Virus record (IMG/VR): IMGVR_UViG_3300020469_000044
Span: 1 to 64,000 of that record
DNA: 64,000 nucleotides
Direction: 5' to 3' (one strand)
From: a virus
Below the pieces are notes generated by a model. The model was not told the DNA's origin. It made no database searches and was given only the letters and a program-made list of their open reading frames with translations. Shown here piece after piece: positions 1 through 64,000 of this stretch. Made by a program: the position numbers and the translations under genes. The stretch's first letter is position 1. Each line of letters opens with the position of its first letter.

Positions 1-1180
1 TACTTGCTCGCATAATATCATCTTGAATAATTCCAAGCATAACATCGGCAGTATGAGAAAGACCTGCAGATTCTGCAATATCGGTCATTGTAATATCTGA
101 AGAGTTGTAACCGCTTCTTGTAATTTGAGTTGCTGTAACGATTAGCCAATTATTACGTATGCCCATTGCTCTTAAATCTTCTGCAATTTGTTTTATTTTC
201 ATATAGGTATTTTCAGTATTTTGATTTCTATAATTTGCTAAAATGTTAATATAATCAATTACGACTGCACCTAATTTAATTCCTTTTTCTTCTTCTATTT
301 GTGAGAGATAGGCTTCAATATCTAACACAGTTGCTTGAGATGTTGGAAACTGTCTAACGTGTAAACTACCAGGAGGAGTAAAGCCATTACCAACTGTTTC
401 AAGTTTTCTTTTAATATAATCTTTGTTCTTTGCCTTTTCAGTATAATCACCAATGTTAATACCTAAAAGGTTTGCGCCTATTCTTTTTACAAATTTATGT
501 GCTGCCATTTCGGCGGTGATAACGGCGGTGTTGGTTCCCATCTTAACAAACTGAGCTGCGTCATTTGCTAAGAAAATAGATTTACCAATATTCTGTTCAC
601 CCGCATAAACTACTAAGTTTCCGCCTTTATCATATCCTCCGCCTAATACTCTATCTAAGAAATTATAACCTGTGCTAACTTTATCAGTTTCTTTTTGATC
701 GTGAGAATCTGCATCAAAAAAGTCAAGGCCTAAATCACTATTAAATGTTAGATTATTTCTTTCATTAATAAGCGTTTTTACTTTATTAATAATATGGTCA
801 GTGTTTTCAGGAGTTACGTTAGTTGTTTTAATAAACTCAATCGTGTCAATAAGAGTTGTATCAAAGTTTCTCCATTTTATCCAAGATTCTGCGGTTGAAG
901 TTAGCCATTCCTCATCATATTGATCGAGGTCTACGTTGAATATTAAGTTAATAATATTGTCATCAACCTTTTCGTTTGCACCTTTTGCATTTTTAACAAG
1001 TAAACTCAATTGGTCTTTAGATGGAGTTTCATTAAATTTCATCCAAAACTTAAGAGAAAGAGTTGATAATATATCAATCTCTTCAGAAGAGTAAAAACCT
1101 GACTTAATAGCTTGTAAATATTTAGGCTTTTCTAATGAAAACCTAAAAAACATTTTTTCGTAATCTTGACTAAATTCCAT
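1..1180 (-). CDS. 41: Replicative DNA helicase, gp41/DnaB family (3' end outside window)
   Basis: ATP-driven hexameric helicase that unwinds the lagging-strand template at the phage fork and partners the gp61 primase. About 393 codons are visible from the ATG at 1180; the C-terminus runs off the window. The N-terminal ~150 residues are the helical domain. A RecA-like core follows, with Walker A GEQNIGKS (about 194-201), Walker B VVIDY (about 306-310), a TATQ sensor (about 349-352) and AESAGLSHTADVM (about 369-381), a stretch typical of DnaB-type motif 4. It lies downstream of a 98-aa ORF and UvsX, matching the T4 order uvsX-40-41. The family call is firm; the gp41 name rests on context. Confidence 0.9.
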   Translation of the reverse strand, partial: MEFSQDYEKMFFRFSLEKPKYLQAIKSGFYSSEEIDILSTLSLKFWMKFNETPSKDQLSLLVKNAKGANEKVDDNIINLIFNVDLDQYDEEWLTSTAESWIKWRNFDTTLIDTIEFIKTTNVTPENTDHIINKVKTLINERNNLTFNSDLGLDFFDADSHDQKETDKVSTGYNFLDRVLGGGYDKGGNLVVYAGEQNIGKSIFLANDAAQFVKMGTNTAVITAEMAAHKFVKRIGANLLGINIGDYTEKAKNKDYIKRKLETVGNGFTPPGSLHVRQFPTSQATVLDIEAYLSQIEEEKGIKLGAVVIDYINILANYRNQNTENTYMKIKQIAEDLRAMGIRNNWLIVTATQITRSGYNSSDITMTDIAESAGLSHTADVMLGIIQDDIMRAS

Positions 1181-1185
1181 ATTAA

Positions 1186-1482
1186 TTATTCAAACGGGTT
1201 ATTTATAATCTTATATGACTCCTTGCCCTTTGTTTCATTTACTGGTGTAATATAACCTTCTTTAACTAATTCTGCTAAAGCTTCATCAACCCTCTCAGGG
1301 TCTGCATTCTTTAAATGATATTTCATACTGGCATGTTTTGTAAAATTATGATTAGTATCTCCTATATGCCTTCTTATTTTTTCATATAAAATATCAAATC
1401 CATCTGGATAAGAAGGTAGTGTCTCATGTATTCCTAAAATATATTTAATAGGAAGTTTATCTTCATTTAATTGTAAACTCAT
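1186..1482 (-). CDS. Hypothetical protein between UvsX and gp41
   Basis: 98 aa, function not recognised. Its ATG overlaps the end of uvsX and it ends 5 nt before the helicase start, so the three are probably translationally coupled. The middle (RIGD-like basic helix, then PERVDEALAELVKEGYITP at about residues 61-79) reads like a small helix-turn-helix or winged-helix fold: helix, helix, then a beta hairpin near the C-terminus. It occupies the position of T4 gene 40, but I see no sequence reason to call it gp40. It may be a helicase-loading or DNA-binding accessory protein; that is inference from position only. Confidence 0.7.
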   Translation of the reverse strand: MSLQLNEDKLPIKYILGIHETLPSYPDGFDILYEKIRRHIGDTNHNFTKHASMKYHLKNADPERVDEALAELVKEGYITPVNETKGKESYKIINNPFE

Positions 1483-2594
1483 TCTACTGTTTCTTCTAAT
1501 ATTTCGTCAACATCAACATCTTGTGAAACATCATTATAATTAAATAATGGCTGAATGTGCTCATTGATTTTTTCAAGTACTTCTTTTGTAAATACCTTTT
1601 CGGTAAAGAAGTCTTTATTTGAGACTGGCTTATCTAAGTGCTTGCAAATCCAAGTTCTTGAAGTTGCTTTAAGTTCAGGTTTTCCATTTTTATCAAAGCT
1701 TCCTCTATCAACTCCGCAAACATCCCATGAAACATATTGTTCAAGGCCTACGTAAGGATTCATTCCTTGAGTAAAGTGTAAGTGAAATTTAATTGGAGTT
1801 GGTTTTGCAAATCTGTTTTTGTTTGGTTTTGCCGTAACTATAATTCCTGTTTTCTCAGTACCTTCTTTAAGTTGTGCTTTATTTAAGAATAAAACAATTG
1901 ATGCTGCATATTCAGGACCTGTACCTCCACCTGCAATTTGCTGTGCAATAAAGCCTTGTGTCATATAGGTATGGTTAGTAAATAGGAAAGGTATTTTAAG
2001 ATCTGCAAGAGGTGTCATAATAATTCTAAAAATAGATTTAAGAATTTTTGCTCTTGTCATATCTGCCTTTTCACTACCACTGACCGCATCATTAATTTCT
2101 TTCTGAGTTGCTAAGTTTCCAGCACTGTCAAGAATAATCATAACCTTAGGTACTGTGCCACCTGTTCTTTTTACTTCTTGCATCTTAGTCGTGATCGTTG
2201 TGATCGAATGTCTAAAATCCTGTACAGTATTTACTGGTTGATAATTAACTTTTGATAAATCAATTCCAAACTTTGTCATTAATTGCTTATCAACGGCAGC
2301 TTCACTATCATAAAAAATAACATTGTAACCCATGTCAATTGCACGTTTTACGCTATTTAATATAAGGAAAGTTTTACCTGTGCCGGAAGGACCAGCTAAT
2401 GCACAGGTTCTACTGTTTGGCCATCCACCAAATAAGCTACCACTTACACATGCATTTAAATGATAATTACCAGTGTCAATATATTCTGTAACTTCACTAA
2501 AATCACTATTCTCCATTACACTACCTAATGGATTTATACTTGCTAACTCAGCGTTAATATCACTGAAATTAAATTCAACTTTTTTCTTTGCCAT
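1479..2594 (-). CDS. uvsX: UvsX, RecA-like recombinase
   Basis: Strand-exchange protein for phage recombination and recombination-dependent replication; works with UvsY (25854-26297) and gp32. 371 aa, close to T4 UvsX (391 aa). Walker A GPSGTGKT is at about 68-75 and Walker B VMIILDSAG at about 151-159. The following QIAGGGTGPEYAASIVLFL stretch fits the DNA-binding loop region of RecA-type proteins. The C-terminus is acidic (DVDVDEILEETVE), as is common in RecA-family regulation. Start at the ATG at 2594, which overlaps the upstream 65-aa ORF by about 20 nt. Confidence 0.93.
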   Translation of the reverse strand: MAKKKVEFNFSDINAELASINPLGSVMENSDFSEVTEYIDTGNYHLNACVSGSLFGGWPNSRTCALAGPSGTGKTFLILNSVKRAIDMGYNVIFYDSEAAVDKQLMTKFGIDLSKVNYQPVNTVQDFRHSITTITTKMQEVKRTGGTVPKVMIILDSAGNLATQKEINDAVSGSEKADMTRAKILKSIFRIIMTPLADLKIPFLFTNHTYMTQGFIAQQIAGGGTGPEYAASIVLFLNKAQLKEGTEKTGIIVTAKPNKNRFAKPTPIKFHLHFTQGMNPYVGLEQYVSWDVCGVDRGSFDKNGKPELKATSRTWICKHLDKPVSNKDFFTEKVFTKEVLEKINEHIQPLFNYNDVSQDVDVDEILEETVE

Positions 2595-2772
2595 CGTTTT
2601 TTCTTATTTTTTCAAATAAAGCTTGTTCTTTATTTCTTATTTTTTCTAATCTTTCTACAAGTACCTGAGCTCTATCTTTAATTTCTTCCATGTGTTTTTT
2701 TAACACATTAAATTCACTCTGTACTTTAATGTATTCCTTTAAGATCTTTTCTTCTTGCTTACTTAGTTCCAT
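2575..2772 (-). CDS. Small coiled-coil protein upstream of UvsX
   Basis: 65 aa, not recognised. Almost entirely charged heptad-like sequence (Lys, Glu, Leu and Ile rich), so a single long helix or coiled coil is expected. The C-terminal coding region overlaps the uvsX start by 20 nt, which suggests coupled translation. It could be a small dimerisation or recombination accessory factor; nothing in the sequence shows which. Confidence 0.55.
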   Translation of the reverse strand: MELSKQEEKILKEYIKVQSEFNVLKKHMEEIKDRAQVLVERLEKIRNKEQALFEKIRKNDGKEKS

Positions 2773-2875
2773 CTTTTTTTATTTTATTAAAAAGTTTTCT
2801 TATATGTTCTCCTAAATCATAATTGTTTGGGAATTTTCTTATAAGTTTTTTTATTTTTTCTTCTAAATTTTTCAT
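2759..2875 (-). CDS. Possible 38-aa basic small ORF
   Basis: ATG at 2875 to TAA at 2759-2761; starts MKNLEEKIKKLIRKF, lysine rich and probably helical. It fills the gap between the polymerase C-terminal gene (ends 2878) and the 65-aa ORF (starts 2772), overlapping the latter by 14 nt. That tight end-to-start packing is typical of real genes here. There is no ribosome binding site and no recognisable family, so this remains a candidate. Confidence 0.35.
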   Translation of the reverse strand: MKNLEEKIKKLIRKFPNNYDLGEHIRKLFNKIKKDGTK

Positions 2876-2877
2876 GT

Positions 2878-4086
2878 TTAAAATAACGCGCTAGCGTAAA
2901 TTAAGTTAGTATCTAATTCTTGTAGGCCGATAGCCTTAAGAACTCTATTAATAGGATCGACCATACATTTCTCAAATTGAGTATCGTAATCGATTTCAGG
3001 TGCTATCTCATATGGATGTTCGCCTGGTAAATATGCAAATGTATCGCAGATAGGATGTTTTGTATTATAGATCCTGAGCTTTTCACCATTTGCTATCATC
3101 TTATACTTGTTCTTGTATTTGGAATTATTGTTTAATAGATAGTTGTAAAAACCTGCTGCCTTTACATTTGGTGGACATTTAAGTCCGATTTGAAATTCTT
3201 TATTATCGTCAATAATATACTGTTGAATATTATTAGTTCTTCTATTAAAAGAAATATCGTCTATATTTACAAGCTTAAATTCAGTTTTGCATTTTTTTAG
3301 GAACTGTACCATTTCTTGTAATTCAGTTGGACCTGGCTTTGTTCCCTTTATAAACAATAACTTAAGTGCTTCTACTAATTTTTGTCTTGCAAATAATGGA
3401 GTAGAACTTTGAATAGTATCGTAGCCAATTGTCTTAATCTTTTTAAGAGAAGGGTGTCTATCTTTTACAGAAAGCTTATCTTCCCATGCAATATCTTGGA
3501 TATACTTTTTCTTTTTCATCCAAATACCTGAGTATGCAATAGATTCTAGTTCAAATACTAAGAAATTATCAGTATTGTGGACAGTTGCATATTTTTTCAT
3601 TGCTAAAGAAATAAATTCCTTAATTCTACGGTTGTAAACTTCTAATGTGAATGTTGTAACATCCATTTTTTTAGACTCATCTAGCCATTCAACAGAATCA
3701 TACATTTCACCAAATTGTACATAGTTAGAATCTGTATCTATGTAAATAACAGATGGCTTATGTAATTTGCCTTTTACCTTGATTCCAAGGTCTTCGTGTA
3801 ATTTAGTATCTTTATGCCAAAATTCATTAAAGTACTTATTTAATACTGTTTCTGAATAAAGTATTGCATTTTGACCTTGAAGAGTAATAGATTCTGCAAT
3901 ATTAATATCGAAGAAGTGAAACCACTTGTTACCAAATGCACCATAAATACTATTTAATGATAGCTTAACGGCTTGTTCATACGCCGTATATTTATTGCTC
4001 ATTATTTCATACTTATCGGCAAGAGCCTCTAATTCTTCTATAGATAAATTATCTATATTATCTTTTGCAGTTTCTAATACTTCCAT
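2878..4086 (-). CDS. 43B: DNA polymerase gp43, C-terminal half (fingers, palm motif C, thumb)
   Basis: Family B replicative polymerase fragment, 402 aa. It carries motif B as K41 and NSIYG (45-49), motif C as DTDS (117-120, the second catalytic aspartate pair) and a lysine-rich KKKKY stretch (about 182-186). It lacks the exonuclease domain and motif A, which are on a separate gene at 7978-9378. Its first ~35 residues are a charged helix matching the fingers helix before motif B in T4 gp43, so the break falls inside the fingers. The clamp gene ends 3 nt upstream. The C-terminal IYASALF may be a clamp-binding tail. An active polymerase needs both halves to assemble. Confidence 0.9.
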   Translation of the reverse strand: MEVLETAKDNIDNLSIEELEALADKYEIMSNKYTAYEQAVKLSLNSIYGAFGNKWFHFFDINIAESITLQGQNAILYSETVLNKYFNEFWHKDTKLHEDLGIKVKGKLHKPSVIYIDTDSNYVQFGEMYDSVEWLDESKKMDVTTFTLEVYNRRIKEFISLAMKKYATVHNTDNFLVFELESIAYSGIWMKKKKYIQDIAWEDKLSVKDRHPSLKKIKTIGYDTIQSSTPLFARQKLVEALKLLFIKGTKPGPTELQEMVQFLKKCKTEFKLVNIDDISFNRRTNNIQQYIIDDNKEFQIGLKCPPNVKAAGFYNYLLNNNSKYKNKYKMIANGEKLRIYNTKHPICDTFAYLPGEHPYEIAPEIDYDTQFEKCMVDPINRVLKAIGLQELDTNLIYASALF

Positions 4087-4089
4087 ATA

Positions 4090-4833
4090 TTATGCAGTTT
4101 GACAAGTTGAAATTGTCAATAAAGTTTCTGACTCATTAGAATCAAAGACTACTTTATTAGAAGATACATGTACATTATACTCTTCTTTATCTAAAAGAGA
4201 AAGATATTTTTTATATAATGTTGCATTTCCATCTCCATCTGCATTTTGACTTACAATAACGTTAAACGTTTTACCTTTTACTTCAACTCCTTGGCCATTT
4301 GATTTAATATCGAATGTCTCATCTTTTTCAAGATTAAATAAAGATTTAAGTTTATTAATAGTATGATTATCAATTGGAAATTGAAATGAACCTTCTTCTT
4401 TTGCAAAAATTGCATTAATTTGTTCAGAAGTTAAATCTTTAAAACCAAGAGATGGTTCAGAACATGCTAATGTAATTTCTAACTCATCATTATAAATTCT
4501 AAATGTAGAAGCGACTAAATCTTGTTCGTTTTCTATAAACTCAATTTCACACCTAATTGCGTCATGTTCAAATTGTTTAAATGCTTCAATAATTCTACCT
4601 GCATCAAAGAAAGCAACTTTAAGTTCTTTATTTAATTGAGGAACTTCATTTGTTTGAAAGATGCTTTCAAAAGGAACTGAGTGGTGTTTTACAGCGTCTC
4701 TTTGTGGTAAATATGCTGTAGAAATAACTTGACCATCTTTAATTTTGAAATAGATAAACGAATCTATCAATTTTAACCTATTAACAAAACTTGTAAATGC
4801 ATGTTGGTCTATGCGATCTATTTGTAATTTCAT
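4090..4833 (-). CDS. 45: Sliding clamp, gp45-like
   Basis: Processivity clamp for the phage polymerase and, in T4, also the activator of late transcription. 247 aa against 228 in T4. The similarity I can see is diffuse: an N-terminal MKLQIDRIDQHAFTSFVNRL opening like other clamps, alternating beta strands, and no catalytic motif. The call relies strongly on position, 3 nt ahead of the polymerase C-terminal gene and behind its own promoter (TATAAATA on the minus strand, 4859-4866) and the nrdA terminator. No clamp loader (gp44/62) is visible in the window. Confidence 0.7.
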   Translation of the reverse strand: MKLQIDRIDQHAFTSFVNRLKLIDSFIYFKIKDGQVISTAYLPQRDAVKHHSVPFESIFQTNEVPQLNKELKVAFFDAGRIIEAFKQFEHDAIRCEIEFIENEQDLVASTFRIYNDELEITLACSEPSLGFKDLTSEQINAIFAKEEGSFQFPIDNHTINKLKSLFNLEKDETFDIKSNGQGVEVKGKTFNVIVSQNADGDGNATLYKKYLSLLDKEEYNVHVSSNKVVFDSNESETLLTISTCQTA

Positions 4834-4858
4834 TCTAAATAATTTATTTGTATTTAAA

Positions 4859-4866
4859 TATTTATA
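4859..4866 (-). promoter_or_regulatory. Candidate promoter upstream of the clamp gene
   Basis: The minus strand reads TATAAATA, identical to the T4 late promoter core, 26 nt ahead of the clamp ATG and just after the nrdA terminator. It would start a clamp plus polymerase-C transcript. Inferred from the motif only. Confidence 0.5.
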
Positions 4867-4903
4867 TGTAATAAACTAATAATGTTTCAGAAAAAATATT
4901 AAG

Positions 4904-4936
4904 TAAAAAGAGGGAGAGTAGCGAACTTCTCCCTCT
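4904..4936 (-). terminator. Rho-independent terminator after nrdA
   Basis: A 9-bp perfect stem (AGAGGGAGA at 4909-4917 with TCTCCCTCT at 4928-4936), a 10-nt loop, then a U run on the minus strand (A run at 4905-4909). It separates nrdAB from the clamp and polymerase-C genes. Confidence 0.85.
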
Positions 4937-4991
4937 AACTTCCGTAATTAAACGGTCCTAAAGCGTGGCCACATAAAGCGCCACACTGCTT
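4937..4991 (-). other. Structured 3' untranslated segment of nrdA
   Basis: Between the nrdA stop and the terminator there are two further hairpins on the minus strand: an AAAGC/GCTTT stem enclosing GTGGC/GCCAC, and CCGT-TTAATT-ACGG. The plus strand contains AACGGTCCTAA, a sequence also present in the conserved helix 68-69 region of 23S rRNA. It is GC-richer than the surroundings. Function unknown; perhaps an RNA-stabilising 3' end. Confidence 0.4.
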
Positions 4992-6827
4992 TTAGCCATC
5001 GCATGATACGCAATCTTCGCTAGTAGCACTTGAGGCAATGTCACCTCGTAATACACTTTCAGTTCTCATATAATAGAGAGTCTTAATACCTTGTTTATAG
5101 GCTTCTAAATGTACCATATTAATAAACTTTGGGCTTGTTGTATTTGGAAATGCAAGGTTAAGACTACATGATTGATCGATATACTGTTGTCTGACGCCTG
5201 CCTGTTTTACAAGTTCAAGTTGATTAATTTCTTTAAATGTCTTAAATACTTCCTTTGCTTCAACCCATTTAGTTTTTTCCATTGCATCAAACTTTTCCCA
5301 TTCTGATTTTAAAATAACCTTACCTCCCCACATATTATGTTCAATCATATAGTCATCGATAAAATCTAAACCATAAATAGAACCATTATCTTCAAGAATC
5401 TTATTCCATACTGCATCTGTATTTCTATCAATTTTTTCTAAGAATTTTTCTAGTGAAATATTTTTTCTAATAAATGTACCTTTAGAAGTTTGTTCAGTAA
5501 ATACATTTGCTGCCCATGGCTCAATACCTGGGCTAACATTACCGCTTAGTTTAGAATTAGTTACTGTTGGAGCTACTGCTCTTAGGTGTGTGTTTCTCAT
5601 ACCCGTGCCGACGCACCATAGTGGTTCTCCATATTCTACTGCAAGTTCTCTACTTGCCGCTTCACTCTCTAATTTAATTTGAGAAAATATCTTTCTTGTT
5701 TCAAACTGTGCAGCTATGCCTTCAAATGGAATACCTCTTTCTTGTAGATATGTATGCCAACCTAAGACACCAAGTCCAAGTGCTCTACTTTTATCAGCAG
5801 AACGTATTGAGTTCTCAAAACCTTGTCTAAATTTAGCTTTTTGAATAAACTCTTCCATAACTCCATCAAGAAACCAAGTTGCAGTTCTTATAAGATCTGT
5901 ATTTTTCCACTCATCGTATTTTACAAGATTCAATGAACTTAGACAACATATGAAACTATGATTTTCATCAGTGTGTAATGTAATTTCACTACATATATTT
6001 GTCATATAAACTTTTAAACCATTTTTAGTATATGCTTCAGGATTGGCTCTATTAACATTCCCTTTATACATTATGTATGGTTCTCCAGTGGCTTTACGTT
6101 TTTTAATTAAGGCTGTCCAACGTTTTCTGGCTTCTTTATCACCATCTTGTATTTTTTGCATATAACTATCACTAATTACTACACATTGATGCATATTTAA
6201 ACATTGTCTATTTACATCTCCTTTTGGTTCTCTAATTTCTAACCAATCCCAATAATCATCATGTTCAATATCTATATTTACTGATGCTGCTCCTCTTCTT
6301 ACTGCACCTTGATTTGTAGCAAGAATTGTACTATCGTAAATTTTACAAAATGGCACGACTCCATCTGAAGTTCCATTGTCTGTAATTTCAGCGCCTGCTG
6401 GTCTAATTTGATTTACGCCAATTCCAACTCCACCTCCATTCTTTGCAAGTAACATCATTTCAAGATTCTTCTTTCCTATATCGTGAATAGAATCTGCGAC
6501 ATCAATTCCAAAACAAGAAATTGGCAATCCTCTTTCTGTACCGGTATTTGATAATACTGGAGAAGCAAGATTTAACCAACCTTTCCAAATATAATCAAAA
6601 AACTTACTTGCCATTTCTGGTCTTTTAAGTCTTTTTGCAATAGTTGTTGCGACTCTCCAATATGCATCTTTAGGAGTTTCTCCTAACATACAATATCCTT
6701 TTGAAATAGTCTTTAAATAAATTTCAGTGTGTCCCCAAACTGGATAGTCTGAGCCTCTTTCCCAACCTAGTTCTTCGGCTATTTTGTCTGCCTTAGGCGA
6801 GCTTTCTTTTTCAATAAATAGTTCCAT
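4992..6827 (-). CDS. nrdA: Ribonucleotide reductase large subunit, class I NrdA
   Basis: Reduces ribonucleoside diphosphates to supply dNTPs for phage DNA. 611 aa, shorter than E. coli (761) because it has no N-terminal ATP-cone, so dATP inhibition is probably lost. Visible landmarks are SNTGTERGLPISCFG (first substrate-site Cys), NGGGVGIGVNQIRP, the catalytic NICSEI (Cys and Glu), CCLSSLNL (partner redox Cys), and a C-terminal DCVSC pair that shuttles electrons from thioredoxin or glutaredoxin. It starts 11 nt after nrdB ends, so nrdB-nrdA form one transcript closed by the terminator at 4904-4936. The pair sits between the two polymerase halves, which is unusual. Confidence 0.95.
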   Translation of the reverse strand: MELFIEKESSPKADKIAEELGWERGSDYPVWGHTEIYLKTISKGYCMLGETPKDAYWRVATTIAKRLKRPEMASKFFDYIWKGWLNLASPVLSNTGTERGLPISCFGIDVADSIHDIGKKNLEMMLLAKNGGGVGIGVNQIRPAGAEITDNGTSDGVVPFCKIYDSTILATNQGAVRRGAASVNIDIEHDDYWDWLEIREPKGDVNRQCLNMHQCVVISDSYMQKIQDGDKEARKRWTALIKKRKATGEPYIMYKGNVNRANPEAYTKNGLKVYMTNICSEITLHTDENHSFICCLSSLNLVKYDEWKNTDLIRTATWFLDGVMEEFIQKAKFRQGFENSIRSADKSRALGLGVLGWHTYLQERGIPFEGIAAQFETRKIFSQIKLESEAASRELAVEYGEPLWCVGTGMRNTHLRAVAPTVTNSKLSGNVSPGIEPWAANVFTEQTSKGTFIRKNISLEKFLEKIDRNTDAVWNKILEDNGSIYGLDFIDDYMIEHNMWGGKVILKSEWEKFDAMEKTKWVEAKEVFKTFKEINQLELVKQAGVRQQYIDQSCSLNLAFPNTTSPKFINMVHLEAYKQGIKTLYYMRTESVLRGDIASSATSEDCVSCDG

Positions 6828-6838
6828 GGTTTTAGTGT

Positions 6839-7837
6839 TTAAAAAATTGCTTCTTCATCCCAAACTTCATCTTCGCCTGCTTTAGAATAAGCGGTTGGCC
6901 TAATTGCAAAAAAGTCAGTATGTTCTACTCCTCCTGTTAAATGATAAAACCAGTCAAGTTCTTTTGCTGATTTTCCATCAAACTCAAAATGTTGTTCATA
7001 TCCTAATTCAATAAGCTTTTCATTAGCTCTTCTTGAAATAAAGTTTTTAAGGTCATATGCTTTAAGGTTTTCTAGGTCTCCCATTTCAAATATCTTATCA
7101 ATAAAATCATGTTCCATTTGAACCATGATTTCTGCAGCCTTAACTACGCTATCTTTAACTTCTTCTCTAAGTTCTGGATATTCATCGCACATTTGTCTAA
7201 ATAACTTGCAACCCATTTTTGAATGCAATGACTCATCTCTAACTGACCACTTCATTTGTTGACCAATTCCTTTTAAAAGGTTTCTCATTTGAAAAGAATA
7301 TAAAACTGCAAATGAACTATATAATGAAACTCCTTCTGCAAATGCTGAAAAAATTGCTAAACTTCTAGCAACTTTTCTTCTTGCATTTGGCTTTTCAGCA
7401 AGATCTTCGTGAGTATAGTCCGTGTCAACTCCTGAAAGATGCTCAAATTTATTTGCCATTGTAGGTTCATGTAAAAATGCAGCAAAATCTTCAAGTCCTA
7501 AAGTTTCATTTAAATAAGAATATGCTGTTGCGTGTATTGTTTCTTGACTACCAAAAATTATAGCCATTTGTTTTATCTCATGTTTTGGAAACCAATTTGT
7601 CACCATTGTTGTCCAATAATCACTAACTGCACATTCAGTTTGAGCAAATCCTAAAAGAATATTACCTACAAGATTTCTCTCATGTGGCATTAAATTTTCT
7701 TTCCAATCTTTTATATCTCCTTGCATTGGTATTTCAGTATGTAGCCAAAATGCTTGAGCTTGTGGTAACCATCCTTCTGTATAATATTCTGGATATTCAA
7801 ATGGTTTGTATTCTATACGTTCTTCAAATATATTCAT
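6839..7837 (-). CDS. nrdB: Ribonucleotide reductase small subunit, class I NrdB
   Basis: Di-iron protein that makes the tyrosyl radical used by NrdA. 332 aa. The metal ligands can be followed as Glu/Asp in QTECAVSDYW, ETIH, FAEGVSLY and RDESLH. The radical tyrosine is expected in ATAYSYL just after ETIH. The C-terminal acidic tail (DEVWDEEAIF) is the usual NrdA-binding peptide. It precedes nrdA in the transcript, the reverse of the common nrdA-nrdB order. The start is preceded by an A/T leader with no Shine-Dalgarno. Confidence 0.95.
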   Translation of the reverse strand: MNIFEERIEYKPFEYPEYYTEGWLPQAQAFWLHTEIPMQGDIKDWKENLMPHERNLVGNILLGFAQTECAVSDYWTTMVTNWFPKHEIKQMAIIFGSQETIHATAYSYLNETLGLEDFAAFLHEPTMANKFEHLSGVDTDYTHEDLAEKPNARRKVARSLAIFSAFAEGVSLYSSFAVLYSFQMRNLLKGIGQQMKWSVRDESLHSKMGCKLFRQMCDEYPELREEVKDSVVKAAEIMVQMEHDFIDKIFEMGDLENLKAYDLKNFISRRANEKLIELGYEQHFEFDGKSAKELDWFYHLTGGVEHTDFFAIRPTAYSKAGEDEVWDEEAIF

Positions 7838-7895
7838 TTTTTATTAAATTTTTAATTAATACACACTATCTAACTATTACGCTGAAAGTTATTTA

Positions 7896-7928
7896 AAACT
7901 AAAAAATAGCCGAATGACTATTTAGTTT
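7896..7928 (-). other. AT-rich hairpin in the nrdB leader
   Basis: An imperfect stem pairs AAACTAAA and ATAG with CTAT and TTTAGTTT, ending in a short U run on the minus strand. It lies between the GATATATAA motif (7949-7957) and nrdB. It could be a weak terminator for the polymerase N-terminal gene or a leader structure. Confidence 0.35.
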
Positions 7929-7948
7929 AAGTTGCGTTGATTTATAAA

Positions 7949-7957
7949 TTATATATC
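7949..7957 (-). promoter_or_regulatory. GATATATAA motif, candidate promoter for nrdBA
   Basis: The minus strand reads GATATATAA, the same motif that precedes many late genes in this window. It is 112 nt ahead of the nrdB ATG and 21 nt after the polymerase N-terminal stop. Confidence 0.4.
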
Positions 7958-7977
7958 TTGCAACTCTTTTAAGATGG

Positions 7978-9378
7978 CTAAATTAGCTGACTAATTTTTT
8001 TTCGAATTAGTCTTGCCTTTTCAAAATATTCAAAAGATTTTGCTTTATATTCTTTACGTTGACTGTATAGGTCCGTGAGGATTCTTTTTAGGACAGAATC
8101 TTCAGTTGTATAGACTGCACCGTTTTCGCAAACAATATAATCTTTATTTTCTCTTTTTTCTTTTATCTCATGTTTTTCAACTTTTTCAACAAAAGAGTCA
8201 GGAGAAATATTAAATTGTCTCATAATTGAAGGATATAGAGAAGCAAAGTCAAACGCACTTACTCCACTATAAAAACCTACAAGTGGCTCTTTTACAAAAG
8301 CACCTGCATAACTACCATCTTTTCTATTATTATCTTTTCTCTCGCTCGCAATAATTTTATTTTGTTCTTTAAGTTTTCTTGCCATTAATGCCTCAGTCAT
8401 AGCAACAGGACTCGCTGCTTTATAGAGTGGCATTTGTGTAATATTTGCAAGAGTTAAAAGTACATCCATTGCCTTAATCTTTTGGTCTATATAATAGACT
8501 AAACATGAATCGACAATGTTGTAGTAAATATATTTTCTAAAATCTTTTTCATATAATTCTTGTAGGCCACCATTATATTTAATTTTCTTTAAACCTACGA
8601 TTTGACCAGACACATAATCAAGAGTATTTGATTCTTTAACCTTTACTGAACGATCATACTTGTCATACAGTTGCATATAATCAAGTATTCCCATATGAAG
8701 CGGTCTGCCATCCATTCTATCTACTGAACCTGTCTTTGCAGCTTCACTAATATCTATTTGTAGTCTTTTACAACGATTGACAATGTATTGCCAGTCATAA
8801 TTAATAAAGTTCCAACCTGTCATCATTGGAAACTTAGGCATAAATTTATGAATAAAATTATAGACCATGTCATACTCATTCTTAAACTTATAATAAGAAA
8901 GACTCCAATCGGAGTCTAGTGTTTTAAAATATTTGTTTGTGTCGTCTTCCATACCTTGAATATCTTCAAGGTCTTTTAAGCCTAAGACAATTGCCTTTCT
9001 TTCTGGTGTGATAATTGAAAATGAGAGAATGCGAGTTTTAGCTTCTTCAGGTTTTGGAAAGCCATCAACGATTTCAGTTTCAATATCTACAAAATAAGTT
9101 CTTGGTTTATTATATGCAAGAATTTCATCTCTATCTGCTTTTGGTAATTGATCGATAAAATAAATTAATGAGAATTTATTATATTGTCTTGCGTTTGACA
9201 ATTTTACAGGACGACCATCCCAATTCTGTGCACTTTCATGTTTGTATCTGTCTTTATCATCTGTTACATACCAATTTTGAAATTGGCCAACAGGGTATCT
9301 TTTAAAACTTACTTCTCCTTCTTTATTGTAATAACTTACAATTATTTCTTTTTCTCTTTGCTCAATATCTAATAACAT
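7978..9378 (-). CDS. 43A: DNA polymerase gp43, N-terminal half (exonuclease plus palm motif A)
   Basis: 466 aa carrying the proofreading exonuclease and the first catalytic motif of a family B polymerase. Exo I is FVDIET (about 96-101), Exo II GWNFINYD (about 188-195) and Exo III YYNIVD (about 285-290). Motif A is DFASLYPSI (about 377-385). The protein stops soon after the QRKEYKAKSF helix that in T4 gp43 leads into the fingers, so it lacks motifs B and C; these are on 2878-4086. Both halves keep all expected motifs, so this is a split functional enzyme rather than decay. It overlaps the upstream dUTPase-like gene by 1 nt (TAATG). Confidence 0.93.
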   Translation of the reverse strand: MLLDIEQREKEIIVSYYNKEGEVSFKRYPVGQFQNWYVTDDKDRYKHESAQNWDGRPVKLSNARQYNKFSLIYFIDQLPKADRDEILAYNKPRTYFVDIETEIVDGFPKPEEAKTRILSFSIITPERKAIVLGLKDLEDIQGMEDDTNKYFKTLDSDWSLSYYKFKNEYDMVYNFIHKFMPKFPMMTGWNFINYDWQYIVNRCKRLQIDISEAAKTGSVDRMDGRPLHMGILDYMQLYDKYDRSVKVKESNTLDYVSGQIVGLKKIKYNGGLQELYEKDFRKYIYYNIVDSCLVYYIDQKIKAMDVLLTLANITQMPLYKAASPVAMTEALMARKLKEQNKIIASERKDNNRKDGSYAGAFVKEPLVGFYSGVSAFDFASLYPSIMRQFNISPDSFVEKVEKHEIKEKRENKDYIVCENGAVYTTEDSVLKRILTDLYSQRKEYKAKSFEYFEKARLIRKKISQLI

Positions 9379-9842
9379 TAATATCCTCTTTCTTGTCGGT
9401 TAATATTTTCTTTTTGTTTTGCCATATATAGATTTACAATATCTTCACTTGTCATGCCTATTGCGATTGCAAAGTTCATATAAAAGTGTAAACCATCGAT
9501 CCATTCATAAAATAATTCAAGTTTATCTGATTTTGATAAATCATCAATTGTCATTTCACTTGCTTTTTTATTATCTTGTTTCCAATATTTCCAAGCTGCA
9601 GAACCAATACCATCGTTAATACCGCCTAAGGCATCAAACATTTCATTTAACTCATCTGACATTGCGTGTTTATTTACCATCCACATTTCTGCAATTTCTT
9701 TAAGAGTCAAGTTTTCGTAGTTTAAACCAAGTCTACTTTGTAATTCTCTTTGTTTATTGTAAATCATACCGAAAGTATCTTTACCTTCTGAGTAGTGGTC
9801 TTTAACCTCTAAATCTGCACATTGATTATCTTCGTTTGCCAT
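9378..9842 (-). CDS. Dimeric dUTPase-like / all-alpha NTP pyrophosphatase
   Basis: 154 aa. The C-terminal half has the pattern of dimeric (type 2) dUTPases and MazG-like enzymes: EWIDGLHFYMNFAI (about 113-126, metal-binding Glu and Asp) and MAKQKENINRQERGY near the C-terminus. Such enzymes hydrolyse dUTP, or dCTP in some phages, to monophosphate plus pyrophosphate. This keeps uracil out of DNA and feeds dTMP synthesis. It is coupled to the polymerase N-terminal gene (1-nt overlap), which fits a nucleotide-pool role. Whether the substrate is dUTP or another dNTP cannot be told from sequence. Confidence 0.65.
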   Translation of the reverse strand: MANEDNQCADLEVKDHYSEGKDTFGMIYNKQRELQSRLGLNYENLTLKEIAEMWMVNKHAMSDELNEMFDALGGINDGIGSAAWKYWKQDNKKASEMTIDDLSKSDKLELFYEWIDGLHFYMNFAIAIGMTSEDIVNLYMAKQKENINRQERGY

Positions 9843-9864
9843 TTTGTTGTTGTTTATATTTTTA

Positions 9865-10953
9865 TTAAAATAATGCAGTTTGTTTACTAATTCCTATTGT
9901 AGGTTTTGAACTTATTGTAAGATTTTCACCAGCGTCTTCAACCATTTCTTTTATTTTAGTATCGAATATATCTTTTGTCCACATATAGCTAAATACAGTT
10001 TCAGAAAGATTTTCAGCATATTCAGTTAGTTGCTCATCTGATAAAGTTTCTATATTTACCTTTGGTAAACCTAATGCATCTAAGTCTTTTTGACTTGAAA
10101 GAAGTACTGACCTTTGAATTGCAGCGTACACCCATCTAATTCTAAACCAACCGCTGCCAGCATGTGGATATTCAGGGCAAAGTATACTCCAATACTTTCC
10201 ACAAGCTTCAAACACGTCTGTTTCTGTTTTTAGTTGCTTGGCTTCTTTAATACTTTTTGCACCAAAATAATCTACTGGCCAACTTAACTTATTTCTTCTT
10301 ACCCATGGCCTATGGTCTACAAGAGATGCTAACATATGTTTTCTTTCTTTTACTTGAGAATAATAATCTGTTGAAATATTCCAATTGTCTAAGACATAAG
10401 GAGTAAGATCTACATTATAAATCTTTTCACTGCCAATAATGTCTCTTACAAGCTGCTTATTACCCCAATCGAAGGCCGGTATAAGTGCACTATACTTAGC
10501 ATCTAGCACGTCTTCAATAACCTGTCTTGCAATATCTTTATCGAAGTGTTGATTATCAACTCCACCGTAAAAGTGTCTCCCGTCACTCCATTTCTTTGCT
10601 ATTGTTTTTTCGTAGGTTTCTTCATTTAACATTGACTTAAATGATTTCATTGTACCGTCGATTTTCCAATCTTCATGAAATAATATAACGTTATCGCATT
10701 CATTAACTGCATATAAGGCATTAAAGATTTCACCTGAATAATTGTTAGAACCAAATTGGCCAAGACCTACTATTGCAAGTCCATATTCTGAGAGGTCATC
10801 TCCCCATTTAACTTTCTTTCGATCTACCGTGTAACCTTGTTTTCTTAATGAATTACAGATAATACTACTATCATCTATTCTTTTTACTCTGGCTCTTTGC
10901 CAAGCATTGTCATCAGTTTGTTTGGCTGTACAGCCTGTAAATAATATTTTCAT
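9865..10953 (-). CDS. Possible GT-B-type glycosyltransferase
   Basis: 362 aa. The N-terminus (MKILFTGCTAKQTD, then DLSEYGLAIVGLGQFG) looks like a Rossmann domain. A second half contains KLSWPVDYFGAKSIKEA, then a linker, then GSGWFRIRWVYAAIQRSVLL, which resembles the donor-binding part of GT-B enzymes, where a late helix follows Gly-rich and Arg residues. T4 uses glucosyltransferases of similar size (351 aa) to modify hydroxymethylcytosine. No hydroxymethylase or dCTPase of T4 type is obvious here, so the acceptor is unknown. It starts 4 nt from the upstream 89-aa gene's stop and is in a nucleotide-metabolism cluster. The fold assignment is tentative. Confidence 0.4.
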   Translation of the reverse strand: MKILFTGCTAKQTDDNAWQRARVKRIDDSSIICNSLRKQGYTVDRKKVKWGDDLSEYGLAIVGLGQFGSNNYSGEIFNALYAVNECDNVILFHEDWKIDGTMKSFKSMLNEETYEKTIAKKWSDGRHFYGGVDNQHFDKDIARQVIEDVLDAKYSALIPAFDWGNKQLVRDIIGSEKIYNVDLTPYVLDNWNISTDYYSQVKERKHMLASLVDHRPWVRRNKLSWPVDYFGAKSIKEAKQLKTETDVFEACGKYWSILCPEYPHAGSGWFRIRWVYAAIQRSVLLSSQKDLDALGLPKVNIETLSDEQLTEYAENLSETVFSYMWTKDIFDTKIKEMVEDAGENLTISSKPTIGISKQTALF

Positions 10954-11219
10954 TCTTTTTCTTTTAAGTAATTGTCTAATGCTCCAATGTATGCGGCTGC
11001 ATCTAGGAGGTTATCTCTTTTATGATTGTAACTTTCTCTTGAAAATTTAAGTGCTATTAAGGCCATGTACATTTCTCTGCCTGTAACTTCTAAGCCAGTC
11101 ATACCATTAAAAATGGATGCTGCTCTATCCATACCCTCACTGAAAGGGCCATATTGTCTTTCTTTTTCTTCGCTTCTATGATTGATAATTTGATCTGCTT
11201 CTTCTAGTATACTTTTCAT
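10950..11219 (-). CDS. Small conserved phage protein, DUF6378-like
   Basis: 89 aa, helical. The pattern ILEEADQII..R..QYG, then a mid MYMALIALKFSRE segment and a final DNLLDAAAYIGALDNYL, is familiar from a widespread short phage family (DUF6378-like) with no established function. Its layout resembles a minimal MazG-like helical bundle. It overlaps the putative glycosyltransferase start by 4 nt (ATGA) and is the first gene after the terminator at 11245-11273. Confidence 0.6.
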   Translation of the reverse strand: MKSILEEADQIINHRSEEKERQYGPFSEGMDRAASIFNGMTGLEVTGREMYMALIALKFSRESYNHKRDNLLDAAAYIGALDNYLKEKE

Positions 11220-11244
11220 ATAGTTATTTTAAAACTTATATACT

Positions 11245-11273
11245 AAAAAAGGAGATTGTTTCATACAATCTCC
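11245..11273 (-). terminator. Rho-independent terminator
   Basis: Perfect 9-bp stem GGAGATTGT (11251-11259) and ACAATCTCC (11265-11273) with a 5-nt loop, followed on the minus strand by six U (A run at 11245-11250). It ends the small-gene transcript that finishes with the head-targeted gene at 11317-11778. Confidence 0.88.
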
Positions 11274-11316
11274 TTTAAATTACTAATTAGTTATTAACTT
11301 TTTTACAATGTTGATT

Positions 11317-11778
11317 TTAAAATTTAAAGAATGGGTCTACACCAAGTTCGAACTTTTTAATATCTTTAATGTTAACCATCATGGATAAATATGGGGGATT
11401 ACTGTAACCATCATATTGACCAATTACCTTTGCGCCATTTATTGTTCCGTTAATATAATCAAAGCCTGAGCCAGGTATTTCAATATCTTTTTGGTTTTTC
11501 ATGCTATCGACAAGTTCATAATACCTGTCAGTTAGTGCTTTTCCATTAGGATGGTTTGCCCATGTATCTCCTCCAATAAGTTCAACTATTTGGTCTGTTC
11601 CTAAGTAGTCTGTTATAAATTTCCAATCTCCATCAAGCTCTTCTGGTTCTGCATTACCTTCTTCTCTGTTATACCAGTCTTGCTTAAATCTTTTAGCCAT
11701 TTTTTTAAGTTCTGCTGGTGTTGTAGCCATCCTATCGTTTTCAGTAATAAATTCTTCGAATAATTTTATATTTTTCAT
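11317..11778 (-). CDS. Putative capsid-targeted internal protein
   Basis: 153 aa from the ATG at 11778. That start was preferred over a longer upstream reading because it gives MKNIKLFEEFITEND, the head-targeting N-terminus shared by several genes here and resembling the T4 capsid-targeting sequence (MKTYQEFIAE). A prohead protease would be expected to cut after ITE (residue 13). The rest is a small acidic globular domain that I do not recognise. It lies directly before the terminator at 11245-11273. Confidence 0.65.
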   Translation of the reverse strand: MKNIKLFEEFITENDRMATTPAELKKMAKRFKQDWYNREEGNAEPEELDGDWKFITDYLGTDQIVELIGGDTWANHPNGKALTDRYYELVDSMKNQKDIEIPGSGFDYINGTINGAKVIGQYDGYSNPPYLSMMVNIKDIKKFELGVDPFFKF

Positions 11779-11791
11779 AATTGTTGTTTTT

Positions 11792-11863
11792 TTAGCAATC
11801 GCAACAGTTGCAATTACAACTAGTTTCACAATTACACTCTTTACATTCACATGGTTTTTTCAT
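11792..11863 (-). CDS. Cysteine-rich micropeptide, metallothionein-like
   Basis: 23 aa, ATG at 11863 and TAA at 11792-11794. Nine of 23 residues are Cys (positions 5, 7, 10, 12, 16, 18, 20, 21, 23), in C-x-C and C-C spacing with Lys, Glu, Asn and Asp between, and no aromatic residues. That composition is typical of metal-thiolate cluster peptides. It sits between two head-targeted genes, 18 nt after one stop and 13 nt before the next ATG. The expected role is Zn, Cu or Cd binding. A chance ORF with this composition is unlikely, but no family is recognised. Confidence 0.5.
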   Translation of the reverse strand: MKKPCECKECNCETSCNCNCCDC

Positions 11864-11881
11864 GATATTGCTTTTATTTTT

Positions 11882-12301
11882 TTAAATTTCTGCTGAGACT
11901 AAATCTCTTTCTCCATAGGAAGCCATCATCCATTGTTTTGATCTTTCATCCCATAAATAAACATATTCCGCGCCACCATCGTCTTCGGCATCCGCTAAGT
12001 AATTTGCAATTCTAGCAACATTACCAGTCATCGCTCCAGAATCGTCATTGTAAAAGTTAATATTTTTAGGATTTACTTCTAAACCTGAACCACCTCCTTG
12101 TGAAATTACATAGTCTACATTTTTTCCACCTTTATAACCTTTTCTTAACATAGGTAATATGTTTTCAGGATAACCATCGTAATGCATATATACAGATGTT
12201 ATATTTCCTCTCTTGTCAATTTTTCCAAATTGAGAACGAGTACCTTCATTAATTCCTTGAGATTCATTAACGAAGTCATTAAAATTCTTAATATTGTTCA
12301 T
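11882..12301 (-). CDS. Putative capsid-targeted internal protein
   Basis: 139 aa from the ATG at 12301; a longer reading would need a TTG start inside the promoter motif. The N-terminus is MNNIKNFNDFVNESQGINEG, which holds two candidate prohead-protease sites (FVNE-S at 13 and GINE-G at 19). The remainder (KGYKGGKNVDYVISQGGGSG, then NPKNINFYNDDSGAMTGNV and EYVYLWDERSKQWMMA) looks like a small alpha/beta domain that I do not recognise. The GATATATAA motif at 12327-12335 lies 25 nt upstream. Confidence 0.65.
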   Translation of the reverse strand: MNNIKNFNDFVNESQGINEGTRSQFGKIDKRGNITSVYMHYDGYPENILPMLRKGYKGGKNVDYVISQGGGSGLEVNPKNINFYNDDSGAMTGNVARIANYLADAEDDGGAEYVYLWDERSKQWMMASYGERDLVSAEI

Positions 12302-12326
12302 AATGCTTTTTTTGTTTTTCAATATA

Positions 12327-12335
12327 TTATATATC
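12327..12335 (-). promoter_or_regulatory. GATATATAA motif, candidate late promoter
   Basis: Minus strand GATATATAA, 25 nt ahead of the head-targeted gene starting at 12301, with an A-rich leader between. It would serve the packaged-protein and Cys-rich peptide genes down to the terminator at 11245-11273. Confidence 0.5.
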
Positions 12336-12338
12336 AAA

Positions 12339-12557
12339 CTAAAAAGGGAGTTTTTCAGGAATTGGATCTGTTAAAGGTATTTCTCTACTCAGTAGACTTG
12401 CAAAGGGAGTAGCGTCCAATTGTTCAAGCTTGCAGTCTTGCATTGGGAACTTAGAATTTTCTCTTTTTTCAATCATTTTAGCCTTTGATCTGGCATGCTC
12501 GTCACTTGTAGCATAAATGTACATTGTGTACGTTGCTGTGTATCTTTTTTCTTTCAT
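12339..12557 (-). CDS. Hypothetical small protein
   Basis: 72 aa, not recognised. It has an N-terminal beta-strand pair (RYTATYTMYIYA), a helix (SDEHARSKAKMIEKRE) and a proline-rich tail (REIPLTDPIPEKLPF). The beta-helix-beta start is seen in many small phage proteins with a ferredoxin-like fold. It ends just before the promoter motif at 12327 and starts after an A-rich leader without a Shine-Dalgarno. Confidence 0.6.
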   Translation of the reverse strand: MKEKRYTATYTMYIYATSDEHARSKAKMIEKRENSKFPMQDCKLEQLDATPFASLLSREIPLTDPIPEKLPF

Positions 12558-12569
12558 TTTTTATTTTAT

Positions 12570-12734
12570 TTATTTTTGTCTTAATAATTCTGCCTTTGTT
12601 GTTGTTTTTCCACATAACCTACATCTAACTTTGGCATTAGCTTGGTCATAATTTTGTTCTACATATTCCCACAAGTGGGTATGATTTTTATACCAGAAGC
12701 GATATATCCAGTCTGCTATTTTTCTTTTAAGCAT
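12570..12734 (-). CDS. Small CxxC protein
   Basis: 54 aa: ATG at 12734, TAA at 12570-12572. It opens MLKRKIADWIYRFWYKNHTH, an aromatic basic helix. A single C-R-L-C-G-K-T knuckle near residues 38-44 suggests half of a zinc ribbon. It overlaps the end of the 78-aa upstream gene by 8 nt and lies 12 nt before the next ATG. Function unknown; possibly a nucleic-acid-binding or host-takeover factor. Confidence 0.5.
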   Translation of the reverse strand: MLKRKIADWIYRFWYKNHTHLWEYVEQNYDQANAKVRCRLCGKTTTKAELLRQK

Positions 12735-12963
12735 CCTTGTTTTTGTTTACAAAGTCAATTAATTCATTTGCAATTGCCAATGCTTCATCATAGGATGCAT
12801 ATAAACTAAATGTTTGTGAAGTGTCTGGTTCTTCATTTGAATGGATACATACTCCGTCTTGACCTGGAGAAGGTTCTATTATTACAGATTGCTCTGCATC
12901 ACATGTAAAAATCTTTATTTGTTTCCAAGGTTTACTCATTTTCTTTGTTTTGTTGTTGCTCAA
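12727..12963 (-). CDS. Hypothetical small protein
   Basis: 78 aa, not recognised. After a basic N-terminus (MSNNKTKKMSKPWKQIKIF) it appears to be a small mixed alpha/beta domain ending in a helix (SYDEALAIANELIDFVNKN). Overlaps the upstream gene by 32 nt and the downstream CxxC gene by 8 nt. The true start could be the internal Met at residue 9. Confidence 0.55.
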   Translation of the reverse strand: MSNNKTKKMSKPWKQIKIFTCDAEQSVIIEPSPGQDGVCIHSNEEPDTSQTFSLYASYDEALAIANELIDFVNKNKDA

Positions 12964-13213
12964 TAATTTCTGTGTTCTTTTTTGCTCTTTCTTCCCACTT
13001 ATCTAAATAGTCTTTTTTAGGTTTTAAATTGTTATCGAATACTTTGTTAATATCTTCTGTTAAGATTCCTCCCTCAGATAGGGGTGCATCTAGTAAAATC
13101 TTTGCAGTGGCTAGTGCCATACCTGATTTTCCTTCTTTTAACATATCACCTAAAAGTGTGAGTTTCATTTCTGCTGGTAAACCTAAAAACCAATCTTTCT
13201 CTGCTGTCGTCAT
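12932..13213 (-). CDS. Hypothetical small helical protein
   Basis: 93 aa from the ATG at 13213 (MTTAEKDWFLGLPAEMKL), mostly helical with a charged C-terminus. A longer reading from 13264 exists. I prefer 13213 because its upstream sequence TTAAAACTTAAACAAATGAC is identical to that ahead of the micro-ORF starting at 13304, and because the longer form would overlap that micro-ORF. Not recognised. Confidence 0.55.
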   Translation of the reverse strand: MTTAEKDWFLGLPAEMKLTLLGDMLKEGKSGMALATAKILLDAPLSEGGILTEDINKVFDNNLKPKKDYLDKWEERAKKNTEIIEQQQNKENE

Positions 13214-13232
13214 TTGTTTAAGTTTTAAATTG

Positions 13233-13304
13233 TTAATCAACAACAGTTCCTGCTGTTTCAGCATGTTCTAACATTTCTTTTATTAATTTGTCTATTTTTG
13301 TCAT
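13233..13304 (-). CDS. Possible 23-aa micro-ORF
   Basis: ATG at 13304, TAA at 13233-13235; starts MTKIDKLIKEMLEHAETAG. It has the same 20-nt start context as the next gene (13213). It is the first ORF after the leader element at 13313-13395, so it may be a leader peptide or small effector. No family recognised. Confidence 0.35.
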   Translation of the reverse strand: MTKIDKLIKEMLEHAETAGTVVD

Positions 13305-13312
13305 TTGTTTAA

Positions 13313-13395
13313 GTTTTAATTATATATTAAATATAACTATTTTTGGTGACATAAAAAAATCTGGAGGTAACTTTTTTCTAAAAGTTATTAACAAT
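13313..13395 (-). repeat. Leader/promoter repeat, copy A
   Basis: About 83 nt nearly identical to 29352-29433. Shared elements on the minus strand are ATTGTTAATAACTTT, a hairpin (in this copy 8 bp, TAACTTTT/AAAAGTTA, 13368-13387), GATTTTTTTATGTCACC, and ATAGTTATATTTA just upstream of the first ORF. TATATTT resembles the Bacteroidota -7 element TAnnTTTG. Each copy precedes a run of short genes, so it is probably an early or middle promoter with its leader. Confidence 0.55.
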
Positions 13396-13423
13396 GTGAT
13401 ATTATTAAAAAGAGAAGATCGAT

Positions 13424-13840
13424 TTGGTAGGATTAGCTTTTACCTACAACTCAAATTGTCGTGTAATATATGGTGACTTTAAACATTGACTGACATCAAC
13501 TTACCCGTATTTAGAATCGGCCAGACTCTTAACATTGGATAAAACTACTACAGTAGCTTAAATGCGTTACCCCCGACATAGGGTTTTTCCGCCATAAAAC
13601 TGGAGTTTGGTTTCCCTTACCAGTACACCATTACAGAATAGCTTCTAAGTTTAGAAGTATTCGAGAACCATCATCGAGGTCGTTATCCTCTGCTGGCTTC
13701 CATTTGGAAGATTTCCCAGTAGCCCATCGGCTTGATGTTTGTGCCTTATACCCTTCTGATCAGGTATTTTTCAGCCACAAATCTACAACTTCTTTCCCGT
13801 CGGAAGTCTGTTGCCTTCTCTAATCTCTTTCGAGATTTGT
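13424..13840 (-). ncRNA. Large structured noncoding RNA candidate
   Basis: An ORF-free stretch in a gene-dense genome, with sampled 60-nt blocks at about 37-48% G+C in an otherwise much AT-richer region. The minus strand folds into many local hairpins: AATCTC-GAAA-GAGATT (13822-13837, GNRA loop), CTTCC/GGAAG (13697-13710), CTTCTA/TAGAAG (13642-13657), ACTGG/CCAGT enclosing GG-GAAA-CC (13599-13624), TTTGTG/CACAAA (13738-13781) enclosing ATACC/GGTAT, and GTAGG/CCTAC at the 3' end. GAAA loops read correctly only on the minus strand. I could not match it to tmRNA, RNase P RNA, tRNA or group I/II introns; a large phage RNA such as the ROOL or GOLLD kind is possible. Confidence 0.6.
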
Positions 13841-13896
13841 TTTTAATAATTCAATGAACGTTGTTGATCCGGTAACATTTCCTGATTATCAACAGT

Positions 13897-13905
13897 TATT
13901 ATATA
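13897..13905 (-). promoter_or_regulatory. Candidate promoter for the structured RNA
   Basis: The minus strand reads CTGTATATAATA about 60 nt before the first stable hairpin of the RNA. The same CTGTATATAAT string occurs in the gp32 leader (about 28549-28559). It sits just after the terminator at 13936-13964, so the RNA would be an independent transcript. Confidence 0.4.
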
Positions 13906-13935
13906 CAGTTGTTTTAAAAAGTTTCAAAAAAATTA

Positions 13936-13964
13936 AAAAAAGCCCAAATTTCTTTGGGCTTTTA
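13936..13964 (-). terminator. Rho-independent terminator (looks bidirectional)
   Basis: An AAAAGCCCAAA/TTTGGGCTTTT stem (centre 13949-13952, loop TTTC on the plus strand) flanked by A and T runs. It lies 19 nt after the stop of the 13983-15119 gene, ends the packaged-protein transcript and insulates the structured RNA. Confidence 0.9.
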
Positions 13965-13982
13965 AAATATTATAACTTTATT

Positions 13983-15119
13983 CTATCTTTGATCTTTTGC
14001 GATGCTATTAGCTTGAGCTCTAAACTGATCCATCATGTTTTTAGATTTTAAACCTAAATCATCAAATGCGTCTTTGCCATACCTTTTTTCTAACTCTTTA
14101 TTGCTGCTTTTTAAAACTTTCATAAGCTTTTTATATTTCTGAGTTTTTTTTCTGTATTTTGCAAATGCATCATCAACATCAGTTGGATCTGCTTCATCCA
14201 TTGCTGCCATAACCTTATCAAGATGGTCTAAGTTATCAATTGCCTTGTCAAAGGCTCCTTGAACATCTAGTTCTTGAAATTGATTAATAATATCCTCTAC
14301 TTCTTTTTCTTCTTTTTTTGATTCTTTTCCTCTTAACCTTGAGAAAAAACCCTCTTTTAAAGATTCACCTAAGTTTGCATAGTCTTTCGCGTATTTTTTC
14401 AACATTCTTTCGTTATAATATTCATCTAATTTATCTAGGAAAGCTTCATGTGAATAGTCCATTCCCGGTACTAAATATTCTCCCATATATTTACCATGTG
14501 GAGAATTTAAAAAACCAATTGCTTGTTTTTCTGTCATTCCTTTATCCATTAAAACAGTAACAGCGCTTTGGTAAGCTCTTTGACGGTCTTTAGCATTTAA
14601 GTCTGACATTTCTTTAAGATATGCAACATAACCTAAACTTTTTCTAGCATCTTTAATTTTAGCTTCATCTACAGATTCGTTTTGAGCGTCAAACCATGCA
14701 ATTTGCCAATCATCTATATCAAACTTATAGAATGATACTAAGTCTGCAATTTTATCATTAGCGGCTGGATCACCATCTCCTCTTTCAACTCCAGTAACGT
14801 CACGATAATTCTTTGTAATAAATGTTGCAAGTTCCTGTTCACTTGGTCTTCTTCCTAATTCCTTTATGACTTTCTTAACGGTGTTATATCTACCAACTGC
14901 CTGATATTCTTCATTTAAAAATCCACTAAATGTAGTATGTAACATAGTTTCTTCTTTTCTATTTTTAAGATACTCTTCTCTTTCTTTCTTCTTTTTCTTT
15001 TGCTCTTTCTTAGCATCTCCTTTACCAGCAGGTACATCTCCACTTCCTACTTCTCCACCTTGTGGAAAGGCAGGATTTCCCATACCTCCAATATTTGCTG
15101 GTGAAATGTTTTCGTTCAT
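13983..15119 (-). CDS. Putative capsid-internal/core protein
   Basis: 378 aa from the ATG at 15119, which overlaps the stop of the 1,104-aa gene (TAATG); the 2-codon longer form would need a TTG start. A Gly/Pro-rich N-terminus is followed by a Lys-rich coiled coil, then LHTTFSGFLNEEYQ, the head-targeting/cleavage signature placed internally (about residues 60-72). Another cleavage-like SVDE-A follows at about 152. The C-terminal half is highly charged and helical (KESKKEEKEVEDIINQF and KKTQKYKKLMKVLKSS). No enzyme motif is seen. It is probably packaged with, or scaffolds, the head core; the terminator follows directly. Confidence 0.6.
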   Translation of the reverse strand: MNENISPANIGGMGNPAFPQGGEVGSGDVPAGKGDAKKEQKKKKKEREEYLKNRKEETMLHTTFSGFLNEEYQAVGRYNTVKKVIKELGRRPSEQELATFITKNYRDVTGVERGDGDPAANDKIADLVSFYKFDIDDWQIAWFDAQNESVDEAKIKDARKSLGYVAYLKEMSDLNAKDRQRAYQSAVTVLMDKGMTEKQAIGFLNSPHGKYMGEYLVPGMDYSHEAFLDKLDEYYNERMLKKYAKDYANLGESLKEGFFSRLRGKESKKEEKEVEDIINQFQELDVQGAFDKAIDNLDHLDKVMAAMDEADPTDVDDAFAKYRKKTQKYKKLMKVLKSSNKELEKRYGKDAFDDLGLKSKNMMDQFRAQANSIAKDQR

Positions 15120-18100
15120 TACCAAGCTAAGTTTCTTTTCTTAAGTTTACCTAAACGATCTTTAATCTCTTTAGCGTATTTCTTCATTTCATCACTGTAG
15201 TATTTTACTGTCCAAGTATCTTCTTTGTCTTCTTTTGCATTTGCAACAGTGTCAGCAGCTTTAGCCCATCTTTCATAGTCTTGCATTAAATTGTTTGTAA
15301 AGTTATTTAAGTCAGAAATTCTGTAAGCCTTTCCATCTGCACCTGTTCCCATGATAAATTCTCCATATTTATTAACTTCTCTCTTCTTAACGCCATCTGC
15401 CATTATTTTAGCAACTTCCTCAATTGCTCCTACTACTAAATCATCAATTGGAAGTGAATTTGCTCTTTGCTGTAAGATTGCTTTATACTTTTCCATGTTA
15501 TGATTTTTAAATTCTTTAGGGTCCATTAATGCAGTAGCTCCTGATTTTTGCTCTCTTCTTTTAACTTGTAAATCTCTTGAATCTGGCAATGCAGCTGTAT
15601 TAATTACAAATGCAGCATCAGCAAGGTCTATCATTCTTTTTACATTATAAACTCCAGTAGAGTCATAACCTTTATATTTTTTATTAATTCCAATATCAGA
15701 TTGAGAGCGTTTATCATTTGGAGTTAAAGAATAACCTGTTTTACCTGATTTTCTATCATAATGGTGTGTCATATATGCAACTTCTTTTCCCATGCCTATA
15801 CCGAGAATAGTGTTTGCTGGGAATTTTAAATTACTTTCAATGTACCTGTTATCATATTTGTCAGCATAGGGGTTTTCCTTTTCTTGAGTTGTATAATAAA
15901 CTACTAGGCCTTCTGCTTTTTTACCTTGCTTTGGATCGATGTCTATTATTTGCTCGTCTTTAATTTGGTCTAATCTAATTTTACTAAAGCCGTAAATTGC
16001 TTTTAGTATTTTTGCATTTCCCTGTTTCATAGAAAGAAGACCTCTAAGCTTAGAACTTTTAAGTGCTTCATTAATATCTAAAGATTCGTTAACGAATTGC
16101 TGAAAGCTAGCGTGTATTGTGTTTTCTTCTATTTTATTTGATTCATATTGCTGTACCATTTGATAATGCGATTTTATAAAATTAAGAAATTTTTCATAAG
16201 AATCCTTTTGAGTTTTTGGAGTATCAAATGCTTTAAACTTATCATGTTTAAATACTTTCTTTATAAAGTCTTCTACATTTTTTGCCGTTCTTGCGATACC
16301 TGTTAACTTTGCAGTAAAGCTTTCGTCTAATTTAAAAGATTCTAGATAATCTTCTCCACCTTGTTCGAAGTCATCCATTGCAGCTTCTAATTCCTTTTTA
16401 GAAAAACCTGCTTTTTTGCCAGCTTTCATATATTCCTTTTCATCTTTAAATGAATCTATATTTGCTGTAAACCAATCTTTTATAGATTTTTCATTAAGAG
16501 ATTCATTTATAAACTGATCAAAGTCTGTATATATTGTTGATTCTTTCATTGCTTTTGACTGTTGTTTAAGTTCTTCATATTCACCCTTAAGGTTTTTTGT
16601 ATATCTATCAATTCCCCAATTAAATGAAGCCTTAAAAATATGTTCAAATGGAAGTCCATTATATTTTCTACCGTATGCTGATTGACTTAACCAGTCTAAG
16701 TATGCCTGGGCCATTTCTTTAGAAAGTTTAATACCTTCAACCTCCGATGCAAAACCTTTAGCAACGTCTTTTAACATTTGAGTTGCTTTTGCTCTTTCAT
16801 TGATTTCTACCGATTCTTTGATACCTAAAAAGTCTGCTGCTGCAGATTTAAGTTCTGCATAAGTATATTTTCCTTTTAATGCATCGCTAAGAATAGTTCC
16901 TTCTTTTTTACCACCTCCAACATACATTGATACATGATCGAAGCCTAACCAATCTCCTCCTGAAAATTCATGATCTGGATTCATACCTAATTCTACTGAA
17001 AGAGTATATGATAAAGACCTTTTTCCAATAAATTGATCGTTATAACCGAGTTTTCCGGCTTTTACATATCCGGCTGGATTGACCTTTGCCTCGTTAATGT
17101 TTTCTTTTTTTATATTTGTTTTAATATTTTCGTCCATTTTATCACCGTTAGGTTTTTTACCAGTTTTAATAGCATAAGAAACTACTTCCTTAGTATTAAA
17201 TGCAGGTTTTGGAGCCTTACCTCCATTATATTCTTTATCCCATTTTGCAATAGATTTATCATCTTCTAAATCAAATTCACCATTCTTATATGCTTCAATT
17301 GCTTTCATAGTAAATTGAGAGTCCCAAGATTTTGGTGCCTTAGCTTCATTAACTGATTCTGTCATTACTAACGCTATATCTTTATAATCTATCTCATACT
17401 CATCTCCATCTTGGTCAACTGCAAATACTGATTTATCATGCCACATCTCAGCATTATCATCATTGTTAGAATCAGGATTGTAGATGATGTATTCTTTTCC
17501 ATCTCCGGTTTGAATTGTTGCATCGTCTGCATCACCTAATCTTTTTAATAATTTTTTCTTATCATATCTAGCTTCATTAACTGATTCTAAAATATCAAAT
17601 ATGTGAAAACCTCCACCTGTCATTTTATCTGACCATTCAACATGCTTAAGTTCAACATCTGGCTCAACCTTCTTAATAGAATCAATTACCGTTTGTGGGT
17701 TAATCTTGTAACCATACATGATTTGAATTCTTTTCTTGTTAAGTTTAGTAATTTTTGGCTTAGTATTACCTGTGTAGTCTATTGCCAATTGATATGCAAT
17801 ATCAGATTTGTTTAAAGCTTCATCTAATGATTCTTTAGCAAGCTTGCCAAAATGTTTCTTAAAAAAAGTAATAAAGTCTTTGGTACTGTCATCCATGTGT
17901 CCAACCTTTAAACCATTATGAGCAGCGTTTATTACACTACCATCATCTATAATCATATAAGTGCCTCCATCAAATTCATCTCCATCATAATCTAAATCAA
18001 ATGAATCTTCCTCTAATGTTTTCATGTTAACTGTACATTTAACTTTGTCAACTTTACTTATTGCTTCTGCAATTTTTTTAGCAACTTCTAATGTTTCATC

Positions 18101-18433
18101 CTTTGTAAGTCCCATAGGTTTTTTAGTTCCTATTGCTTCATTTACAGGTTGAATAGTTTTAAGAACTTTTTTACCATAACCTGAAAGGCTTACGCCGTCT
18201 TCTTCTATTTTAAAAAATCTTTTATTTCCTCTTGTCCATTTTGATGGAGCTAAAGAGTGTTGACTGACTATTTCATTAAATTCATCAACTGTAATTTTAC
18301 CGTCCTTTAATGCTTCGATAATTGCATTTCTAACTCTAGCTGAATTGCCTACGGTTTTAGCGGGATGTGCTTCAGTATATCTTCTTTTAAGAGTTATATT
18401 TTTTTCATTTAAAAAATCTTTGAATGTTGCCAT
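15119..18433 (-). CDS. Giant head-targeted polyprotein with multiple prohead-protease sites
   Basis: 1,104 aa. It starts MATFKDFLNEKN, matching the head-targeting N-terminus. Short cleavage-like motifs recur about every 55-105 residues: PVNE-A (99), SLDE-A (205), SVNE-A (287), SVNE-A (363), NINE-A (448), EINE-R (546), FINE-S (644), KLDE-S (704), FVNE-S (783) and DINE-A (789). These match the T4 gp21 rule (hydrophobic-x-Glu before a small residue). The segments between are unlike one another, each about the size of a small domain. Residues 790-1104 form the largest piece (GLVVYYTTQEKENPYADKY, then ALPDSRDLQVKRREQKSGA), which I do not recognise. I infer a polyprotein packaged in the prohead and cut into about ten small proteins. 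The promoter motif is 29 nt upstream. Confidence 0.7.
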   Translation of the reverse strand: MATFKDFLNEKNITLKRRYTEAHPAKTVGNSARVRNAIIEALKDGKITVDEFNEIVSQHSLAPSKWTRGNKRFFKIEEDGVSLSGYGKKVLKTIQPVNEAIGTKKPMGLTKDETLEVAKKIAEAISKVDKVKCTVNMKTLEEDSFDLDYDGDEFDGGTYMIIDDGSVINAAHNGLKVGHMDDSTKDFITFFKKHFGKLAKESLDEALNKSDIAYQLAIDYTGNTKPKITKLNKKRIQIMYGYKINPQTVIDSIKKVEPDVELKHVEWSDKMTGGGFHIFDILESVNEARYDKKKLLKRLGDADDATIQTGDGKEYIIYNPDSNNDDNAEMWHDKSVFAVDQDGDEYEIDYKDIALVMTESVNEAKAPKSWDSQFTMKAIEAYKNGEFDLEDDKSIAKWDKEYNGGKAPKPAFNTKEVVSYAIKTGKKPNGDKMDENIKTNIKKENINEAKVNPAGYVKAGKLGYNDQFIGKRSLSYTLSVELGMNPDHEFSGGDWLGFDHVSMYVGGGKKEGTILSDALKGKYTYAELKSAAADFLGIKESVEINERAKATQMLKDVAKGFASEVEGIKLSKEMAQAYLDWLSQSAYGRKYNGLPFEHIFKASFNWGIDRYTKNLKGEYEELKQQSKAMKESTIYTDFDQFINESLNEKSIKDWFTANIDSFKDEKEYMKAGKKAGFSKKELEAAMDDFEQGGEDYLESFKLDESFTAKLTGIARTAKNVEDFIKKVFKHDKFKAFDTPKTQKDSYEKFLNFIKSHYQMVQQYESNKIEENTIHASFQQFVNESLDINEALKSSKLRGLLSMKQGNAKILKAIYGFSKIRLDQIKDEQIIDIDPKQGKKAEGLVVYYTTQEKENPYADKYDNRYIESNLKFPANTILGIGMGKEVAYMTHHYDRKSGKTGYSLTPNDKRSQSDIGINKKYKGYDSTGVYNVKRMIDLADAAFVINTAALPDSRDLQVKRREQKSGATALMDPKEFKNHNMEKYKAILQQRANSLPIDDLVVGAIEEVAKIMADGVKKREVNKYGEFIMGTGADGKAYRISDLNNFTNNLMQDYERWAKAADTVANAKEDKEDTWTVKYYSDEMKKYAKEIKDRLGKLKKRNLAW

Positions 18434-18461
18434 TTTTATTTATTTATTTTTGTCCTATCTA

Positions 18462-18470
18462 TTATATATC
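18462..18470 (-). promoter_or_regulatory. GATATATAA motif, candidate late promoter
   Basis: Minus strand GATATATAA, 29 nt ahead of the polyprotein ATG, with an AAATAAATAAAAATG leader. It lies 4 nt before the upstream gene's stop at 18475. Confidence 0.55.
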
Positions 18471-18474
18471 AATA

Positions 18475-20046
18475 TTATCTAGACTCAAGTCCTATGTTTT
18501 TGTTGAATGGTTTGTTTGCGCTTGCTCCAGCATAAAACTGAAACTTAGCCGCTGCAAAATCTTTAATTTTAAATTCTAGGCCAGTTGACTTTCCACTGAC
18601 TAGTAAATATAATTGTTGAACTGTACTAACTCTATTTATCATTGAAGATAAACCATTGACATATGTTTTATTATCGTTTATTGTTCTTACTAATTCTTTA
18701 GAAAGAGGATAAAAAATAATACCAAATCTATCTTTATCTTTTAATCTTTTTTTATAGTATTGAATTGCTTTTAATTTATCAGTACATTCTCTTGGCCTAG
18801 ACTTAGACTTATTCCAAAACATATCCATAATTTGCCACCATTCATTAGGGTTCTTTTTGTACAAATCATCTATTTTTTTCATTAAACCAACTCTTTCAAG
18901 TTGAAGTGGCTTAATTCCTAAAGCATCTAAAATATATTTGTAACCTGAATTATTATTTTTATATAAAATTTGATTTGCTAAAACTATATGAGTTAACCAT
19001 ACTTCAGATTGTCTACCTGTATTTGGTTCTAAATAGCCTGCGTTTAATTTAGGGTTAGCAATAAGTTTAAGAATATTATCATAGGTTAGCTTTTCTTCTT
19101 TATTTAATTCCATGGCGCCTTCTTCATTTGAGTTAGAAACCCTATCATCTATTATTCTTGCCATTGCAGCAATAGAAGGAGTTCCTCCTTTACGGCCTGC
19201 CTTTGAAGATACTGACCAACCGTCAAAATAAAAGTCAACTAATGCTGCATTTGCATCTGTTGGAAAACTTAAACCTTTACCAGGATCTTTTACAACTGAA
19301 AATAAAAAGATACCTCCTAATATTTCTCCAAAATCATTTGCTATTTTTTTAAGAGACTTTTCATCTATGTTATATTCTTGTTGTAAATTTTTACCAAAAT
19401 CTAAATTAAACTTTTTACCTGCCTTTTTTAGAAATTTACTTAAATCATCATATTTTGAAATAGAAGCTTGGTCTCTAGTATATTCTACTAATTTTATAAG
19501 GTACTCTGTGTAATTTTTTGGAAAAGTTTGAGCATATTTTCTTTTTAAATTCTCTATAGTTACTGTGCATATTTCATCTGCTGTTTCGTAAGTTCCTTCT
19601 TCTAAGTCAAGAGCAACTGGTGTTAATTTTCCACCGGAAACTGGCGCCTTTTCGCCCGAAGCGGTTTTACCTATATTACTAACAATACTGTATTCTTCCC
19701 CTTTTAAAAACTCAGTTGTTCCTACACTAATGTTTTTTAATATTGTAATAACTGCTGTTGCGAATTGACCTGATAGAGACTTTTCATCTCCTTTTTGATA
19801 TATGTCTATTTTAAAAGAAATGTCAGGTAAACCCGCATCCATTAACATTTTTTCTAAATTGTCAGTTGGGTCTACTCCTAAATCTGCTCTTAAAGATTCT
19901 CCAGTTTTAGCCTTTCCAACTGCTCCTTTATAAGAAGTCAATTGCATCCAATTATTATAAGCTGGCTCAAACCATTTTCTTTTATACTTGTCCCTAGACT
20001 CATATAACTTATTTAATTGGATTTGAAAATTAGTTCTTATGCTCAT
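18475..20046 (-). CDS. Uncharacterised 523-aa protein of the packaged-protein block
   Basis: Start taken at the ATG at 20046 (MSIRTNFQIQLNKLYESRDK); the longer reading from 20070 needs a TTG start. 523 aa, soluble, no signal peptide or membrane segment. The most distinctive stretch is NAALVDFYFDGWSVSSKAGRKGGTPS-like sequence (about residues 265-292), with Asp, Ser, Lys and Gly residues that could form an active site; some phosphodiesterase or nuclease folds use a similar strand-SxK layout, but I cannot place it. It lies between the ligase-NMNAT fusion and the polyprotein, 4 nt after the former, so it is likely expressed late with them. Confidence 0.6.
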   Translation of the reverse strand: MSIRTNFQIQLNKLYESRDKYKRKWFEPAYNNWMQLTSYKGAVGKAKTGESLRADLGVDPTDNLEKMLMDAGLPDISFKIDIYQKGDEKSLSGQFATAVITILKNISVGTTEFLKGEEYSIVSNIGKTASGEKAPVSGGKLTPVALDLEEGTYETADEICTVTIENLKRKYAQTFPKNYTEYLIKLVEYTRDQASISKYDDLSKFLKKAGKKFNLDFGKNLQQEYNIDEKSLKKIANDFGEILGGIFLFSVVKDPGKGLSFPTDANAALVDFYFDGWSVSSKAGRKGGTPSIAAMARIIDDRVSNSNEEGAMELNKEEKLTYDNILKLIANPKLNAGYLEPNTGRQSEVWLTHIVLANQILYKNNNSGYKYILDALGIKPLQLERVGLMKKIDDLYKKNPNEWWQIMDMFWNKSKSRPRECTDKLKAIQYYKKRLKDKDRFGIIFYPLSKELVRTINDNKTYVNGLSSMINRVSTVQQLYLLVSGKSTGLEFKIKDFAAAKFQFYAGASANKPFNKNIGLESR

Positions 20047-20050
20047 ATCT

Positions 20051-21886
20051 TTATTTCTTAAATTCAGCAAACGTTAAAACCTGCTCTTGCATTTCAACAC
20101 TTTCTTCCATTGTTTGTTTTAATAATTCGTACATTTTATGCATTGACTTTGGCGTCATAGACTTAAACGTTCTTTCATCTCCATCTAATAAGGCGTTTCT
20201 TACCTTTGTTGCACTAATGTTATCGTCTGTTCTTGGAATTTCTTCTAATCTAAAATCTTCATCAACTCCTAATTCTTCTCTGTATTTTGGGTTATTAACT
20301 TGATAGCCATATGTTTTCATTCTATCACTACCTGTTCCCCAAAGTACTGGTTCATATTTAGGTCTCATTGCATTGAACATTTTATCAATTGCGCCAGTAT
20401 CTATTACATAAACCGTTTCAATAGGATATTCTCTCATCACCTGTTTTATCATATTGACTTGCATTGTTTCATCAAATGGTCTTTTAAAACTGTCTTCTTT
20501 CTTTTTAGTTTTAGATTTGACTAAAAATATAACAGTTGGCAATCCATTTTGCTTATGTAAATGTTCAACAACTTTAACATGGCCTAATGTGAATGGTTGA
20601 AACCTACCTACAAACATATTAACTTCTTTGGCACCTTTTTCTTTGTGCTTTATTTTTAAACCTTCATTGATAGGATTTATTTGACCTTTAAGTGTATCGT
20701 TAATTTTAAAAGTTTTAAAATCCATTACACCGTCTTCCTCTACCTTTTCGTAAATTCTTGTTTCTATCTTTTCTATAATAGTGTTTAAGCTATTAAATGT
20801 ATCGCCGGCTAAAACTCCATTTTCTTTTTGTCTTTTCTTTCTAAAAGTACCTAATGTAATTTTAAGTAGCTCAGCAACTTCTCTTGATTCATTAACAAGT
20901 CTGATAGTTTCTTGATTTGTTATCATCTTTGGGTTTAAATCAAACTCTTCATTGTTTGCAAACTCTGCACTATTAAAATCCATACCGATAAAACTTGCTC
21001 CATTGTCTTTTATAAATGAATTAAAACCTGCTGTCATTAATTCTAAATATCTCTCATCTACTTCTTTACTTTCAAGCTGTATTTCACTAAAATCAAATGA
21101 GTTAAAGTATTCAATGAGCTTTACTACTGTAATTTGATATGCATCGGAACTTTTTCTTTCTGCAGCTTCTTTATTTTCTTTTAGGGGACTTTGTAATTTA
21201 AAGTTCTTTAATGTTTTTCCATCAGCAAAACTTATTACTAAACCATCTATGTCTTTATGAATGTCATTATTTAACATTGACTTATACATAGACTCATTAA
21301 ATACTGTAAACATTCTATATGAAAAACTAAAGTCTTCTAATTTCATTCTAGCCTGTTCTCCTTGTAAACTTAGTATATTAACTAACTTTTCCTTTTGATG
21401 ATCTGAAAGGACACCTTCAAAAACAACTTCAGGAGATTGTACTTCTAATATTTTTGCCCATTTTTCTAGAATTCTTGGATCTCTAAGAACTTTTTTAATT
21501 TGAGTTCTATCTTCATTAAGAACTTGAATGTGTGTTAATATAAGGTTATTTTTTGGCAGCATATCATATTCAATATCTACTGTCTTTTCACTAACCATAT
21601 AGTCAAATCCAAATTTCCAATCATTTGGCATTTGCTGAATTTGTTCGTCTAGTAAAGCGTTAAAGTGGCCAATTCCTCTTTCATAATAAGAAACTATTGT
21701 TCTATCTATTTTATTAAGAGGCTGTTTATTACCTGATTTATAAAACTGCAAAAGCCTGTCTTCTCTTCTTATATGAAGACTACTTGCTTGAATTTTTTCA
21801 GTTACTAAACACTTTTGGTTTAGTAGACTATTAAAGTCTTCTTTTTCAACTGAATCATAATATGTTCTTAAATCTTGTAATGCCAT
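20051..21886 (-). CDS. Nucleic-acid-ligase-like domain fused to NMN-adenylyltransferase-like domain
   Basis: 611 aa, two enzymatic parts. Residues 1-240 resemble covalent nucleotidyltransferases (DNA/RNA ligases): a motif I-like TEKIQASSLHIRR with K31, FEGVL (156-160), motif IV DGLVISF (214-220) and a motif V-like NFKLQ (228-232). Motif I is KIQA rather than KxDG, so the activity is uncertain. Residues 423-611 match NadM-type nucleotidyltransferases: GRFQPFTLGH (427-436, HxGH-like) and ISATKVR (557-563). Between them lie NPINE-G (408) and LVNE-S (333), prohead-protease-like sites, so the domains may separate in the head. It sits in the packaged-protein block. NAD salvage plus nucleic-acid end sealing on entry is a plausible but unproven role. 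Confidence 0.7.
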   Translation of the reverse strand: MALQDLRTYYDSVEKEDFNSLLNQKCLVTEKIQASSLHIRREDRLLQFYKSGNKQPLNKIDRTIVSYYERGIGHFNALLDEQIQQMPNDWKFGFDYMVSEKTVDIEYDMLPKNNLILTHIQVLNEDRTQIKKVLRDPRILEKWAKILEVQSPEVVFEGVLSDHQKEKLVNILSLQGEQARMKLEDFSFSYRMFTVFNESMYKSMLNNDIHKDIDGLVISFADGKTLKNFKLQSPLKENKEAAERKSSDAYQITVVKLIEYFNSFDFSEIQLESKEVDERYLELMTAGFNSFIKDNGASFIGMDFNSAEFANNEEFDLNPKMITNQETIRLVNESREVAELLKITLGTFRKKRQKENGVLAGDTFNSLNTIIEKIETRIYEKVEEDGVMDFKTFKINDTLKGQINPINEGLKIKHKEKGAKEVNMFVGRFQPFTLGHVKVVEHLHKQNGLPTVIFLVKSKTKKKEDSFKRPFDETMQVNMIKQVMREYPIETVYVIDTGAIDKMFNAMRPKYEPVLWGTGSDRMKTYGYQVNNPKYREELGVDEDFRLEEIPRTDDNISATKVRNALLDGDERTFKSMTPKSMHKMYELLKQTMEESVEMQEQVLTFAEFKK

Positions 21887-21892
21887 TTCTTT

Positions 21893-22474
21893 TTATTTAG
21901 TCCAACCGTCAGGTGTTGATGAGATAGAAGTTTTAAAGCCCATTGACTTTACTTTCTTTGCTATCATCTCAACTCCTTTAGTTATTTTGTCAAACATTTC
22001 AACGTCTTTATCTTCAACTTTACTATATTCCTCAGGGTGTCTAATTTGTCTAGGGATATTTAAGTAAAATTCAAAACCATTTTTTGGAGAATATACATAT
22101 CCCATATCAGATGCGGAACCGTTTCCATATCTATAAAAACTAAACTTATTATATGCATCGCTTGGTATTTTTCTTTTTAAACTCCAAAAAGCGTCGTTAA
22201 CATACTTATATGCTTTAATTTCATTTGTTGTTGGAACTCCGTATTTTTTAATATATTTATCAATTGACTTTGAGTCTGATGAATAAACTGATAACACTCT
22301 AGAATTTGTTGCGTCATTTGCTCTAGCCGATGAACCGTCCCATGTCCACGGTGTTAGTGTCATAACTGAATAGTCTCTTGATCTATTACTAAAGATAACG
22401 TCTCTTGGAAAAAAGAATGCAACATTAGCTTGAGCTTCGTTTACAAATTCTTCAAATAGTTTTGTATGTTTCAT
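21893..22474 (-). CDS. Putative capsid-targeted internal protein
   Basis: 193 aa from the ATG at 22474 (MKHTKLFEEFVNEAQANV). I prefer it over a start 6 codons upstream because it places the head-targeting sequence first and sits exactly 3 nt after a GATAAATAT motif, as in six other genes. A cut after VNE (residue 13) would leave a 180-residue protein: a beta-rich start (VAFFFPRDVIFSNRSRDYSV), then YKYVNDAFWSLKRKIPSDAY and a helical end. I do not recognise the domain. Confidence 0.65.
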   Translation of the reverse strand: MKHTKLFEEFVNEAQANVAFFFPRDVIFSNRSRDYSVMTLTPWTWDGSSARANDATNSRVLSVYSSDSKSIDKYIKKYGVPTTNEIKAYKYVNDAFWSLKRKIPSDAYNKFSFYRYGNGSASDMGYVYSPKNGFEFYLNIPRQIRHPEEYSKVEDKDVEMFDKITKGVEMIAKKVKSMGFKTSISSTPDGWTK

Positions 22475-22477
22475 AAT

Positions 22478-22486
22478 ATATTTATC
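22478..22486 (-). promoter_or_regulatory. GATAAATAT motif 3 nt before ATG
   Basis: The minus strand reads GATAAATAT-ATT-ATG, the fixed-spacing form of the late motif. It lies inside the end of the ligase-like gene (22482-23747). Confidence 0.4.
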
Positions 22487-23747
22487 TTCCATATTTTATT
22501 ATACCCATAAGCTGGTTTATTGCAGCGAATGTACCTGTAAGTTTCATAATCTTACCTTTATATTTAAAGACTATTCCCTCTGTTGGTACAATACCTTCAA
22601 TACCTCCGATACTTTCTAGTCTTTCTAATTCTGCTTCGATCTTAGCAACTTGTTTTAAATCACCATTAAGTTTAACATTAGCAGCAGCTTTTCTAATCTT
22701 ATCGTGTAGGTTTTTCTTTTCTAAATCAGGATTTGCAGCAACAAAATTACTTGCATTTAATAATACGTCTTTTCCTAACTCTAAAAATAAGTTTTCGAAT
22801 GGTAAAATATTTTGCTTGTATTTTTTACCCTTTATCTTGTCAAACTCTTTTATTTTTTTCATTTGTTCAGGAGTGGCAAGTTTTTTCATAGCAACCATGT
22901 TCATAGTTTGCTTGTCATTATACGCCCATCTTAAAAATAAACCTTCTTTTAAATCACTTGGAATATCTGCAAAATCTTTTTCAATTTCTCTTCTCCACCA
23001 TGCTTCGTGATACATTTTAACCTCATCGCCGTCTGATAAATTAAATACATCTCTTAAATCATTTAATTTACTATGATAATAACTTTGTCTCTTTTCAAAA
23101 TCTACGTTTTTTTGAAGTTTTAATATCTGTGGTGGAATAATAGTAAATGTCTTTTGAACATCTGCCTCTATGCCTTTAAGAAGTCTTGCAAGTTTTGCAC
23201 CAGTTTGTTGTGACATTTTAGTAATATTACCTTTGCCATCTGTTTCTGCCATGCCGTGAAATTGAATAACATCTCTGTCATAATTAATTACGTTAGGGTT
23301 CTTAGAATAAATTAACTCCATATTAAGAAAGTTTTGACCATTCTTAAATTCTTGGTGATCGCTTAAACTTAATAATGCAGCTTCTAAATCAGTTGCAGCA
23401 TAGATAAAAGTATCTTCAACTAGTTTTGATGCATGGCCAGTAAACATTTTAATAACTCCATCTAAAGATACTGGAGCAAGTAGTTGTCCTTTATTTCTTG
23501 AGAAAAGAACTTGACCATCCTTTACTGTTACAAAAAAGTTTTGGCCATCTGTTTTTTCAGTAGGGCCTTCTTCAAAATGTATTTCGCCTTGTAATGAATT
23601 TGTAACAATAGTTTTAAAATCTTGGAAAGTTAAATCATTATAGTCAAAAGGATGTGGCATGTGGCCAGCAGCTCCTCCTTCTAAAATCAAATTACCCTCT
23701 ACTATCTGAGCCTTTTCGACTAGAAATTGTTTGTAAGTTAATAACAT
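22482..23747 (-). CDS. Head-targeted nucleic-acid ligase-like nucleotidyltransferase
   Basis: 421 aa. The N-terminus MLLTYKQFLVEKAQIVEG is the best match in the window to the T4 capsid-targeting sequence (cut expected after LVE, residue 11). The rest carries ligase motifs: motif I EKTDGQNFFV with K65 (KxDG), a motif III-like FLNMELIYSKNPN (140-152), motif IV EGIVFKYKG (390-398) and motif V MKLTG (401-405). This predicts an enzyme that adenylylates its lysine and seals DNA or RNA ends. The gap between motifs III and IV is larger than in T4 Rnl enzymes. Packaging of a ligase in the head would deliver it with the genome. Substrate unknown. Confidence 0.65.
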   Translation of the reverse strand: MLLTYKQFLVEKAQIVEGNLILEGGAAGHMPHPFDYNDLTFQDFKTIVTNSLQGEIHFEEGPTEKTDGQNFFVTVKDGQVLFSRNKGQLLAPVSLDGVIKMFTGHASKLVEDTFIYAATDLEAALLSLSDHQEFKNGQNFLNMELIYSKNPNVINYDRDVIQFHGMAETDGKGNITKMSQQTGAKLARLLKGIEADVQKTFTIIPPQILKLQKNVDFEKRQSYYHSKLNDLRDVFNLSDGDEVKMYHEAWWRREIEKDFADIPSDLKEGLFLRWAYNDKQTMNMVAMKKLATPEQMKKIKEFDKIKGKKYKQNILPFENLFLELGKDVLLNASNFVAANPDLEKKNLHDKIRKAAANVKLNGDLKQVAKIEAELERLESIGGIEGIVPTEGIVFKYKGKIMKLTGTFAAINQLMGIIKYGR

Positions 23748-23762
23748 GTTTATATTTTATTT

Positions 23763-24284
23763 TTATCCTAAAGATGATTGTAACATTCCTACAGCTGCAC
23801 CATAATCTCCGTCAGCTTTCTTTAACATTCCTTCTCCTGCTTCTTTAGCTTTAGCTTCGTCAAAATCATCGCCAAATGCTTCTTTATACATTGTCATAAC
23901 CATTTCCATAAAATCTTCATCAGATTTAACTTCAGCTTCTTCAACTTTAGCTTCAGTAACTTCATTAGATTCTTTTACTTTATAAGTTTCTCCATCTACT
24001 GTAAATTCTTTTTCACCTTTTTCTTTAGCATCTTTAACAGCAGCACCGAATGCATTACCTTCAGTTTCTACCTCATCAGTTTCACCAACTAATTTACTAA
24101 AAAATTCAGTTCTTTGTTCTTCAGCTATTTCAGCAACAGTAGATACTTCATACTCTGCTAATAGGTCAGCAAATCTTTGAGCTTCAGTTGTTCTCTTTGT
24201 AGTTGCTTCTTCTTTTAATTTAGTGTCCATTGCTGCTTTTCTAGTTTCAGAAAACGTAGCAAATGATTGAATTTGATTTTCCAT
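23763..24284 (-). CDS. Acidic prohead core/scaffold-like protein
   Basis: 173 aa, very rich in Glu, Lys and Ala with few aromatics, as in phage scaffold and internal core proteins. The N-terminus MENQIQSFATFSETRKAAM keeps the F-x-x-F spacing of the head-targeting signal. ESNEVTEAKVEEAEV in the middle offers Glu-Ala cleavage sites. The C-terminus (EAFGDDFDEAKAKEAGEGML) is helical. It is the first gene behind the promoter motif at 24317-24325 in the packaged-protein block. A gp22 or gp67-like role is inferred from composition and context only. Confidence 0.55.
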   Translation of the reverse strand: MENQIQSFATFSETRKAAMDTKLKEEATTKRTTEAQRFADLLAEYEVSTVAEIAEEQRTEFFSKLVGETDEVETEGNAFGAAVKDAKEKGEKEFTVDGETYKVKESNEVTEAKVEEAEVKSDEDFMEMVMTMYKEAFGDDFDEAKAKEAGEGMLKKADGDYGAAVGMLQSSLG

Positions 24285-24316
24285 ATTAATTTTATTTTTT
24301 TATTACTATAATATAA

Positions 24317-24325
24317 TTATATATC
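24317..24325 (-). promoter_or_regulatory. GATATATAA motif, candidate late promoter
   Basis: Minus strand GATATATAA, 33 nt ahead of the core-like protein ATG at 24284, between it and the uvsW stop. Separates replication genes from the packaged-protein block. Confidence 0.55.
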
Positions 24326-24335
24326 AACTTAAATG

Positions 24336-25835
24336 TCATTCAAATTGAAATTTTTTCACGCTGTATTCAAATTGTTGTTCTTTATAAATAGACTGTCTTG
24401 CCTTAGAGTGTTTCATTAAATAATTACTCCACTCATCAGTGGCTAAATCGTCTACAAAGTCTATAATAAGAACGCTACTTTTTGAATGATGTTGTCTTAA
24501 TCCTCTGCCAATTGATTGTCTAATAATAACCTCAGACTTAAAACTTTCTGTAAAAAAGATATTGTGAATTTTTTTAATTGATATACCTGTAGAGAATGTA
24601 CCATAGCTTGCAACGATTGCAACCTCATCTCCTGCCTCCATTTTTTTCTTATACTCTTCCCTAATATCTTTATCTGTACCACCGTCTACATAATAAACTG
24701 CCTTGTTACTTTCTTGCCTAAGTTTTTCATAAACCTTTTTTCCATGTTCAATCCTATGAAAAAGAATAAGACTATTTCTTGGTATTTTACCAATAACCTT
24801 ACATATAAAATTTAATCTTGGTTCTGAATTAATTATGTAGTTTTGTTCTAATTGAAATAAGTCTTTATTTTCATATCTGTTTTGTGCCATTTCTGTAAAG
24901 GCGTTCTTAGCGCTTTCAGGTGCATAGTCCATCTCTATTACTTTTACTTTACAGTTTGCGATATAACCTTCATTTTGTAAAAAACTAGCACTTACCTCAC
25001 TGATTAGTGGACCTGTATACGCCATTAAAGTTAATCTGTCTAAGGTGCCGTCTTTAGGAATTGTACCTGAAAGCCCATATCTATAGTTTGCGTTTACGCA
25101 TTTTTGTAAAATAGTTTTAATAGATTGGCTTTTCATCTTATGGCACTCGTCAATTATTACAGCATCAAATTGGTCGAAGTATTCTTGTTTCTTTTTTACA
25201 AGAGATTGATATGTGCCTATCACAACATTTCTGCCTTCTCTTATTTTTTTACCACTATAAATTTGTTGTATTTTTATATTTACTCTATTTGCATAATTAT
25301 AATCTGAAAAATCTTCAGTGGCTTGTACTACTAACGAAACGTTTGGTACTATAAATAAAATCTTTTTTGCCTTCTCTTGTTCTAACAAATAAGCTACCGT
25401 AAGGAAGCTGATTAAAGTCTTGCCTGCTGATGTGGCAAGTTCGCTAAGACACTTTCTAAACTTAAGGATATTATACGCAGCTTCGATTTGATAGTCCCTA
25501 GGAGTTATCTCTGAGCCTTTAAAAAAGGCCAACGCCCATTTTTCAAAATATTCTGCTGTAACGTCCTTGTCAAAGAGCTGTTTAACGCCGTTGATATTTA
25601 ATTCGAACTTATATTCTTTACAAACATTGTATACATATCTCCACAAGCCGGCGGGTATCCATTTGTTATCTTTAAAATAAGAAATGTATCCGTCCCAAAT
25701 TCCTTTTTTAACTAGAGGGTTGAACCTCCAGCTATCAATACGCTTAGTGAGTGATATATTTAGTTGTTCGATTTCAAGTTCTGTTGCTTCATCAACTCTT
25801 AAATATTGTTTGTTCTCTGTAAGAGTAAGCTCCAT
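24336..25835 (-). CDS. uvsW: UvsW, SF2 DNA/RNA helicase
   Basis: Branch-migrating helicase that unwinds R-loops and recombination intermediates, shifting T4 from origin- to recombination-dependent replication. 499 aa against 503 in T4. After an N-terminal ~110-residue domain come Walker A ATSAGKT (134-140), DECH (229-232), and the C-terminal motif VI RQSIGRGLRQH. UvsW, UvsY, the small ORF and gp61 run in one tight series downstream of gp32. Confidence 0.9.
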   Translation of the reverse strand: MELTLTENKQYLRVDEATELEIEQLNISLTKRIDSWRFNPLVKKGIWDGYISYFKDNKWIPAGLWRYVYNVCKEYKFELNINGVKQLFDKDVTAEYFEKWALAFFKGSEITPRDYQIEAAYNILKFRKCLSELATSAGKTLISFLTVAYLLEQEKAKKILFIVPNVSLVVQATEDFSDYNYANRVNIKIQQIYSGKKIREGRNVVIGTYQSLVKKKQEYFDQFDAVIIDECHKMKSQSIKTILQKCVNANYRYGLSGTIPKDGTLDRLTLMAYTGPLISEVSASFLQNEGYIANCKVKVIEMDYAPESAKNAFTEMAQNRYENKDLFQLEQNYIINSEPRLNFICKVIGKIPRNSLILFHRIEHGKKVYEKLRQESNKAVYYVDGGTDKDIREEYKKKMEAGDEVAIVASYGTFSTGISIKKIHNIFFTESFKSEVIIRQSIGRGLRQHHSKSSVLIIDFVDDLATDEWSNYLMKHSKARQSIYKEQQFEYSVKKFQFE

Positions 25836-25853
25836 TCATTACCTTATTTTTTA

Positions 25854-26297
25854 TCATACTAGGTCTTTTATTGCTAACCTATTACGAACAGCGAATCCCA
25901 TATTATCTAAAGTCTTTATTGACTCTCTGTAGAATTCAACCTGATTTTCTAAATGTGACAAAATCATTTTATCATCTGCCAACTCTGCTTCTAAAAATTG
26001 AGACTTTATTTTGTCTGTCAATTTATAGTCGTAGTTGTAATATCTTATCCAAGCCTCTTTCCATTTAACATCGACTTGTTTCTTTTGTTCTTTTGTTTTA
26101 AGTTGCACATACATTAACTGTTCTACCATTAATTGTCTTGTATGTAAAATGTCACCTATAACTATTTCCATACCACTTAAGGTTTTTATACCATGTGCAA
26201 GCCCAGTTATTTTTTTAGTCCATTTTTCACGTTGTTGGCCAAGTCTTTCATCTAACTTTAATATCTTACTTGCCTTTGTATCTTTTTGTGCTTCCAT
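25854..26297 (-). CDS. uvsY: UvsY, recombination mediator
   Basis: 147 aa, helical and basic (T4 UvsY is 137 aa). It loads UvsX on gp32-coated single strands. The C-terminus QVEFYRESIKTLDNMGFAVRN corresponds to the conserved UvsY ending (a helix, then a G-F-A-I/V-K/R stretch). The sequence is otherwise low in motifs, so synteny with uvsW and the UvsX/gp32 context carry much of the call. Confidence 0.8.
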   Translation of the reverse strand: MEAQKDTKASKILKLDERLGQQREKWTKKITGLAHGIKTLSGMEIVIGDILHTRQLMVEQLMYVQLKTKEQKKQVDVKWKEAWIRYYNYDYKLTDKIKSQFLEAELADDKMILSHLENQVEFYRESIKTLDNMGFAVRNRLAIKDLV

Positions 26298-26497
26298 TAA
26301 AACAATCCTTTTTTATTAGTTTTTATAAATTTTGATGTTGTTAGTTTTTTCTTAAATTTAGGTTGATTTATTTTAATACCTTTACCTTTAAATTCTTCTT
26401 CATTAAATTTAAAATCTAACATTTTTTTTAAATTTTTAAACCTGTTTTTATCTCTATAAAACTTGTCTAATTCCTCGTCCATGTCTATATTAAACAT
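26297..26497 (-). CDS. Small basic protein next to UvsY
   Basis: 66 aa, Lys rich, with an acidic first dozen residues (MFNIDMDEELDKFY). It overlaps uvsY at the stop/start and the gp61 end by 8 nt. T4 has small ORFs (uvsY.-1 and uvsY.-2) beside uvsY, but I see no motif to equate them. Probably a nucleic-acid-binding accessory protein. Confidence 0.6.
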   Translation of the reverse strand: MFNIDMDEELDKFYRDKNRFKNLKKMLDFKFNEEEFKGKGIKINQPKFKKKLTTSKFIKTNKKGLF

Positions 26498-27572
26498 ATC
26501 TTAAATCTAGTTTGTCGTTAGTAAAATATTCTTCTAAGCTAGATAAAGATAATGGTATTTTTTTATTATAACAAACCTTTACAAGGTCGTTTAAATCTTT
26601 AATATTATATTTATCTATTTTTTTATCCTTTAAATATTTATTCCACATAAACACTTGCTTACCTGACCTTAGTTTTTCAATTGATTTTTTAAGACCTGTT
26701 TCGTCATTGTCTAACATATATCTGCTACTTTCAATATAGTCTAATTTTGTTGTATCTCGACCAGCCGTACAAAGCGCTATCGAGTTTCTCATAAACAATG
26801 CGTCTAATGGGCCTTCAAATATAGTGACTGGGTTTTGAAAGTTTACACGTAACGCACCGAAAAGAGTTGATACATTATTAAATTGATTTCTAGTTTCTTC
26901 ATCCATTTCAATTGGCTTATTCAATATAGCTTCATGAATTTTACTTAAATCATATGTTAAATATCTTGAACCCTTACCTCTCATTCTTCTACACTGTGCT
27001 CCTATAATTCTTCCATCGTGTGATTTATTTAAAATCCACAATCTTTGGTCTTTTGGGTTAAACAAGAAATTGTCTAATTTTTTATGTAAAAGTCTTTCCT
27101 TAAGTTTAAACCAAATCCAATCTCCTATTTGAATTGGTTTTGCGCCAGATGCTTTTGAAAAATCTTCTACTTTAACTGAAAGCTCTAGAATTTTTTCATA
27201 TACAAATGGAGTAAACTTCTCAGAACGATCTACTGTATGTTTTTTGCTTTTAACATAATCAATTAATGCAATAGCATCCATTTTATCTGGCAATTGTGTA
27301 CCAAAGTCTTTTAGGAAATAATAAATGTTTGTGTGATAATCACAATTAAAACAATGATATTGAAGGGTGTCCCAAAATAGATTACCTCTCTTTGCAGAAT
27401 CATCCGTTGATGAATCACCACAATAAGGACATGCCAAGTTTAATCTACTTGACATGTCTTTAATCATTTGTTTATTCTGATTAGAATGAGATTTTACAAC
27501 TACTTCTTTAACAAGTACTTTAATCTTTTCCTTTAACTCTATGGTTAATTCAATATTAGAGTTCGAGGTCAT
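26490..27572 (-). CDS. 61: DNA primase, gp61
   Basis: Makes RNA primers for Okazaki fragments with gp41. 360 aa (T4 342). The N-terminal zinc ribbon is visible as C48-P-Y-C51 and C74-F-N-C77. The toprim core follows: FEGPLDALF (Glu and Asp) and YMLDNDETG (Asp-x-Asp). The C-terminus ends in a helical DLNDLVKVCYNKK region. It overlaps gp32 by 17 nt at its start. Confidence 0.88.
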   Translation of the reverse strand: MTSNSNIELTIELKEKIKVLVKEVVVKSHSNQNKQMIKDMSSRLNLACPYCGDSSTDDSAKRGNLFWDTLQYHCFNCDYHTNIYYFLKDFGTQLPDKMDAIALIDYVKSKKHTVDRSEKFTPFVYEKILELSVKVEDFSKASGAKPIQIGDWIWFKLKERLLHKKLDNFLFNPKDQRLWILNKSHDGRIIGAQCRRMRGKGSRYLTYDLSKIHEAILNKPIEMDEETRNQFNNVSTLFGALRVNFQNPVTIFEGPLDALFMRNSIALCTAGRDTTKLDYIESSRYMLDNDETGLKKSIEKLRSGKQVFMWNKYLKDKKIDKYNIKDLNDLVKVCYNKKIPLSLSSLEEYFTNDKLDLRYV

Positions 27573-28494
27573 TCAAAAAAGATTCTAAATCATCTCCACC
27601 TGCTGGTGTAGCTTCTTTTTTGTCTTCTTTTGAAGTTGTAGCTTTTTCAGCTTTAGGAGTTGCTGTTGTAGTTGTTGCAGCTTTTGCAGCTGTTGTATCT
27701 TTAGGCTTTGCTTCAAATGCATTAGTTACAGCATCCATTGCGTCTCCTGGGTTTAAATACATTTTGATAACGCTATTTACAAAATCTCTAGTTTCATCAT
27801 CCCATGGTCTATATTCAAATTGCTTTAAGGATGGAGCACCTTCGAGTTCGTTTTTAATAGTTGCCATATCTTCTTTAGATCTTTCTGCAGCTTTTTCACC
27901 TATCATAATTGCAGATTTTGAAGATGAAAATTTGGACTTATCATAATTATTATAATCGTTTTGTCTTGTAATAACTAATTCAAAGTTTTTACCTTCAAAT
28001 AAATCAAAAACCTGTGTTGGGTCACCAAAAGTAGGCTTTAATTCTGCGTCAACTTTTTCTTTGATTTTATAACCGAATTTGAAAATCTTATAAGTACCTT
28101 CTAATTCTGGTTGTTGAGGGTCTTTAATAATTTTCACTAACGAAACATAAGACTCTCTTCTTTTTAATTTGTCAGAAGCTTTTCTATCTACTGCGCTTTC
28201 TGATTTTCTTAATCTAAAAAATGCATCAGAAACTGGACAATGTTCACCAACGGTTGTTGGAGAATCAATAAGCCTAGACTCACCGTCAGGGCCAGTTAGC
28301 CAATTTACATATTTTTTTACTAATGAATTTCTTGGATTTTCAATGTTTGGAACAAAACGAATTAACGCTTTATATGTTCCATCTTTGCCGTCATCGGCAG
28401 AAGGCTTATACATCATATTAGTGTTTGTATTTGCCTCTTGTTCATGAGTATTGATGTCTTCTACGCCAATACTAAAAATGTTAAAATCTTCCAT
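27556..28494 (-). CDS. 32: Single-stranded DNA-binding protein, gp32
   Basis: 312 aa. The OB-fold core is preceded by an N-terminal cooperativity region. It is followed by an Ala/Thr/Lys-rich linker and an acidic C-terminus (GGDDLESFLNDLEL) that recruits partners, as in T4 gp32. KKYVNWLTGPDGESRLIDS and FELVITRQNDYNNYDKS are the most gp32-like stretches. Only one cysteine is present (GEHC), so the T4 zinc-binding His-Cys3 cluster is missing. It is preceded by a structured, A/U-rich leader (28495-28700) suited to autoregulation. Confidence 0.88.
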   Translation of the reverse strand: MEDFNIFSIGVEDINTHEQEANTNTNMMYKPSADDGKDGTYKALIRFVPNIENPRNSLVKKYVNWLTGPDGESRLIDSPTTVGEHCPVSDAFFRLRKSESAVDRKASDKLKRRESYVSLVKIIKDPQQPELEGTYKIFKFGYKIKEKVDAELKPTFGDPTQVFDLFEGKNFELVITRQNDYNNYDKSKFSSSKSAIMIGEKAAERSKEDMATIKNELEGAPSLKQFEYRPWDDETRDFVNSVIKMYLNPGDAMDAVTNAFEAKPKDTTAAKAATTTTATPKAEKATTSKEDKKEATPAGGDDLESFLNDLEL

Positions 28495-28700
28495 AACTTT
28501 TAATCTTTAATTTACTTTAATTTACCGTTTATACTTTAATAACTTTAATTATATACAGAAACTTTAAAATGTTTCATAATATGAACCTTGTTTGTGAGTC
28601 TAACCGACTAGAGTTCGTGCTATTGCACCTTTCTTATTTGGTCGAACAGGGTCCGATAATTAGTGTCCAATTATGAACTAGTTTATCGTTTTCCATATAC
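28495..28700 (-). promoter_or_regulatory. gp32 mRNA leader: folded element plus TTAAAG-repeat translational operator
   Basis: On the minus strand five TTAAAG repeats (plus-strand CTTTAA at 28505, 28515, 28534, 28543 and 28562) run up to the gp32 ATG. Upstream is a fold: GGACCCTG (28647-28654) pairs with CAAGGTTC (28583-28590) with one mismatch and one G-U, closing GTTC/GAAC, GTGC-AATA-GCAC and AGTC/GACT hairpins. A further ATAATT/AATTAT hairpin lies at 28656-28674. T4 gp32 represses itself by nucleating on a pseudoknot and spreading over UUAAA repeats; this leader has the same plan. Confidence 0.65.
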
Positions 28701-28702
28701 AT
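28634..28702 (-). CDS. Possible leader peptide ORF in the gp32 leader
   Basis: 22 codons: ATG at 28702, TAA at 28634-28636, starting MYMENDKLVHNWTLII. The ATG is exactly 3 nt after GATATATAA, the fixed-spacing pattern of several late genes. Its last codons run through the GGACCCTG arm of the leader fold, so translation would open that fold. It may be a coincidence; no homology recognised. Confidence 0.3.
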   Translation of the reverse strand: MYMENDKLVHNWTLIIGPCSTK

Positions 28703-28705
28703 ATA

Positions 28706-28714
28706 TTATATATC
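28706..28714 (-). promoter_or_regulatory. GATATATAA motif, candidate promoter for gp32
   Basis: Minus strand GATATATAATATATG. It would give a leader of about 205 nt ahead of gp32. A second TATA-like string, CTGTATATAAT, lies closer at about 28549-28559 and could be an internal promoter. Confidence 0.45.
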
Positions 28715-28756
28715 TAAATATAACATAGTTTCAACCAAATATACTAAAAACTTTTT

Positions 28757-29158
28757 TTATTTTTTATGTGAATAAAAAGTAAACGATGCTGGCCAATCTC
28801 TATCTCCATCCCATTCTACTTCATAATCAGTTATGTCGCCATATTCAAAATTATAATCTGAAGTCATAGTGTTAGCTAGTTTAAGTGCTTCTAATAAATT
28901 TTTGTGATTTGTTTCTGACCAATGATTTACATTGCTAATTCTAATATAATTACCTTCTAATACTTGGGTTTTAGTACTATGTGCTGAACTTCTGATTTCA
29001 GGGTTTTCAGTTTCTAAAAAATGACCTTTAGTTTCAGGCGTTGAGTTTATCCATTTTGATTTGTTTTTAAATTTAAAACCTTTTGCCTTTAAACTATCTC
29101 CTAATATTGTTAAGTCTTTATTTTCTTGGTCTATTGTTAAGTTATGTCTATTTTTCAT
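28757..29158 (-). CDS. Hypothetical protein
   Basis: 133 aa, not recognised. Charged N-terminus (MKNRHNLTIDQENKDLTIL), then a mixed alpha/beta region with a helix (HKNLLEALKLANTM) and an aromatic C-terminal end (YEVEWDGDRDWPASFTFY). Soluble and without signal or membrane segment. It follows the 56-aa ORF by 12 nt and is in the short operon behind leader repeat copy B. Confidence 0.6.
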   Translation of the reverse strand: MKNRHNLTIDQENKDLTILGDSLKAKGFKFKNKSKWINSTPETKGHFLETENPEIRSSAHSTKTQVLEGNYIRISNVNHWSETNHKNLLEALKLANTMTSDYNFEYGDITDYEVEWDGDRDWPASFTFYSHKK

Positions 29159-29170
29159 AATTTTATTTTA

Positions 29171-29341
29171 TTATCCTACCATCCATTCAACAAATACATC
29201 ACACAACCAAACATTGTCTCTACCGTATTTTTCTCTTAGTTCATATTCTGTAGTGTGAGCCAATCCTTCATCATCAGTGTTTAAGTAGTCGATAATTTCT
29301 CCGTCTTTGTAAAGTTTTACTGTGTATCTTGTTAAGTCCAT
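29171..29341 (-). CDS. Small acidic hypothetical protein
   Basis: 56 aa; ATG at 29341, TAA at 29171-29173. Starts MDLTRYTVKLYKDGEIIDYL and ends in an aromatic/hydrophobic VWLCDVFVEWMVG. A beta-hairpin plus helix domain is likely. It is the first ORF after repeat copy B (29352-29433), just as the micro-ORF at 13304 is first after copy A. Confidence 0.55.
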   Translation of the reverse strand: MDLTRYTVKLYKDGEIIDYLNTDDEGLAHTTEYELREKYGRDNVWLCDVFVEWMVG

Positions 29342-29351
29342 TTTTTTTATT

Positions 29352-29433
29352 GTTTTAATTATATTATAAATATAACTATTTCCGGTGACATAAAAAAATC
29401 CTAGGACACTTTTTTTACAAAGTTATTAACAAT
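29352..29433 (-). repeat. Leader/promoter repeat, copy B
   Basis: Near-identical to 13313-13395, with the same ATAAATATAACTATTT and GGTGACATAAAAAAATC blocks on the plus strand and AGTTATTAACAAT at the far end. The hairpin in the middle is kept as ACTTT/AAAGT despite base changes. It precedes the two small genes before the gp32 leader. Confidence 0.55.
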
Positions 29434-29499
29434 TTTAATTTTTTTATTTTTTTCTGAAACAAAAGAGGGAACTGGCTATATAACTTAAGTATTTAAGCC

Positions 29500-30156
29500 T
29501 TAAGGTAGATTAGGTTCTAAGGTTCTCATTAAAGAGTTTAAGTAGAAAGCGTCTACAAGGTCATCAAAGGGCTTTGGGATAGATTTACCGAATTCAACAG
29601 TTTTAGCGAACTTCCAGAATTTTGTCTCCTCGAGAAATTTTTCACCAGTAGAATTATTAATAAAGACTTCCCATAAAGCAAGCTTATTCATATTACCTTT
29701 ACCTGCATGTTTTTTAATTGTTGAAGGAGCAATAGTTAAAATGTCTTCAGGTTTAAAGTATTTGAGAAGTTTAATCTTAAGAATAGAAGCTGCCGCCGCC
29801 ATATCAATAATATTGTTAGTGCCAGCTGAACTTCCATATGAGACACCTTCAAATGCTATTTTAAAAGAATCTTCTTTATCTATATGTTTTGTAATTAGTT
29901 CGATAATATTATTTGACATAATATCATAACGTTTAATTTTAGCAAGTTCAATACTTGAATAATCAACATGAGTTTCCCAATCCGGTTGAAAAACAAGAGT
30001 TACGCCTTCCATTAGGGCTAAATCCTCTTGTATTTTAATAGCCTTTTTTGTACCCGTTCTTTTTAAATAAGAAATAAAATGATATTGTTCTGTGTTACTA
30101 TTAAATACACAAATACCTGGAGAGTTTAAAGAAAAATCAATTGTGATAAAATTCAT
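29500..30156 (-). CDS. RuvC-like Holliday-junction resolvase/RNase H-fold nuclease
   Basis: 218 aa from the ATG at 30156; an upstream TTG reading adds 15 residues over the neighbouring gene and is unlikely. The RuvC catalytic acids are visible: D7 in MNFITIDFSLNS, E103 in IAFEGVSYGSSAG, and the pair in PFDDLVDAF (D198/199 and D202). In between, TIAPSTIKKHAGKGNMNK matches the conserved basic loop of RuvC-like phage nucleases. It would resolve branched DNA before packaging. T4 uses the unrelated endonuclease VII (gp49) for this. The gene starts 1 nt after the upstream head-targeted gene ends. Confidence 0.72.
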   Translation of the reverse strand: MNFITIDFSLNSPGICVFNSNTEQYHFISYLKRTGTKKAIKIQEDLALMEGVTLVFQPDWETHVDYSSIELAKIKRYDIMSNNIIELITKHIDKEDSFKIAFEGVSYGSSAGTNNIIDMAAAASILKIKLLKYFKPEDILTIAPSTIKKHAGKGNMNKLALWEVFINNSTGEKFLEETKFWKFAKTVEFGKSIPKPFDDLVDAFYLNSLMRTLEPNLP

Positions 30157-30157
30157 A

Positions 30158-30526
30158 TTAAAAACCTTTACCCATTGAAGCACCGATTGCTGTTCCAACA
30201 AGTCTTGAAGTTAATAAATCATATAGAATACCTTTTTGAACACCTAAAACTTTAGCTATCATTTTGCCCATAGACTTTCCTAAAGCAAAACCTGCAAGTC
30301 CTCCAACAATAGAGCCAAATAAACCTTCATTAGTCATTTCATTATTAAATCTATTAATGTCTAAATCTCCATTTTCATCTCTATATTCATTTAAAAAAGA
30401 ATCAACCGCTTGGTCAACTTTTTCTTCTAATTCAGGAGTCCATTCTTGTTGAAGACCTTCTGTCAAAAGTTCCATCTCCTTTGAAGTAACTTCATTTTCT
30501 TCTAAATATTCTATAAATGTTTTCAT
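30158..30526 (-). CDS. Putative head-targeted protein with membrane-active segment
   Basis: 122 aa, MKTFIEYLEENEVTSKEM at the N-terminus resembles the capsid-targeting sequence. Two more protease-like sites follow, LLTE-G (23) and MTNE-G (67). After the second site is a Gly-rich hydrophobic helix (GLFGSIVGGLAGFALG, about 68-83) that alternates with Lys, and another AIGASMGKGF at the C-terminus. Such a segment could insert in membranes once freed. It is preceded, 3 nt before the ATG, by GATATATAA. Confidence 0.6.
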   Translation of the reverse strand: MKTFIEYLEENEVTSKEMELLTEGLQQEWTPELEEKVDQAVDSFLNEYRDENGDLDINRFNNEMTNEGLFGSIVGGLAGFALGKSMGKMIAKVLGVQKGILYDLLTSRLVGTAIGASMGKGF

Positions 30527-30529
30527 AAG

Positions 30530-30538
30530 TTATATATC
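30530..30538 (-). promoter_or_regulatory. GATATATAA motif 3 nt before ATG
   Basis: Minus strand GATATATAA-CTT-ATG ahead of 30158-30526. The surrounding 27 nt are identical to the site at 30756-30764. Confidence 0.45.
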
Positions 30539-30563
30539 TTTTAATCGTTTGGTCCTTCTGGGA

Positions 30564-30752
30564 TTATTGCAATGTTGGGTTTTCTTTTAAATATCCTATA
30601 ACATGTTCGTCATATGCTTTAATAATATCTAATACAGACCATTTTTCTGGAAGTTGATTCACAGTGATTCTTTGTAACATCTCTTTATGTGTATACCTGT
30701 CACCTCTTTTTTCATTTAATGTTTTTTCAAATATTTCTTTCCAATTTTTCAT
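30564..30752 (-). CDS. Small putative head-targeted protein
   Basis: 62 aa, MKNWKEIFEKTLNEKRGDR: a variant of the head-targeting signature with a possible cut after LNE (residue 14). The rest is helical (HKEMLQRITVNQL and VLDIIKAYDEHVIGYL). It shares its 27-nt upstream/start context with the next gene, suggesting coordinated late expression. Function not recognised. Confidence 0.6.
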   Translation of the reverse strand: MKNWKEIFEKTLNEKRGDRYTHKEMLQRITVNQLPEKWSVLDIIKAYDEHVIGYLKENPTLQ

Positions 30753-30755
30753 AAG

Positions 30756-30764
30756 TTATATATC
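30756..30764 (-). promoter_or_regulatory. GATATATAA motif 3 nt before ATG
   Basis: Minus strand GATATATAA-CTT-ATG ahead of 30564-30752, starting 2 nt after the stop of the upstream gene's coding region. Confidence 0.45.
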
Positions 30765-30766
30765 TT

Positions 30767-31318
30767 TTAATCTACATCCATTTTAATATGGAATTTATTG
30801 TAGTAGAAGTTTAAGTCAAATGTATTGAATTCAGCTACATTCTCTGCCATGTTTAAATTTAATTCACTTATTTGATTTAAAATAGGTTTTTCAAAAGTTA
30901 TGTTGGCTAATACTAAATCTTCAGCATCTAATATACCTAGCTTTAAATCATTAATGTGTTTCTGTTTAGTAGTTGGAGCATAATAATATAACAAAATATC
31001 TGTCATCATCCAATAGTTAATATAACCATCCATTAATTGCATAGTTACAGTAAACTGTCTTTCAATAGTATTTTGAATTGGAACTTTTCCTCTAAAGTAA
31101 CGAGTAGTTCCGTCATTATCTGATTGGCTAACAGGATCAAATGTAATTCCTGGTAAATTAATAGACTGAATTCCATAATTGATAAAATCAATAGGGTCTT
31201 CAAATAAATTACCTGGAATTTTATTTAAGTATGCTTTGTATTTGTCTACAATCTCTTGCGGTACAAATTTTCTAGGAAACCTAAAATCAAATGAATTATT
31301 TCTACTATCTAAAATCAT
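30767..31318 (-). CDS. Tail-tube-fold or baseplate structural protein (tentative)
   Basis: 183 aa, beta rich. INYGIQSINLPGITFDPVSQ followed by IERQFTVTMQLMDGYINYWMM and later a LNLNMAENVAEFNTFDLNFYY end resemble the tail-tube barrel of gp19/gp54-type proteins, where a LPG turn and alternating strands recur. The order of strands fits a tube monomer or its baseplate relative, but sequence identity is not evident. It overlaps the 663-aa gene by 4 nt. Confidence 0.4.
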   Translation of the reverse strand: MILDSRNNSFDFRFPRKFVPQEIVDKYKAYLNKIPGNLFEDPIDFINYGIQSINLPGITFDPVSQSDNDGTTRYFRGKVPIQNTIERQFTVTMQLMDGYINYWMMTDILLYYYAPTTKQKHINDLKLGILDAEDLVLANITFEKPILNQISELNLNMAENVAEFNTFDLNFYYNKFHIKMDVD

Positions 31319-33306
31319 ATTGCTGCATATTCACCTTTAAATACCATAGTTTCTGTACTGCCATTGTCTATTGAAATATAGTATTTTTTATTATTTAAAC
31401 CTTGTAATTTAGCAGCGTTTGCTTTATCTATTTTAAACAACACTTCACCTTTAGATAAATCAACATCCTTAAAGCTTGTAATATTATTAAAATAAATACC
31501 ATCTGCGAAATTTAGTTTAACACATTTTAAATTAGTAAATGATATTGCTTTTCTTTCTCCACCGTCGATTTTAGAAATATTAAACTTAATGAATGTATCA
31601 AACGGAGATATTTCTAGCCCATTATCATTATTGATAGAAGTAATTTGACCATCGTCTATGGTTACATTTCCTACATTTACTACAACATTTAATCTTTCAA
31701 TAAATGCTGGTGCATATTTTACCTGAGCTTTAGGTAAACTAGAATTAATTACCTGTGCGACATTTCTTGTAGCCTGTAAATTCGGAAGAGTATTATAAAC
31801 TCTAGTTAAATTAGCACTCGATGCTATATTTACTTTCATCATTCTCTTGCCATATTTAGGAGCGTTAGTACTTATTAAACTTCCTCTTTTTACAATTTGA
31901 GTATTATCTGTTTGATTATAAATTCTCATAGTTATGTCAATCATAAAACTTGCAGCGTTATTTGCATTTTGTATAATTGGTCTAAATTGAATTGGCTCTT
32001 CAAAGTCTTGTGTTTGTGTAATTGAAGTTGCATAAGTTTCTATAAAACTAGTACCTATTTGTTCATTTACTATAATATCAAATATAACAGAAATGTCATC
32101 AGAACTTGTTGCGATTCTATTAATAATATAAGCCTCAAAATCAGCAGCACTGTTATCTTTTTCGCCATATATTTTAAAGTAGTCCCCGTCCGTTGCCTCT
32201 TCTACAGCAACTGTAAAATCTTGAAACTCATCTTCTTGAGCAACTATAAAATTAGTTTCTTCTCCTGTGTAAATATAATCAATACCTGCAGTGTCTTCTA
32301 TGCTATCAATTAATTTTAAAGAAATGTCATAATTTGAAGTAGTATCTAAATCGCTAGCGCCTGCTCCATTGTCATAAAACAAATCTTCAAAATCGCTGTA
32401 TTGACTTTTTAATGTAGGTAATTTAATCTCTATAAAATTACTATATAAAGTTTCACTTAAAATAAAAGGTCTAGGATTTTTAATTTCAAAACTAGAAGTA
32501 TTTAAGTAAACTGTCTGTGTTAAAAAGTTTTGAACTCCAGAAGTTCTATTAGTTTTTACTTCAAACATAAAACCTTCATATCCTCTAGCAGCAAAACTAA
32601 AACCACTTCTTAAATGAAGTCTTACTTTATCATATTTAATAGTATTAACAGTTGTAGTTGCGTTAGTTTGACTAGTTAATAAATCTGCAGAATCAGAACC
32701 AGTCCATTCAACACTATCAATAAAAACGTTTGTGCTATCTAAAAGCGCATATTTATTTTCATTAACCTTTACAGCATGATACCTTTCGATACTACCAGAT
32801 CCAGTTACAATACTATTTCCAGTTTCTTCATCAGGCGTGGCAAACAATGGGTTAGCAGTATTACCAACAGTTATTTTACCACCTGTATAATTAGTTAATT
32901 TATATTCAAAACTACCAGTAGTCGCAGGAACATAAATAAAAGTTGTTCCACTTAAACCTGCACCATTATTAGTACCTGTAATTGAAAAATCAGCAGGGGT
33001 TGAAAGTGCACTTAAATTAAATTTATAAGTTTTACCAGCTTCTAATAATAAAGTTCTTGCTGCAAATCCTTCAACAGCAACATACGCTCCATCTTCAGTT
33101 ACATCAAAATTTACTACTAAACTACCAAGCTCATGTATAAGATGTCTAGCTTGTGTTGAATCTCCTTGAACTGTATCTAATATTTTTATTTCACTACCAT
33201 TATCATCTACCTCTATTTCATAAGAAGACGGATCTGATTGGTCATGATAGATAACCTCTAAGAGTATATCGTCATCAATTTTGTAATATCTTGAACTTTC
33301 TGCCAT
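31315..33306 (-). CDS. Virion structural protein, beta-rich (fibre or neck)
   Basis: 663 aa, rich in Thr, Ser, Asn and Gly, with no enzyme motif and no transmembrane segment. AARTLLLEAGKTYKFNLS and TGSFEYKLTNYTGGKITVGN read like plastocyanin- or Ig-like beta domains, and SIERYHAVKVNENKYALLDS like a further one. The composition is typical of tail or neck appendages. Located at the promoter-distal end of the tail-gene block. GATAAATAA is 3 nt ahead of its ATG. Confidence 0.5.
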   Translation of the reverse strand: MAESSRYYKIDDDILLEVIYHDQSDPSSYEIEVDDNGSEIKILDTVQGDSTQARHLIHELGSLVVNFDVTEDGAYVAVEGFAARTLLLEAGKTYKFNLSALSTPADFSITGTNNGAGLSGTTFIYVPATTGSFEYKLTNYTGGKITVGNTANPLFATPDEETGNSIVTGSGSIERYHAVKVNENKYALLDSTNVFIDSVEWTGSDSADLLTSQTNATTTVNTIKYDKVRLHLRSGFSFAARGYEGFMFEVKTNRTSGVQNFLTQTVYLNTSSFEIKNPRPFILSETLYSNFIEIKLPTLKSQYSDFEDLFYDNGAGASDLDTTSNYDISLKLIDSIEDTAGIDYIYTGEETNFIVAQEDEFQDFTVAVEEATDGDYFKIYGEKDNSAADFEAYIINRIATSSDDISVIFDIIVNEQIGTSFIETYATSITQTQDFEEPIQFRPIIQNANNAASFMIDITMRIYNQTDNTQIVKRGSLISTNAPKYGKRMMKVNIASSANLTRVYNTLPNLQATRNVAQVINSSLPKAQVKYAPAFIERLNVVVNVGNVTIDDGQITSINNDNGLEISPFDTFIKFNISKIDGGERKAISFTNLKCVKLNFADGIYFNNITSFKDVDLSKGEVLFKIDKANAAKLQGLNNKKYYISIDNGSTETMVFKGEYAAI

Positions 33307-33309
33307 AAT

Positions 33310-33318
33310 TTATTTATC
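33310..33318 (-). promoter_or_regulatory. GATAAATAA motif 3 nt before ATG
   Basis: Minus strand GATAAATAA-ATT-ATG ahead of 31315-33306. It overlaps the stop of the membrane-anchored gene at 33310. Confidence 0.4.
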
Positions 33319-34122
33319 TCTTTTAAAATTAAACAATTTCAACTTAGGCATTTTTATAGTATATGTTAAAAAAAGACCAACCTGTGGGCCATGATAAACC
33401 ATATTACCAGTTGTAAAAGTTAAACCGTATCCAACTCCCATTCCTAAAGCGACCCTACTTCTATGTTCAGCCTCTGCTTTATTTATTTCATCCTCAATAA
33501 CACTAATACCCTCAATATTATTAAATGTTAAACCAGGGTATTTAGTAGCTATATTAATTTTTTTAATTCCATCAACTTCTTGAATACTCGAATATAGTTT
33601 TATGCCTTGTTCATAACTGAAACTATTTAAAGCACCTGTTAGTCTATTATCTTTTTCAAATAAACTAATTTTACTATTCCACTTTCTCCAATTACCATCT
33701 CCATAATCAGTAGAGTCATTAAAATATAAAATAGAGTCATTTTCTATAACAGCATACACAGTATCAATCTCTTTAATATTAATTTCAGCGCTTAATAGTT
33801 GATTTACATTTTTTAGTTTTTTAATGTCTCCTAATGCATTCTCATATTTTTCATATAAATCATCTGCTTTATCTTTTAGTTCTTTAGCCGTAAATTCATA
33901 TGCACTTATTTCACTAACATAAAAATCATTTTTATTCTTGTAATATTTAATAGTGTCTTGACTTGCTATAATATTTCCCTCAATTCTTTCTACTTTATTT
34001 TCTAAACCAGTGTTAATAGCCTTTATTTTAGTTGTTCTATTACACTGAAACATTAATAAAATAATAAGAACTAAAATAACCGATATAAAATGTATTGGCT
34101 TTATTTCTAATTTTTTAAACAT
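33310..34122 (-). CDS. Membrane-anchored coiled-coil protein
   Basis: 270 aa. A single N-terminal hydrophobic segment (FISVILVLIILLMFQC, about 13-28) anchors it; the Cys at the end is not in a proper lipobox. A long charged coiled coil follows (about 38-125), then a beta-rich part and a C-terminal GVGYGLTFTTGNMVYHGPQV, which looks like outer-membrane-type strands. Such architecture occurs in spanin-like and envelope-linking proteins of phages of Gram-negative hosts. Its place among tail genes is odd for a lysis protein. Function unknown. Confidence 0.5.
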   Translation of the reverse strand: MFKKLEIKPIHFISVILVLIILLMFQCNRTTKIKAINTGLENKVERIEGNIIASQDTIKYYKNKNDFYVSEISAYEFTAKELKDKADDLYEKYENALGDIKKLKNVNQLLSAEINIKEIDTVYAVIENDSILYFNDSTDYGDGNWRKWNSKISLFEKDNRLTGALNSFSYEQGIKLYSSIQEVDGIKKINIATKYPGLTFNNIEGISVIEDEINKAEAEHRSRVALGMGVGYGLTFTTGNMVYHGPQVGLFLTYTIKMPKLKLFNFKRDK

Positions 34123-34137
34123 TTAATATTTTTTATT

Positions 34138-36171
34138 TTATCCACCTTTTGATGCACCAGTAGTAACAACAGTTTCACCTTGTCCACCAGTTCCACCACT
34201 AGTTCCACCTGTTGTACTTTCTTGGCCACCCACTGTTAGACTATTATCCGATTCTTGCACAACATCGTTTGTTACTATTCTGTCATAAGAGTTCCAATCC
34301 GTAGTCATTGAAAATTTAAAGGCAAAGTTGTAAGTACCGTGCCCTTCATTATAACCTTGTCCACCATCTTGGTTAGCATCTAGTCCAGGAGCAATGTCAA
34401 ATGGAGAAAGAGGCACTAAAAACAAGGCAAAATTAGGAGAAGCATTACTTCTAACTGTTTCTTTATATAAATATATTCTATTTGAATCAGGATACATTAT
34501 ACCTTTAAAACCAAAATAATCACCTTCATCAAAGGCATTTCCATAAACCGTTGTAAAAGTAAAATCACATAGCACTGGAAAGCCAATATTGTTTTCATAT
34601 GGAAAGTTTACTGCATGGTCTAGATCAATATATAAATGATTTCCAAGAAAACTACTATTAGTCGCACTATTAGGGTTGCCGTTCCACGTAGTATTAGTAG
34701 CTCCAGTTAATTTTCCCCAAGCCTGTATTGAATTTCCTATCTTGATATATCCGCCATTAGTTTGACTCGCACCTGCGTTAAAATTACCATACTGACCAGC
34801 ACCTGGTCCATTACCAGTAGGAACATCATTTCCAGTTGGCGCGCTACTAAGCGTTCCAGCAGAGCCTCCAACTGTATCTATTACCTTAAGTGTCCATGAT
34901 GTCCAATTTTTTTCATAAAAATAATCACTTAATGTTCTTTCATTAGTTGAACTTCCACTGTTAGGAGCAGCGGTTGCAGTATCTCCATTTGCTAAACCTT
35001 CACCAGGGTCTCCTTCTTTAAATTCAATACCGTCTCCATAATCAGCACCCGTAGCACCTGAGTTCGTAGTTCCATCATGATTTCCATCAGGGTCACTAAA
35101 AAATATGTTTTGTGTAGAAGTATTTACCACTGCACTAGTCATAAGCTTATCTACTCCAGCGTTTCTAATGGTGTTTACTCCTCCAGTTGAATTTGTAGCA
35201 TCTATAATATTTACAGGTCCAATTCCAACGGCTGTAATTGTGTTACTTCCACTATTGGCTTGTATTAGGTTTCCATTTCCACTTCCTAGTAATTCATTAC
35301 TTCCTGTTAATTGATTTAGAGGAGAACTAAGTTGGATAGAGTTACTTGCAATAATGTCTACTGTACTATTCACGTCTATATTTAAGTCATCTGCTGTTAT
35401 GTTTATCTCACCTCCTAGACTGTTTATATCTAATGTGTCGTCCGTTGTTATAAACATGTTATCATCTGAGAATATATTAATAACTGAAGAAGCCTTTATA
35501 TTTACATCCAATGTATTATCAAAATCTCCAAGCTCAAGATTAGTCACTGGTTTAATTTCTGTGTGAGTGTTAGAATTAATTGTAATACGATCTGGTATAT
35601 TAATATTTAGATTACTTTCTTCTCCTGAAACTGCAGCAAGAGCACTAAAATTAAATTGAGTTCCTGTACCTGCAACATAGCTAGTAGCCATTTTAAATTC
35701 TCTGGGATTTCCAATTTCGTCATTAGTAAAAAGTAATTGACTAGTTGTATCATCACTATTTGAACTTGGAAGCACTAAACTTAATAGTGCATTAGGCTCA
35801 AGTGGAACTGTATTAGGTGGATCAGTAGTACCTACACTTGTATCTTGCCCTAATATTATTCTTGTTCTTAAATCAATGTCACTATTATTAAAAGGTCTTA
35901 AAATGTCTATATCGCCTGCACTCACAGTAAGCGTGTCAACGTCCCATAAATTTGCACTTGTTCCTTGTTCTCCTTTACCACCTTCTTCTCCTTTACCACC
36001 TTCTTCTCCTTTTTGACCTTTTACACCTGTATTGCCCGTTGTTCCGGGACTTCCTTTAACACCAACAGGGCCACCTCCGTTCGCAAGAACCTGATCAAAG
36101 TTGTAATTTATTTTGTCAACTCTAATGTTATCAGCATCTGCGTTAAATAATTCTTTTATATTAATTGCCAT
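34138..36171 (-). CDS. Collagen-like tail fibre protein
   Basis: 677 aa. After a 33-residue attachment region, residues 34-70 are 12 Gly-x-y triplets (GVKGSPGTTGNTGVKG and so on) that would trimerise as a collagen helix. The DNA for GEEGGKGEEGGK is a tandem 18-nt repeat. A beta-helical shaft of short strand repeats with Asn and Asp (SNLNINIPDRITINSNTHTE and similar) follows, then a globular tip containing GNHLYIDLDHAVNFPY. The Gly/Ser/Thr tail (TTGGTSGGTGGQGETVVTTG) is probably flexible. A receptor-binding or fibre role is inferred. It ends a run of fibre genes. Confidence 0.7.
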   Translation of the reverse strand: MAINIKELFNADADNIRVDKINYNFDQVLANGGGPVGVKGSPGTTGNTGVKGQKGEEGGKGEEGGKGEQGTSANLWDVDTLTVSAGDIDILRPFNNSDIDLRTRIILGQDTSVGTTDPPNTVPLEPNALLSLVLPSSNSDDTTSQLLFTNDEIGNPREFKMATSYVAGTGTQFNFSALAAVSGEESNLNINIPDRITINSNTHTEIKPVTNLELGDFDNTLDVNIKASSVINIFSDDNMFITTDDTLDINSLGGEINITADDLNIDVNSTVDIIASNSIQLSSPLNQLTGSNELLGSGNGNLIQANSGSNTITAVGIGPVNIIDATNSTGGVNTIRNAGVDKLMTSAVVNTSTQNIFFSDPDGNHDGTTNSGATGADYGDGIEFKEGDPGEGLANGDTATAAPNSGSSTNERTLSDYFYEKNWTSWTLKVIDTVGGSAGTLSSAPTGNDVPTGNGPGAGQYGNFNAGASQTNGGYIKIGNSIQAWGKLTGATNTTWNGNPNSATNSSFLGNHLYIDLDHAVNFPYENNIGFPVLCDFTFTTVYGNAFDEGDYFGFKGIMYPDSNRIYLYKETVRSNASPNFALFLVPLSPFDIAPGLDANQDGGQGYNEGHGTYNFAFKFSMTTDWNSYDRIVTNDVVQESDNSLTVGGQESTTGGTSGGTGGQGETVVTTGASKGG

Positions 36172-36172
36172 T

Positions 36173-39100
36173 TTATGCTTTTATTTTTACTAAAGGTCTG
36201 ATCTCATAAGAGAAGCCTAATCTTTTATTATATATTAGTCTAAAATTTAAAGGATTTGTGGGGTTTAATTTGAATGAATAATTGTTATCAATTTCATAAT
36301 CTCCAGAATCAATGCTTGATAGACTACTTGCAGACTCTATATTAGTTGTGATTTTTTTAGATTCTCTAACATATAAGTCAATTGAAGAAATTGAGTATAG
36401 GCCTAATATATTCTCAGCAATATACCCTTCAACATCGTCATCTAATGTATCTACTCTTCCAAAACTATCAGCAACACTAACATATCTTCTTATTGTATTT
36501 CTTACTCCTCTTCCGTCTAAAAATTTAATTAAAGTTTTATCTAAATAAAAATCAGCAATTATCTCTTTATCGGTTTCTATAAAGTTAATTTCGCTTTTAG
36601 AAATACCTAAAGATCTAATTTCATTTATCTGCTCAATATTTTTAAACTTTGTTGAGGTAAAATTAAAAAGATCATATCCACCTCCTGTTTTAATTACACT
36701 AGACGCTATATAGCTTTTTTCCTCTACAATATTTTTAGTACCAGGTAAATTAGCAAATTTACCACCATCTAAATTTCTAGTATAATAGTCAGCTTCCCAT
36801 CTAGACTTAAACACGTTTTTATCTTTCTTATCTATAGCTATTTCATTTATTAACTGATATTTAGGTAATAAATCATCAGCCTCTGAAAGTTTAATTACAC
36901 CTTCAGTATCTATTTCATTTACCTTATGAAAGAAATGATTTTTTATAACTCCCCAGTTTAAATCATGATCAGGGTCTTTTATTTCACCTACGTTAAATAA
37001 AACACCACACCCATTCAGTTTTTTGTAAAGGGCAGTTGTTAATATATTTAAATTAACATCAGTAATATCATAATTATAAATAGAGCTATCATAGTATTCG
37101 TTAGGCCAATCTGTGTCTACTTTATGCATTGAAAATGGTTCACTAAACGTGACAATAGGTTCCATGTTTACAGTATAGTTTCCATTTTGTCTTACTAAAA
37201 ACGCATAATATTCGCTTCTGTTTTGTATGTCATACCCTATCACTTGATTAGAAAGCTTAAATGATTTTGGTTTATTAATATCAACTTCAGCATAGAGGTT
37301 TGAAGTTTTTATTATTTGAAGCCCGTCATCGACTGATAATGAAAATCTATTTAATACTTCAGTTCCGTCTTCTTCAACGCTTACATAATTAACTCTATCG
37401 GTATTATTAAACATGTTAGCAATATTATTTGCAGATAGTAATTCTAAAGTAGCCTTATGTGCAAATACCCCACCGGAACTATATTCATATGTCGCACCTT
37501 TATAATCATTTAAAGAATAATATTGAGAAGGTTGAACCACTGACCCTATTCTTAAACCACCTGTTACTCTTAATGTATTATCACTAATTACATCAACGAC
37601 TGTTAAATTATAAGTTAAACCTCCAATTGTAATATTTAAATCATTGTAAGATCCAGTGTCAGGGTCTTTTAGTATTTGAGTAGTAAAGCTTGGTTCAGAA
37701 CCATCAGTTGCTGCAACTCCACTTATAACTTCAGTATTAGTAGATAAATTAACAGCACTTAAGTTTAATGCTCCACCTATAAGGCTATTTGCATATTGTC
37801 CGCCGAATATCTTGTGGTCTAATTCATATAACAGTTTTCTGTTTAAACCCTTATTAAAACCAGTATCACTTAAATTTAACTTTAACAACAAAGTTAATGT
37901 TTTAAATTTTTTATTTTCAATGACAGATATACCTAAAGAATTAGAAGAAGTAGTATCGAACTCAGTAATTAAACATGAAGAAAAACGATACCCATTAAAT
38001 TCTGTATTTTTTATAAATTCTTTTGTTAATTCTTGATTTAATTCTTTTCTTGTTTTAGGAGTAAACTTTAAACCTTTAAATATAGTAGAAGCAAAGCTTT
38101 GTAAACTACCTCCTTCTAATATAGAATATTTTTTAGAAACTTTATTTTTATTAAACGTAGCATTTGCAGTTCCATCAAATTGACCATTGCTTAAAAAGTA
38201 AGCTTTAAAATAATCAAAGTTAATTGATTTTAAATCACTTTCACTTATTTTAATATCTCTTGCTAAATTAATGTAACTAAATATTTTATTACTAGTAGTA
38301 GAATTAAAATAACTAGGCACCCTATCTATGTAAAACCATTCATGTGTCATTTGACTAGGGTCTCTTCCTTCTACTTCTAAGTTAGGTGAAAAGTTAGTTT
38401 CACCAAAGGCTTCGTTAACATTTAAGTAGTATGGGTTTTCTCTAACATTTGTAGAATCTTTTAAACACCATTTATTTATAGTAGGTATAATTCTAGAAAT
38501 TGTTGAAAAATCAGTAGTATAATTTTCCTTTAGCCTATCATATTCACTATATATTTTTTCTAATATAGAATCCTCTGTCTTTTCATCGTCAAGTATAGGT
38601 ATTAAATTAGAGTAGTATTCTACACCTTCTTCAGTTAATGCATCTGCGTTTGAATATGCATAAGGAGGAGATGAATTAGCTGGTGAATTAGAATAGGTAA
38701 CATTTTCTTCTAATTCAAGCTCTTTTAATTCAGAGTTAGAAGTATCATAAAAATCAAAATTAAAGTCATATATATCATAAGCACTAAACATTCCCCATTC
38801 TAATTTAAAATCTCTATAAACATTTGAAATTCCATTAATGCCTTTGTTTTTACTTTCTAATATTAATAAATTAAATTCAGAATCTATAGTTCTAGAATCT
38901 TCAACAACATTTATTATTTTATTAAACTCATTATTAGAGTCTAATAGATATTCTCCTACATTGATTTCATTAATATCATCTTCTTTAAGATAAACTGATT
39001 CATTCAAATTATTTCCGCCACTTAATGTATAAGCAGTGCTAGAAGACAAATAATTACTAGATATGTTTAAAGAATTGTTAATGTCTTCTCCTGTTTCTAT

Positions 39101-40969
39101 TTCTAAAAACTGGCTATTTCCATTATTTAATAAAAAAGCAGCTAACATTCTATTGTAGCCCTTTATAGGAGACTTTATATAAATAACATCGTCTTTTAAA
39201 ACAGTACTAAATCTTGTTTGAGACTCAATCATGTTTGAAATTGAATTGGCAACGTTATTTAAACTTCCATTTCCTGAAAAAGAATTTTCATTAAATTTAC
39301 CTCTATTAATTGTGTTATCACAAGTAAACGTATCTTCAACTACTTTAATAGGTGTAAATGTTCTTTCAATTTTTAAAATAGACTCACCTATGTCTACACC
39401 AGGAAGAGGAGTAGTATCAGAAACACTGTTTAAAATATTAAAGGAGTGATTTTCTTCAAAATTATATTCTTTTTCTACAATGCTTATTTGATATTTTCCA
39501 TTAATATTTTCTAAATCAACATTATATTTTCCAAACGTACCTACAACCGGATACCAACTTGATCTTATATTTTCTAAAGTTTCTTGTTCTGTTGCACCTG
39601 TAGACGCAATTATATAAGTACCATTGTTATCTACAATAAAATTAGCCTTAGGGTTATCATTTACATTTTTTACGACCGTAATAACAAATCTTTGTTTCTT
39701 TAAATTAGATAGAGTAAAACGATCGCCATTTATAGGATTGTCCGTTACTTGTATTTTTAAAAAGTCAGGTCCGGCTTCTTCGTTTTTAGTTAATTCAACA
39801 GTTCTATCTGTTTTTTTAATTCCTGTAAATAAACTATAGTCCTGATTATTAGTATCTATTTTTAGTTCTAAATTTGAATAGTCCCATGTTGCACCATTTT
39901 TAATATTATGATAATTTGAAAAACTTTTAACCCAACCTAGCATTGGTGATTTTTTATACATTTCTGAAATAGGAATAGAATAATAATGGTCTTGAACTGC
40001 CATTTCACTTAAGTCAAGCGTATGAGATATATTTGAAAATTTAACTAAGTCTTGTTCTATACTATCAACAGAACCCTCTCCGATCTTATGTTCATCTACA
40101 TAAATTCCAAAGTATCTATTTATAGAAAATTCTAAACTTTCTTCGTCGTCAAATAAAAATTCTAAATTAATTAAGTTAGCACATACTAAAGAATTCCTAG
40201 AAAAACCTTCAGTTATAAATTGATTATATTCTATCAACGGTTTATCTACATCAACTGTATCTTTATATTGATATTCTCCTTTATTAGCAAATCCACCTTT
40301 TACCAAATCCACACCATTATAAAGAGTTTGTTCATCTTTATCAAATGAAACTGTCAATGGAGAGTTTGGAAAATTATCATCATTAACATAGTTTCTTAAA
40401 TACTTTCCAACCTTACTATCTTTTGAAAGATCTATAGTTTTTATTAAAGTAGCTTTAGAAAGCATTTCATTAATTCTACTTAAATTATTATCATTACTAA
40501 AGGTAGTTGAATTTATAGGGTCTTCTATTCTATAAATAACAAATTTAGAAGGAATATTTTTATCTAACCAAATAGGAGCTAGCATTCTATAATTATAGTC
40601 ATATAATTTAGAATAATTTAACGAAGTTCCATATGAATATGATTCCTCATACTGTTTATCGTAACTATCAAGTATTGAAAAATCAGAATAGTCTCTTTTA
40701 GTTTTAAATGCTAAATCTAAAGGAGTTGAATTTAATCTCCAAAATTTAGATAAATCATAAGCATATGATCCACTTTCTTTAATTAAATATTTTTTATAAT
40801 TTGAATTAGCTAAAAGACTAGACGCGTTTATACTTTCAAGATACATATCATCGTCAGTAACTACTAATTTAACATTTGTAGAAAGCTTAGGATTAGTCCT
40901 AAGAATAGGCCTTGACACCTGGTCAACTTTACCATTATTCTCAATATCCGTTCTAATACTTCTAGCCAT
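36173..40969 (-). CDS. Very large virion structural protein (1,598 aa)
   Basis: Largest gene in the window. No enzymatic motif, no membrane segment; beta rich and high in Asn, Ser, Asp and Tyr. The first ~120 residues (RPILRTNPKLSTNVKLVVTD, YDLSKFWRLNSTP, then YNYRMLAPIWLDKNIPSKFV) form a conserved-looking start before a long middle of mixed beta domains, and the C-terminus (NPTNPLNFRLIYNKRLGFSY) is compact. Probably a peripheral baseplate, tail fibre or adhesin subunit. It has its own promoter motif 36 nt upstream. Confidence 0.6.
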   Translation of the reverse strand: MARSIRTDIENNGKVDQVSRPILRTNPKLSTNVKLVVTDDDMYLESINASSLLANSNYKKYLIKESGSYAYDLSKFWRLNSTPLDLAFKTKRDYSDFSILDSYDKQYEESYSYGTSLNYSKLYDYNYRMLAPIWLDKNIPSKFVIYRIEDPINSTTFSNDNNLSRINEMLSKATLIKTIDLSKDSKVGKYLRNYVNDDNFPNSPLTVSFDKDEQTLYNGVDLVKGGFANKGEYQYKDTVDVDKPLIEYNQFITEGFSRNSLVCANLINLEFLFDDEESLEFSINRYFGIYVDEHKIGEGSVDSIEQDLVKFSNISHTLDLSEMAVQDHYYSIPISEMYKKSPMLGWVKSFSNYHNIKNGATWDYSNLELKIDTNNQDYSLFTGIKKTDRTVELTKNEEAGPDFLKIQVTDNPINGDRFTLSNLKKQRFVITVVKNVNDNPKANFIVDNNGTYIIASTGATEQETLENIRSSWYPVVGTFGKYNVDLENINGKYQISIVEKEYNFEENHSFNILNSVSDTTPLPGVDIGESILKIERTFTPIKVVEDTFTCDNTINRGKFNENSFSGNGSLNNVANSISNMIESQTRFSTVLKDDVIYIKSPIKGYNRMLAAFLLNNGNSQFLEIETGEDINNSLNISSNYLSSSTAYTLSGGNNLNESVYLKEDDINEINVGEYLLDSNNEFNKIINVVEDSRTIDSEFNLLILESKNKGINGISNVYRDFKLEWGMFSAYDIYDFNFDFYDTSNSELKELELEENVTYSNSPANSSPPYAYSNADALTEEGVEYYSNLIPILDDEKTEDSILEKIYSEYDRLKENYTTDFSTISRIIPTINKWCLKDSTNVRENPYYLNVNEAFGETNFSPNLEVEGRDPSQMTHEWFYIDRVPSYFNSTTSNKIFSYINLARDIKISESDLKSINFDYFKAYFLSNGQFDGTANATFNKNKVSKKYSILEGGSLQSFASTIFKGLKFTPKTRKELNQELTKEFIKNTEFNGYRFSSCLITEFDTTSSNSLGISVIENKKFKTLTLLLKLNLSDTGFNKGLNRKLLYELDHKIFGGQYANSLIGGALNLSAVNLSTNTEVISGVAATDGSEPSFTTQILKDPDTGSYNDLNITIGGLTYNLTVVDVISDNTLRVTGGLRIGSVVQPSQYYSLNDYKGATYEYSSGGVFAHKATLELLSANNIANMFNNTDRVNYVSVEEDGTEVLNRFSLSVDDGLQIIKTSNLYAEVDINKPKSFKLSNQVIGYDIQNRSEYYAFLVRQNGNYTVNMEPIVTFSEPFSMHKVDTDWPNEYYDSSIYNYDITDVNLNILTTALYKKLNGCGVLFNVGEIKDPDHDLNWGVIKNHFFHKVNEIDTEGVIKLSEADDLLPKYQLINEIAIDKKDKNVFKSRWEADYYTRNLDGGKFANLPGTKNIVEEKSYIASSVIKTGGGYDLFNFTSTKFKNIEQINEIRSLGISKSEINFIETDKEIIADFYLDKTLIKFLDGRGVRNTIRRYVSVADSFGRVDTLDDDVEGYIAENILGLYSISSIDLYVRESKKITTNIESASSLSSIDSGDYEIDNNYSFKLNPTNPLNFRLIYNKRLGFSYEIRPLVKIKA

Positions 40970-41004
40970 TAATCTATTTATTTTTAAGCATATAATTTAT
41001 AAAA

Positions 41005-41013
41005 TTATATATC
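41005..41013 (-). promoter_or_regulatory. GATATATAA motif, candidate late promoter
   Basis: Minus strand GATATATAA, 36 nt ahead of the 1,598-aa gene, in a 61-nt intergenic gap after the 1,203-aa gene. Confidence 0.5.
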
Positions 41014-41030
41014 ACCTTTAATACATAAGA

Positions 41031-44000
41031 CTACGCCACTGGTTTTTGAAGTCTAACGGTTTTAGTATTATTTAAGTTAAAGCCTTTAGGTTTATATTTT
41101 GCAAAAACTTCTAAATCAAATGAAAGTTGATTGTCAAAAGAATCAAACAAATCAATACCTATTTTTTTAGAATAAGTTAAGTTTGTAATTTTATTAGTAT
41201 TTAACCCTCCTAACAACCCGTCTGATGTATCAACACCTGTTGCGGTAACACCAAAATAATCAGTCATTCTATATTGAAACACAACGTCTATTGAAATACT
41301 AGGTGATTTGCTACTTAGTGAATTTACTTGTTTAGTATCTGATTTGCCTATAATTCTTTTTCCAAATTTATTGTCACCATCTACTGATAGGTTTCCAATT
41401 CTTGTAGGAGATAAAAACAAATATGCTCCACATGATCTGCCTCCTAATAAAAACTGATCGTTGTCTTCAAAAGACATCTTTACAGATCTATTATAATTAT
41501 ATGCAGTGTTTGTCCCTCTTCTATATGCAGTTTGTAAATTAGCATATGTATCTTGACCCGCTTTTAAAGTTGAAAATTGTGCCATTGATGCATAACCGGC
41601 TTGAAAAAATGTAGAAGTTGCAGTATTGCTTACTGCAGCAGGTATTCTTGGGTGATCCACGTGTAAATAAATACTATCATCATAGTCTCCAGAAGTAAGG
41701 TTAGAATTTAAAATAACCGCAGTAGGGTTATTACTTCCATCAAAATTACCGTCCCAAATAAAATCACTTGTAACATCTCCAGCATCTCCTACTCCATTTA
41801 CTCCGTAATATTCAAATCTTCGTGTTTCACTATCAGTAGCAGTGTTTGTTCCATCTAAAAATTCAAGAGGAGCTGTCGCGTACATTGCATTTTCACCAGC
41901 AACATCCATAAATCTGCTATAAATAAATTGACCTTTTTGTTGAGCCGATTGATGAGGAGCATCTTCATTATGATATTCTGCTAATTCATCACTAGAAATG
42001 TTTTGATACTGTATAGGTACTAAGTCATATTTTCCTTCAACCGTATAATATGTATCGTTTTGAATTCTATCCGTTAATACAATAGGATTTGCCACGCCTG
42101 TAGTTGAGTCAGGTGTAAAATCATGTGTACCCATTTCAAAAGTAACTTCATTTCCAGTAGTAGAAGAATGATGCACCGGTTCATCTCTCTTACCTATCAT
42201 TCTTGCTATTAACTCAAGATCAGTAGCTTTACTATTTTCTAATAATAGTTTAAAGGTTTTAGTTACAACATGTCCTTTCTTAATATTTAAGTCAGCAACT
42301 TCATCTACATAATAACCAGCAAATAATCTAGTAGTTGTATTTGCGTCAATTGCAGTAGTGTTTCCTTCTTCATCTACAATAGTTACTTTTAATTCACCTT
42401 CTGCATTTTCTAATTGCTCTTTAAGACTTTCTATTTCTTTTTGTAAATCTATTAACTTATCAAAAAGGCTAATTGGAGTTTGTTCAGAAGATAAAAAACC
42501 AGATGCAATATTAGTTGCGCCATGTGTAAAATATTTTTCATTAGCAATAAAGCTATCAGCAATATGTGTATAAACTCCTTTAGAATCTAACTCATCTACA
42601 AGTTTTACATAAATAGTTTCTTTACCATTTTCATCTATAAGATTAATAATATCAGTTGTATCTAGCAAGCCTTCAGGAAACTGTACTAAAATAGTTTCGC
42701 TCCATTCAGATACTACAGGATTCGAAGGGTAGCCCGCTTCTGAAACTGCTTTTATTCTTATTTCAACATTTTCTCCGAAATTAATCGGTAGATCTAATTG
42801 ATTAAAATTAACTTCTTGACCATCTTCAACGCTTTCTGTTATCCAAACATATTTACTAGTAATTACATCTCTTTGTCTTTTTCTAGTTGGAGTTTCATAT
42901 TGATTCCAATTTGAAAAACTTGCAGTAGTTGTTTTATTATCTTGTGTAAATGGTATTTGTTCAATATTGCTTGTTTTACCACTTGCAGAAACATATCTAT
43001 ATTGAATTTTAAATTTTACGATTTCTTGTGGAAGTGTATCTGCGTTTGTTTTTGCTTCAGGCACTTTCCAAAACCCTCTAACTCTAAATTTAGGTTTAAT
43101 ATCAGTTACGTTTTGATCAGAGTTAATACTTTGAATCTGGTTTACAACAGAAGAATATAATTTAGCTTCACCGCTTCTCTTTTCAATAAGCGTATTTAAG
43201 TTATTTTTGTCTTTACTTTTTTCAATTTCAGATTTATATTTCTTAGTTGCAATTTCACTTCTCTTACTTACAATAGTATCATCTAATTTCTTAATGCTTT
43301 CACTAATTGTAATTTTGTCATTATTTAATTTCTTTATACTATCAAATGCATCGTTCTCAGTTAAGTGAGTATTTATTTGTACAACTTGAAAGTTAGTAGC
43401 ATCTAATAATACTGGATCTGGCTGAAGACCAACCGTTGCTGGTGGAATAAAATCTTCTTTTAATGCTTTTATAAATTGGCCAAAATCAGAAACACTGTCT
43501 CTATAAAAAGCAGAAAGTGTTTGAGTTCCACCTGTTTGACTTTCAATTGTTAAATCGTTTGAATAAAAACCTACACCTGGTGACCAATTCTCTGCAATAA
43601 TTTTAGAATCTGGATCAATCGCTTTAAAGAAAACAACTTGTCTTTCATCGAATCCTACATGAATGCCTAATGAAACTGAATTTTCTAAAGCTTTATAAAT
43701 TCTTAATTGATCTGAACCTATTTTAATACTATCAAAACCTTCAGTTAACCTAAGTTCAACTTGCGTAGTACCATTATATACATTCTGAACTCTGTATCTT
43801 GTATTATTATTTCCACTGTTTACTAATAGTTCATCTCCAATTGAAATAAATTCAGTATCTTTTAAAGATTTATCACCATCAGTGTATGTTAACTTATTTA
43901 ATGTGTATAATTTTACTGTTCTAATTACAGGCTCTCCATCAACTATAAATTCTCTTTCAGCATCTTCAACTGCCAATACATCAAAGCCTCCATAAAATTG

Positions 44001-44642
44001 AGTTGATTTAAAAGGTAAGTCTCTAACCTGTTCATCAACTGTAGCATTTGCTCCACTACTTATTAAATCTTCAACGAATGTTTGATAATTTATCTCATCT
44101 ACATTTTTATAATTGTCATCAAAATAAGCAGCAGCAAATTCGTCGTTTGTTTGAAAAATATATCTTTTTACTAAAACTCTTTCTGTATCTGCTACAATTT
44201 GATTACTAACATCAAATTTAACAGTTAATAAAGGGTTTAAATAGTCTTCAAAAAAGTCATTATCTGTAGTTTCAAACTCAGTAGGAAGAGCAATGGAAGT
44301 TAAATCATTTGCAGCAGTCTTAAGTTTTCTTGAAATAATTTTTTTAAAACTACCATCTGGCATTTGAACAGTTGCATCTGCAGTTCCAACACCACTTAGT
44401 GCTTTAATATTATTTTCTAATCTTTTTATTTCTCTATCAATAAAGCCAAATGAAGGTATTTGATAGGTTTTAATTGTAGTAACACCATCATCATCAGGTG
44501 TACCAAAAAGGTCTACTGAAACCGTAATTGAATCCTTTTCACTAGTTATTGCTTCATTAATGCGTTCGAAAGTTTCTAATGCATTAGCATTCATCTGTGT
44601 GAATTGCTTAATTATTCCAGAAAATGAGTTTTGTGTGTCCAT
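41031..44642 (-). CDS. Large baseplate/fibre structural protein with Fn3-like domain
   Basis: 1,203 aa. N-terminal helical part (IIKQFTQMNANALETFERIN), a beta-rich region, a central coiled coil (KKLNDDKITISESIKKLDDT-type, about 400-490), then a segment resembling a fibronectin-III domain (FKIQYRYVSASGKTSN, later VEIRIKAVSEAGYPS). A second short coiled coil (LIDLQKEIESLKEQLENAEG) precedes a beta-rich C-terminal region, probably the tip. The two coiled coils suggest a trimeric fibre-like shaft. Ends 61 nt before the 1,598-aa gene starts. Confidence 0.55.
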   Translation of the reverse strand: MDTQNSFSGIIKQFTQMNANALETFERINEAITSEKDSITVSVDLFGTPDDDGVTTIKTYQIPSFGFIDREIKRLENNIKALSGVGTADATVQMPDGSFKKIISRKLKTAANDLTSIALPTEFETTDNDFFEDYLNPLLTVKFDVSNQIVADTERVLVKRYIFQTNDEFAAAYFDDNYKNVDEINYQTFVEDLISSGANATVDEQVRDLPFKSTQFYGGFDVLAVEDAEREFIVDGEPVIRTVKLYTLNKLTYTDGDKSLKDTEFISIGDELLVNSGNNNTRYRVQNVYNGTTQVELRLTEGFDSIKIGSDQLRIYKALENSVSLGIHVGFDERQVVFFKAIDPDSKIIAENWSPGVGFYSNDLTIESQTGGTQTLSAFYRDSVSDFGQFIKALKEDFIPPATVGLQPDPVLLDATNFQVVQINTHLTENDAFDSIKKLNNDKITISESIKKLDDTIVSKRSEIATKKYKSEIEKSKDKNNLNTLIEKRSGEAKLYSSVVNQIQSINSDQNVTDIKPKFRVRGFWKVPEAKTNADTLPQEIVKFKIQYRYVSASGKTSNIEQIPFTQDNKTTTASFSNWNQYETPTRKRQRDVITSKYVWITESVEDGQEVNFNQLDLPINFGENVEIRIKAVSEAGYPSNPVVSEWSETILVQFPEGLLDTTDIINLIDENGKETIYVKLVDELDSKGVYTHIADSFIANEKYFTHGATNIASGFLSSEQTPISLFDKLIDLQKEIESLKEQLENAEGELKVTIVDEEGNTTAIDANTTTRLFAGYYVDEVADLNIKKGHVVTKTFKLLLENSKATDLELIARMIGKRDEPVHHSSTTGNEVTFEMGTHDFTPDSTTGVANPIVLTDRIQNDTYYTVEGKYDLVPIQYQNISSDELAEYHNEDAPHQSAQQKGQFIYSRFMDVAGENAMYATAPLEFLDGTNTATDSETRRFEYYGVNGVGDAGDVTSDFIWDGNFDGSNNPTAVILNSNLTSGDYDDSIYLHVDHPRIPAAVSNTATSTFFQAGYASMAQFSTLKAGQDTYANLQTAYRRGTNTAYNYNRSVKMSFEDNDQFLLGGRSCGAYLFLSPTRIGNLSVDGDNKFGKRIIGKSDTKQVNSLSSKSPSISIDVVFQYRMTDYFGVTATGVDTSDGLLGGLNTNKITNLTYSKKIGIDLFDSFDNQLSFDLEVFAKYKPKGFNLNNTKTVRLQKPVA

Positions 44643-44645
44643 TTA

Positions 44646-46592
44646 TTATCTTATAACGTCTATTTCAAATTCATACGTTGCCGCATTTGTACAAACAATT
44701 TCAAAATAAGGATCGTTTCCGACCTCAGCACTTGAAACACTTCCAATAAGTGTGTTAAAACTATTGGATTGGTTTGTATAAACATTGATGTTGTTGCTAT
44801 CTAGGCTTAAAGCTTCAAAAACAACTTTATAACTTTGACCATCTTGCCATTTTATAAGTTTGTCATCTATGTATATATTAATATTATTATCTGCTGCCTG
44901 GGCAGTAGTCTTACCAGCAAGTCTCAGCTGATTAGAAAATTCTTTAAGTCTTGCCCAAATACCAAAGCCAGTTGCATTTGCAGGATCGTATTGGTTTGAG
45001 CTTGTAATTTCATTAGAAACGATTAACGTACTTTCATTCCATAAAAAAGGCTTTCCAAATACGTATGTTTTTAAATCGTTTTTAATTTTAATTTTATTAG
45101 GAACCGTTTTATCAACTACAATTCCAGGTCCATTAAATAAAACATCTACATTATATTGCACTTCAGATGGAACTGTACCGTCTATGAGTTGATTAATTCT
45201 TTGATTCGCGTTTGTGATTAATTGTAAAAGGCTATCACTGTCTGCTAAATTAACAGATGTGTTTTGAAATTCTGTTTCTAATTGGCTTATTCTACTTAGT
45301 AATTCAGTACTTGAATCCATTGACATTACTAAGTTTTCTAAATCATCAACTCTACTACTAATTCTACTATATCTAGCATTTGCATCTGATAATAATTTAG
45401 CTGCATTCTCTAACGCGCTTGTCGTATCCATGAATAAATCCATTGAGAATGTAGTAAAGTCATTAATATTAACTTCGACGCCTACATTATCAAGAGATGA
45501 ATTAAATTTAATATTTAACTTAAGCCCAAATGCATTTCCATTTAAACCGGTAATTTCATTTGGTTTATATTTAATAAGTTCAGGAATATAAGAACTTGCC
45601 GCTGCACCGGGATTGTCTTGTGGATTGTCTAATATTAATACACCATAAAGATTAGTTTCTCTATTTGCTGGCACAGATTCACTATATAAATCATAATAAA
45701 CAAGAATTGCATTAAATCTAAAGTCTCCTCCTTGTTTAGCAAAATCCTGTAAAGTAATTATGTCTGAGTTTGAAGCTATTCCATGATAGTCTGCAGATGT
45801 CCAATCTATTTCATAATTAGGAGTAGAATTAACATCAATATCATAATAAGGAATTAAGTTCGATGGATCCGATGTATCTACCGTATCTACTAACGTTTCT
45901 AATTCCATATTAACATCTGGATGTGTTTGTCCGTTTCTACCGTTTATGATAGCCTCAGGGTATATCTTGTTCGCCGAGGTATTATAATTATCAGAATTAA
46001 ATAAAACTGTTGGAGTATATCCAATTGACGAGGGTACATTAATATATACCTCGTGGTATGCATTTCCTTTATATTGAATATCGTTTCCTACGTCTATACT
46101 TCCTAAGTATTTGACGACTCTATCATAGTCTGTTCCTGTTCCAGTTGCATTTATTTCTTCAGTGCTTAAACCTGTTTGAGTTGCTTCAGTTGAATCGGCG
46201 GTTTTAAATCTGATAGCACCCATTTTGTGTAACCACTTAAAGAATATTTTTTCAGCGTCCGAACCATATAGCGCGCTATCAAAATCATCGTCTTGTAAAA
46301 TAAGCTCTTCTAAATTAAGAGCATAGTTTTGAAAAGTAATTGCAAAATCATGTCCAGCATTTCCAACTGGAGAATAAGCTACGTTACTATAGTCTAACAT
46401 TTGATCGAAGTCCATAGTATTTTTACCACTTACTGGTTCTTCAAAATTAGGAATATCTAAAAGAGCGTATCTACTAAACTCAAATTTAATATCTGGGTTT
46501 TGGAAAGCTCTTGTCAAATCTCTAGTACCACTTGCAAAAGCGTACATCGTTCCTCCCTGTATCTGTGGTGTTCTAACTAGTGGTGTAGCCAT
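44646..46592 (-). CDS. Baseplate/fibre structural protein with coiled coil
   Basis: 648 aa. The N-terminus (GGTMYAFASGTRDLTRAFQN, then FSRYALLDIPNF) is a conserved-looking baseplate attachment region. The middle is beta rich, and about 400-480 forms a coiled coil (LLSDANARYSRISSRVDDLENL and following). The C-terminal ~150 residues are a separate beta domain. It lies between the gp7-like wedge gene and the fibre genes, the position occupied in T4 by gp8 to gp12; I cannot assign which. Confidence 0.5.
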   Translation of the reverse strand: MATPLVRTPQIQGGTMYAFASGTRDLTRAFQNPDIKFEFSRYALLDIPNFEEPVSGKNTMDFDQMLDYSNVAYSPVGNAGHDFAITFQNYALNLEELILQDDDFDSALYGSDAEKIFFKWLHKMGAIRFKTADSTEATQTGLSTEEINATGTGTDYDRVVKYLGSIDVGNDIQYKGNAYHEVYINVPSSIGYTPTVLFNSDNYNTSANKIYPEAIINGRNGQTHPDVNMELETLVDTVDTSDPSNLIPYYDIDVNSTPNYEIDWTSADYHGIASNSDIITLQDFAKQGGDFRFNAILVYYDLYSESVPANRETNLYGVLILDNPQDNPGAAASSYIPELIKYKPNEITGLNGNAFGLKLNIKFNSSLDNVGVEVNINDFTTFSMDLFMDTTSALENAAKLLSDANARYSRISSRVDDLENLVMSMDSSTELLSRISQLETEFQNTSVNLADSDSLLQLITNANQRINQLIDGTVPSEVQYNVDVLFNGPGIVVDKTVPNKIKIKNDLKTYVFGKPFLWNESTLIVSNEITSSNQYDPANATGFGIWARLKEFSNQLRLAGKTTAQAADNNINIYIDDKLIKWQDGQSYKVVFEALSLDSNNINVYTNQSNSFNTLIGSVSSAEVGNDPYFEIVCTNAATYEFEIDVIR

Positions 46593-46610
46593 TTATAATA
46601 AGTTTTATTT

Positions 46611-47150
46611 TTAAGCAACAGTTGCACCGTTTGCACTAATTACATACCATACGCTATTAAAAGTTCTACATGTAAGTGTTTCATTTGCAGCACTAAATGT
46701 TGCAGTAGTTCCTCCTCCAAATGTACCAGTAACACTTCCACTTGCTGTTGAAATTAATGTTATTTCATAACCATCTGTCGCAGTAGTTCCTAAATTGATT
46801 CCAGCAGTGGGATCAATAAAATAAGATGAGTGAGCAAAAGACGTAATATCTGATGTTAAAGGAGCAGCAGCTGTACCATTTACACCGCTCTTAATTATCG
46901 CAGCGCCGAAACCTACGTTTGCGCTAATAGTTGTTGCAACTCCAATAGTAGCAGACGTAGCATTTAATGTTGTTCCGCCGTCTACTGTAAGTTGACTTGT
47001 TGATACTGTAACTCCTGAAAGAGTTGCAGCAGTTGGATCTAGATACCCCTTTAAACCTGTAATTTCATCTTCTAATGTTGTGAAATTATCATTTAGAGTA
47101 ATTCTTGATGAAGAAAGAGAATCAGTTCCTAAAATTTCTGTAACCGCCAT
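46611..47150 (-). CDS. Small Thr/Ser/Ala-rich fibre or adhesin protein
   Basis: 179 aa. An N-terminal coiled stretch (RITLNDNFTTLEDEITGLKG) precedes a repetitive low-complexity beta region with TASGSVTGTFGGGTTATFS-like sequence. This pattern is common in short tail fibre tips and beta-helical adhesins. Gene is 18 nt from the next. Confidence 0.5.
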   Translation of the reverse strand: MAVTEILGTDSLSSSRITLNDNFTTLEDEITGLKGYLDPTAATLSGVTVSTSQLTVDGGTTLNATSATIGVATTISANVGFGAAIIKSGVNGTAAAPLTSDITSFAHSSYFIDPTAGINLGTTATDGYEITLISTASGSVTGTFGGGTTATFSAANETLTCRTFNSVWYVISANGATVA

Positions 47151-47162
47151 AGTTTTATTTTT

Positions 47163-49910
47163 TTATTTTACAATTATCATATTTCTTTCGACAATATTAG
47201 TATTGCCATTAGTATCTTCAACTTCCGCTGAAATTCTATAAGAACCCGCTTCCTTAAAGATATATGTCAACCACATATTATCATAATATATATCACGTTC
47301 TATTTGACTACTATCTTTATATATCTTCCAAATAGGTGTCTTAATACCCGCCATTTGTGATTTATCCAACGCAAAGGTAATATGTGTCGACCTTTCGACC
47401 TCTGCACTGCCATTAATTATTCTAACAGTATCAAAGGTAGGGTTGTAATTTACATAATGTACTTCTCCTAAAACATTTCCATTTGTGAGTTCAACTGTTT
47501 CAAAATCATACGTTCTAGAATAAGCTCTACCTACACATAACATAAATAAAAACACATCATTAATTCCATCGTTATCTGTATCTTCAAATACTGGATTGTA
47601 ATTAAATTTACTTATTATAGAGTCAGTAGAATTATTTAATTCATCAGCAATGGCTTGCCATCCCGCTATGTCTGTATTTCCACTAGGCGTTGTTGCCAAT
47701 ATCGTATGTGTTCCTGTTTCTGTTAAGTTTGTAGTTGGATTTAAATGAGTTAATGTTAATACGCTACCCTGTTGAATGTCATCTATTTTAAAACTAGCTG
47801 TTAAATCCATTCCAATTCTAGTAGCATTCCACCAATTATATTTCCCATCTATCCATCTAACATTTTCCATCTCATCCCATGAGTAAGGACCAGTAGTCTC
47901 GGCATATCCAGTTGGGTTAGACAAGTCAGTATCTAAATATCTTCTAACGGTACTAAATATCTTTCCTTGGTCTTCGTCTTTAATATAATTTGATCTATCC
48001 ATTGTAAGGTATAAGGATTGAAAACTATCTTGTACTTTTTGTAAATTTTCTGAAGGAATATCCCAATATCCACCGGTTTTATTCCATGCTGTTTTCCAAT
48101 CTTTCCATGCATTGTTTTCTTTCCATTGATAAATTCCATAAATTTCAAGAGGTTTTACTTTAACGTTAAAAAGATCTGATTCTTTTCTAAAGCTCATAAA
48201 TCCCTGTAAATCATACATTCTAAGTTCAACTGTATAATCTCCTTCATGTGGAACAATCATAGGAAACCTTAAAAAACCAGGATGAAAAGTTCCATCAGCT
48301 TCATAATATCCAATACTGCCTCTAAAATTTTGTGAATATCCTTTAGGACCTGTAACTACCCATTCTAATTCGTAAACATGTTGTTTCCACCAATTGTTCC
48401 AAGTAATTGTAGGATCGATAGCATCTAACCAAGTAAAATTAGCAAATTCCCATTCATGTGGAAGTGACGTACATTCTAAAATAACAGGAGCCCCAACAGG
48501 AATAGAATGTTCACCGGGAGTATCATTATTAAAAGTTTCCTTTTTATTTATATAGTAGTTATTGTAAAATGTTTCAAAATCTGACAATAAAGTTTCATAG
48601 TCTGTTTCGCTTAAATTTCCAAATTCATTTAATTGAATAGGTTGAAAATCTACATTATCTATTAGGATTCCACTATTAGATACTAGCGCATAGTCTTCAA
48701 TATAAAGTTGCTTATTTTCAGGATAGACTTTAAATTCTACATCTTTACCTTCATTGAATGAAGCAATAGGTTGTTGATTATTCCAAACGTTTAAATTTTT
48801 CTGATCGAAATAACTGCCTTCTCCTGTAATATCTATAATTTTAGCCTGTAATGGTAGATACTCTTTTTGTAGTTTATTTTTAAGGCCATATAATTTAATT
48901 AAAATTTCTTCAGGTGTAAAGTCAAAAACTTCTTGAACATTAGGAATATCCCAATAATCAAAAGTTTCATCTGGCTCGTTTAATTTATAAACTAATGAAA
49001 ACCTACTTGTTTTTTTCATTGTAGTTGAAGGCAAATTAAATTGCTTTCTTTTCTTATAGCTAAATCCTGCATTTCTATCTGGAACTGAAACTGCTTTTAG
49101 TTTTCCAAAGCTATCACTGTCTTGATTTATATTTAGCCAATATTCTTTAAGTGTAATTTTATTATAGCCAAAAAAGTCAATTGCATTTAAGACAGCTTTA
49201 TAAGTTCCAATAAAAGGTTTAATGTTATGTAATTCTAAAAGTAGCTCTTTTCTCTTTTTATTCATGAGCATCCAATCGATTCCCATTTCATTGATGTCAT
49301 GTTCTTTAAAAATTATAAAATCACCGTCATCGAGCGTAGCACCTAAATTTTGCAATAGGTCTCTCATTCTTTCATCTTCACCTACAGTCTCACCATAAAC
49401 TACAATTTCAGCAACTACGTGGCCATCATTATCGTCTGTAATTATTAAAGTTCTTTCATGTCTTTTTTCAAACTGAGATGAAAGAGCAATGTTAGCTTGA
49501 ATAGCAGTGTTTGTGAAACCGTTTACGGTCTTTAAACCTGCGACTATAGAAACAACGTCAGTATGGTCTAACACTTGAATATTTAAACCATCTAAACTTT
49601 GCACTTTTACTACATTATCTTCTAATTGAGTTCCATATATAAAAACATCTTCACTAGAGTACCTATCTGCTTTCCAACTAAATGTAAAATTACTACCACT
49701 ACTATTTGCAGAAATAGGCCTTCCATAAACAATATGCCCATTAGAGTCTACTAATTCTTCTAATATAAATAAATTAAAAGTCTCATATAGACCTACTGAT
49801 ACTTCAGGTAAATAGACAACACCATTCCACTTTTCATTAGTAGCATCATAGTCAAGATTTAATTCATTCTCAACCCCATTAAAAAACCTTAAATAAGAAT
49901 ATTTAGCCAT
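47163..49910 (-). CDS. Baseplate wedge protein, gp7-like
   Basis: 915 aa (T4 gp7 is 1,032). The diagnostic part is about residues 215-255 (WMLMNKKRKELLLELHNIKP, then TYKAVLNAIDFFGYNKITL), which resembles the conserved baseplate segment found in gp7 and in P2-like tail protein I. The rest is beta rich, including PKD/Ig-like pieces (YTVELRMYDLQGF, EAGSYRISAEVEDTNGN) and an N-terminal FNGVENELNLDYDATNEKW domain. It directly follows gp6 and a small ORF, the wedge gene order of T4-like phages. Confidence 0.55.
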   Translation of the reverse strand: MAKYSYLRFFNGVENELNLDYDATNEKWNGVVYLPEVSVGLYETFNLFILEELVDSNGHIVYGRPISANSSGSNFTFSWKADRYSSEDVFIYGTQLEDNVVKVQSLDGLNIQVLDHTDVVSIVAGLKTVNGFTNTAIQANIALSSQFEKRHERTLIITDDNDGHVVAEIVVYGETVGEDERMRDLLQNLGATLDDGDFIIFKEHDINEMGIDWMLMNKKRKELLLELHNIKPFIGTYKAVLNAIDFFGYNKITLKEYWLNINQDSDSFGKLKAVSVPDRNAGFSYKKRKQFNLPSTTMKKTSRFSLVYKLNEPDETFDYWDIPNVQEVFDFTPEEILIKLYGLKNKLQKEYLPLQAKIIDITGEGSYFDQKNLNVWNNQQPIASFNEGKDVEFKVYPENKQLYIEDYALVSNSGILIDNVDFQPIQLNEFGNLSETDYETLLSDFETFYNNYYINKKETFNNDTPGEHSIPVGAPVILECTSLPHEWEFANFTWLDAIDPTITWNNWWKQHVYELEWVVTGPKGYSQNFRGSIGYYEADGTFHPGFLRFPMIVPHEGDYTVELRMYDLQGFMSFRKESDLFNVKVKPLEIYGIYQWKENNAWKDWKTAWNKTGGYWDIPSENLQKVQDSFQSLYLTMDRSNYIKDEDQGKIFSTVRRYLDTDLSNPTGYAETTGPYSWDEMENVRWIDGKYNWWNATRIGMDLTASFKIDDIQQGSVLTLTHLNPTTNLTETGTHTILATTPSGNTDIAGWQAIADELNNSTDSIISKFNYNPVFEDTDNDGINDVFLFMLCVGRAYSRTYDFETVELTNGNVLGEVHYVNYNPTFDTVRIINGSAEVERSTHITFALDKSQMAGIKTPIWKIYKDSSQIERDIYYDNMWLTYIFKEAGSYRISAEVEDTNGNTNIVERNMIIVK

Positions 49911-50179
49911 TATCTTATGTTTTTATCATCTTTACTTGATGTGTAATTTTTCCAATTTTTCATTATTCTAATTTGCTTAGTAGTGTTATAAAAATAATCA
50001 GTACAAAACTGTATAAAATCTAACATCGTTTGATTTCTAACAATATGTCTAGATATTCTATTTGTTATCATATCATTTTTATAATTATAGCCTAATCCTT
50101 TTTTATCATCTTTCGCTGTTTTTCTAGCATCATAGATCTTTTCTCTTTTGTACCTATATAAATCGTCGTATAGTCCCAT
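49910..50179 (-). CDS. Small basic protein between the wedge genes
   Basis: 89 aa, Lys, Tyr and Asn rich (MGLYDDLYRYKREKIYDARK), helical, with no motif. It overlaps gp6 and the gp7-like gene by one base each (TAATG), so it is translated with them. Possibly a wedge assembly chaperone or minor baseplate component. Confidence 0.55.
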   Translation of the reverse strand: MGLYDDLYRYKREKIYDARKTAKDDKKGLGYNYKNDMITNRISRHIVRNQTMLDFIQFCTDYFYNTTKQIRIMKNWKNYTSSKDDKNIR

Positions 50180-52032
50180 TATCTTGCTTTTCTATTTCCT
50201 GCCTGAACTCTACTATAAATCGTTCTTGGCACCGGAGGGTTATCAAAATATAAAGACAATGAAGCCATTTCTCCAATTGCTGGCTCATCTTTTACTAAGT
50301 CTCCGTTTCTATCTTCCCATCCACCTCTAAATATTGCAACCTCTTGTTTATCTAAAATAATATCACCATATTTATCAAGTCCTATTTTATTATACCAATC
50401 CTTTATTGCCTGTTCTCCAGTTACCGGTACTAATAATTCAGGATTGTCTAAGGTTATTTTTTTAGTTTCTTCAGTTCTCTTAAAAAATACAAGTCTTTTT
50501 TGATCGCCATCTGCTCCTTCTAATTCTGGAGTTGAAGGAGTCACAGTCACTTGATTATAAGTATAATATCCATCTTTTCTTGCCTGTTCCTCAATACTTG
50601 ATACGAATTGTACATTTACGGCATCTACGCCTTCAATTGCTTCTATGATTGCAATAATATCACTTTTAGGTAATTTATCTCTACGTATAATTTTTATTAA
50701 ATAATTTGAGATCGCAGCTCTAATATCATTAAAAATATCTTGTTGCTTAAAACCTTCAAACCATCTAATTGAAATATCCATCCTATACTTAACTGCTTCT
50801 GGCTGTACAAAGATTGCTTCACTTGTAACCATTTGCTGACCGCTATCTTCAATTACACCAAGCATTCTATCAGTCTCATCTTTACCAAAGAAAAACTCAC
50901 TTTCATTAACTGAAAAATAGTCAGTTCCACTTAATAATCTTTTTTCTAAATCTGGAATTGCAAAAATATAAATTACATTGTCATCATCTAAATAACCATC
51001 ACTTGTAGTATTGTATGCATCTAAATAACTGAATTGTGCATATCTACTTAAAAAATATTCATAAGCATCTGGGTTTGCAAGTACAAAACTTTTACTTGCT
51101 AAAGGCGCCATTAACTTTGTGAATTCAGGCGTTTCAGGATTTGCACCCATAAAAGGAGATGTAGAAGTTTCAGTTTCTAATAATTCATTTAAATCATGTG
51201 TTTCACCAGTAGAATCTTTACCTTCACCAATCCATTTAAATGTTAAGTCTCCTGCTTGATTTAAGTTACCTTCTGCTCCATCACATTTAATATATTCAAC
51301 CTCAATTGCAGCTCCATTTACTGGTATAATACCAAAATTACCAGTTCCAAAATAAACGTCTAAACCGCCGCTAATTCCAGTTTTTATTAAATAACCCTTA
51401 TCACTTGCTAACATTTCATAAAGGCTATTATACTTTCTCCATTGTTCGCCGTTGACACTTACTTTTACTAAATTATGATCTGTTGTACCCTTTGTTTGAA
51501 TATTAAAACTTTGCATGCTTTCTCCATTACTTGTAAGAGTTTGCATTTCAAGTTTGCCTTGTATAATATTTGCTCTAACCCAATCATTACTACTTTTTGG
51601 TAATAAAAACTCATCTTTATCTGTTCTTAAAAAATAAGTTAAACCATTATTGTCATAGGCTATTTCAGTATTAGGATCAATAATTAAATTACTACCTGCA
51701 ACATCGTCACCTGCACCTGGCTTCCATCTAAAGCGTATTTCACCAGTTGCTGCGAAGCCTCTAGTTGCGTCATGCCCAGCAAGTCTTGCAAGTCCATGAA
51801 TTGACTCAGGCTGTTGAGCTGTATAAATATTCTGTTCAACGGTAGAGTCCTCTATATAGAACAAGAGCATCTCATTCATTTCGGCCATTACCTCAAGAAT
51901 TTGAGAAAATGGACTTGCCGTTGTAAAATAGTTTCCGGCTTTCTTATAAACTCTACTTAAATAAGACCTTGTATCAGATACAATGTCTCCTGCAGTAGCT
52001 CTAGCCTTATCTAAAAATTTAAAATCTGCCAT
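50179..52032 (-). CDS. 6: Baseplate wedge protein gp6 (J-like)
   Basis: 617 aa (T4 gp6 is 660). It is the iris-forming wedge protein. Landmarks are SPFSQILEVMAEMNEMLLFY near the N-terminus, ESIHGLARLAGHDATRG, the FGTGNFGIIPVNGAAIEVEY stretch typical of gp6/gpJ proteins, followed by DGAEGNLNQ, and a C-terminal IVRRDK-type helix with IIAIIEAIEGVDAVNV. Gene order gp25, gp6, then gp7-like is that of T4 relatives. Confidence 0.85.
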   Translation of the reverse strand: MADFKFLDKARATAGDIVSDTRSYLSRVYKKAGNYFTTASPFSQILEVMAEMNEMLLFYIEDSTVEQNIYTAQQPESIHGLARLAGHDATRGFAATGEIRFRWKPGAGDDVAGSNLIIDPNTEIAYDNNGLTYFLRTDKDEFLLPKSSNDWVRANIIQGKLEMQTLTSNGESMQSFNIQTKGTTDHNLVKVSVNGEQWRKYNSLYEMLASDKGYLIKTGISGGLDVYFGTGNFGIIPVNGAAIEVEYIKCDGAEGNLNQAGDLTFKWIGEGKDSTGETHDLNELLETETSTSPFMGANPETPEFTKLMAPLASKSFVLANPDAYEYFLSRYAQFSYLDAYNTTSDGYLDDDNVIYIFAIPDLEKRLLSGTDYFSVNESEFFFGKDETDRMLGVIEDSGQQMVTSEAIFVQPEAVKYRMDISIRWFEGFKQQDIFNDIRAAISNYLIKIIRRDKLPKSDIIAIIEAIEGVDAVNVQFVSSIEEQARKDGYYTYNQVTVTPSTPELEGADGDQKRLVFFKRTEETKKITLDNPELLVPVTGEQAIKDWYNKIGLDKYGDIILDKQEVAIFRGGWEDRNGDLVKDEPAIGEMASLSLYFDNPPVPRTIYSRVQAGNRKAR

Positions 52033-52043
52033 TCTTTAATCTT

Positions 52044-52400
52044 TTAATTTACATAAACACCAACTAAATATTTAGTGTCTACTTCTATGTTTATTTGAGC
52101 AATATCTCTAACCTTTCCTTTTGTAAATTCAACATCAACTTTAGTGCCATATTTATTTGCAAGTGGACAGTATATTTCTATTTGGTCTTCTATTGCTTTT
52201 TTAACTTCAAACTCATTAAAATTAAAACTGTATATCATTTTTTCAAGGTCTCCTCCAAATTGACTATCCCCTAAAACATCTCCTTTGTTTGTAAAAAGAA
52301 GAGTCTCAATTTGAATTAAAAGTTGGCTTAATTCATTTTCAACATCAACTCCTTTCGGATCAAAGTTAGGATCACCTATCGTCTTTATATATAGTTCCAT
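52044..52400 (-). CDS. 25: Baseplate wedge protein gp25
   Basis: 118 aa (T4 132). Sheath-initiator of contractile baseplates. GDVLGDSQFGGDLEKMIYSF corresponds to the gp25-family stretch (G-x-x-x-x-x-x-F-G-x-x-L), followed by ALEN-type helix VKKAIEDQIEIYCP and beta strands (VDVEFTKGKVRDIAQINIEV). It lies 11 nt before gp6 and is 3 nt downstream of GATAAATAA. Confidence 0.82.
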   Translation of the reverse strand: MELYIKTIGDPNFDPKGVDVENELSQLLIQIETLLFTNKGDVLGDSQFGGDLEKMIYSFNFNEFEVKKAIEDQIEIYCPLANKYGTKVDVEFTKGKVRDIAQINIEVDTKYLVGVYVN

Positions 52401-52403
52401 TAA

Positions 52404-52412
52404 TTATTTATC
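52404..52412 (-). promoter_or_regulatory. GATAAATAA motif 3 nt before ATG
   Basis: Minus strand GATAAATAA-TTA-ATG ahead of the gp25 gene. Confidence 0.45.
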
Positions 52413-52419
52413 TATATTT

Positions 52420-53265
52420 TTATGAGTGCATCATCCAATCTACACCTTCATCACCTTTAATTTCTTCAAGTACCCTTTCCATTTCTTCATCTCCCATTGA
52501 TTTAATACCATCATAGTCTATTTCAACTCCTCCTGGTAAAGAGAATTTAAAGACTCCTAATTTAGCACCAACCGCTTGTTTTACTTTAGCTGCAACATAT
52601 CTAAAAAATATTTCATCATTATATAATGCACAGTTTTCAATACTTTCATAACACTCAATTATTACATCACCTTTAGGAGTATCTCCCATAAATTTAAGCT
52701 GACCTGTTAGTTGTGAATAGTGAAAACTCAAAGGGTTTTCTAGGATTTGACGAGCCATATCAAAATAACTTTGGTTAATTACATAATATTGAAGTTCTTC
52801 TGCAGATTCAGCTGCTCCTGTTCCTGCAAATGAATTACTAAAAAACATTTTTTCAATATTAAAATCAGCACCGCCTGCAAATCTTAAATCTAATCCACTT
52901 CCACCTGTATTCCAACCAGATGCAAGGTCATACACTCCATATATTGAAAAGACTTCACCAGCACCTGATGTTGCATTTTCCTTTGGAAAGTTTAAAGTTC
53001 TAGTTGTCTTAAAACTTTGACTACTAAAAACTCCATTAGGTACATGAAAATAGTTTTCTCTAAGACTATATTCATAATTTTTCCTGAACCATTTTACTGC
53101 TCTTTTTATAATGTTTATTATTTCAGCTTGTGGCAAATTAAGAGGTACCATACATGCACCTGTTATTTCTGAACCTACTTCATTTAAAAATTCAGTTAAA
53201 CAGTCTGTGCCATAATCTCTACCTTGACTTAAATCTATATTGTCGCCGCTTCTAATATCACTCAT
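52420..53265 (-). CDS. Virion structural protein (neck/baseplate, unassigned)
   Basis: 281 aa. A helical N-terminus (NLPQAEIINIIKRAVKWFRK) is followed by a beta-rich part and later NDEIFFRYVAAKVKQAVGAK. The pattern of an early aromatic basic helix and a late helical segment is seen in phage tail-completion and neck proteins. A TEFLNE-V motif near residue 24 resembles the head-protease signature but is internal and probably accidental. Lies between the amidoligase-like gene and gp25. Confidence 0.5.
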   Translation of the reverse strand: MSDIRSGDNIDLSQGRDYGTDCLTEFLNEVGSEITGACMVPLNLPQAEIINIIKRAVKWFRKNYEYSLRENYFHVPNGVFSSQSFKTTRTLNFPKENATSGAGEVFSIYGVYDLASGWNTGGSGLDLRFAGGADFNIEKMFFSNSFAGTGAAESAEELQYYVINQSYFDMARQILENPLSFHYSQLTGQLKFMGDTPKGDVIIECYESIENCALYNDEIFFRYVAAKVKQAVGAKLGVFKFSLPGGVEIDYDGIKSMGDEEMERVLEEIKGDEGVDWMMHS

Positions 53266-53268
53266 TTT

Positions 53269-54582
53269 TTAATTAATTTTTTTACTTGTTATTATTTCAG
53301 TACCATCAAACTCTGCCTCTTTGCTTATTTGACCATGTCTAAATATTCCTCCAATCATTTTACCTTTAAACACAGAGTCCCACTGAAACACATAACTATT
53401 TTTAACTTCACACGTTTGATTAGTGTAACATGATTCAACCTTAGAATCTTCTACTTTAGTTCCTTGATACAAATTACATCTTTTTAAGCTTCCGGTTTTT
53501 ATTTGACATCTAAAAAAGTCACAAAAGGTTAAAGAACCTGAAAGCTCACAATCTATAAAATCATAATTATGTAAATCAAAACAATATTGCAATTTACCAT
53601 TTCTTACTTGTACTCTACTTAAATCACTATCATAATTAATGTCTCCTTCTACTAAACCACCGTGACTAATTAGTCTTAAGACCTCCATTAATATTTTAGG
53701 CCAATACATATCTATTATTTTTTTATCATTTTTTAAATCAACATATAAATTAATTTCAGGATAATATTCTTTTAATTTATTCCAGTCTTTTAATATTTCT
53801 GTAAACTTGTGATTTTTATTTAAAATTCTTTTTAATTCTATTAAGTTTAAGTCAGTGTACTTTTGTTGATTTGCAATTGACCATGTTTGTAAAATAAAAC
53901 GATCCAATAAATATAAAATATTAGTTGTCTTTTTTTCATAATCTTTACCACCAATATATCTAAATTCTAAATAACCTTGTTGTAATTTTTGAAAGTTTAT
54001 ACCATAATATTTTTCAACAGCAAAGTGAAAGACATGTGGGTTTATATTTTGACCTTCATAATAATTGTGGTCTATTTTAGGCATTATCCACTTTATGGAT
54101 TTAGCATAAACACTATCCTTTCTATTATTAAATAATTTATAAATTTCAGTCTCATTAAATCCTAAAATAAATTTAAGAGGGTCCATTTTAGAAATAAGAC
54201 CTTTATTGCCTGTTTTTTTAGTATCAAAACTTACGTTTAAATGAATAGAACTTTTTTCAGTGGTGTAACCATTTTTTTGAATCCAGCCTAATACCTTTAT
54301 TATAGTATTTCTTGCAACGCTATAAGGAATAGGAGCAGTAATAAGTTCTATGAGACCTTTACCTCCACTCATATCAGGTTCCATTTTATATTCATCTTTA
54401 GTCGGAATAAAGTCACTATGTGCCTTACCTTCTAATCTGATTTTTTTACCTAGTAATATGGAAACCTCTTTTTTAACATCTTCAAGCTCTTTATCAGAAT
54501 AAAATTCAAATTCTATTCCTACAAGAGAGTCTTGTAAAATGCTTTCTTTACCTTTTTGCTTTGTAATTTGATACGTTAACAT
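53269..54582 (-). CDS. Amidoligase-like enzyme with C-terminal beta-helix repeats
   Basis: 437 aa. Residues 1-120 resemble the glutamine-synthetase/gamma-glutamyl ligase fold of the amidoligase family: GIEFEF (23-28), KMEPDMSGGKGLIELITAPI (about 67-86) and SSIHLNVSF (about 108-116), with the Glu and His positions used for metal and ATP. Residues about 330-437 form a short-strand repeat helix (DFIDCELSGSLTFCDFFRCQ and following) with many Cys and Asn, like pentapeptide or right-handed beta-helix proteins. Such enzymes join amino groups to carboxylates, for example on peptides or cell-wall precursors. The substrate cannot be read from sequence. It starts 23 nt after a promoter motif. Confidence 0.6.
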   Translation of the reverse strand: MLTYQITKQKGKESILQDSLVGIEFEFYSDKELEDVKKEVSILLGKKIRLEGKAHSDFIPTKDEYKMEPDMSGGKGLIELITAPIPYSVARNTIIKVLGWIQKNGYTTEKSSIHLNVSFDTKKTGNKGLISKMDPLKFILGFNETEIYKLFNNRKDSVYAKSIKWIMPKIDHNYYEGQNINPHVFHFAVEKYYGINFQKLQQGYLEFRYIGGKDYEKKTTNILYLLDRFILQTWSIANQQKYTDLNLIELKRILNKNHKFTEILKDWNKLKEYYPEINLYVDLKNDKKIIDMYWPKILMEVLRLISHGGLVEGDINYDSDLSRVQVRNGKLQYCFDLHNYDFIDCELSGSLTFCDFFRCQIKTGSLKRCNLYQGTKVEDSKVESCYTNQTCEVKNSYVFQWDSVFKGKMIGGIFRHGQISKEAEFDGTEIITSKKIN

Positions 54583-54604
54583 GTAATATTAAATAATTAT
54601 TTAT

Positions 54605-54613
54605 TTATATATC
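54605..54613 (-). promoter_or_regulatory. GATATATAA motif, candidate late promoter
   Basis: Minus strand GATATATAAATA, containing the T4-like TATAAATA, 23 nt ahead of the amidoligase-like gene. Confidence 0.55.
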
Positions 54614-54624
54614 ACATTTATTTA

Positions 54625-54648
54625 TTACCTAACTTACTCCTTAGGTAA
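54625..54648 (-). other. Hairpin overlapping the stop codon of the S1-like gene
   Basis: Perfect 8-bp stem: TTACCTAA (54625-54632) with TTAGGTAA (54641-54648), loop of 8. The stop codon of the S1-like gene lies in the loop region. No U run follows on the minus strand, so it is more likely an RNA-end or regulatory structure than a terminator. Confidence 0.45.
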
Positions 54649-55833
54649 CTTTAAGAATATCTTTTTAGTCTCTTCTTCTATTTTTGTAATTAAAACATCA
54701 ATCTCTTGTTTAGGTTTATATGTTTTTATTTTATCTTCACCTATTTCACTGACATGTAATAACCCTACAACTCCAGTTTCTAGTTCAATAAATAACCCAT
54801 AATCTTTACACGTTTTAACAGTAGCCTTTACTTTAGAAGGTACTTTATACTTTTTATTAATTTCTAACCACGGATTTATTTCAACATCGTCTCTTTGAGT
54901 TAATGTAATTTTAGTTTCAGAAATAATATCTTTAACTTTAAATTTAATTTCCTCTCCGGGTTGAATTTCTCTTTTCTTATGTTTAGCTAATGTATCGCCG
55001 TCTAAATCATTTATATGGATCATTCCAGTAAGGCATTGATTAAATTCACAAAATACACCATATTTAGCAGAGCCAGTAACTGTTCCTACTATGTCTTGCA
55101 TTAAGTTTTCTTTAAGTGTTTCAATAGCTTCAGGAATTAAAGTTTTAAGATATGCTCTATGAGAAACTACCATTATTTTTCTTTCTTTAGAAAAACTAAC
55201 AGGTACTACATAAATCTCTTCATTAACTATACTTTCGAAGTTATGTAATTTATTAATACCAGCTAAACTACCTGGCATAAAACAATCGATGCCGTTAACC
55301 GTAATCATATAACCTGCATCTTCTAACATTCTTTTAACTTTTCCTATCCAAGCAGTACTTTGATCCTCTATCGCGTTTAACATTTCTTGAAAAGTAGCAC
55401 GTTTAGTTCCTTCACTAACACTTCCAAAAATAGGTTTACTATCATTTAATAAAGAAGTAATTATCACATTAACCTCATCTCCAGGTTGTATGTTTTTAAA
55501 TTCACCTTCTTCTTTTGAAAGATTCACATAAATTAATTGTCTATACCCTACATCTATACTTGCAGTACCGTCAGTAACCGCATATACTTTTCCAGAGTAT
55601 GCAGACCCGTATTCAACCTTAGTAATAATATCATGCTCTTCAATATGTCCAATCATTCTATTATAAGTTTCTTGGGCATATGGCTCTCTACTGTATACTT
55701 TATGTTTAGGGTCTTTAACTTTTACGTGAGGGTTTGGTGTTCTTAGAACTTTTGGGCAAGTAGCTTCATAGCCATCCCAATCGAAGTTTCCATCTGAATC
55801 AAAGAAGTCTTCGTTTGATTTTAATACTATCAT
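54634..55833 (-). CDS. Ribosomal-protein-S1-like RNA-binding protein (four S1 modules)
   Basis: 399 aa. Repeated S1/OB-fold modules can be followed at about 78-142, 158-228, 244-313 and 330-396. Module 2 carries NGIDCFMPGSLAGIN, close to the conserved G-x-x-x-F-x-P-x-S signature of ribosomal S1; module 3 has GTVTGSAKYGVFCEF and MIHINDLDG; module 4 has KDYGLFIELETGVVGLLHVSEI. It probably binds single-stranded mRNA. In hosts without Shine-Dalgarno translation, S1 delivers mRNA to the ribosome, so a phage version could steer ribosomes to phage messages. It lies among late virion genes, 31 nt after a promoter motif. A virion role is also possible. Confidence 0.78.
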   Translation of the reverse strand: MIVLKSNEDFFDSDGNFDWDGYEATCPKVLRTPNPHVKVKDPKHKVYSREPYAQETYNRMIGHIEEHDIITKVEYGSAYSGKVYAVTDGTASIDVGYRQLIYVNLSKEEGEFKNIQPGDEVNVIITSLLNDSKPIFGSVSEGTKRATFQEMLNAIEDQSTAWIGKVKRMLEDAGYMITVNGIDCFMPGSLAGINKLHNFESIVNEEIYVVPVSFSKERKIMVVSHRAYLKTLIPEAIETLKENLMQDIVGTVTGSAKYGVFCEFNQCLTGMIHINDLDGDTLAKHKKREIQPGEEIKFKVKDIISETKITLTQRDDVEINPWLEINKKYKVPSKVKATVKTCKDYGLFIELETGVVGLLHVSEIGEDKIKTYKPKQEIDVLITKIEEETKKIFLKLPKE

Positions 55834-55863
55834 TTTTATTTTTTTAAAGGTTAAACTTATGAA

Positions 55864-55872
55864 TTATATATC
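55864..55872 (-). promoter_or_regulatory. GATATATAA motif, candidate late promoter
   Basis: Minus strand GATATATAA, 31 nt ahead of the S1-like gene with an AAATAAAAATG leader end. Confidence 0.55.
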
Positions 55873-55879
55873 TATTAAA

Positions 55880-56404
55880 TTATTCTATCTTGACAGCTGG
55901 CGGAAGTATAGGCGTACCTGGTAAATCAGCAGCAGGTTGTTGACCAGTTGGAGTTGCCTGTGTTACAGGTATAATATCTCTAGTAACATCCGGGTGAACA
56001 TCAATTGTAATATCAGCTCTCTTAATTTGATCGTTAATTTCTTTAGCTAAATCTGGCATCACATCTTTTTCAAGCCAATCTATTATATTTTCAGAAAGTT
56101 CTTTTGACATTTGTCTTGAAAACTCTCTCCACATTTCTTTTTTAATTTTTTCAATAGATTCTCCAGGAGCAGGTCTATTTAAAGTCACATAATCATCTAC
56201 TTCTTTTAAGGCGTTGTATATACCAGCCGGCGGAGATATTAATTGATCAGCCTTATGCTCTATTTTAGTTGAGTCAGGTGGAAATTTGTCATCTCTAAGA
56301 ATACTTTCACCTCCCTCTATTCTTAACCTAAGAGCCGTTCTTTTTATAATACTTCCAAATATTTGTTTTAATCTTGCTTCTAATTCTAAATCTATTAATG
56401 CCAT
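55880..56404 (-). CDS. Hypothetical virion-region protein
   Basis: 174 aa: helical N-terminal two thirds (RLKQIFGSIIKRTALRLRIE, then EKIKKEMWREFSRQMSKELS) and a Pro-rich C-terminus (TQATPTGQQPAADLPGTPIL). No recognised family. Located between the spike gene and the S1-like gene, 2 nt from the former, so it may be a spike-tip or hub-associated protein. Confidence 0.55.
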   Translation of the reverse strand: MALIDLELEARLKQIFGSIIKRTALRLRIEGGESILRDDKFPPDSTKIEHKADQLISPPAGIYNALKEVDDYVTLNRPAPGESIEKIKKEMWREFSRQMSKELSENIIDWLEKDVMPDLAKEINDQIKRADITIDVHPDVTRDIIPVTQATPTGQQPAADLPGTPILPPAVKIE

Positions 56405-56406
56405 TT

Positions 56407-57129
56407 TTATTCTGTTTTACTAATTTTACTTAATTCTGTTCCTGATAGAGGTACCGTCGGAGGTGTTGTAGGAATTCCTAAATTTCCAAGGTGTGTATGT
56501 GTATTAAATAATGCTTGAAAGGTATTTCCTTTAATTACTTGTTCAAGTGCTATTTCACCAAGCTCAACCTTTGGGCTATTAACATGTACCTTTTTACCTT
56601 TAACCTCTACATCGCCATCGGTAAATACCTCAACCTTACCTTCTTGATCAGTGTGGATATGTATTTCACCAGTTTGTTTTACATTTATAAAAGGCTCTGT
56701 TTTAATTCCATCACCCATTGAAACTATTAAACCTTCATTCGGTTCATAATAGATTCTAAATTTATTATCAACATCATAAACAATTGATTGAGCTTTAACA
56801 GCTTCCTCAGCGCCTAGCGCTTCTAATATTTCTGTTTTAAATGTATTTCTATCATTACTGTTAATTGTATAAGTATATTCTGGATGGTAAATATCTCCAT
56901 TGTCAAATTTAATAGAAACAATATCTCCTAATTTTGGAGTAGAATAAGTCCCTATCATATTACTATTCGACGACGTTGCCCAGGGAATAGATTCGGTTGG
57001 TATTTTATCAAACTTACCGTATACCATTACCCTACACCTACCTTGAAACAAAGGGTCTGCGTTATCTACAACTTTTCCAAGCCAGTGGGTGTCTCTTAAA
57101 TTATCTTTATATAATTCTTCAGGTTTCAT
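56407..57129 (-). CDS. Central spike protein, gp5-like without lysozyme domain
   Basis: 240 aa. An N-terminal OB domain (HWLGKVVDNADPLFQGRCRV, MVYGKFDKIPTESIPWA, later GDIVSIKFDNGDIYHPEYTY) is followed by a short beta-helix spike with alternating hydrophobic/acidic strands (GEIHIHTDQEGKVEVFTDGD, VEVKGKKVHVNSPKVELG). It ends NTHTHLGNLGIPTTPP, a signature of gp5/VgrG-type spikes. T4 gp5 has a lysozyme between OB and spike; none is here. Follows the small ORF at 57146-57292, with GATATATAA 3 nt before its ATG. Confidence 0.8.
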   Translation of the reverse strand: MKPEELYKDNLRDTHWLGKVVDNADPLFQGRCRVMVYGKFDKIPTESIPWATSSNSNMIGTYSTPKLGDIVSIKFDNGDIYHPEYTYTINSNDRNTFKTEILEALGAEEAVKAQSIVYDVDNKFRIYYEPNEGLIVSMGDGIKTEPFINVKQTGEIHIHTDQEGKVEVFTDGDVEVKGKKVHVNSPKVELGEIALEQVIKGNTFQALFNTHTHLGNLGIPTTPPTVPLSGTELSKISKTE

Positions 57130-57132
57130 ATA

Positions 57133-57141
57133 TTATATATC
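57133..57141 (-). promoter_or_regulatory. GATATATAA motif 3 nt before ATG
   Basis: Minus strand GATATATAA-TAT-ATG ahead of the gp5-like spike gene. Confidence 0.45.
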
Positions 57142-57145
57142 GCGA

Positions 57146-57292
57146 TTAATCTTCTTCCCAGGTTTTAAGTACTTCTTCGATTTCTGCTTTATAGTTTGAG
57201 TAAAATTGCAAATCTTCAAGGGATTCCATTATTTCTCCGCTTATAATTCTTTTTGCAAAATCTCTTATTTTAAGATTGATTTCTGATTCCAT
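57146..57292 (-). CDS. Small acidic protein in the hub cluster
   Basis: 48 aa, ATG at 57292 and TAA at 57146-57148. MESEINLKIRDFAKRIISGE is helical and the end (EEVLKTWEED) acidic. It begins exactly where the 422-aa gene stops (overlap of one base) and ends 16 nt before the spike gene. Probably a hub assembly factor; no family recognised. Confidence 0.5.
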   Translation of the reverse strand: MESEINLKIRDFAKRIISGEIMESLEDLQFYSNYKAEIEEVLKTWEED

Positions 57293-58560
57293 TATTCGTT
57301 AATATTTCCTAATCGCTCGTCATTTTCAGAACTCTTAGGTGGATAAACATTATCCGGTGTTAATGCCCTTTCATTTTCACTTTGTGGAAAAATGTTAGTG
57401 CTTTTTAAATCTATTTCAGGAGAAGTATCAGGAATTAAATTGTCTCCTATACTTCCTCCAGCTCCACTGCTTATATCTCTTTCATCTTCTCCACTAACAA
57501 GCGGCTTAATAGCATTTATAGAACCTGCATTAAAAGCATCTTGAAGATTTGACAAAGTATTTGCACCATACACATTACCTAAAAGAAGTTTACCTTTTAA
57601 ATTATCTAAAGCTCTTTCCGCGGCTGCTGTGCCTGCAGTGATTATTTGATTTCCTGCATCAACTGCAGCTGCCATACCTTTATTTGCTAAATCATTTAAT
57701 ATATCATTATCAAAAGGACTAAGTGGATCAGCATCTTTATAATTAAAAGCAGTTAAATACTCGACTTCTGATATTCTGGCACCTTGATAGTAAAAACACA
57801 TTTTATGTTTTACCGGAGCAGATATATCAACGTTGCTTATTTCACTAAACATTTTACTACCATTATCCCAATCAAATTTACAATTATCTAAACGCGTAAC
57901 AAATCTTGGTCCCATGCCTTTAGCTTTCCAATCTAAAACATCTGAGTCTAATCTATCTTGCATCATCTTATAACCATCAGCCGCCGACATGCTCGTTACA
58001 GAGTCTAATGCCGCTTTCCTATCAGCTCCACTCATTCCTGCTAATTTTTTGACAGTATCTACATTTGAGTCTGCTCCTATGAAAGGTACAAAATTTCTTA
58101 TTTCTTGTACATGTACATAAACTCTAAATTTTCTTAAATTACCAGGTAAAACCTCAACATATCTATTAGTATCTATAACACAGCTTCTATATAAGTCAAA
58201 TATACCAGCAATTGTAAAATCAAGAGTGTCTAAACAATCTATTTCAATTTTAGCATCTGCAAAACCATAAGGGTCTTTTAAAGCTCCATAAGTATGCGCA
58301 GCTTCTAGACCTGTAATGCTTTGCCAAAACCATGGCATTTCTAAATTAATCTTTTTCAAATACTTTATAAATTGTTCTAGTTTTTGAGCTCTAGCTTCAT
58401 CTCCATAAACGTCTCTTAAAAAAGCAGCAGCTTTACCATTAAACAGTGGAGAGCCAGAACCGGTCCAATCAAATATTAAGAAAAAACTTAAAAAGGTAGG
58501 TTCATCATATGGATGCCCTCCTTTAGCTTTTGTAAATTTGTTTTTATTTCCTTTTAACAT
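57292..58560 (-). CDS. Tail-tube initiator/cap-like baseplate protein (gp48 or gp54-like)
   Basis: 422 aa. The N-terminal two thirds carry DEPTFLSFFLIFDWTGSGSP, LEMPWFWQSITGLEAAHTYG and a tube-fold-like region (KIEIDCLDTLDFTIAGIFDL, YRSCVIDTNRYVEVLPGNLR). This recalls the baseplate proteins that start and cap the tail tube. The C-terminal ~120 residues are Ala/Gly/Asp rich and probably disordered. The gp48/gp54 identity is a guess from context; only one of the two may be this gene, the other the 572-aa protein upstream. Confidence 0.45.
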   Translation of the reverse strand: MLKGNKNKFTKAKGGHPYDEPTFLSFFLIFDWTGSGSPLFNGKAAAFLRDVYGDEARAQKLEQFIKYLKKINLEMPWFWQSITGLEAAHTYGALKDPYGFADAKIEIDCLDTLDFTIAGIFDLYRSCVIDTNRYVEVLPGNLRKFRVYVHVQEIRNFVPFIGADSNVDTVKKLAGMSGADRKAALDSVTSMSAADGYKMMQDRLDSDVLDWKAKGMGPRFVTRLDNCKFDWDNGSKMFSEISNVDISAPVKHKMCFYYQGARISEVEYLTAFNYKDADPLSPFDNDILNDLANKGMAAAVDAGNQIITAGTAAAERALDNLKGKLLLGNVYGANTLSNLQDAFNAGSINAIKPLVSGEDERDISSGAGGSIGDNLIPDTSPEIDLKSTNIFPQSENERALTPDNVYPPKSSENDERLGNINE

Positions 58561-58561
58561 T

Positions 58562-60079
58562 CTATAAATTATTTGCTCTCGTTGGCCATTCTCTTCTTAA
58601 GAGAGTTAATCTTTGCGTTAGGGCTTGATCGCCATCTGAGTATATATATTCTATTCCACCTACAATATAATGTCCAGTTGTAAAATTGTCTGGTTTTATT
58701 GGTGTTTCTTCAGCTTCACCTTCATTTTTACTTTTAAAAGCTTTGTCATCTACCTTAACTCCTTTTTCTTTTAATTTCTTTTCTTTAGCATCTATAGCTT
58801 GAGACTTTTTCTCTTCATATACATACATCATTACTGGTATTTTTTGGCACATATAAATACTTGGATTAAAACTATCAAGCTCTACTATTAGTTTCATCTT
58901 TTCAAGTTCTTGTAGATTTTGCCAATTATTTAATATAGAGTATTTTCTATTTAGGTGTACATTACCCTCTAATGTAAAGTCTTGCATTCTACCTACCCAT
59001 TTATATTTTGAATGATTATCATATTCATCTTCCCCTCTTCTACCCTTTAAAGGTTCTTCAATGTCTCTGATATTTTTACTTGTAAATGATTCTACGTCAA
59101 ATTCAACTAATCTTTCTTCTTCCCATTTAGATGGATTTGTTTCTTCAAGATCGTCCCACATTTGTAATATTCTTCTATAACCATTTAATAATGATATTTT
59201 ACTTGAATTATTTTTTAAAGCAAATTGAGATACTTTAGCATTAGTTTTATCAAATTGAATATTATTAGTTAAAAGTAATTTTGTTGATATATTGTCTTCA
59301 TCTTCACTATTCGCATCTTCGCTATAACTTTTAGAAAGAGATGTAAAGTTTTCTTGCATACTTTCAATGCTTACGTTTTCAGAATTAAAAATACGATTTA
59401 TCTCTACAAAGTTTAAATTATAATACTGATCTATATAAAAGGTTTGAAAGCTTTCTTCATTCACATACGAAGAGCTAACTACGTCTTTTATATATGTAAG
59501 AGAAGTATCATAAGATTGTATTCTATTCTGGACATCTGATGTAGAGTCTACATTTGTTGCTAAACCGAGTTTTAATTTAGATGCTATTTCTTCAAGATGG
59601 CCTAAACTTGTATTTTCACTATAAAATACACAATCTTCACTGAATAAACCAGGTATTTTACAATTACCTGAAAAGCTATATTCCTTTTGACTACTAGGTA
59701 AACCTTTAGTTGGAGAGTTTATTGAAGTAATATTAAAATCCATATGGATACTTTTAAAAGTATCCTGATTTTTAGAATTAATATAGATTGTAATTACATC
59801 TCCATCTCTTGGATATTGGTCTATGTCAAAAAAACCTTGACTATCTTTTACCGTAATAGAAATAGTAGGGTATTTTTTATTGATGCCAACTATTAATCTA
59901 AAAGATAATATATCTTTGCTATCAAATAAATAACCATTGATTATAATTCTAGGAACGTTAGTTCCAAAGCTTTTAGTAGTTTTATCTCCACCATCACCTT
60001 CATTACCTCCTTCTAACTTAACCTCAGTTGGCCTAATCGTAGGCTCTATCACAGACAATATATTATTATTTAACTCCAT
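58562..60079 (-). CDS. Baseplate hub protein, gp27-like
   Basis: 505 aa. PRIIINGYLFDSKDILSFRL and YPTISITVKDSQGFFDIDQY, then GDVITIYINSKNQDTFKSIH, resemble the tube-like domains of gp27/gpD hubs. LSKSYSEDANSEDEDNIST is a likely loop. The C-terminal half (HYIVGGIEYIYSDGDQALTQ and RLTLLRREWP) ends in typical hub sequence. T4 gp27 is 391 aa. Placed beside the gp5-like spike and LysM protein. GATAAATAA is 3 nt ahead of its ATG. Confidence 0.6.
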   Translation of the reverse strand: MELNNNILSVIEPTIRPTEVKLEGGNEGDGGDKTTKSFGTNVPRIIINGYLFDSKDILSFRLIVGINKKYPTISITVKDSQGFFDIDQYPRDGDVITIYINSKNQDTFKSIHMDFNITSINSPTKGLPSSQKEYSFSGNCKIPGLFSEDCVFYSENTSLGHLEEIASKLKLGLATNVDSTSDVQNRIQSYDTSLTYIKDVVSSSYVNEESFQTFYIDQYYNLNFVEINRIFNSENVSIESMQENFTSLSKSYSEDANSEDEDNISTKLLLTNNIQFDKTNAKVSQFALKNNSSKISLLNGYRRILQMWDDLEETNPSKWEEERLVEFDVESFTSKNIRDIEEPLKGRRGEDEYDNHSKYKWVGRMQDFTLEGNVHLNRKYSILNNWQNLQELEKMKLIVELDSFNPSIYMCQKIPVMMYVYEEKKSQAIDAKEKKLKEKGVKVDDKAFKSKNEGEAEETPIKPDNFTTGHYIVGGIEYIYSDGDQALTQRLTLLRREWPTRANNL

Positions 60080-60082
60080 ATA

Positions 60083-60091
60083 TTATTTATC
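60083..60091 (-). promoter_or_regulatory. GATAAATAA motif 3 nt before ATG
   Basis: Minus strand GATAAATAA-TAT-ATG ahead of the gp27-like gene. Confidence 0.45.
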
Positions 60092-60095
60092 TTGA

Positions 60096-61022
60096 TTATT
60101 TTCCTTCGTATTTAGAAAATGTAACGGTTTGAGTTGTTTCAGAAGAACCATCTGACTTTACAATAGTTTTAGTAACGGTTTTAGTTACCTTATCACCTTC
60201 AATCTGCTCAGACTGATTTACTGATTGATTTCCTATTTTATTACCATTTTCATCTAATGCACTTGACATGTTAGTTGAAAAATTAGAGGTTGACGCAACA
60301 TCAGAACCTATTACTGTACCATCAAACGTAGTTGCAAGTTTTATTGCATCCTTTGAGCTAATTCCACTATTTTCTATTTTAGCAATTTCAGCGTCTGTTA
60401 ATTTTTCAGATTTATTACTTTGTAATTTATTTGCAATAGAATCTGCAATAGAATCTGCGACAGGATCTGAAATTGATTGTTTTTCTGTTTTTTTAACTGA
60501 ATAGTTAGATTCAGGAGTTCCAACACCCATGCCCATCTTTGTGGTTGTAGTTCCGTCTGCGTTTTTAATTATTTCAGAATTGCTAAAACCAGATTTTAAC
60601 ATATTCGGTGGAAGTACCTCTTTAATCTTATATTTCTTTTTAAGGAAGTCAAGTCTTCTTTGATCTTTTTTAGTCAATTTTTTACCATCTATAAATGATT
60701 GTCTAACTATATTATCGATTGCTCCGTCAGGTCTTTCTAGTTTTACAATTAAAGAATTTTCAACAGGTATTTTTAAAACGTCGCCTTCATTAATTGAAAA
60801 AGGATCAGATATGCCGTTAAATTTTAAAATATATTCAATGTCTGCACCGCCATCTGCACCATATTGATCTTCAGCAATAAGGTCTATTCTACCAGCATCA
60901 TCTGCTCTAACCTCATATTCAGTAAATGGCACTTCTTCTTTATCTTTAAAAATAAAAGTAGGCTGTGTCAATATTAATTTGCCACCTTCAATAATTTTAT
61001 CTATAACCGTTTTAAAATTCAT
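60096..61022 (-). CDS. LysM-like baseplate protein (gp53-like)
   Basis: 308 aa. RIDLIAEDQYGADGGADIEY and ILKFNGISDPFSINEGDVLK, followed by IPVEN, match a LysM module, the peptidoglycan-binding-like fold used for packing in contractile baseplates (T4 gp53). It lies between the 572-aa gene and the gp27-like gene. The C-terminal third is Ser/Thr/Asp rich (TKTVTKTIVKSDGSSETTQT), likely flexible. The ATG at 61022 overlaps the upstream stop by one base. Confidence 0.6.
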   Translation of the reverse strand: MNFKTVIDKIIEGGKLILTQPTFIFKDKEEVPFTEYEVRADDAGRIDLIAEDQYGADGGADIEYILKFNGISDPFSINEGDVLKIPVENSLIVKLERPDGAIDNIVRQSFIDGKKLTKKDQRRLDFLKKKYKIKEVLPPNMLKSGFSNSEIIKNADGTTTTKMGMGVGTPESNYSVKKTEKQSISDPVADSIADSIANKLQSNKSEKLTDAEIAKIENSGISSKDAIKLATTFDGTVIGSDVASTSNFSTNMSSALDENGNKIGNQSVNQSEQIEGDKVTKTVTKTIVKSDGSSETTQTVTFSKYEGK

Positions 61023-62740
61023 TATCCATTTGCATATTTTGCAGCCTTTTTAAAGAAGGCTTTTGCTTGAGCATTTTGTCCATTATCTTTATTACCATAC
61101 GCGCTTACATCAAACGATTCAGTAGGATCTATTACTCCTTTTTCTGGTAAATATAATCTACCTTTACCTGCATTAAACATTGATTCAATATCAGACTTAT
61201 CTCTAGGTCTGTTTGGTTGCAATTGAACTGTAACCTTTAGTTTTGTAGGAAAGTCTTCATAACCTAAAGGACCATCAAATTGAAAGTCAGTTTTAGTACA
61301 ACCTAAATTTCCAATAACGGCAATAGGGTTTAATGGATTTCCAATTGTTAGGTGCCATTGACCAGTTGATTCACCTGTTAAAAATGCGTTCGCAACTTGT
61401 CCACCTTGTGGTCCACCAAATAATTCCATCAATCCACCTCCTAAAACATTATTAAGTACTTTACTATCTCCCATTTTAGATAAATCATCCATGATGTTAC
61501 CAAAACCTTTTCCAATGTCTTTCATTACACTACCTAAAAAACCCTTATAATCTCCTTTTTGTAATAGTGCAAGGTTTCCAAAAGGTTTTCCAATATGTTT
61601 ACCACCTCCTGCATATCTTAAACCACCTCCCCAAAAAGGAGCGTTATTATAAGTTAGTAATAATAAATTAGCGAGTACATCTAAAAAAGCAACTTTAGGA
61701 CTTGTGTTAGGAATACCTTTTAAATTATATTCAAAAACTATACTAAAGCTTTGGTCAAAAGTTAAACCACTATCTCTAACTTGCATGCTATTTATAATAT
61801 TAAGAGGTGCAAATGTATGATTAGGGTATGTTTGTTTTAAAGGGTCCCAGTTGTCTCCTTGTGCAAGTCTTCTTTTTGTTTGTGCAGCACTTTCTCCTTT
61901 TAGGGCTCCTTGTATTTGTTGAGATTTTGGAAGTCCATCTAAAAAACCACCTACAAACCCTCTATCTCTTGGTTTAGAATCTATTGTTTGAATATTAGCT
62001 TCTGCACTTTTCCACTTAAAACCTACGCTAAATTTTAATATATCGTTTAAATTATTACCTGCGCTTTCTCCCATCCAAGTCACGGCCTGTGCAAGGGCAG
62101 GTTGAATATTTGCTATTTTCTTTTGTTCCTTTGCACTATAAACCATTGGATTTATAATATTATCTTCAGCTGGAAATGGAAACCTTCTTAAAGTTAACAT
62201 GTAGTTATTAGGTATTTTTCCATAATATTTACAAAAGACAAAATCTTTTTGTGAATATGTATAGCTAACAGATTTATTGCATTTTTCTACTAAAATATTT
62301 GCAGTAGGATTTAAGTATTGGTTATTAGCTCCTCTACTTTCTCCTAATACAGCTTTATTATAGTCCACACTATTCCCTTCACCTCTATATTTTAATAAAG
62401 ACCAAGTGTTTTGTTTACTTCTAACAGCAGCTTCTCCATCTATGTTTGTTTTTCCATCTTGCGCCTTGTATCTGGCAGACGTAGACTTATCAGTATATAA
62501 CCCTTTATCGCTTTTAAGATCTATATCAGTATTTCCTTGTTTTAAAAATAAAGCTCCTAGTTTTTGTTCTAAATCACCATCAGATGGATTTCCCTTAGCA
62601 CCTTTAATTTTACCTGTAAAGTTTTCGTTAAACCCTGTTTCTAAATTAGTGTAAATAAAATTACCTGTGTCTGAAACCGCTTCAAATGCATAATTGGCAG
62701 CATCTTGGCCTGCCTGTAAAGCCGCTAATAAAATTGGCAT
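61022..62740 (-). CDS. Baseplate tail-tube cap-like protein (gp48/gp54 type)
   Basis: 572 aa. The C-terminal portion LTGESTGQWHLTIGNPLNPI, then AVIGNLGCTKTDFQFDGPLG and DFPTKLKVTVQLQPNRPRDK, is characteristic of tube-cap/initiator proteins of T4-like baseplates. The N-terminal part has FVFCKYYGKIPNNYMLTLRR and FPFPAEDNIINPMVYSAKEQ, also baseplate-like. It is longer than T4 gp48 (364 aa), and the extra middle contains a low-complexity GLM/GGP stretch. Preceded by GATATATAAATA 20 nt upstream. Confidence 0.6.
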   Translation of the reverse strand: MPILLAALQAGQDAANYAFEAVSDTGNFIYTNLETGFNENFTGKIKGAKGNPSDGDLEQKLGALFLKQGNTDIDLKSDKGLYTDKSTSARYKAQDGKTNIDGEAAVRSKQNTWSLLKYRGEGNSVDYNKAVLGESRGANNQYLNPTANILVEKCNKSVSYTYSQKDFVFCKYYGKIPNNYMLTLRRFPFPAEDNIINPMVYSAKEQKKIANIQPALAQAVTWMGESAGNNLNDILKFSVGFKWKSAEANIQTIDSKPRDRGFVGGFLDGLPKSQQIQGALKGESAAQTKRRLAQGDNWDPLKQTYPNHTFAPLNIINSMQVRDSGLTFDQSFSIVFEYNLKGIPNTSPKVAFLDVLANLLLLTYNNAPFWGGGLRYAGGGKHIGKPFGNLALLQKGDYKGFLGSVMKDIGKGFGNIMDDLSKMGDSKVLNNVLGGGLMELFGGPQGGQVANAFLTGESTGQWHLTIGNPLNPIAVIGNLGCTKTDFQFDGPLGYEDFPTKLKVTVQLQPNRPRDKSDIESMFNAGKGRLYLPEKGVIDPTESFDVSAYGNKDNGQNAQAKAFFKKAAKYANG

Positions 62741-62759
62741 AAAATGTTTTAATTTTTAT

Positions 62760-62768
62760 TTATATATC
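62760..62768 (-). promoter_or_regulatory. GATATATAA motif, candidate late promoter
   Basis: Minus strand GATATATAAATA, containing TATAAATA, 20 nt ahead of the 572-aa baseplate gene and about 10 nt after the upstream gene stop. Confidence 0.6.
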
Positions 62769-62777
62769 ACTTAAAGT

Positions 62778-63371
62778 TTAGACGTGTTTGTCTAAATCTC
62801 TAATATCAGTAGATGTAAGAAAATCATTCCACCATTTATCTGATTGAGGTGATCGTTCGCCAAAGAACTTTTTAAGTGACTTCTTGAACATGTCTTTAGT
62901 ATGATAATAAAATCTGCCATATCTATATTCTTTTCTTCTGGTCATCTCGTATAGTTCTCTTAGATTTTTTTGTATCATAAATGTTTGTATCTTATTAAAA
63001 AAGTCAACTTGTTCTTTTCTAGTTTTGCAACAATATACACTATCAACTACAATTAAATAACCTTGCCAATTATCACCATTAAATACTTTTTCTACAAACT
63101 CTTCTATTGTTTTATAATTAGTCCTTGTAAATTTCCATCTACTATCTTTACCATCAAAATTTTGTAACGTGCGGCCTTTAAATAAATATCGCTTTAAGAA
63201 CGCAATATCATCATACATTTTATCTACTTTAATTTGATATTGAGGATTGTACTCATCAAATTTAGTATCGTAAATTGTGCCTCTAACTGGAAATAATATA
63301 TTTGGGTTTGTTGTTGAATGTATTAGGGCATGAATTCTTTCTCCTTTTGAAAATATTCTATGTCTTATCAT
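62778..63371 (-). CDS. Hypothetical protein near the baseplate cluster
   Basis: 197 aa, basic, rich in Phe, Tyr and Lys (MIRHRIFSKGERIHALIHST; RKEYRYGRFYYHTKDMFKKS). No family recognised. It lies just before the promoter motif of the baseplate block and overlaps the 149-aa gene start by 14 nt. In T4 relatives small hub-assembly proteins (gp26, gp51) sit near here; I have no sequence evidence for that. Confidence 0.5.
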   Translation of the reverse strand: MIRHRIFSKGERIHALIHSTTNPNILFPVRGTIYDTKFDEYNPQYQIKVDKMYDDIAFLKRYLFKGRTLQNFDGKDSRWKFTRTNYKTIEEFVEKVFNGDNWQGYLIVVDSVYCCKTRKEQVDFFNKIQTFMIQKNLRELYEMTRRKEYRYGRFYYHTKDMFKKSLKKFFGERSPQSDKWWNDFLTSTDIRDLDKHV

Positions 63372-63807
63372 TGTCTACAATTCTAACATTGTCGAATTTA
63401 CTTAATACTCTAGGGTCTAAACCTTCTTCTCTATTAATAACTACTAAATCAAATTCAACTCCATCTGCTATCTCACTAATAAAGTTTTTAAAATTCAGTA
63501 CATTTTCTTGATTTAAGTTTTTAAGAAGATATGTAACTTTTGCAGTTTGATCTTCTTCAACTTCTTCTTCTACTCTCTTATTTTTGTTAACAAGATTTCG
63601 TATTAATTTTTGTATATGTAAAGCTACTAAAGTCTCAGATGGAGTATTTCCATAAGGATCGCTTTTAGAAAGTCTATCTCCAATTTCGTTATATGAAATT
63701 ATTTGATTTTTAAACTTATCATAATCTTCTGCCTTTTTAGTTTCTCTTGCAAATCTATTAAAGTCAGTCTTAGTCTTACACCATATACATTCTACCTTAA
63801 GATTCAT
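63358..63807 (-). CDS. Hypothetical protein with CxxC start
   Basis: 149 aa. The N-terminus MNLKVECIWCKTKTDFNRFA has one C-x-x-C pair (C7, C10) that could be half a metal knuckle. A Glu-rich stretch (VNKNKRVEEEVEEDQTAKVT) leads to a helical/beta C-terminus. No family recognised. Overlaps the partial gene on its upstream side by 11 nt. Confidence 0.5.
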   Translation of the reverse strand: MNLKVECIWCKTKTDFNRFARETKKAEDYDKFKNQIISYNEIGDRLSKSDPYGNTPSETLVALHIQKLIRNLVNKNKRVEEEVEEDQTAKVTYLLKNLNQENVLNFKNFISEIADGVEFDLVVINREEGLDPRVLSKFDNVRIVDNDKT

Positions 63808-64000
63808 ATTTTTTAAGTTCTTTTTTATATTTCCCTAAGAGCCTCTCAGCTCCCATGATACTTGTCTCTAATTCCTTCTTTGTCATTAATGACATATCCT
63901 TTGGTTTTTTATAGAGATGTATATTAAGTCTTTTTTGGTCTTTAATATTACCAAGGTTTAACCCAATATCTAAACAAAGATCTTTTAAAAACTTAATTCT
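63797..64000 (-). CDS. Partial hypothetical protein at the window edge
   Basis: 67 codons are visible to the TAA at 63797-63799; the N-terminus is beyond 64000. The visible end (NIHLYKKPKDMSLMTKKELE, then GAERLLGKYKKELKKYES) is basic and helical. The family cannot be told from this fragment. Confidence 0.5.
   Translation of the reverse strand, partial: RIKFLKDLCLDIGLNLGNIKDQKRLNIHLYKKPKDMSLMTKKELETSIMGAERLLGKYKKELKKYES

Follow-up and report, generated by a model that had tools for sequence, protein, structure and literature searches.

The window, a stretch of 64,000 nucleotides, covers nearly all of IMG/VR record IMGVR_UViG_3300020469_000044, a 65,333-nt uncultivated virus fragment without head genes. 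T4-like replication, tail and baseplate genes were read from the open reading frames of this record, and the phage that carries the locus appears to be a marine T4-like phage. The window contains one long gene for what we term the polyprotein, surrounded by smaller genes with similar starts (Table 1). The frame of the polyprotein gene matched exactly the one given in the initial annotation (15119-18433, 1,104 aa), which had stated no strand; the gene lies on the minus strand, and its stop is overlapped by 7 nt by the neighbouring gene. The first proposed cut in the chain falls after E10 (FLNE/K; the slash marks a cut throughout). In T4, IPI is cut at TITE/A, and IPII and IPIII at MKTYQEFIAE/A. 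Reading the corresponding starts from AF158101, we found MKTFKEFTS...TITE for IPI and MKTYQEFIAE for both IPII and IPIII.

Table 1. Features of the polyprotein locus in the window. Family counts come from iterated profiles, one per piece, and include the window protein.
Feature	Position	Strand	Remarks
Polyprotein gene	15119-18433	-	ATG to stop, 1,104 aa
Capsid-targeting-type start MATFKDFLNE, residues 1-10	18404-18433	-	likeness to T4 IPs
S1, residues 11-99	18137-18403	-	pI 9.9; family in 49 proteins
S2, residues 100-205	17819-18136	-	family in 25 proteins
S3, residues 206-287	17573-17818	-	family in 8 proteins
S4, residues 288-363	17345-17572	-	family in 18 proteins; more confident island in model
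S5, residues 364-448	17090-17344	-	2 proteins including the window's; more confident island in model
S6, residues 449-546	16796-17089	-	family in 8 proteins
S7, residues 547-644	16502-16795	-	family in 17 proteins; ends in STIYTDFDQFINE (16502-16540)
S8, residues 645-704	16322-16501	-	2 proteins including the window's
S9, residues 705-789	16067-16321	-	family in 44 proteins; ends in NTIHASFQQFVNE (16085-16123) and LDINE
S10, residues 790-1104	15122-16066	-	35.9 kDa, pI 9.4; about 52-54 proteins
Neighbouring gene of the same type	13983-15125	-	contains MLHTTFSGFLNE and NESVDE
Small gene	11317-11850	-	targeting-type start MKNIKLFEEFITE
Stand-alone small gene	11882-12337	-	start MNNIKNFNDFVNE
Small gene	21893-22492	-	targeting-type start MKHTKLFEEFVNE
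421-aa gene	22482-23747	-	targeting-type start MLLTYKQFLVE
173-aa gene	23763-24284	-	homologues reach 902-930 aa through added modules

Internal cuts had been proposed in the initial annotation after the glutamates at residues 99, 205, 287, 363, 448, 546, 644, 783 and 789, each followed by Ala or Ser. All nine indeed sit in a hydrophobic-x-Glu motif, and Ala or Ser follows everywhere except at 546, where the next residue is Arg (VEINE/RAKA); one more site, KLDE/S at residue 704, had not been listed. The plain motif [ILVMF]xE was not enriched in the polyprotein over shuffles (25 versus 20.5 expected, p = 0.14), and therefore only the extended motif was counted as meaningful: [ILVM][ND]E[AS] occurs 9 times against 0.33 +/- 0.57 expected, a number that none of 5,000 shuffles reached. 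One junction reads DILESVNEARYD, and the codons vary across the polyprotein's own sites. The start signature has two internal copies, at residues 632-644 and 771-783.

Relatives of the polyprotein were found in IMG/VR (8 in a first scan, 113 in a second), while tblastn over 50,697 phage records of GenBank/INPHARED, megablast of phage records with the polyprotein region and a search of GTDB genomes with the S10 profile gave none. All ten pieces recur independently in other proteins, orders and genes across about 100 related phage contigs, S5 and S8 each in just one further protein, so that the pieces between sites, claimed at first to be separate and domain-sized, act as independent cassettes among relatives. 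The most widespread of the ten modules is S10: its 54 distinct carriers range from 335 to 1,170 aa, bar one truncated frame of 289 aa, and the sequence ahead of it varies from one module to several or nine. With x standing for sequence outside the window's ten families, the order is S1-S6-x-S3-x-S4-S7-x-S9-x-S10 in L022 and S1-x-S3-S7-S9-S10 in L024; S4-S1 close a different, 875-aa protein in L065, and S10 stands alone in L036, behind MNKIHTTFESFVNESLEVNE/ALKSS. Single-module proteins with a targeting start are known for S6, S9 and S10; these include the 167-aa protein L086, where S6 has its own targeting start, and stand-alone S9 genes of 83-108 aa that bring such a start themselves (MKHIKLFEAFVNES). 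In the close relative L023, most of the conserved genes around the locus encode proteins 86-98% identical to those of the window. The L023 homologue of the polyprotein has 678 aa and lacks S6 and S8. Both modules, S8 before S6, turn up in the L023 homologue of the gene at 11882-12337, which is enlarged to 297 aa; there the S8 stretch shows 93.6% DNA identity to the window's polyprotein gene. It follows that modules have moved between two genes that lie near each other. Long near-identical DNA repeats were considered as a cause of the modularity and rejected, only short diverged repeats being present, some of them at targeting-sequence starts.

We then compared module edges, defined by module profiles in non-redundant relatives, with the positions of [ILVM][NTDSV]E, taking the expectation from random positions of the same proteins. 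The motif was present at 94 of 110 left edges (16.0 expected) and at 79 of 102 right edges (16.5 expected). Of 83 clean module indels, 46 had a site where the shorter protein is joined, against 7.7 expected, and 26 had sites flanking the insert on both sides, against 1.7 expected. Replacing Glu by Asp or Lys in control classes left no enrichment (0.68x and 1.27x, respectively); Glu-Ala/Ser by itself reached 1.9x. Raw BLAST edges were enriched at sites just 2.7-fold because alignment ends are fuzzy; profile edges and explicit indels are sharper. The motif classes were widened after the relatives had been looked at, and the homologues are related, so the edge and site counts are not independent draws. 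For the site ahead of S10, in 44 homologues chosen by [ILVM]xE near the edge (no full-edge homologue failed this choice), P1 is always Glu (44/44), P3 is always Leu, Ile or Val (44/44) and P1' is Ala in 42/44, with P4-P10 variable. Because this peptide is kept while it is encoded by 25 different codon strings, the comparison points to selection on the site peptide and not merely on a DNA seam.

The polyprotein is not the only gene of this kind in the window. As had been claimed, other genes carry like starts, namely MKNIKLFEEFITE, MNNIKNFNDFVNE, MKHTKLFEEFVNE, MLLTYKQFLVE and MKTFIEYLEE. In relatives including L006, L034 and L073, the module of the gene at 11882-12337 occurs internally. Throughout the phage group, 166 of 716 non-redundant genes have a targeting-type start, 7-fold more than the 24 expected from shuffles. 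In a 205-kb relative, about 20 genes begin convincingly in this way (MKNIKLFEEFINE and alike, including MKTYEEFINE/A); the start scan of this relative lists more, some by chance. Homologues of the gene at 23763-24284 contain a small repeated unit (GNAFGAA...EFTVDGETYKVKE) that is also found in the protease-scaffold gene described next.

A protease of the gp21 family (S77) is encoded in 3/8 and 16/24 relatives' records (19/32), that of the nearest relative, L023, included. The ELNHP and SSRG of T4 gp21 are kept as ELDHP and SSRA, conserved in 12/12 aligned sequences. No such protease was found in the window's own 65-kb fragment, since this is a fragment without head genes. The protease makes up the N-terminal portion of a protein that can reach about 720 aa; the portion behind it looks like a gp22-type scaffold, an inference from position and repeats; in T4, genes 21 and 22 are separate. 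This gene can itself hold a module common to the other genes. In L014 (6635-8674), L122, L118 and others, the region fused to the protease has repeated [LIV]AE (YLAE, YVAE, HIAE).

In the group's major capsid protein, GINE is kept save for GIND in one member, and KLYE-D/E is kept in those read. The capsid cut site was considered as an independent test of specificity and dropped, given GIND in one member and the conservation of KLYE-D/E as well. The leader before the shell seems shorter than that of T4 gp23 in L012, L013, L102-L107 and L114, with GINE and KLYE as two candidate cut motifs. The major capsid protein of L014 is closest to that of an uncultured 462-kb phage (51%) and then to those of Prevotella Lak phages (38%), and because of these matches a Bacteroidota host is suggested, without proof.

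Sequence and fold comparisons did not identify the modules. None has a significant match in Pfam, PHROG, NCBIfam or PDB, and no known polyvalent or conflict domain or embedded peptidase was recognised in the polyprotein with these resources; for S1, Foldseek gave only weak, winged-helix-like hints. A single AlphaFold run of the full chain, built from a piecewise alignment, yielded a model (mean pLDDT 54, pTM 0.29) too poor to show ten domains. In this poor model all nine sites lie in 10-residue blocks with a mean pLDDT <=50, and S8 and S10 are the only more confident islands besides those marked in Table 1; Foldseek found nothing with E below 1 for it, only weak SH3/Hfq-like and winged-helix hints. 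The pattern of sites and islands is compatible with the proposed pieces but is a weak test of them. S10 modelled from 23 homologues reached a moderate pLDDT of 75.9 and matched no PDB fold.

The closest known counterparts are the T4 internal proteins. T4 gp21 cleaves after L/I-x-E, and IPIII needs no more than its first 10 residues for targeting (PMC9026906); the internal proteins form a variable set of defence proteins with the targeting sequence alone in common (PMC3012670). IPI, IPII, IPIII and Alt share the 10-residue start pattern of the polyprotein, MATFKDFLNE fitting the T4 type (MKT[FY]xEF[IL]xE), from which a targeting function is inferred. The cut motifs are likewise of one kind (FIAE/A and TITE/A in T4, FLNE/K and SVNE/A here); FLNE/K supplies the gp21-type [LI]xE with which the targeting sequence ends, although its cutting has not been shown. 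Both systems have small variable products and a homologous protease, which here is co-encoded in the relatives' records. Unlike in T4, where each internal protein has its own gene, about ten modules are strung in one gene, with single-gene versions in relatives, and several polyprotein-type genes stand side by side with modules moving between them. The T4 proteins are also basic, DNA-associated and small, which does not hold for every segment of the polyprotein (pI 4.2 to 9.9). Head proteins of the SPN3US/phiKZ type are cut several times per chain by a gp21-related prohead protease at a short motif ending in Glu, but these cuts strip one propeptide and leave one mature protein (PMC10052503), whereas the polyprotein pieces are reusable modules. 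In the T4 core proteins gp67 and gp22, too, one precursor gives rise to head peptides, but these are core or scaffold remnants and not shuffled independent modules.

We consider it likely that this gene specifies a polyprotein precursor from which a gp21-family protease, cutting at about ten junctions, releases internal head (ejection) proteins of the T4 type. Sequence establishes the start signature, the motif enrichment, the modularity, the coincidence of seams with sites and, in relatives, a gene for the protease; that the chain is packaged, cut and ejected, and what each module does, is inferred, as no proteomics exists. The initial reading as a packaged polyprotein thus gained support from the cassettes, from edges that fall on sites and from the gp21-type protease of the group, with cleavage, virion presence and injection still unshown. 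A rival reading is an intact polyvalent protein, packaged and ejected whole like P1 DarB or N4 vRNAP, with the motifs as flexible linkers and only the targeting sequence removed. Polyvalent proteins of 2-15 domains are a known phage strategy, some being transferred uncut, and they likewise combine many unrelated domains in one delivered polypeptide of mosaic architecture; Iyer et al. 2017 liken them to polyproteins (PMC5512222). The ten independently recurring modules fall within that range of domain numbers, and computation has not shown cleavage. However, a linker need not keep [ILV]-[N/T]-E-A in 44/44 homologues whose upstream sequence differs, and the same modules exist as separate small proteins. 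Release from polyvalent proteins, where present, is ascribed to embedded peptidase domains, and their domains are recognisable (PMC5512222), whereas the polyprotein has a prohead-protease-type site at each seam and no recognised polyvalent domain. We regard the intact chain as unlikely.

The sites could also be fossils, left by gene fusions that brought together modules each with a targeting sequence and a cut site, so that similar DNA at the seams promotes recombination and the internal sites are no longer cut. The two internal start copies fit such a history, as do S8 and similar modules behind a like start in another gene of L023, with 92-94% DNA identity at the seam. Most seams (e.g. ESVNE/A), however, lack the remainder of a targeting sequence, and the peptide is conserved while its codons vary, both among relatives (the 25 strings) and at the window's own sites, which makes uncut relics very improbable in our judgement. 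That the protein is a cytoplasmic fusion with no link to the head, its start resembling the T4 targeting sequence by chance, is hardly credible: no module has a recognised function, as such a fusion would allow, but the T4-type start is 7-fold over-represented in the group and a related module lies inside the protease-scaffold gene.

For the packaged and cleaved precursor, we propose that the N-terminal T4-like targeting sequence would bring the chain into the prohead core, perhaps with help from the two internal start copies, and that the prohead protease would cut after [ILV]-[N/T/D]-E at about ten junctions during maturation. The predicted products, nine of them small (roughly 7-12 kDa) and a tenth of 36 kDa, would stay in the head and be ejected with the DNA. 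The same junctions would also be the seams where entire modules enter or leave a chain, or pass to an adjacent gene or another phage. The targeting step most likely follows T4, resting on close likeness to it; cutting, likewise most likely, is argued from the motif, from how well it is conserved and from the protease encoded in the same phage group; for ejection and function there is analogy alone. By comparison with T4 IPI, the modules most likely serve counter-defence or host take-over.

T4 internal proteins are a classic example of injected counter-defence, few in number and each made from a separate gene. Made as one chain for the maturation protease to cut, such proteins would amount to maturation-coupled, stoichiometric delivery. 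It is plausible, without our yet leaning towards it, that the head delivers proteins combinatorially, with tens of small ejected effectors supplied at a fixed ratio by several polyprotein genes in each genome and the protease site serving as the standard seam for trading cassettes. If so, effector cassettes would be traded between genes and genomes in an arms race with hosts. Splitting such chains at the motif would single out dozens of proteins, their folds unknown, as candidates for injected effectors in a widespread environmental phage group, and the correspondence of one seam to one module offers a built-in rule for testing cassette exchange. The initial annotation knew of no T4-like phage with so many sites in one gene, and our full-text search, which did not cover subscription papers, likewise turned up no account of an internal polyprotein in T4-like phages that a prohead protease cuts. 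The initial reading was largely right, and we regard the arrangement as a novel form of T4 internal proteins, its polyprotein version undescribed in the literature searched.

Several further genes in the window deserve mention. The protein encoded at 22482-23747 has a TEKTDGQNFF stretch like motif I of RNA ligases, and has one homologue in Microcystis phage Mel-JY01 (35%, joined there to a cytidylyltransferase) and another in a 462-kb phage (32%, start MKFLKSYEEFLNE); it is possibly a packaged RNA ligase, with no profile or PDB match. The 611-aa product of the gene at 20051-21886 (minus strand) has an NMN-adenylyltransferase-like C-terminal domain (Pfam CTP_transf_like, 2e-8), an N-terminal half that is ligase-like by eye, and a targeting-like C-terminal end, VLTFAEFKK (VMTFQEYMNKLKS in L006). 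From sequence reading only, the DNA polymerase is apparently split in two genes (2878-4086 and 7978-9378, minus strand), with genes that read as two ribonucleotide reductase subunits and a sliding clamp between the halves, and the C-terminal half of the polymerase was read in the same setting in L016 and similar relatives.
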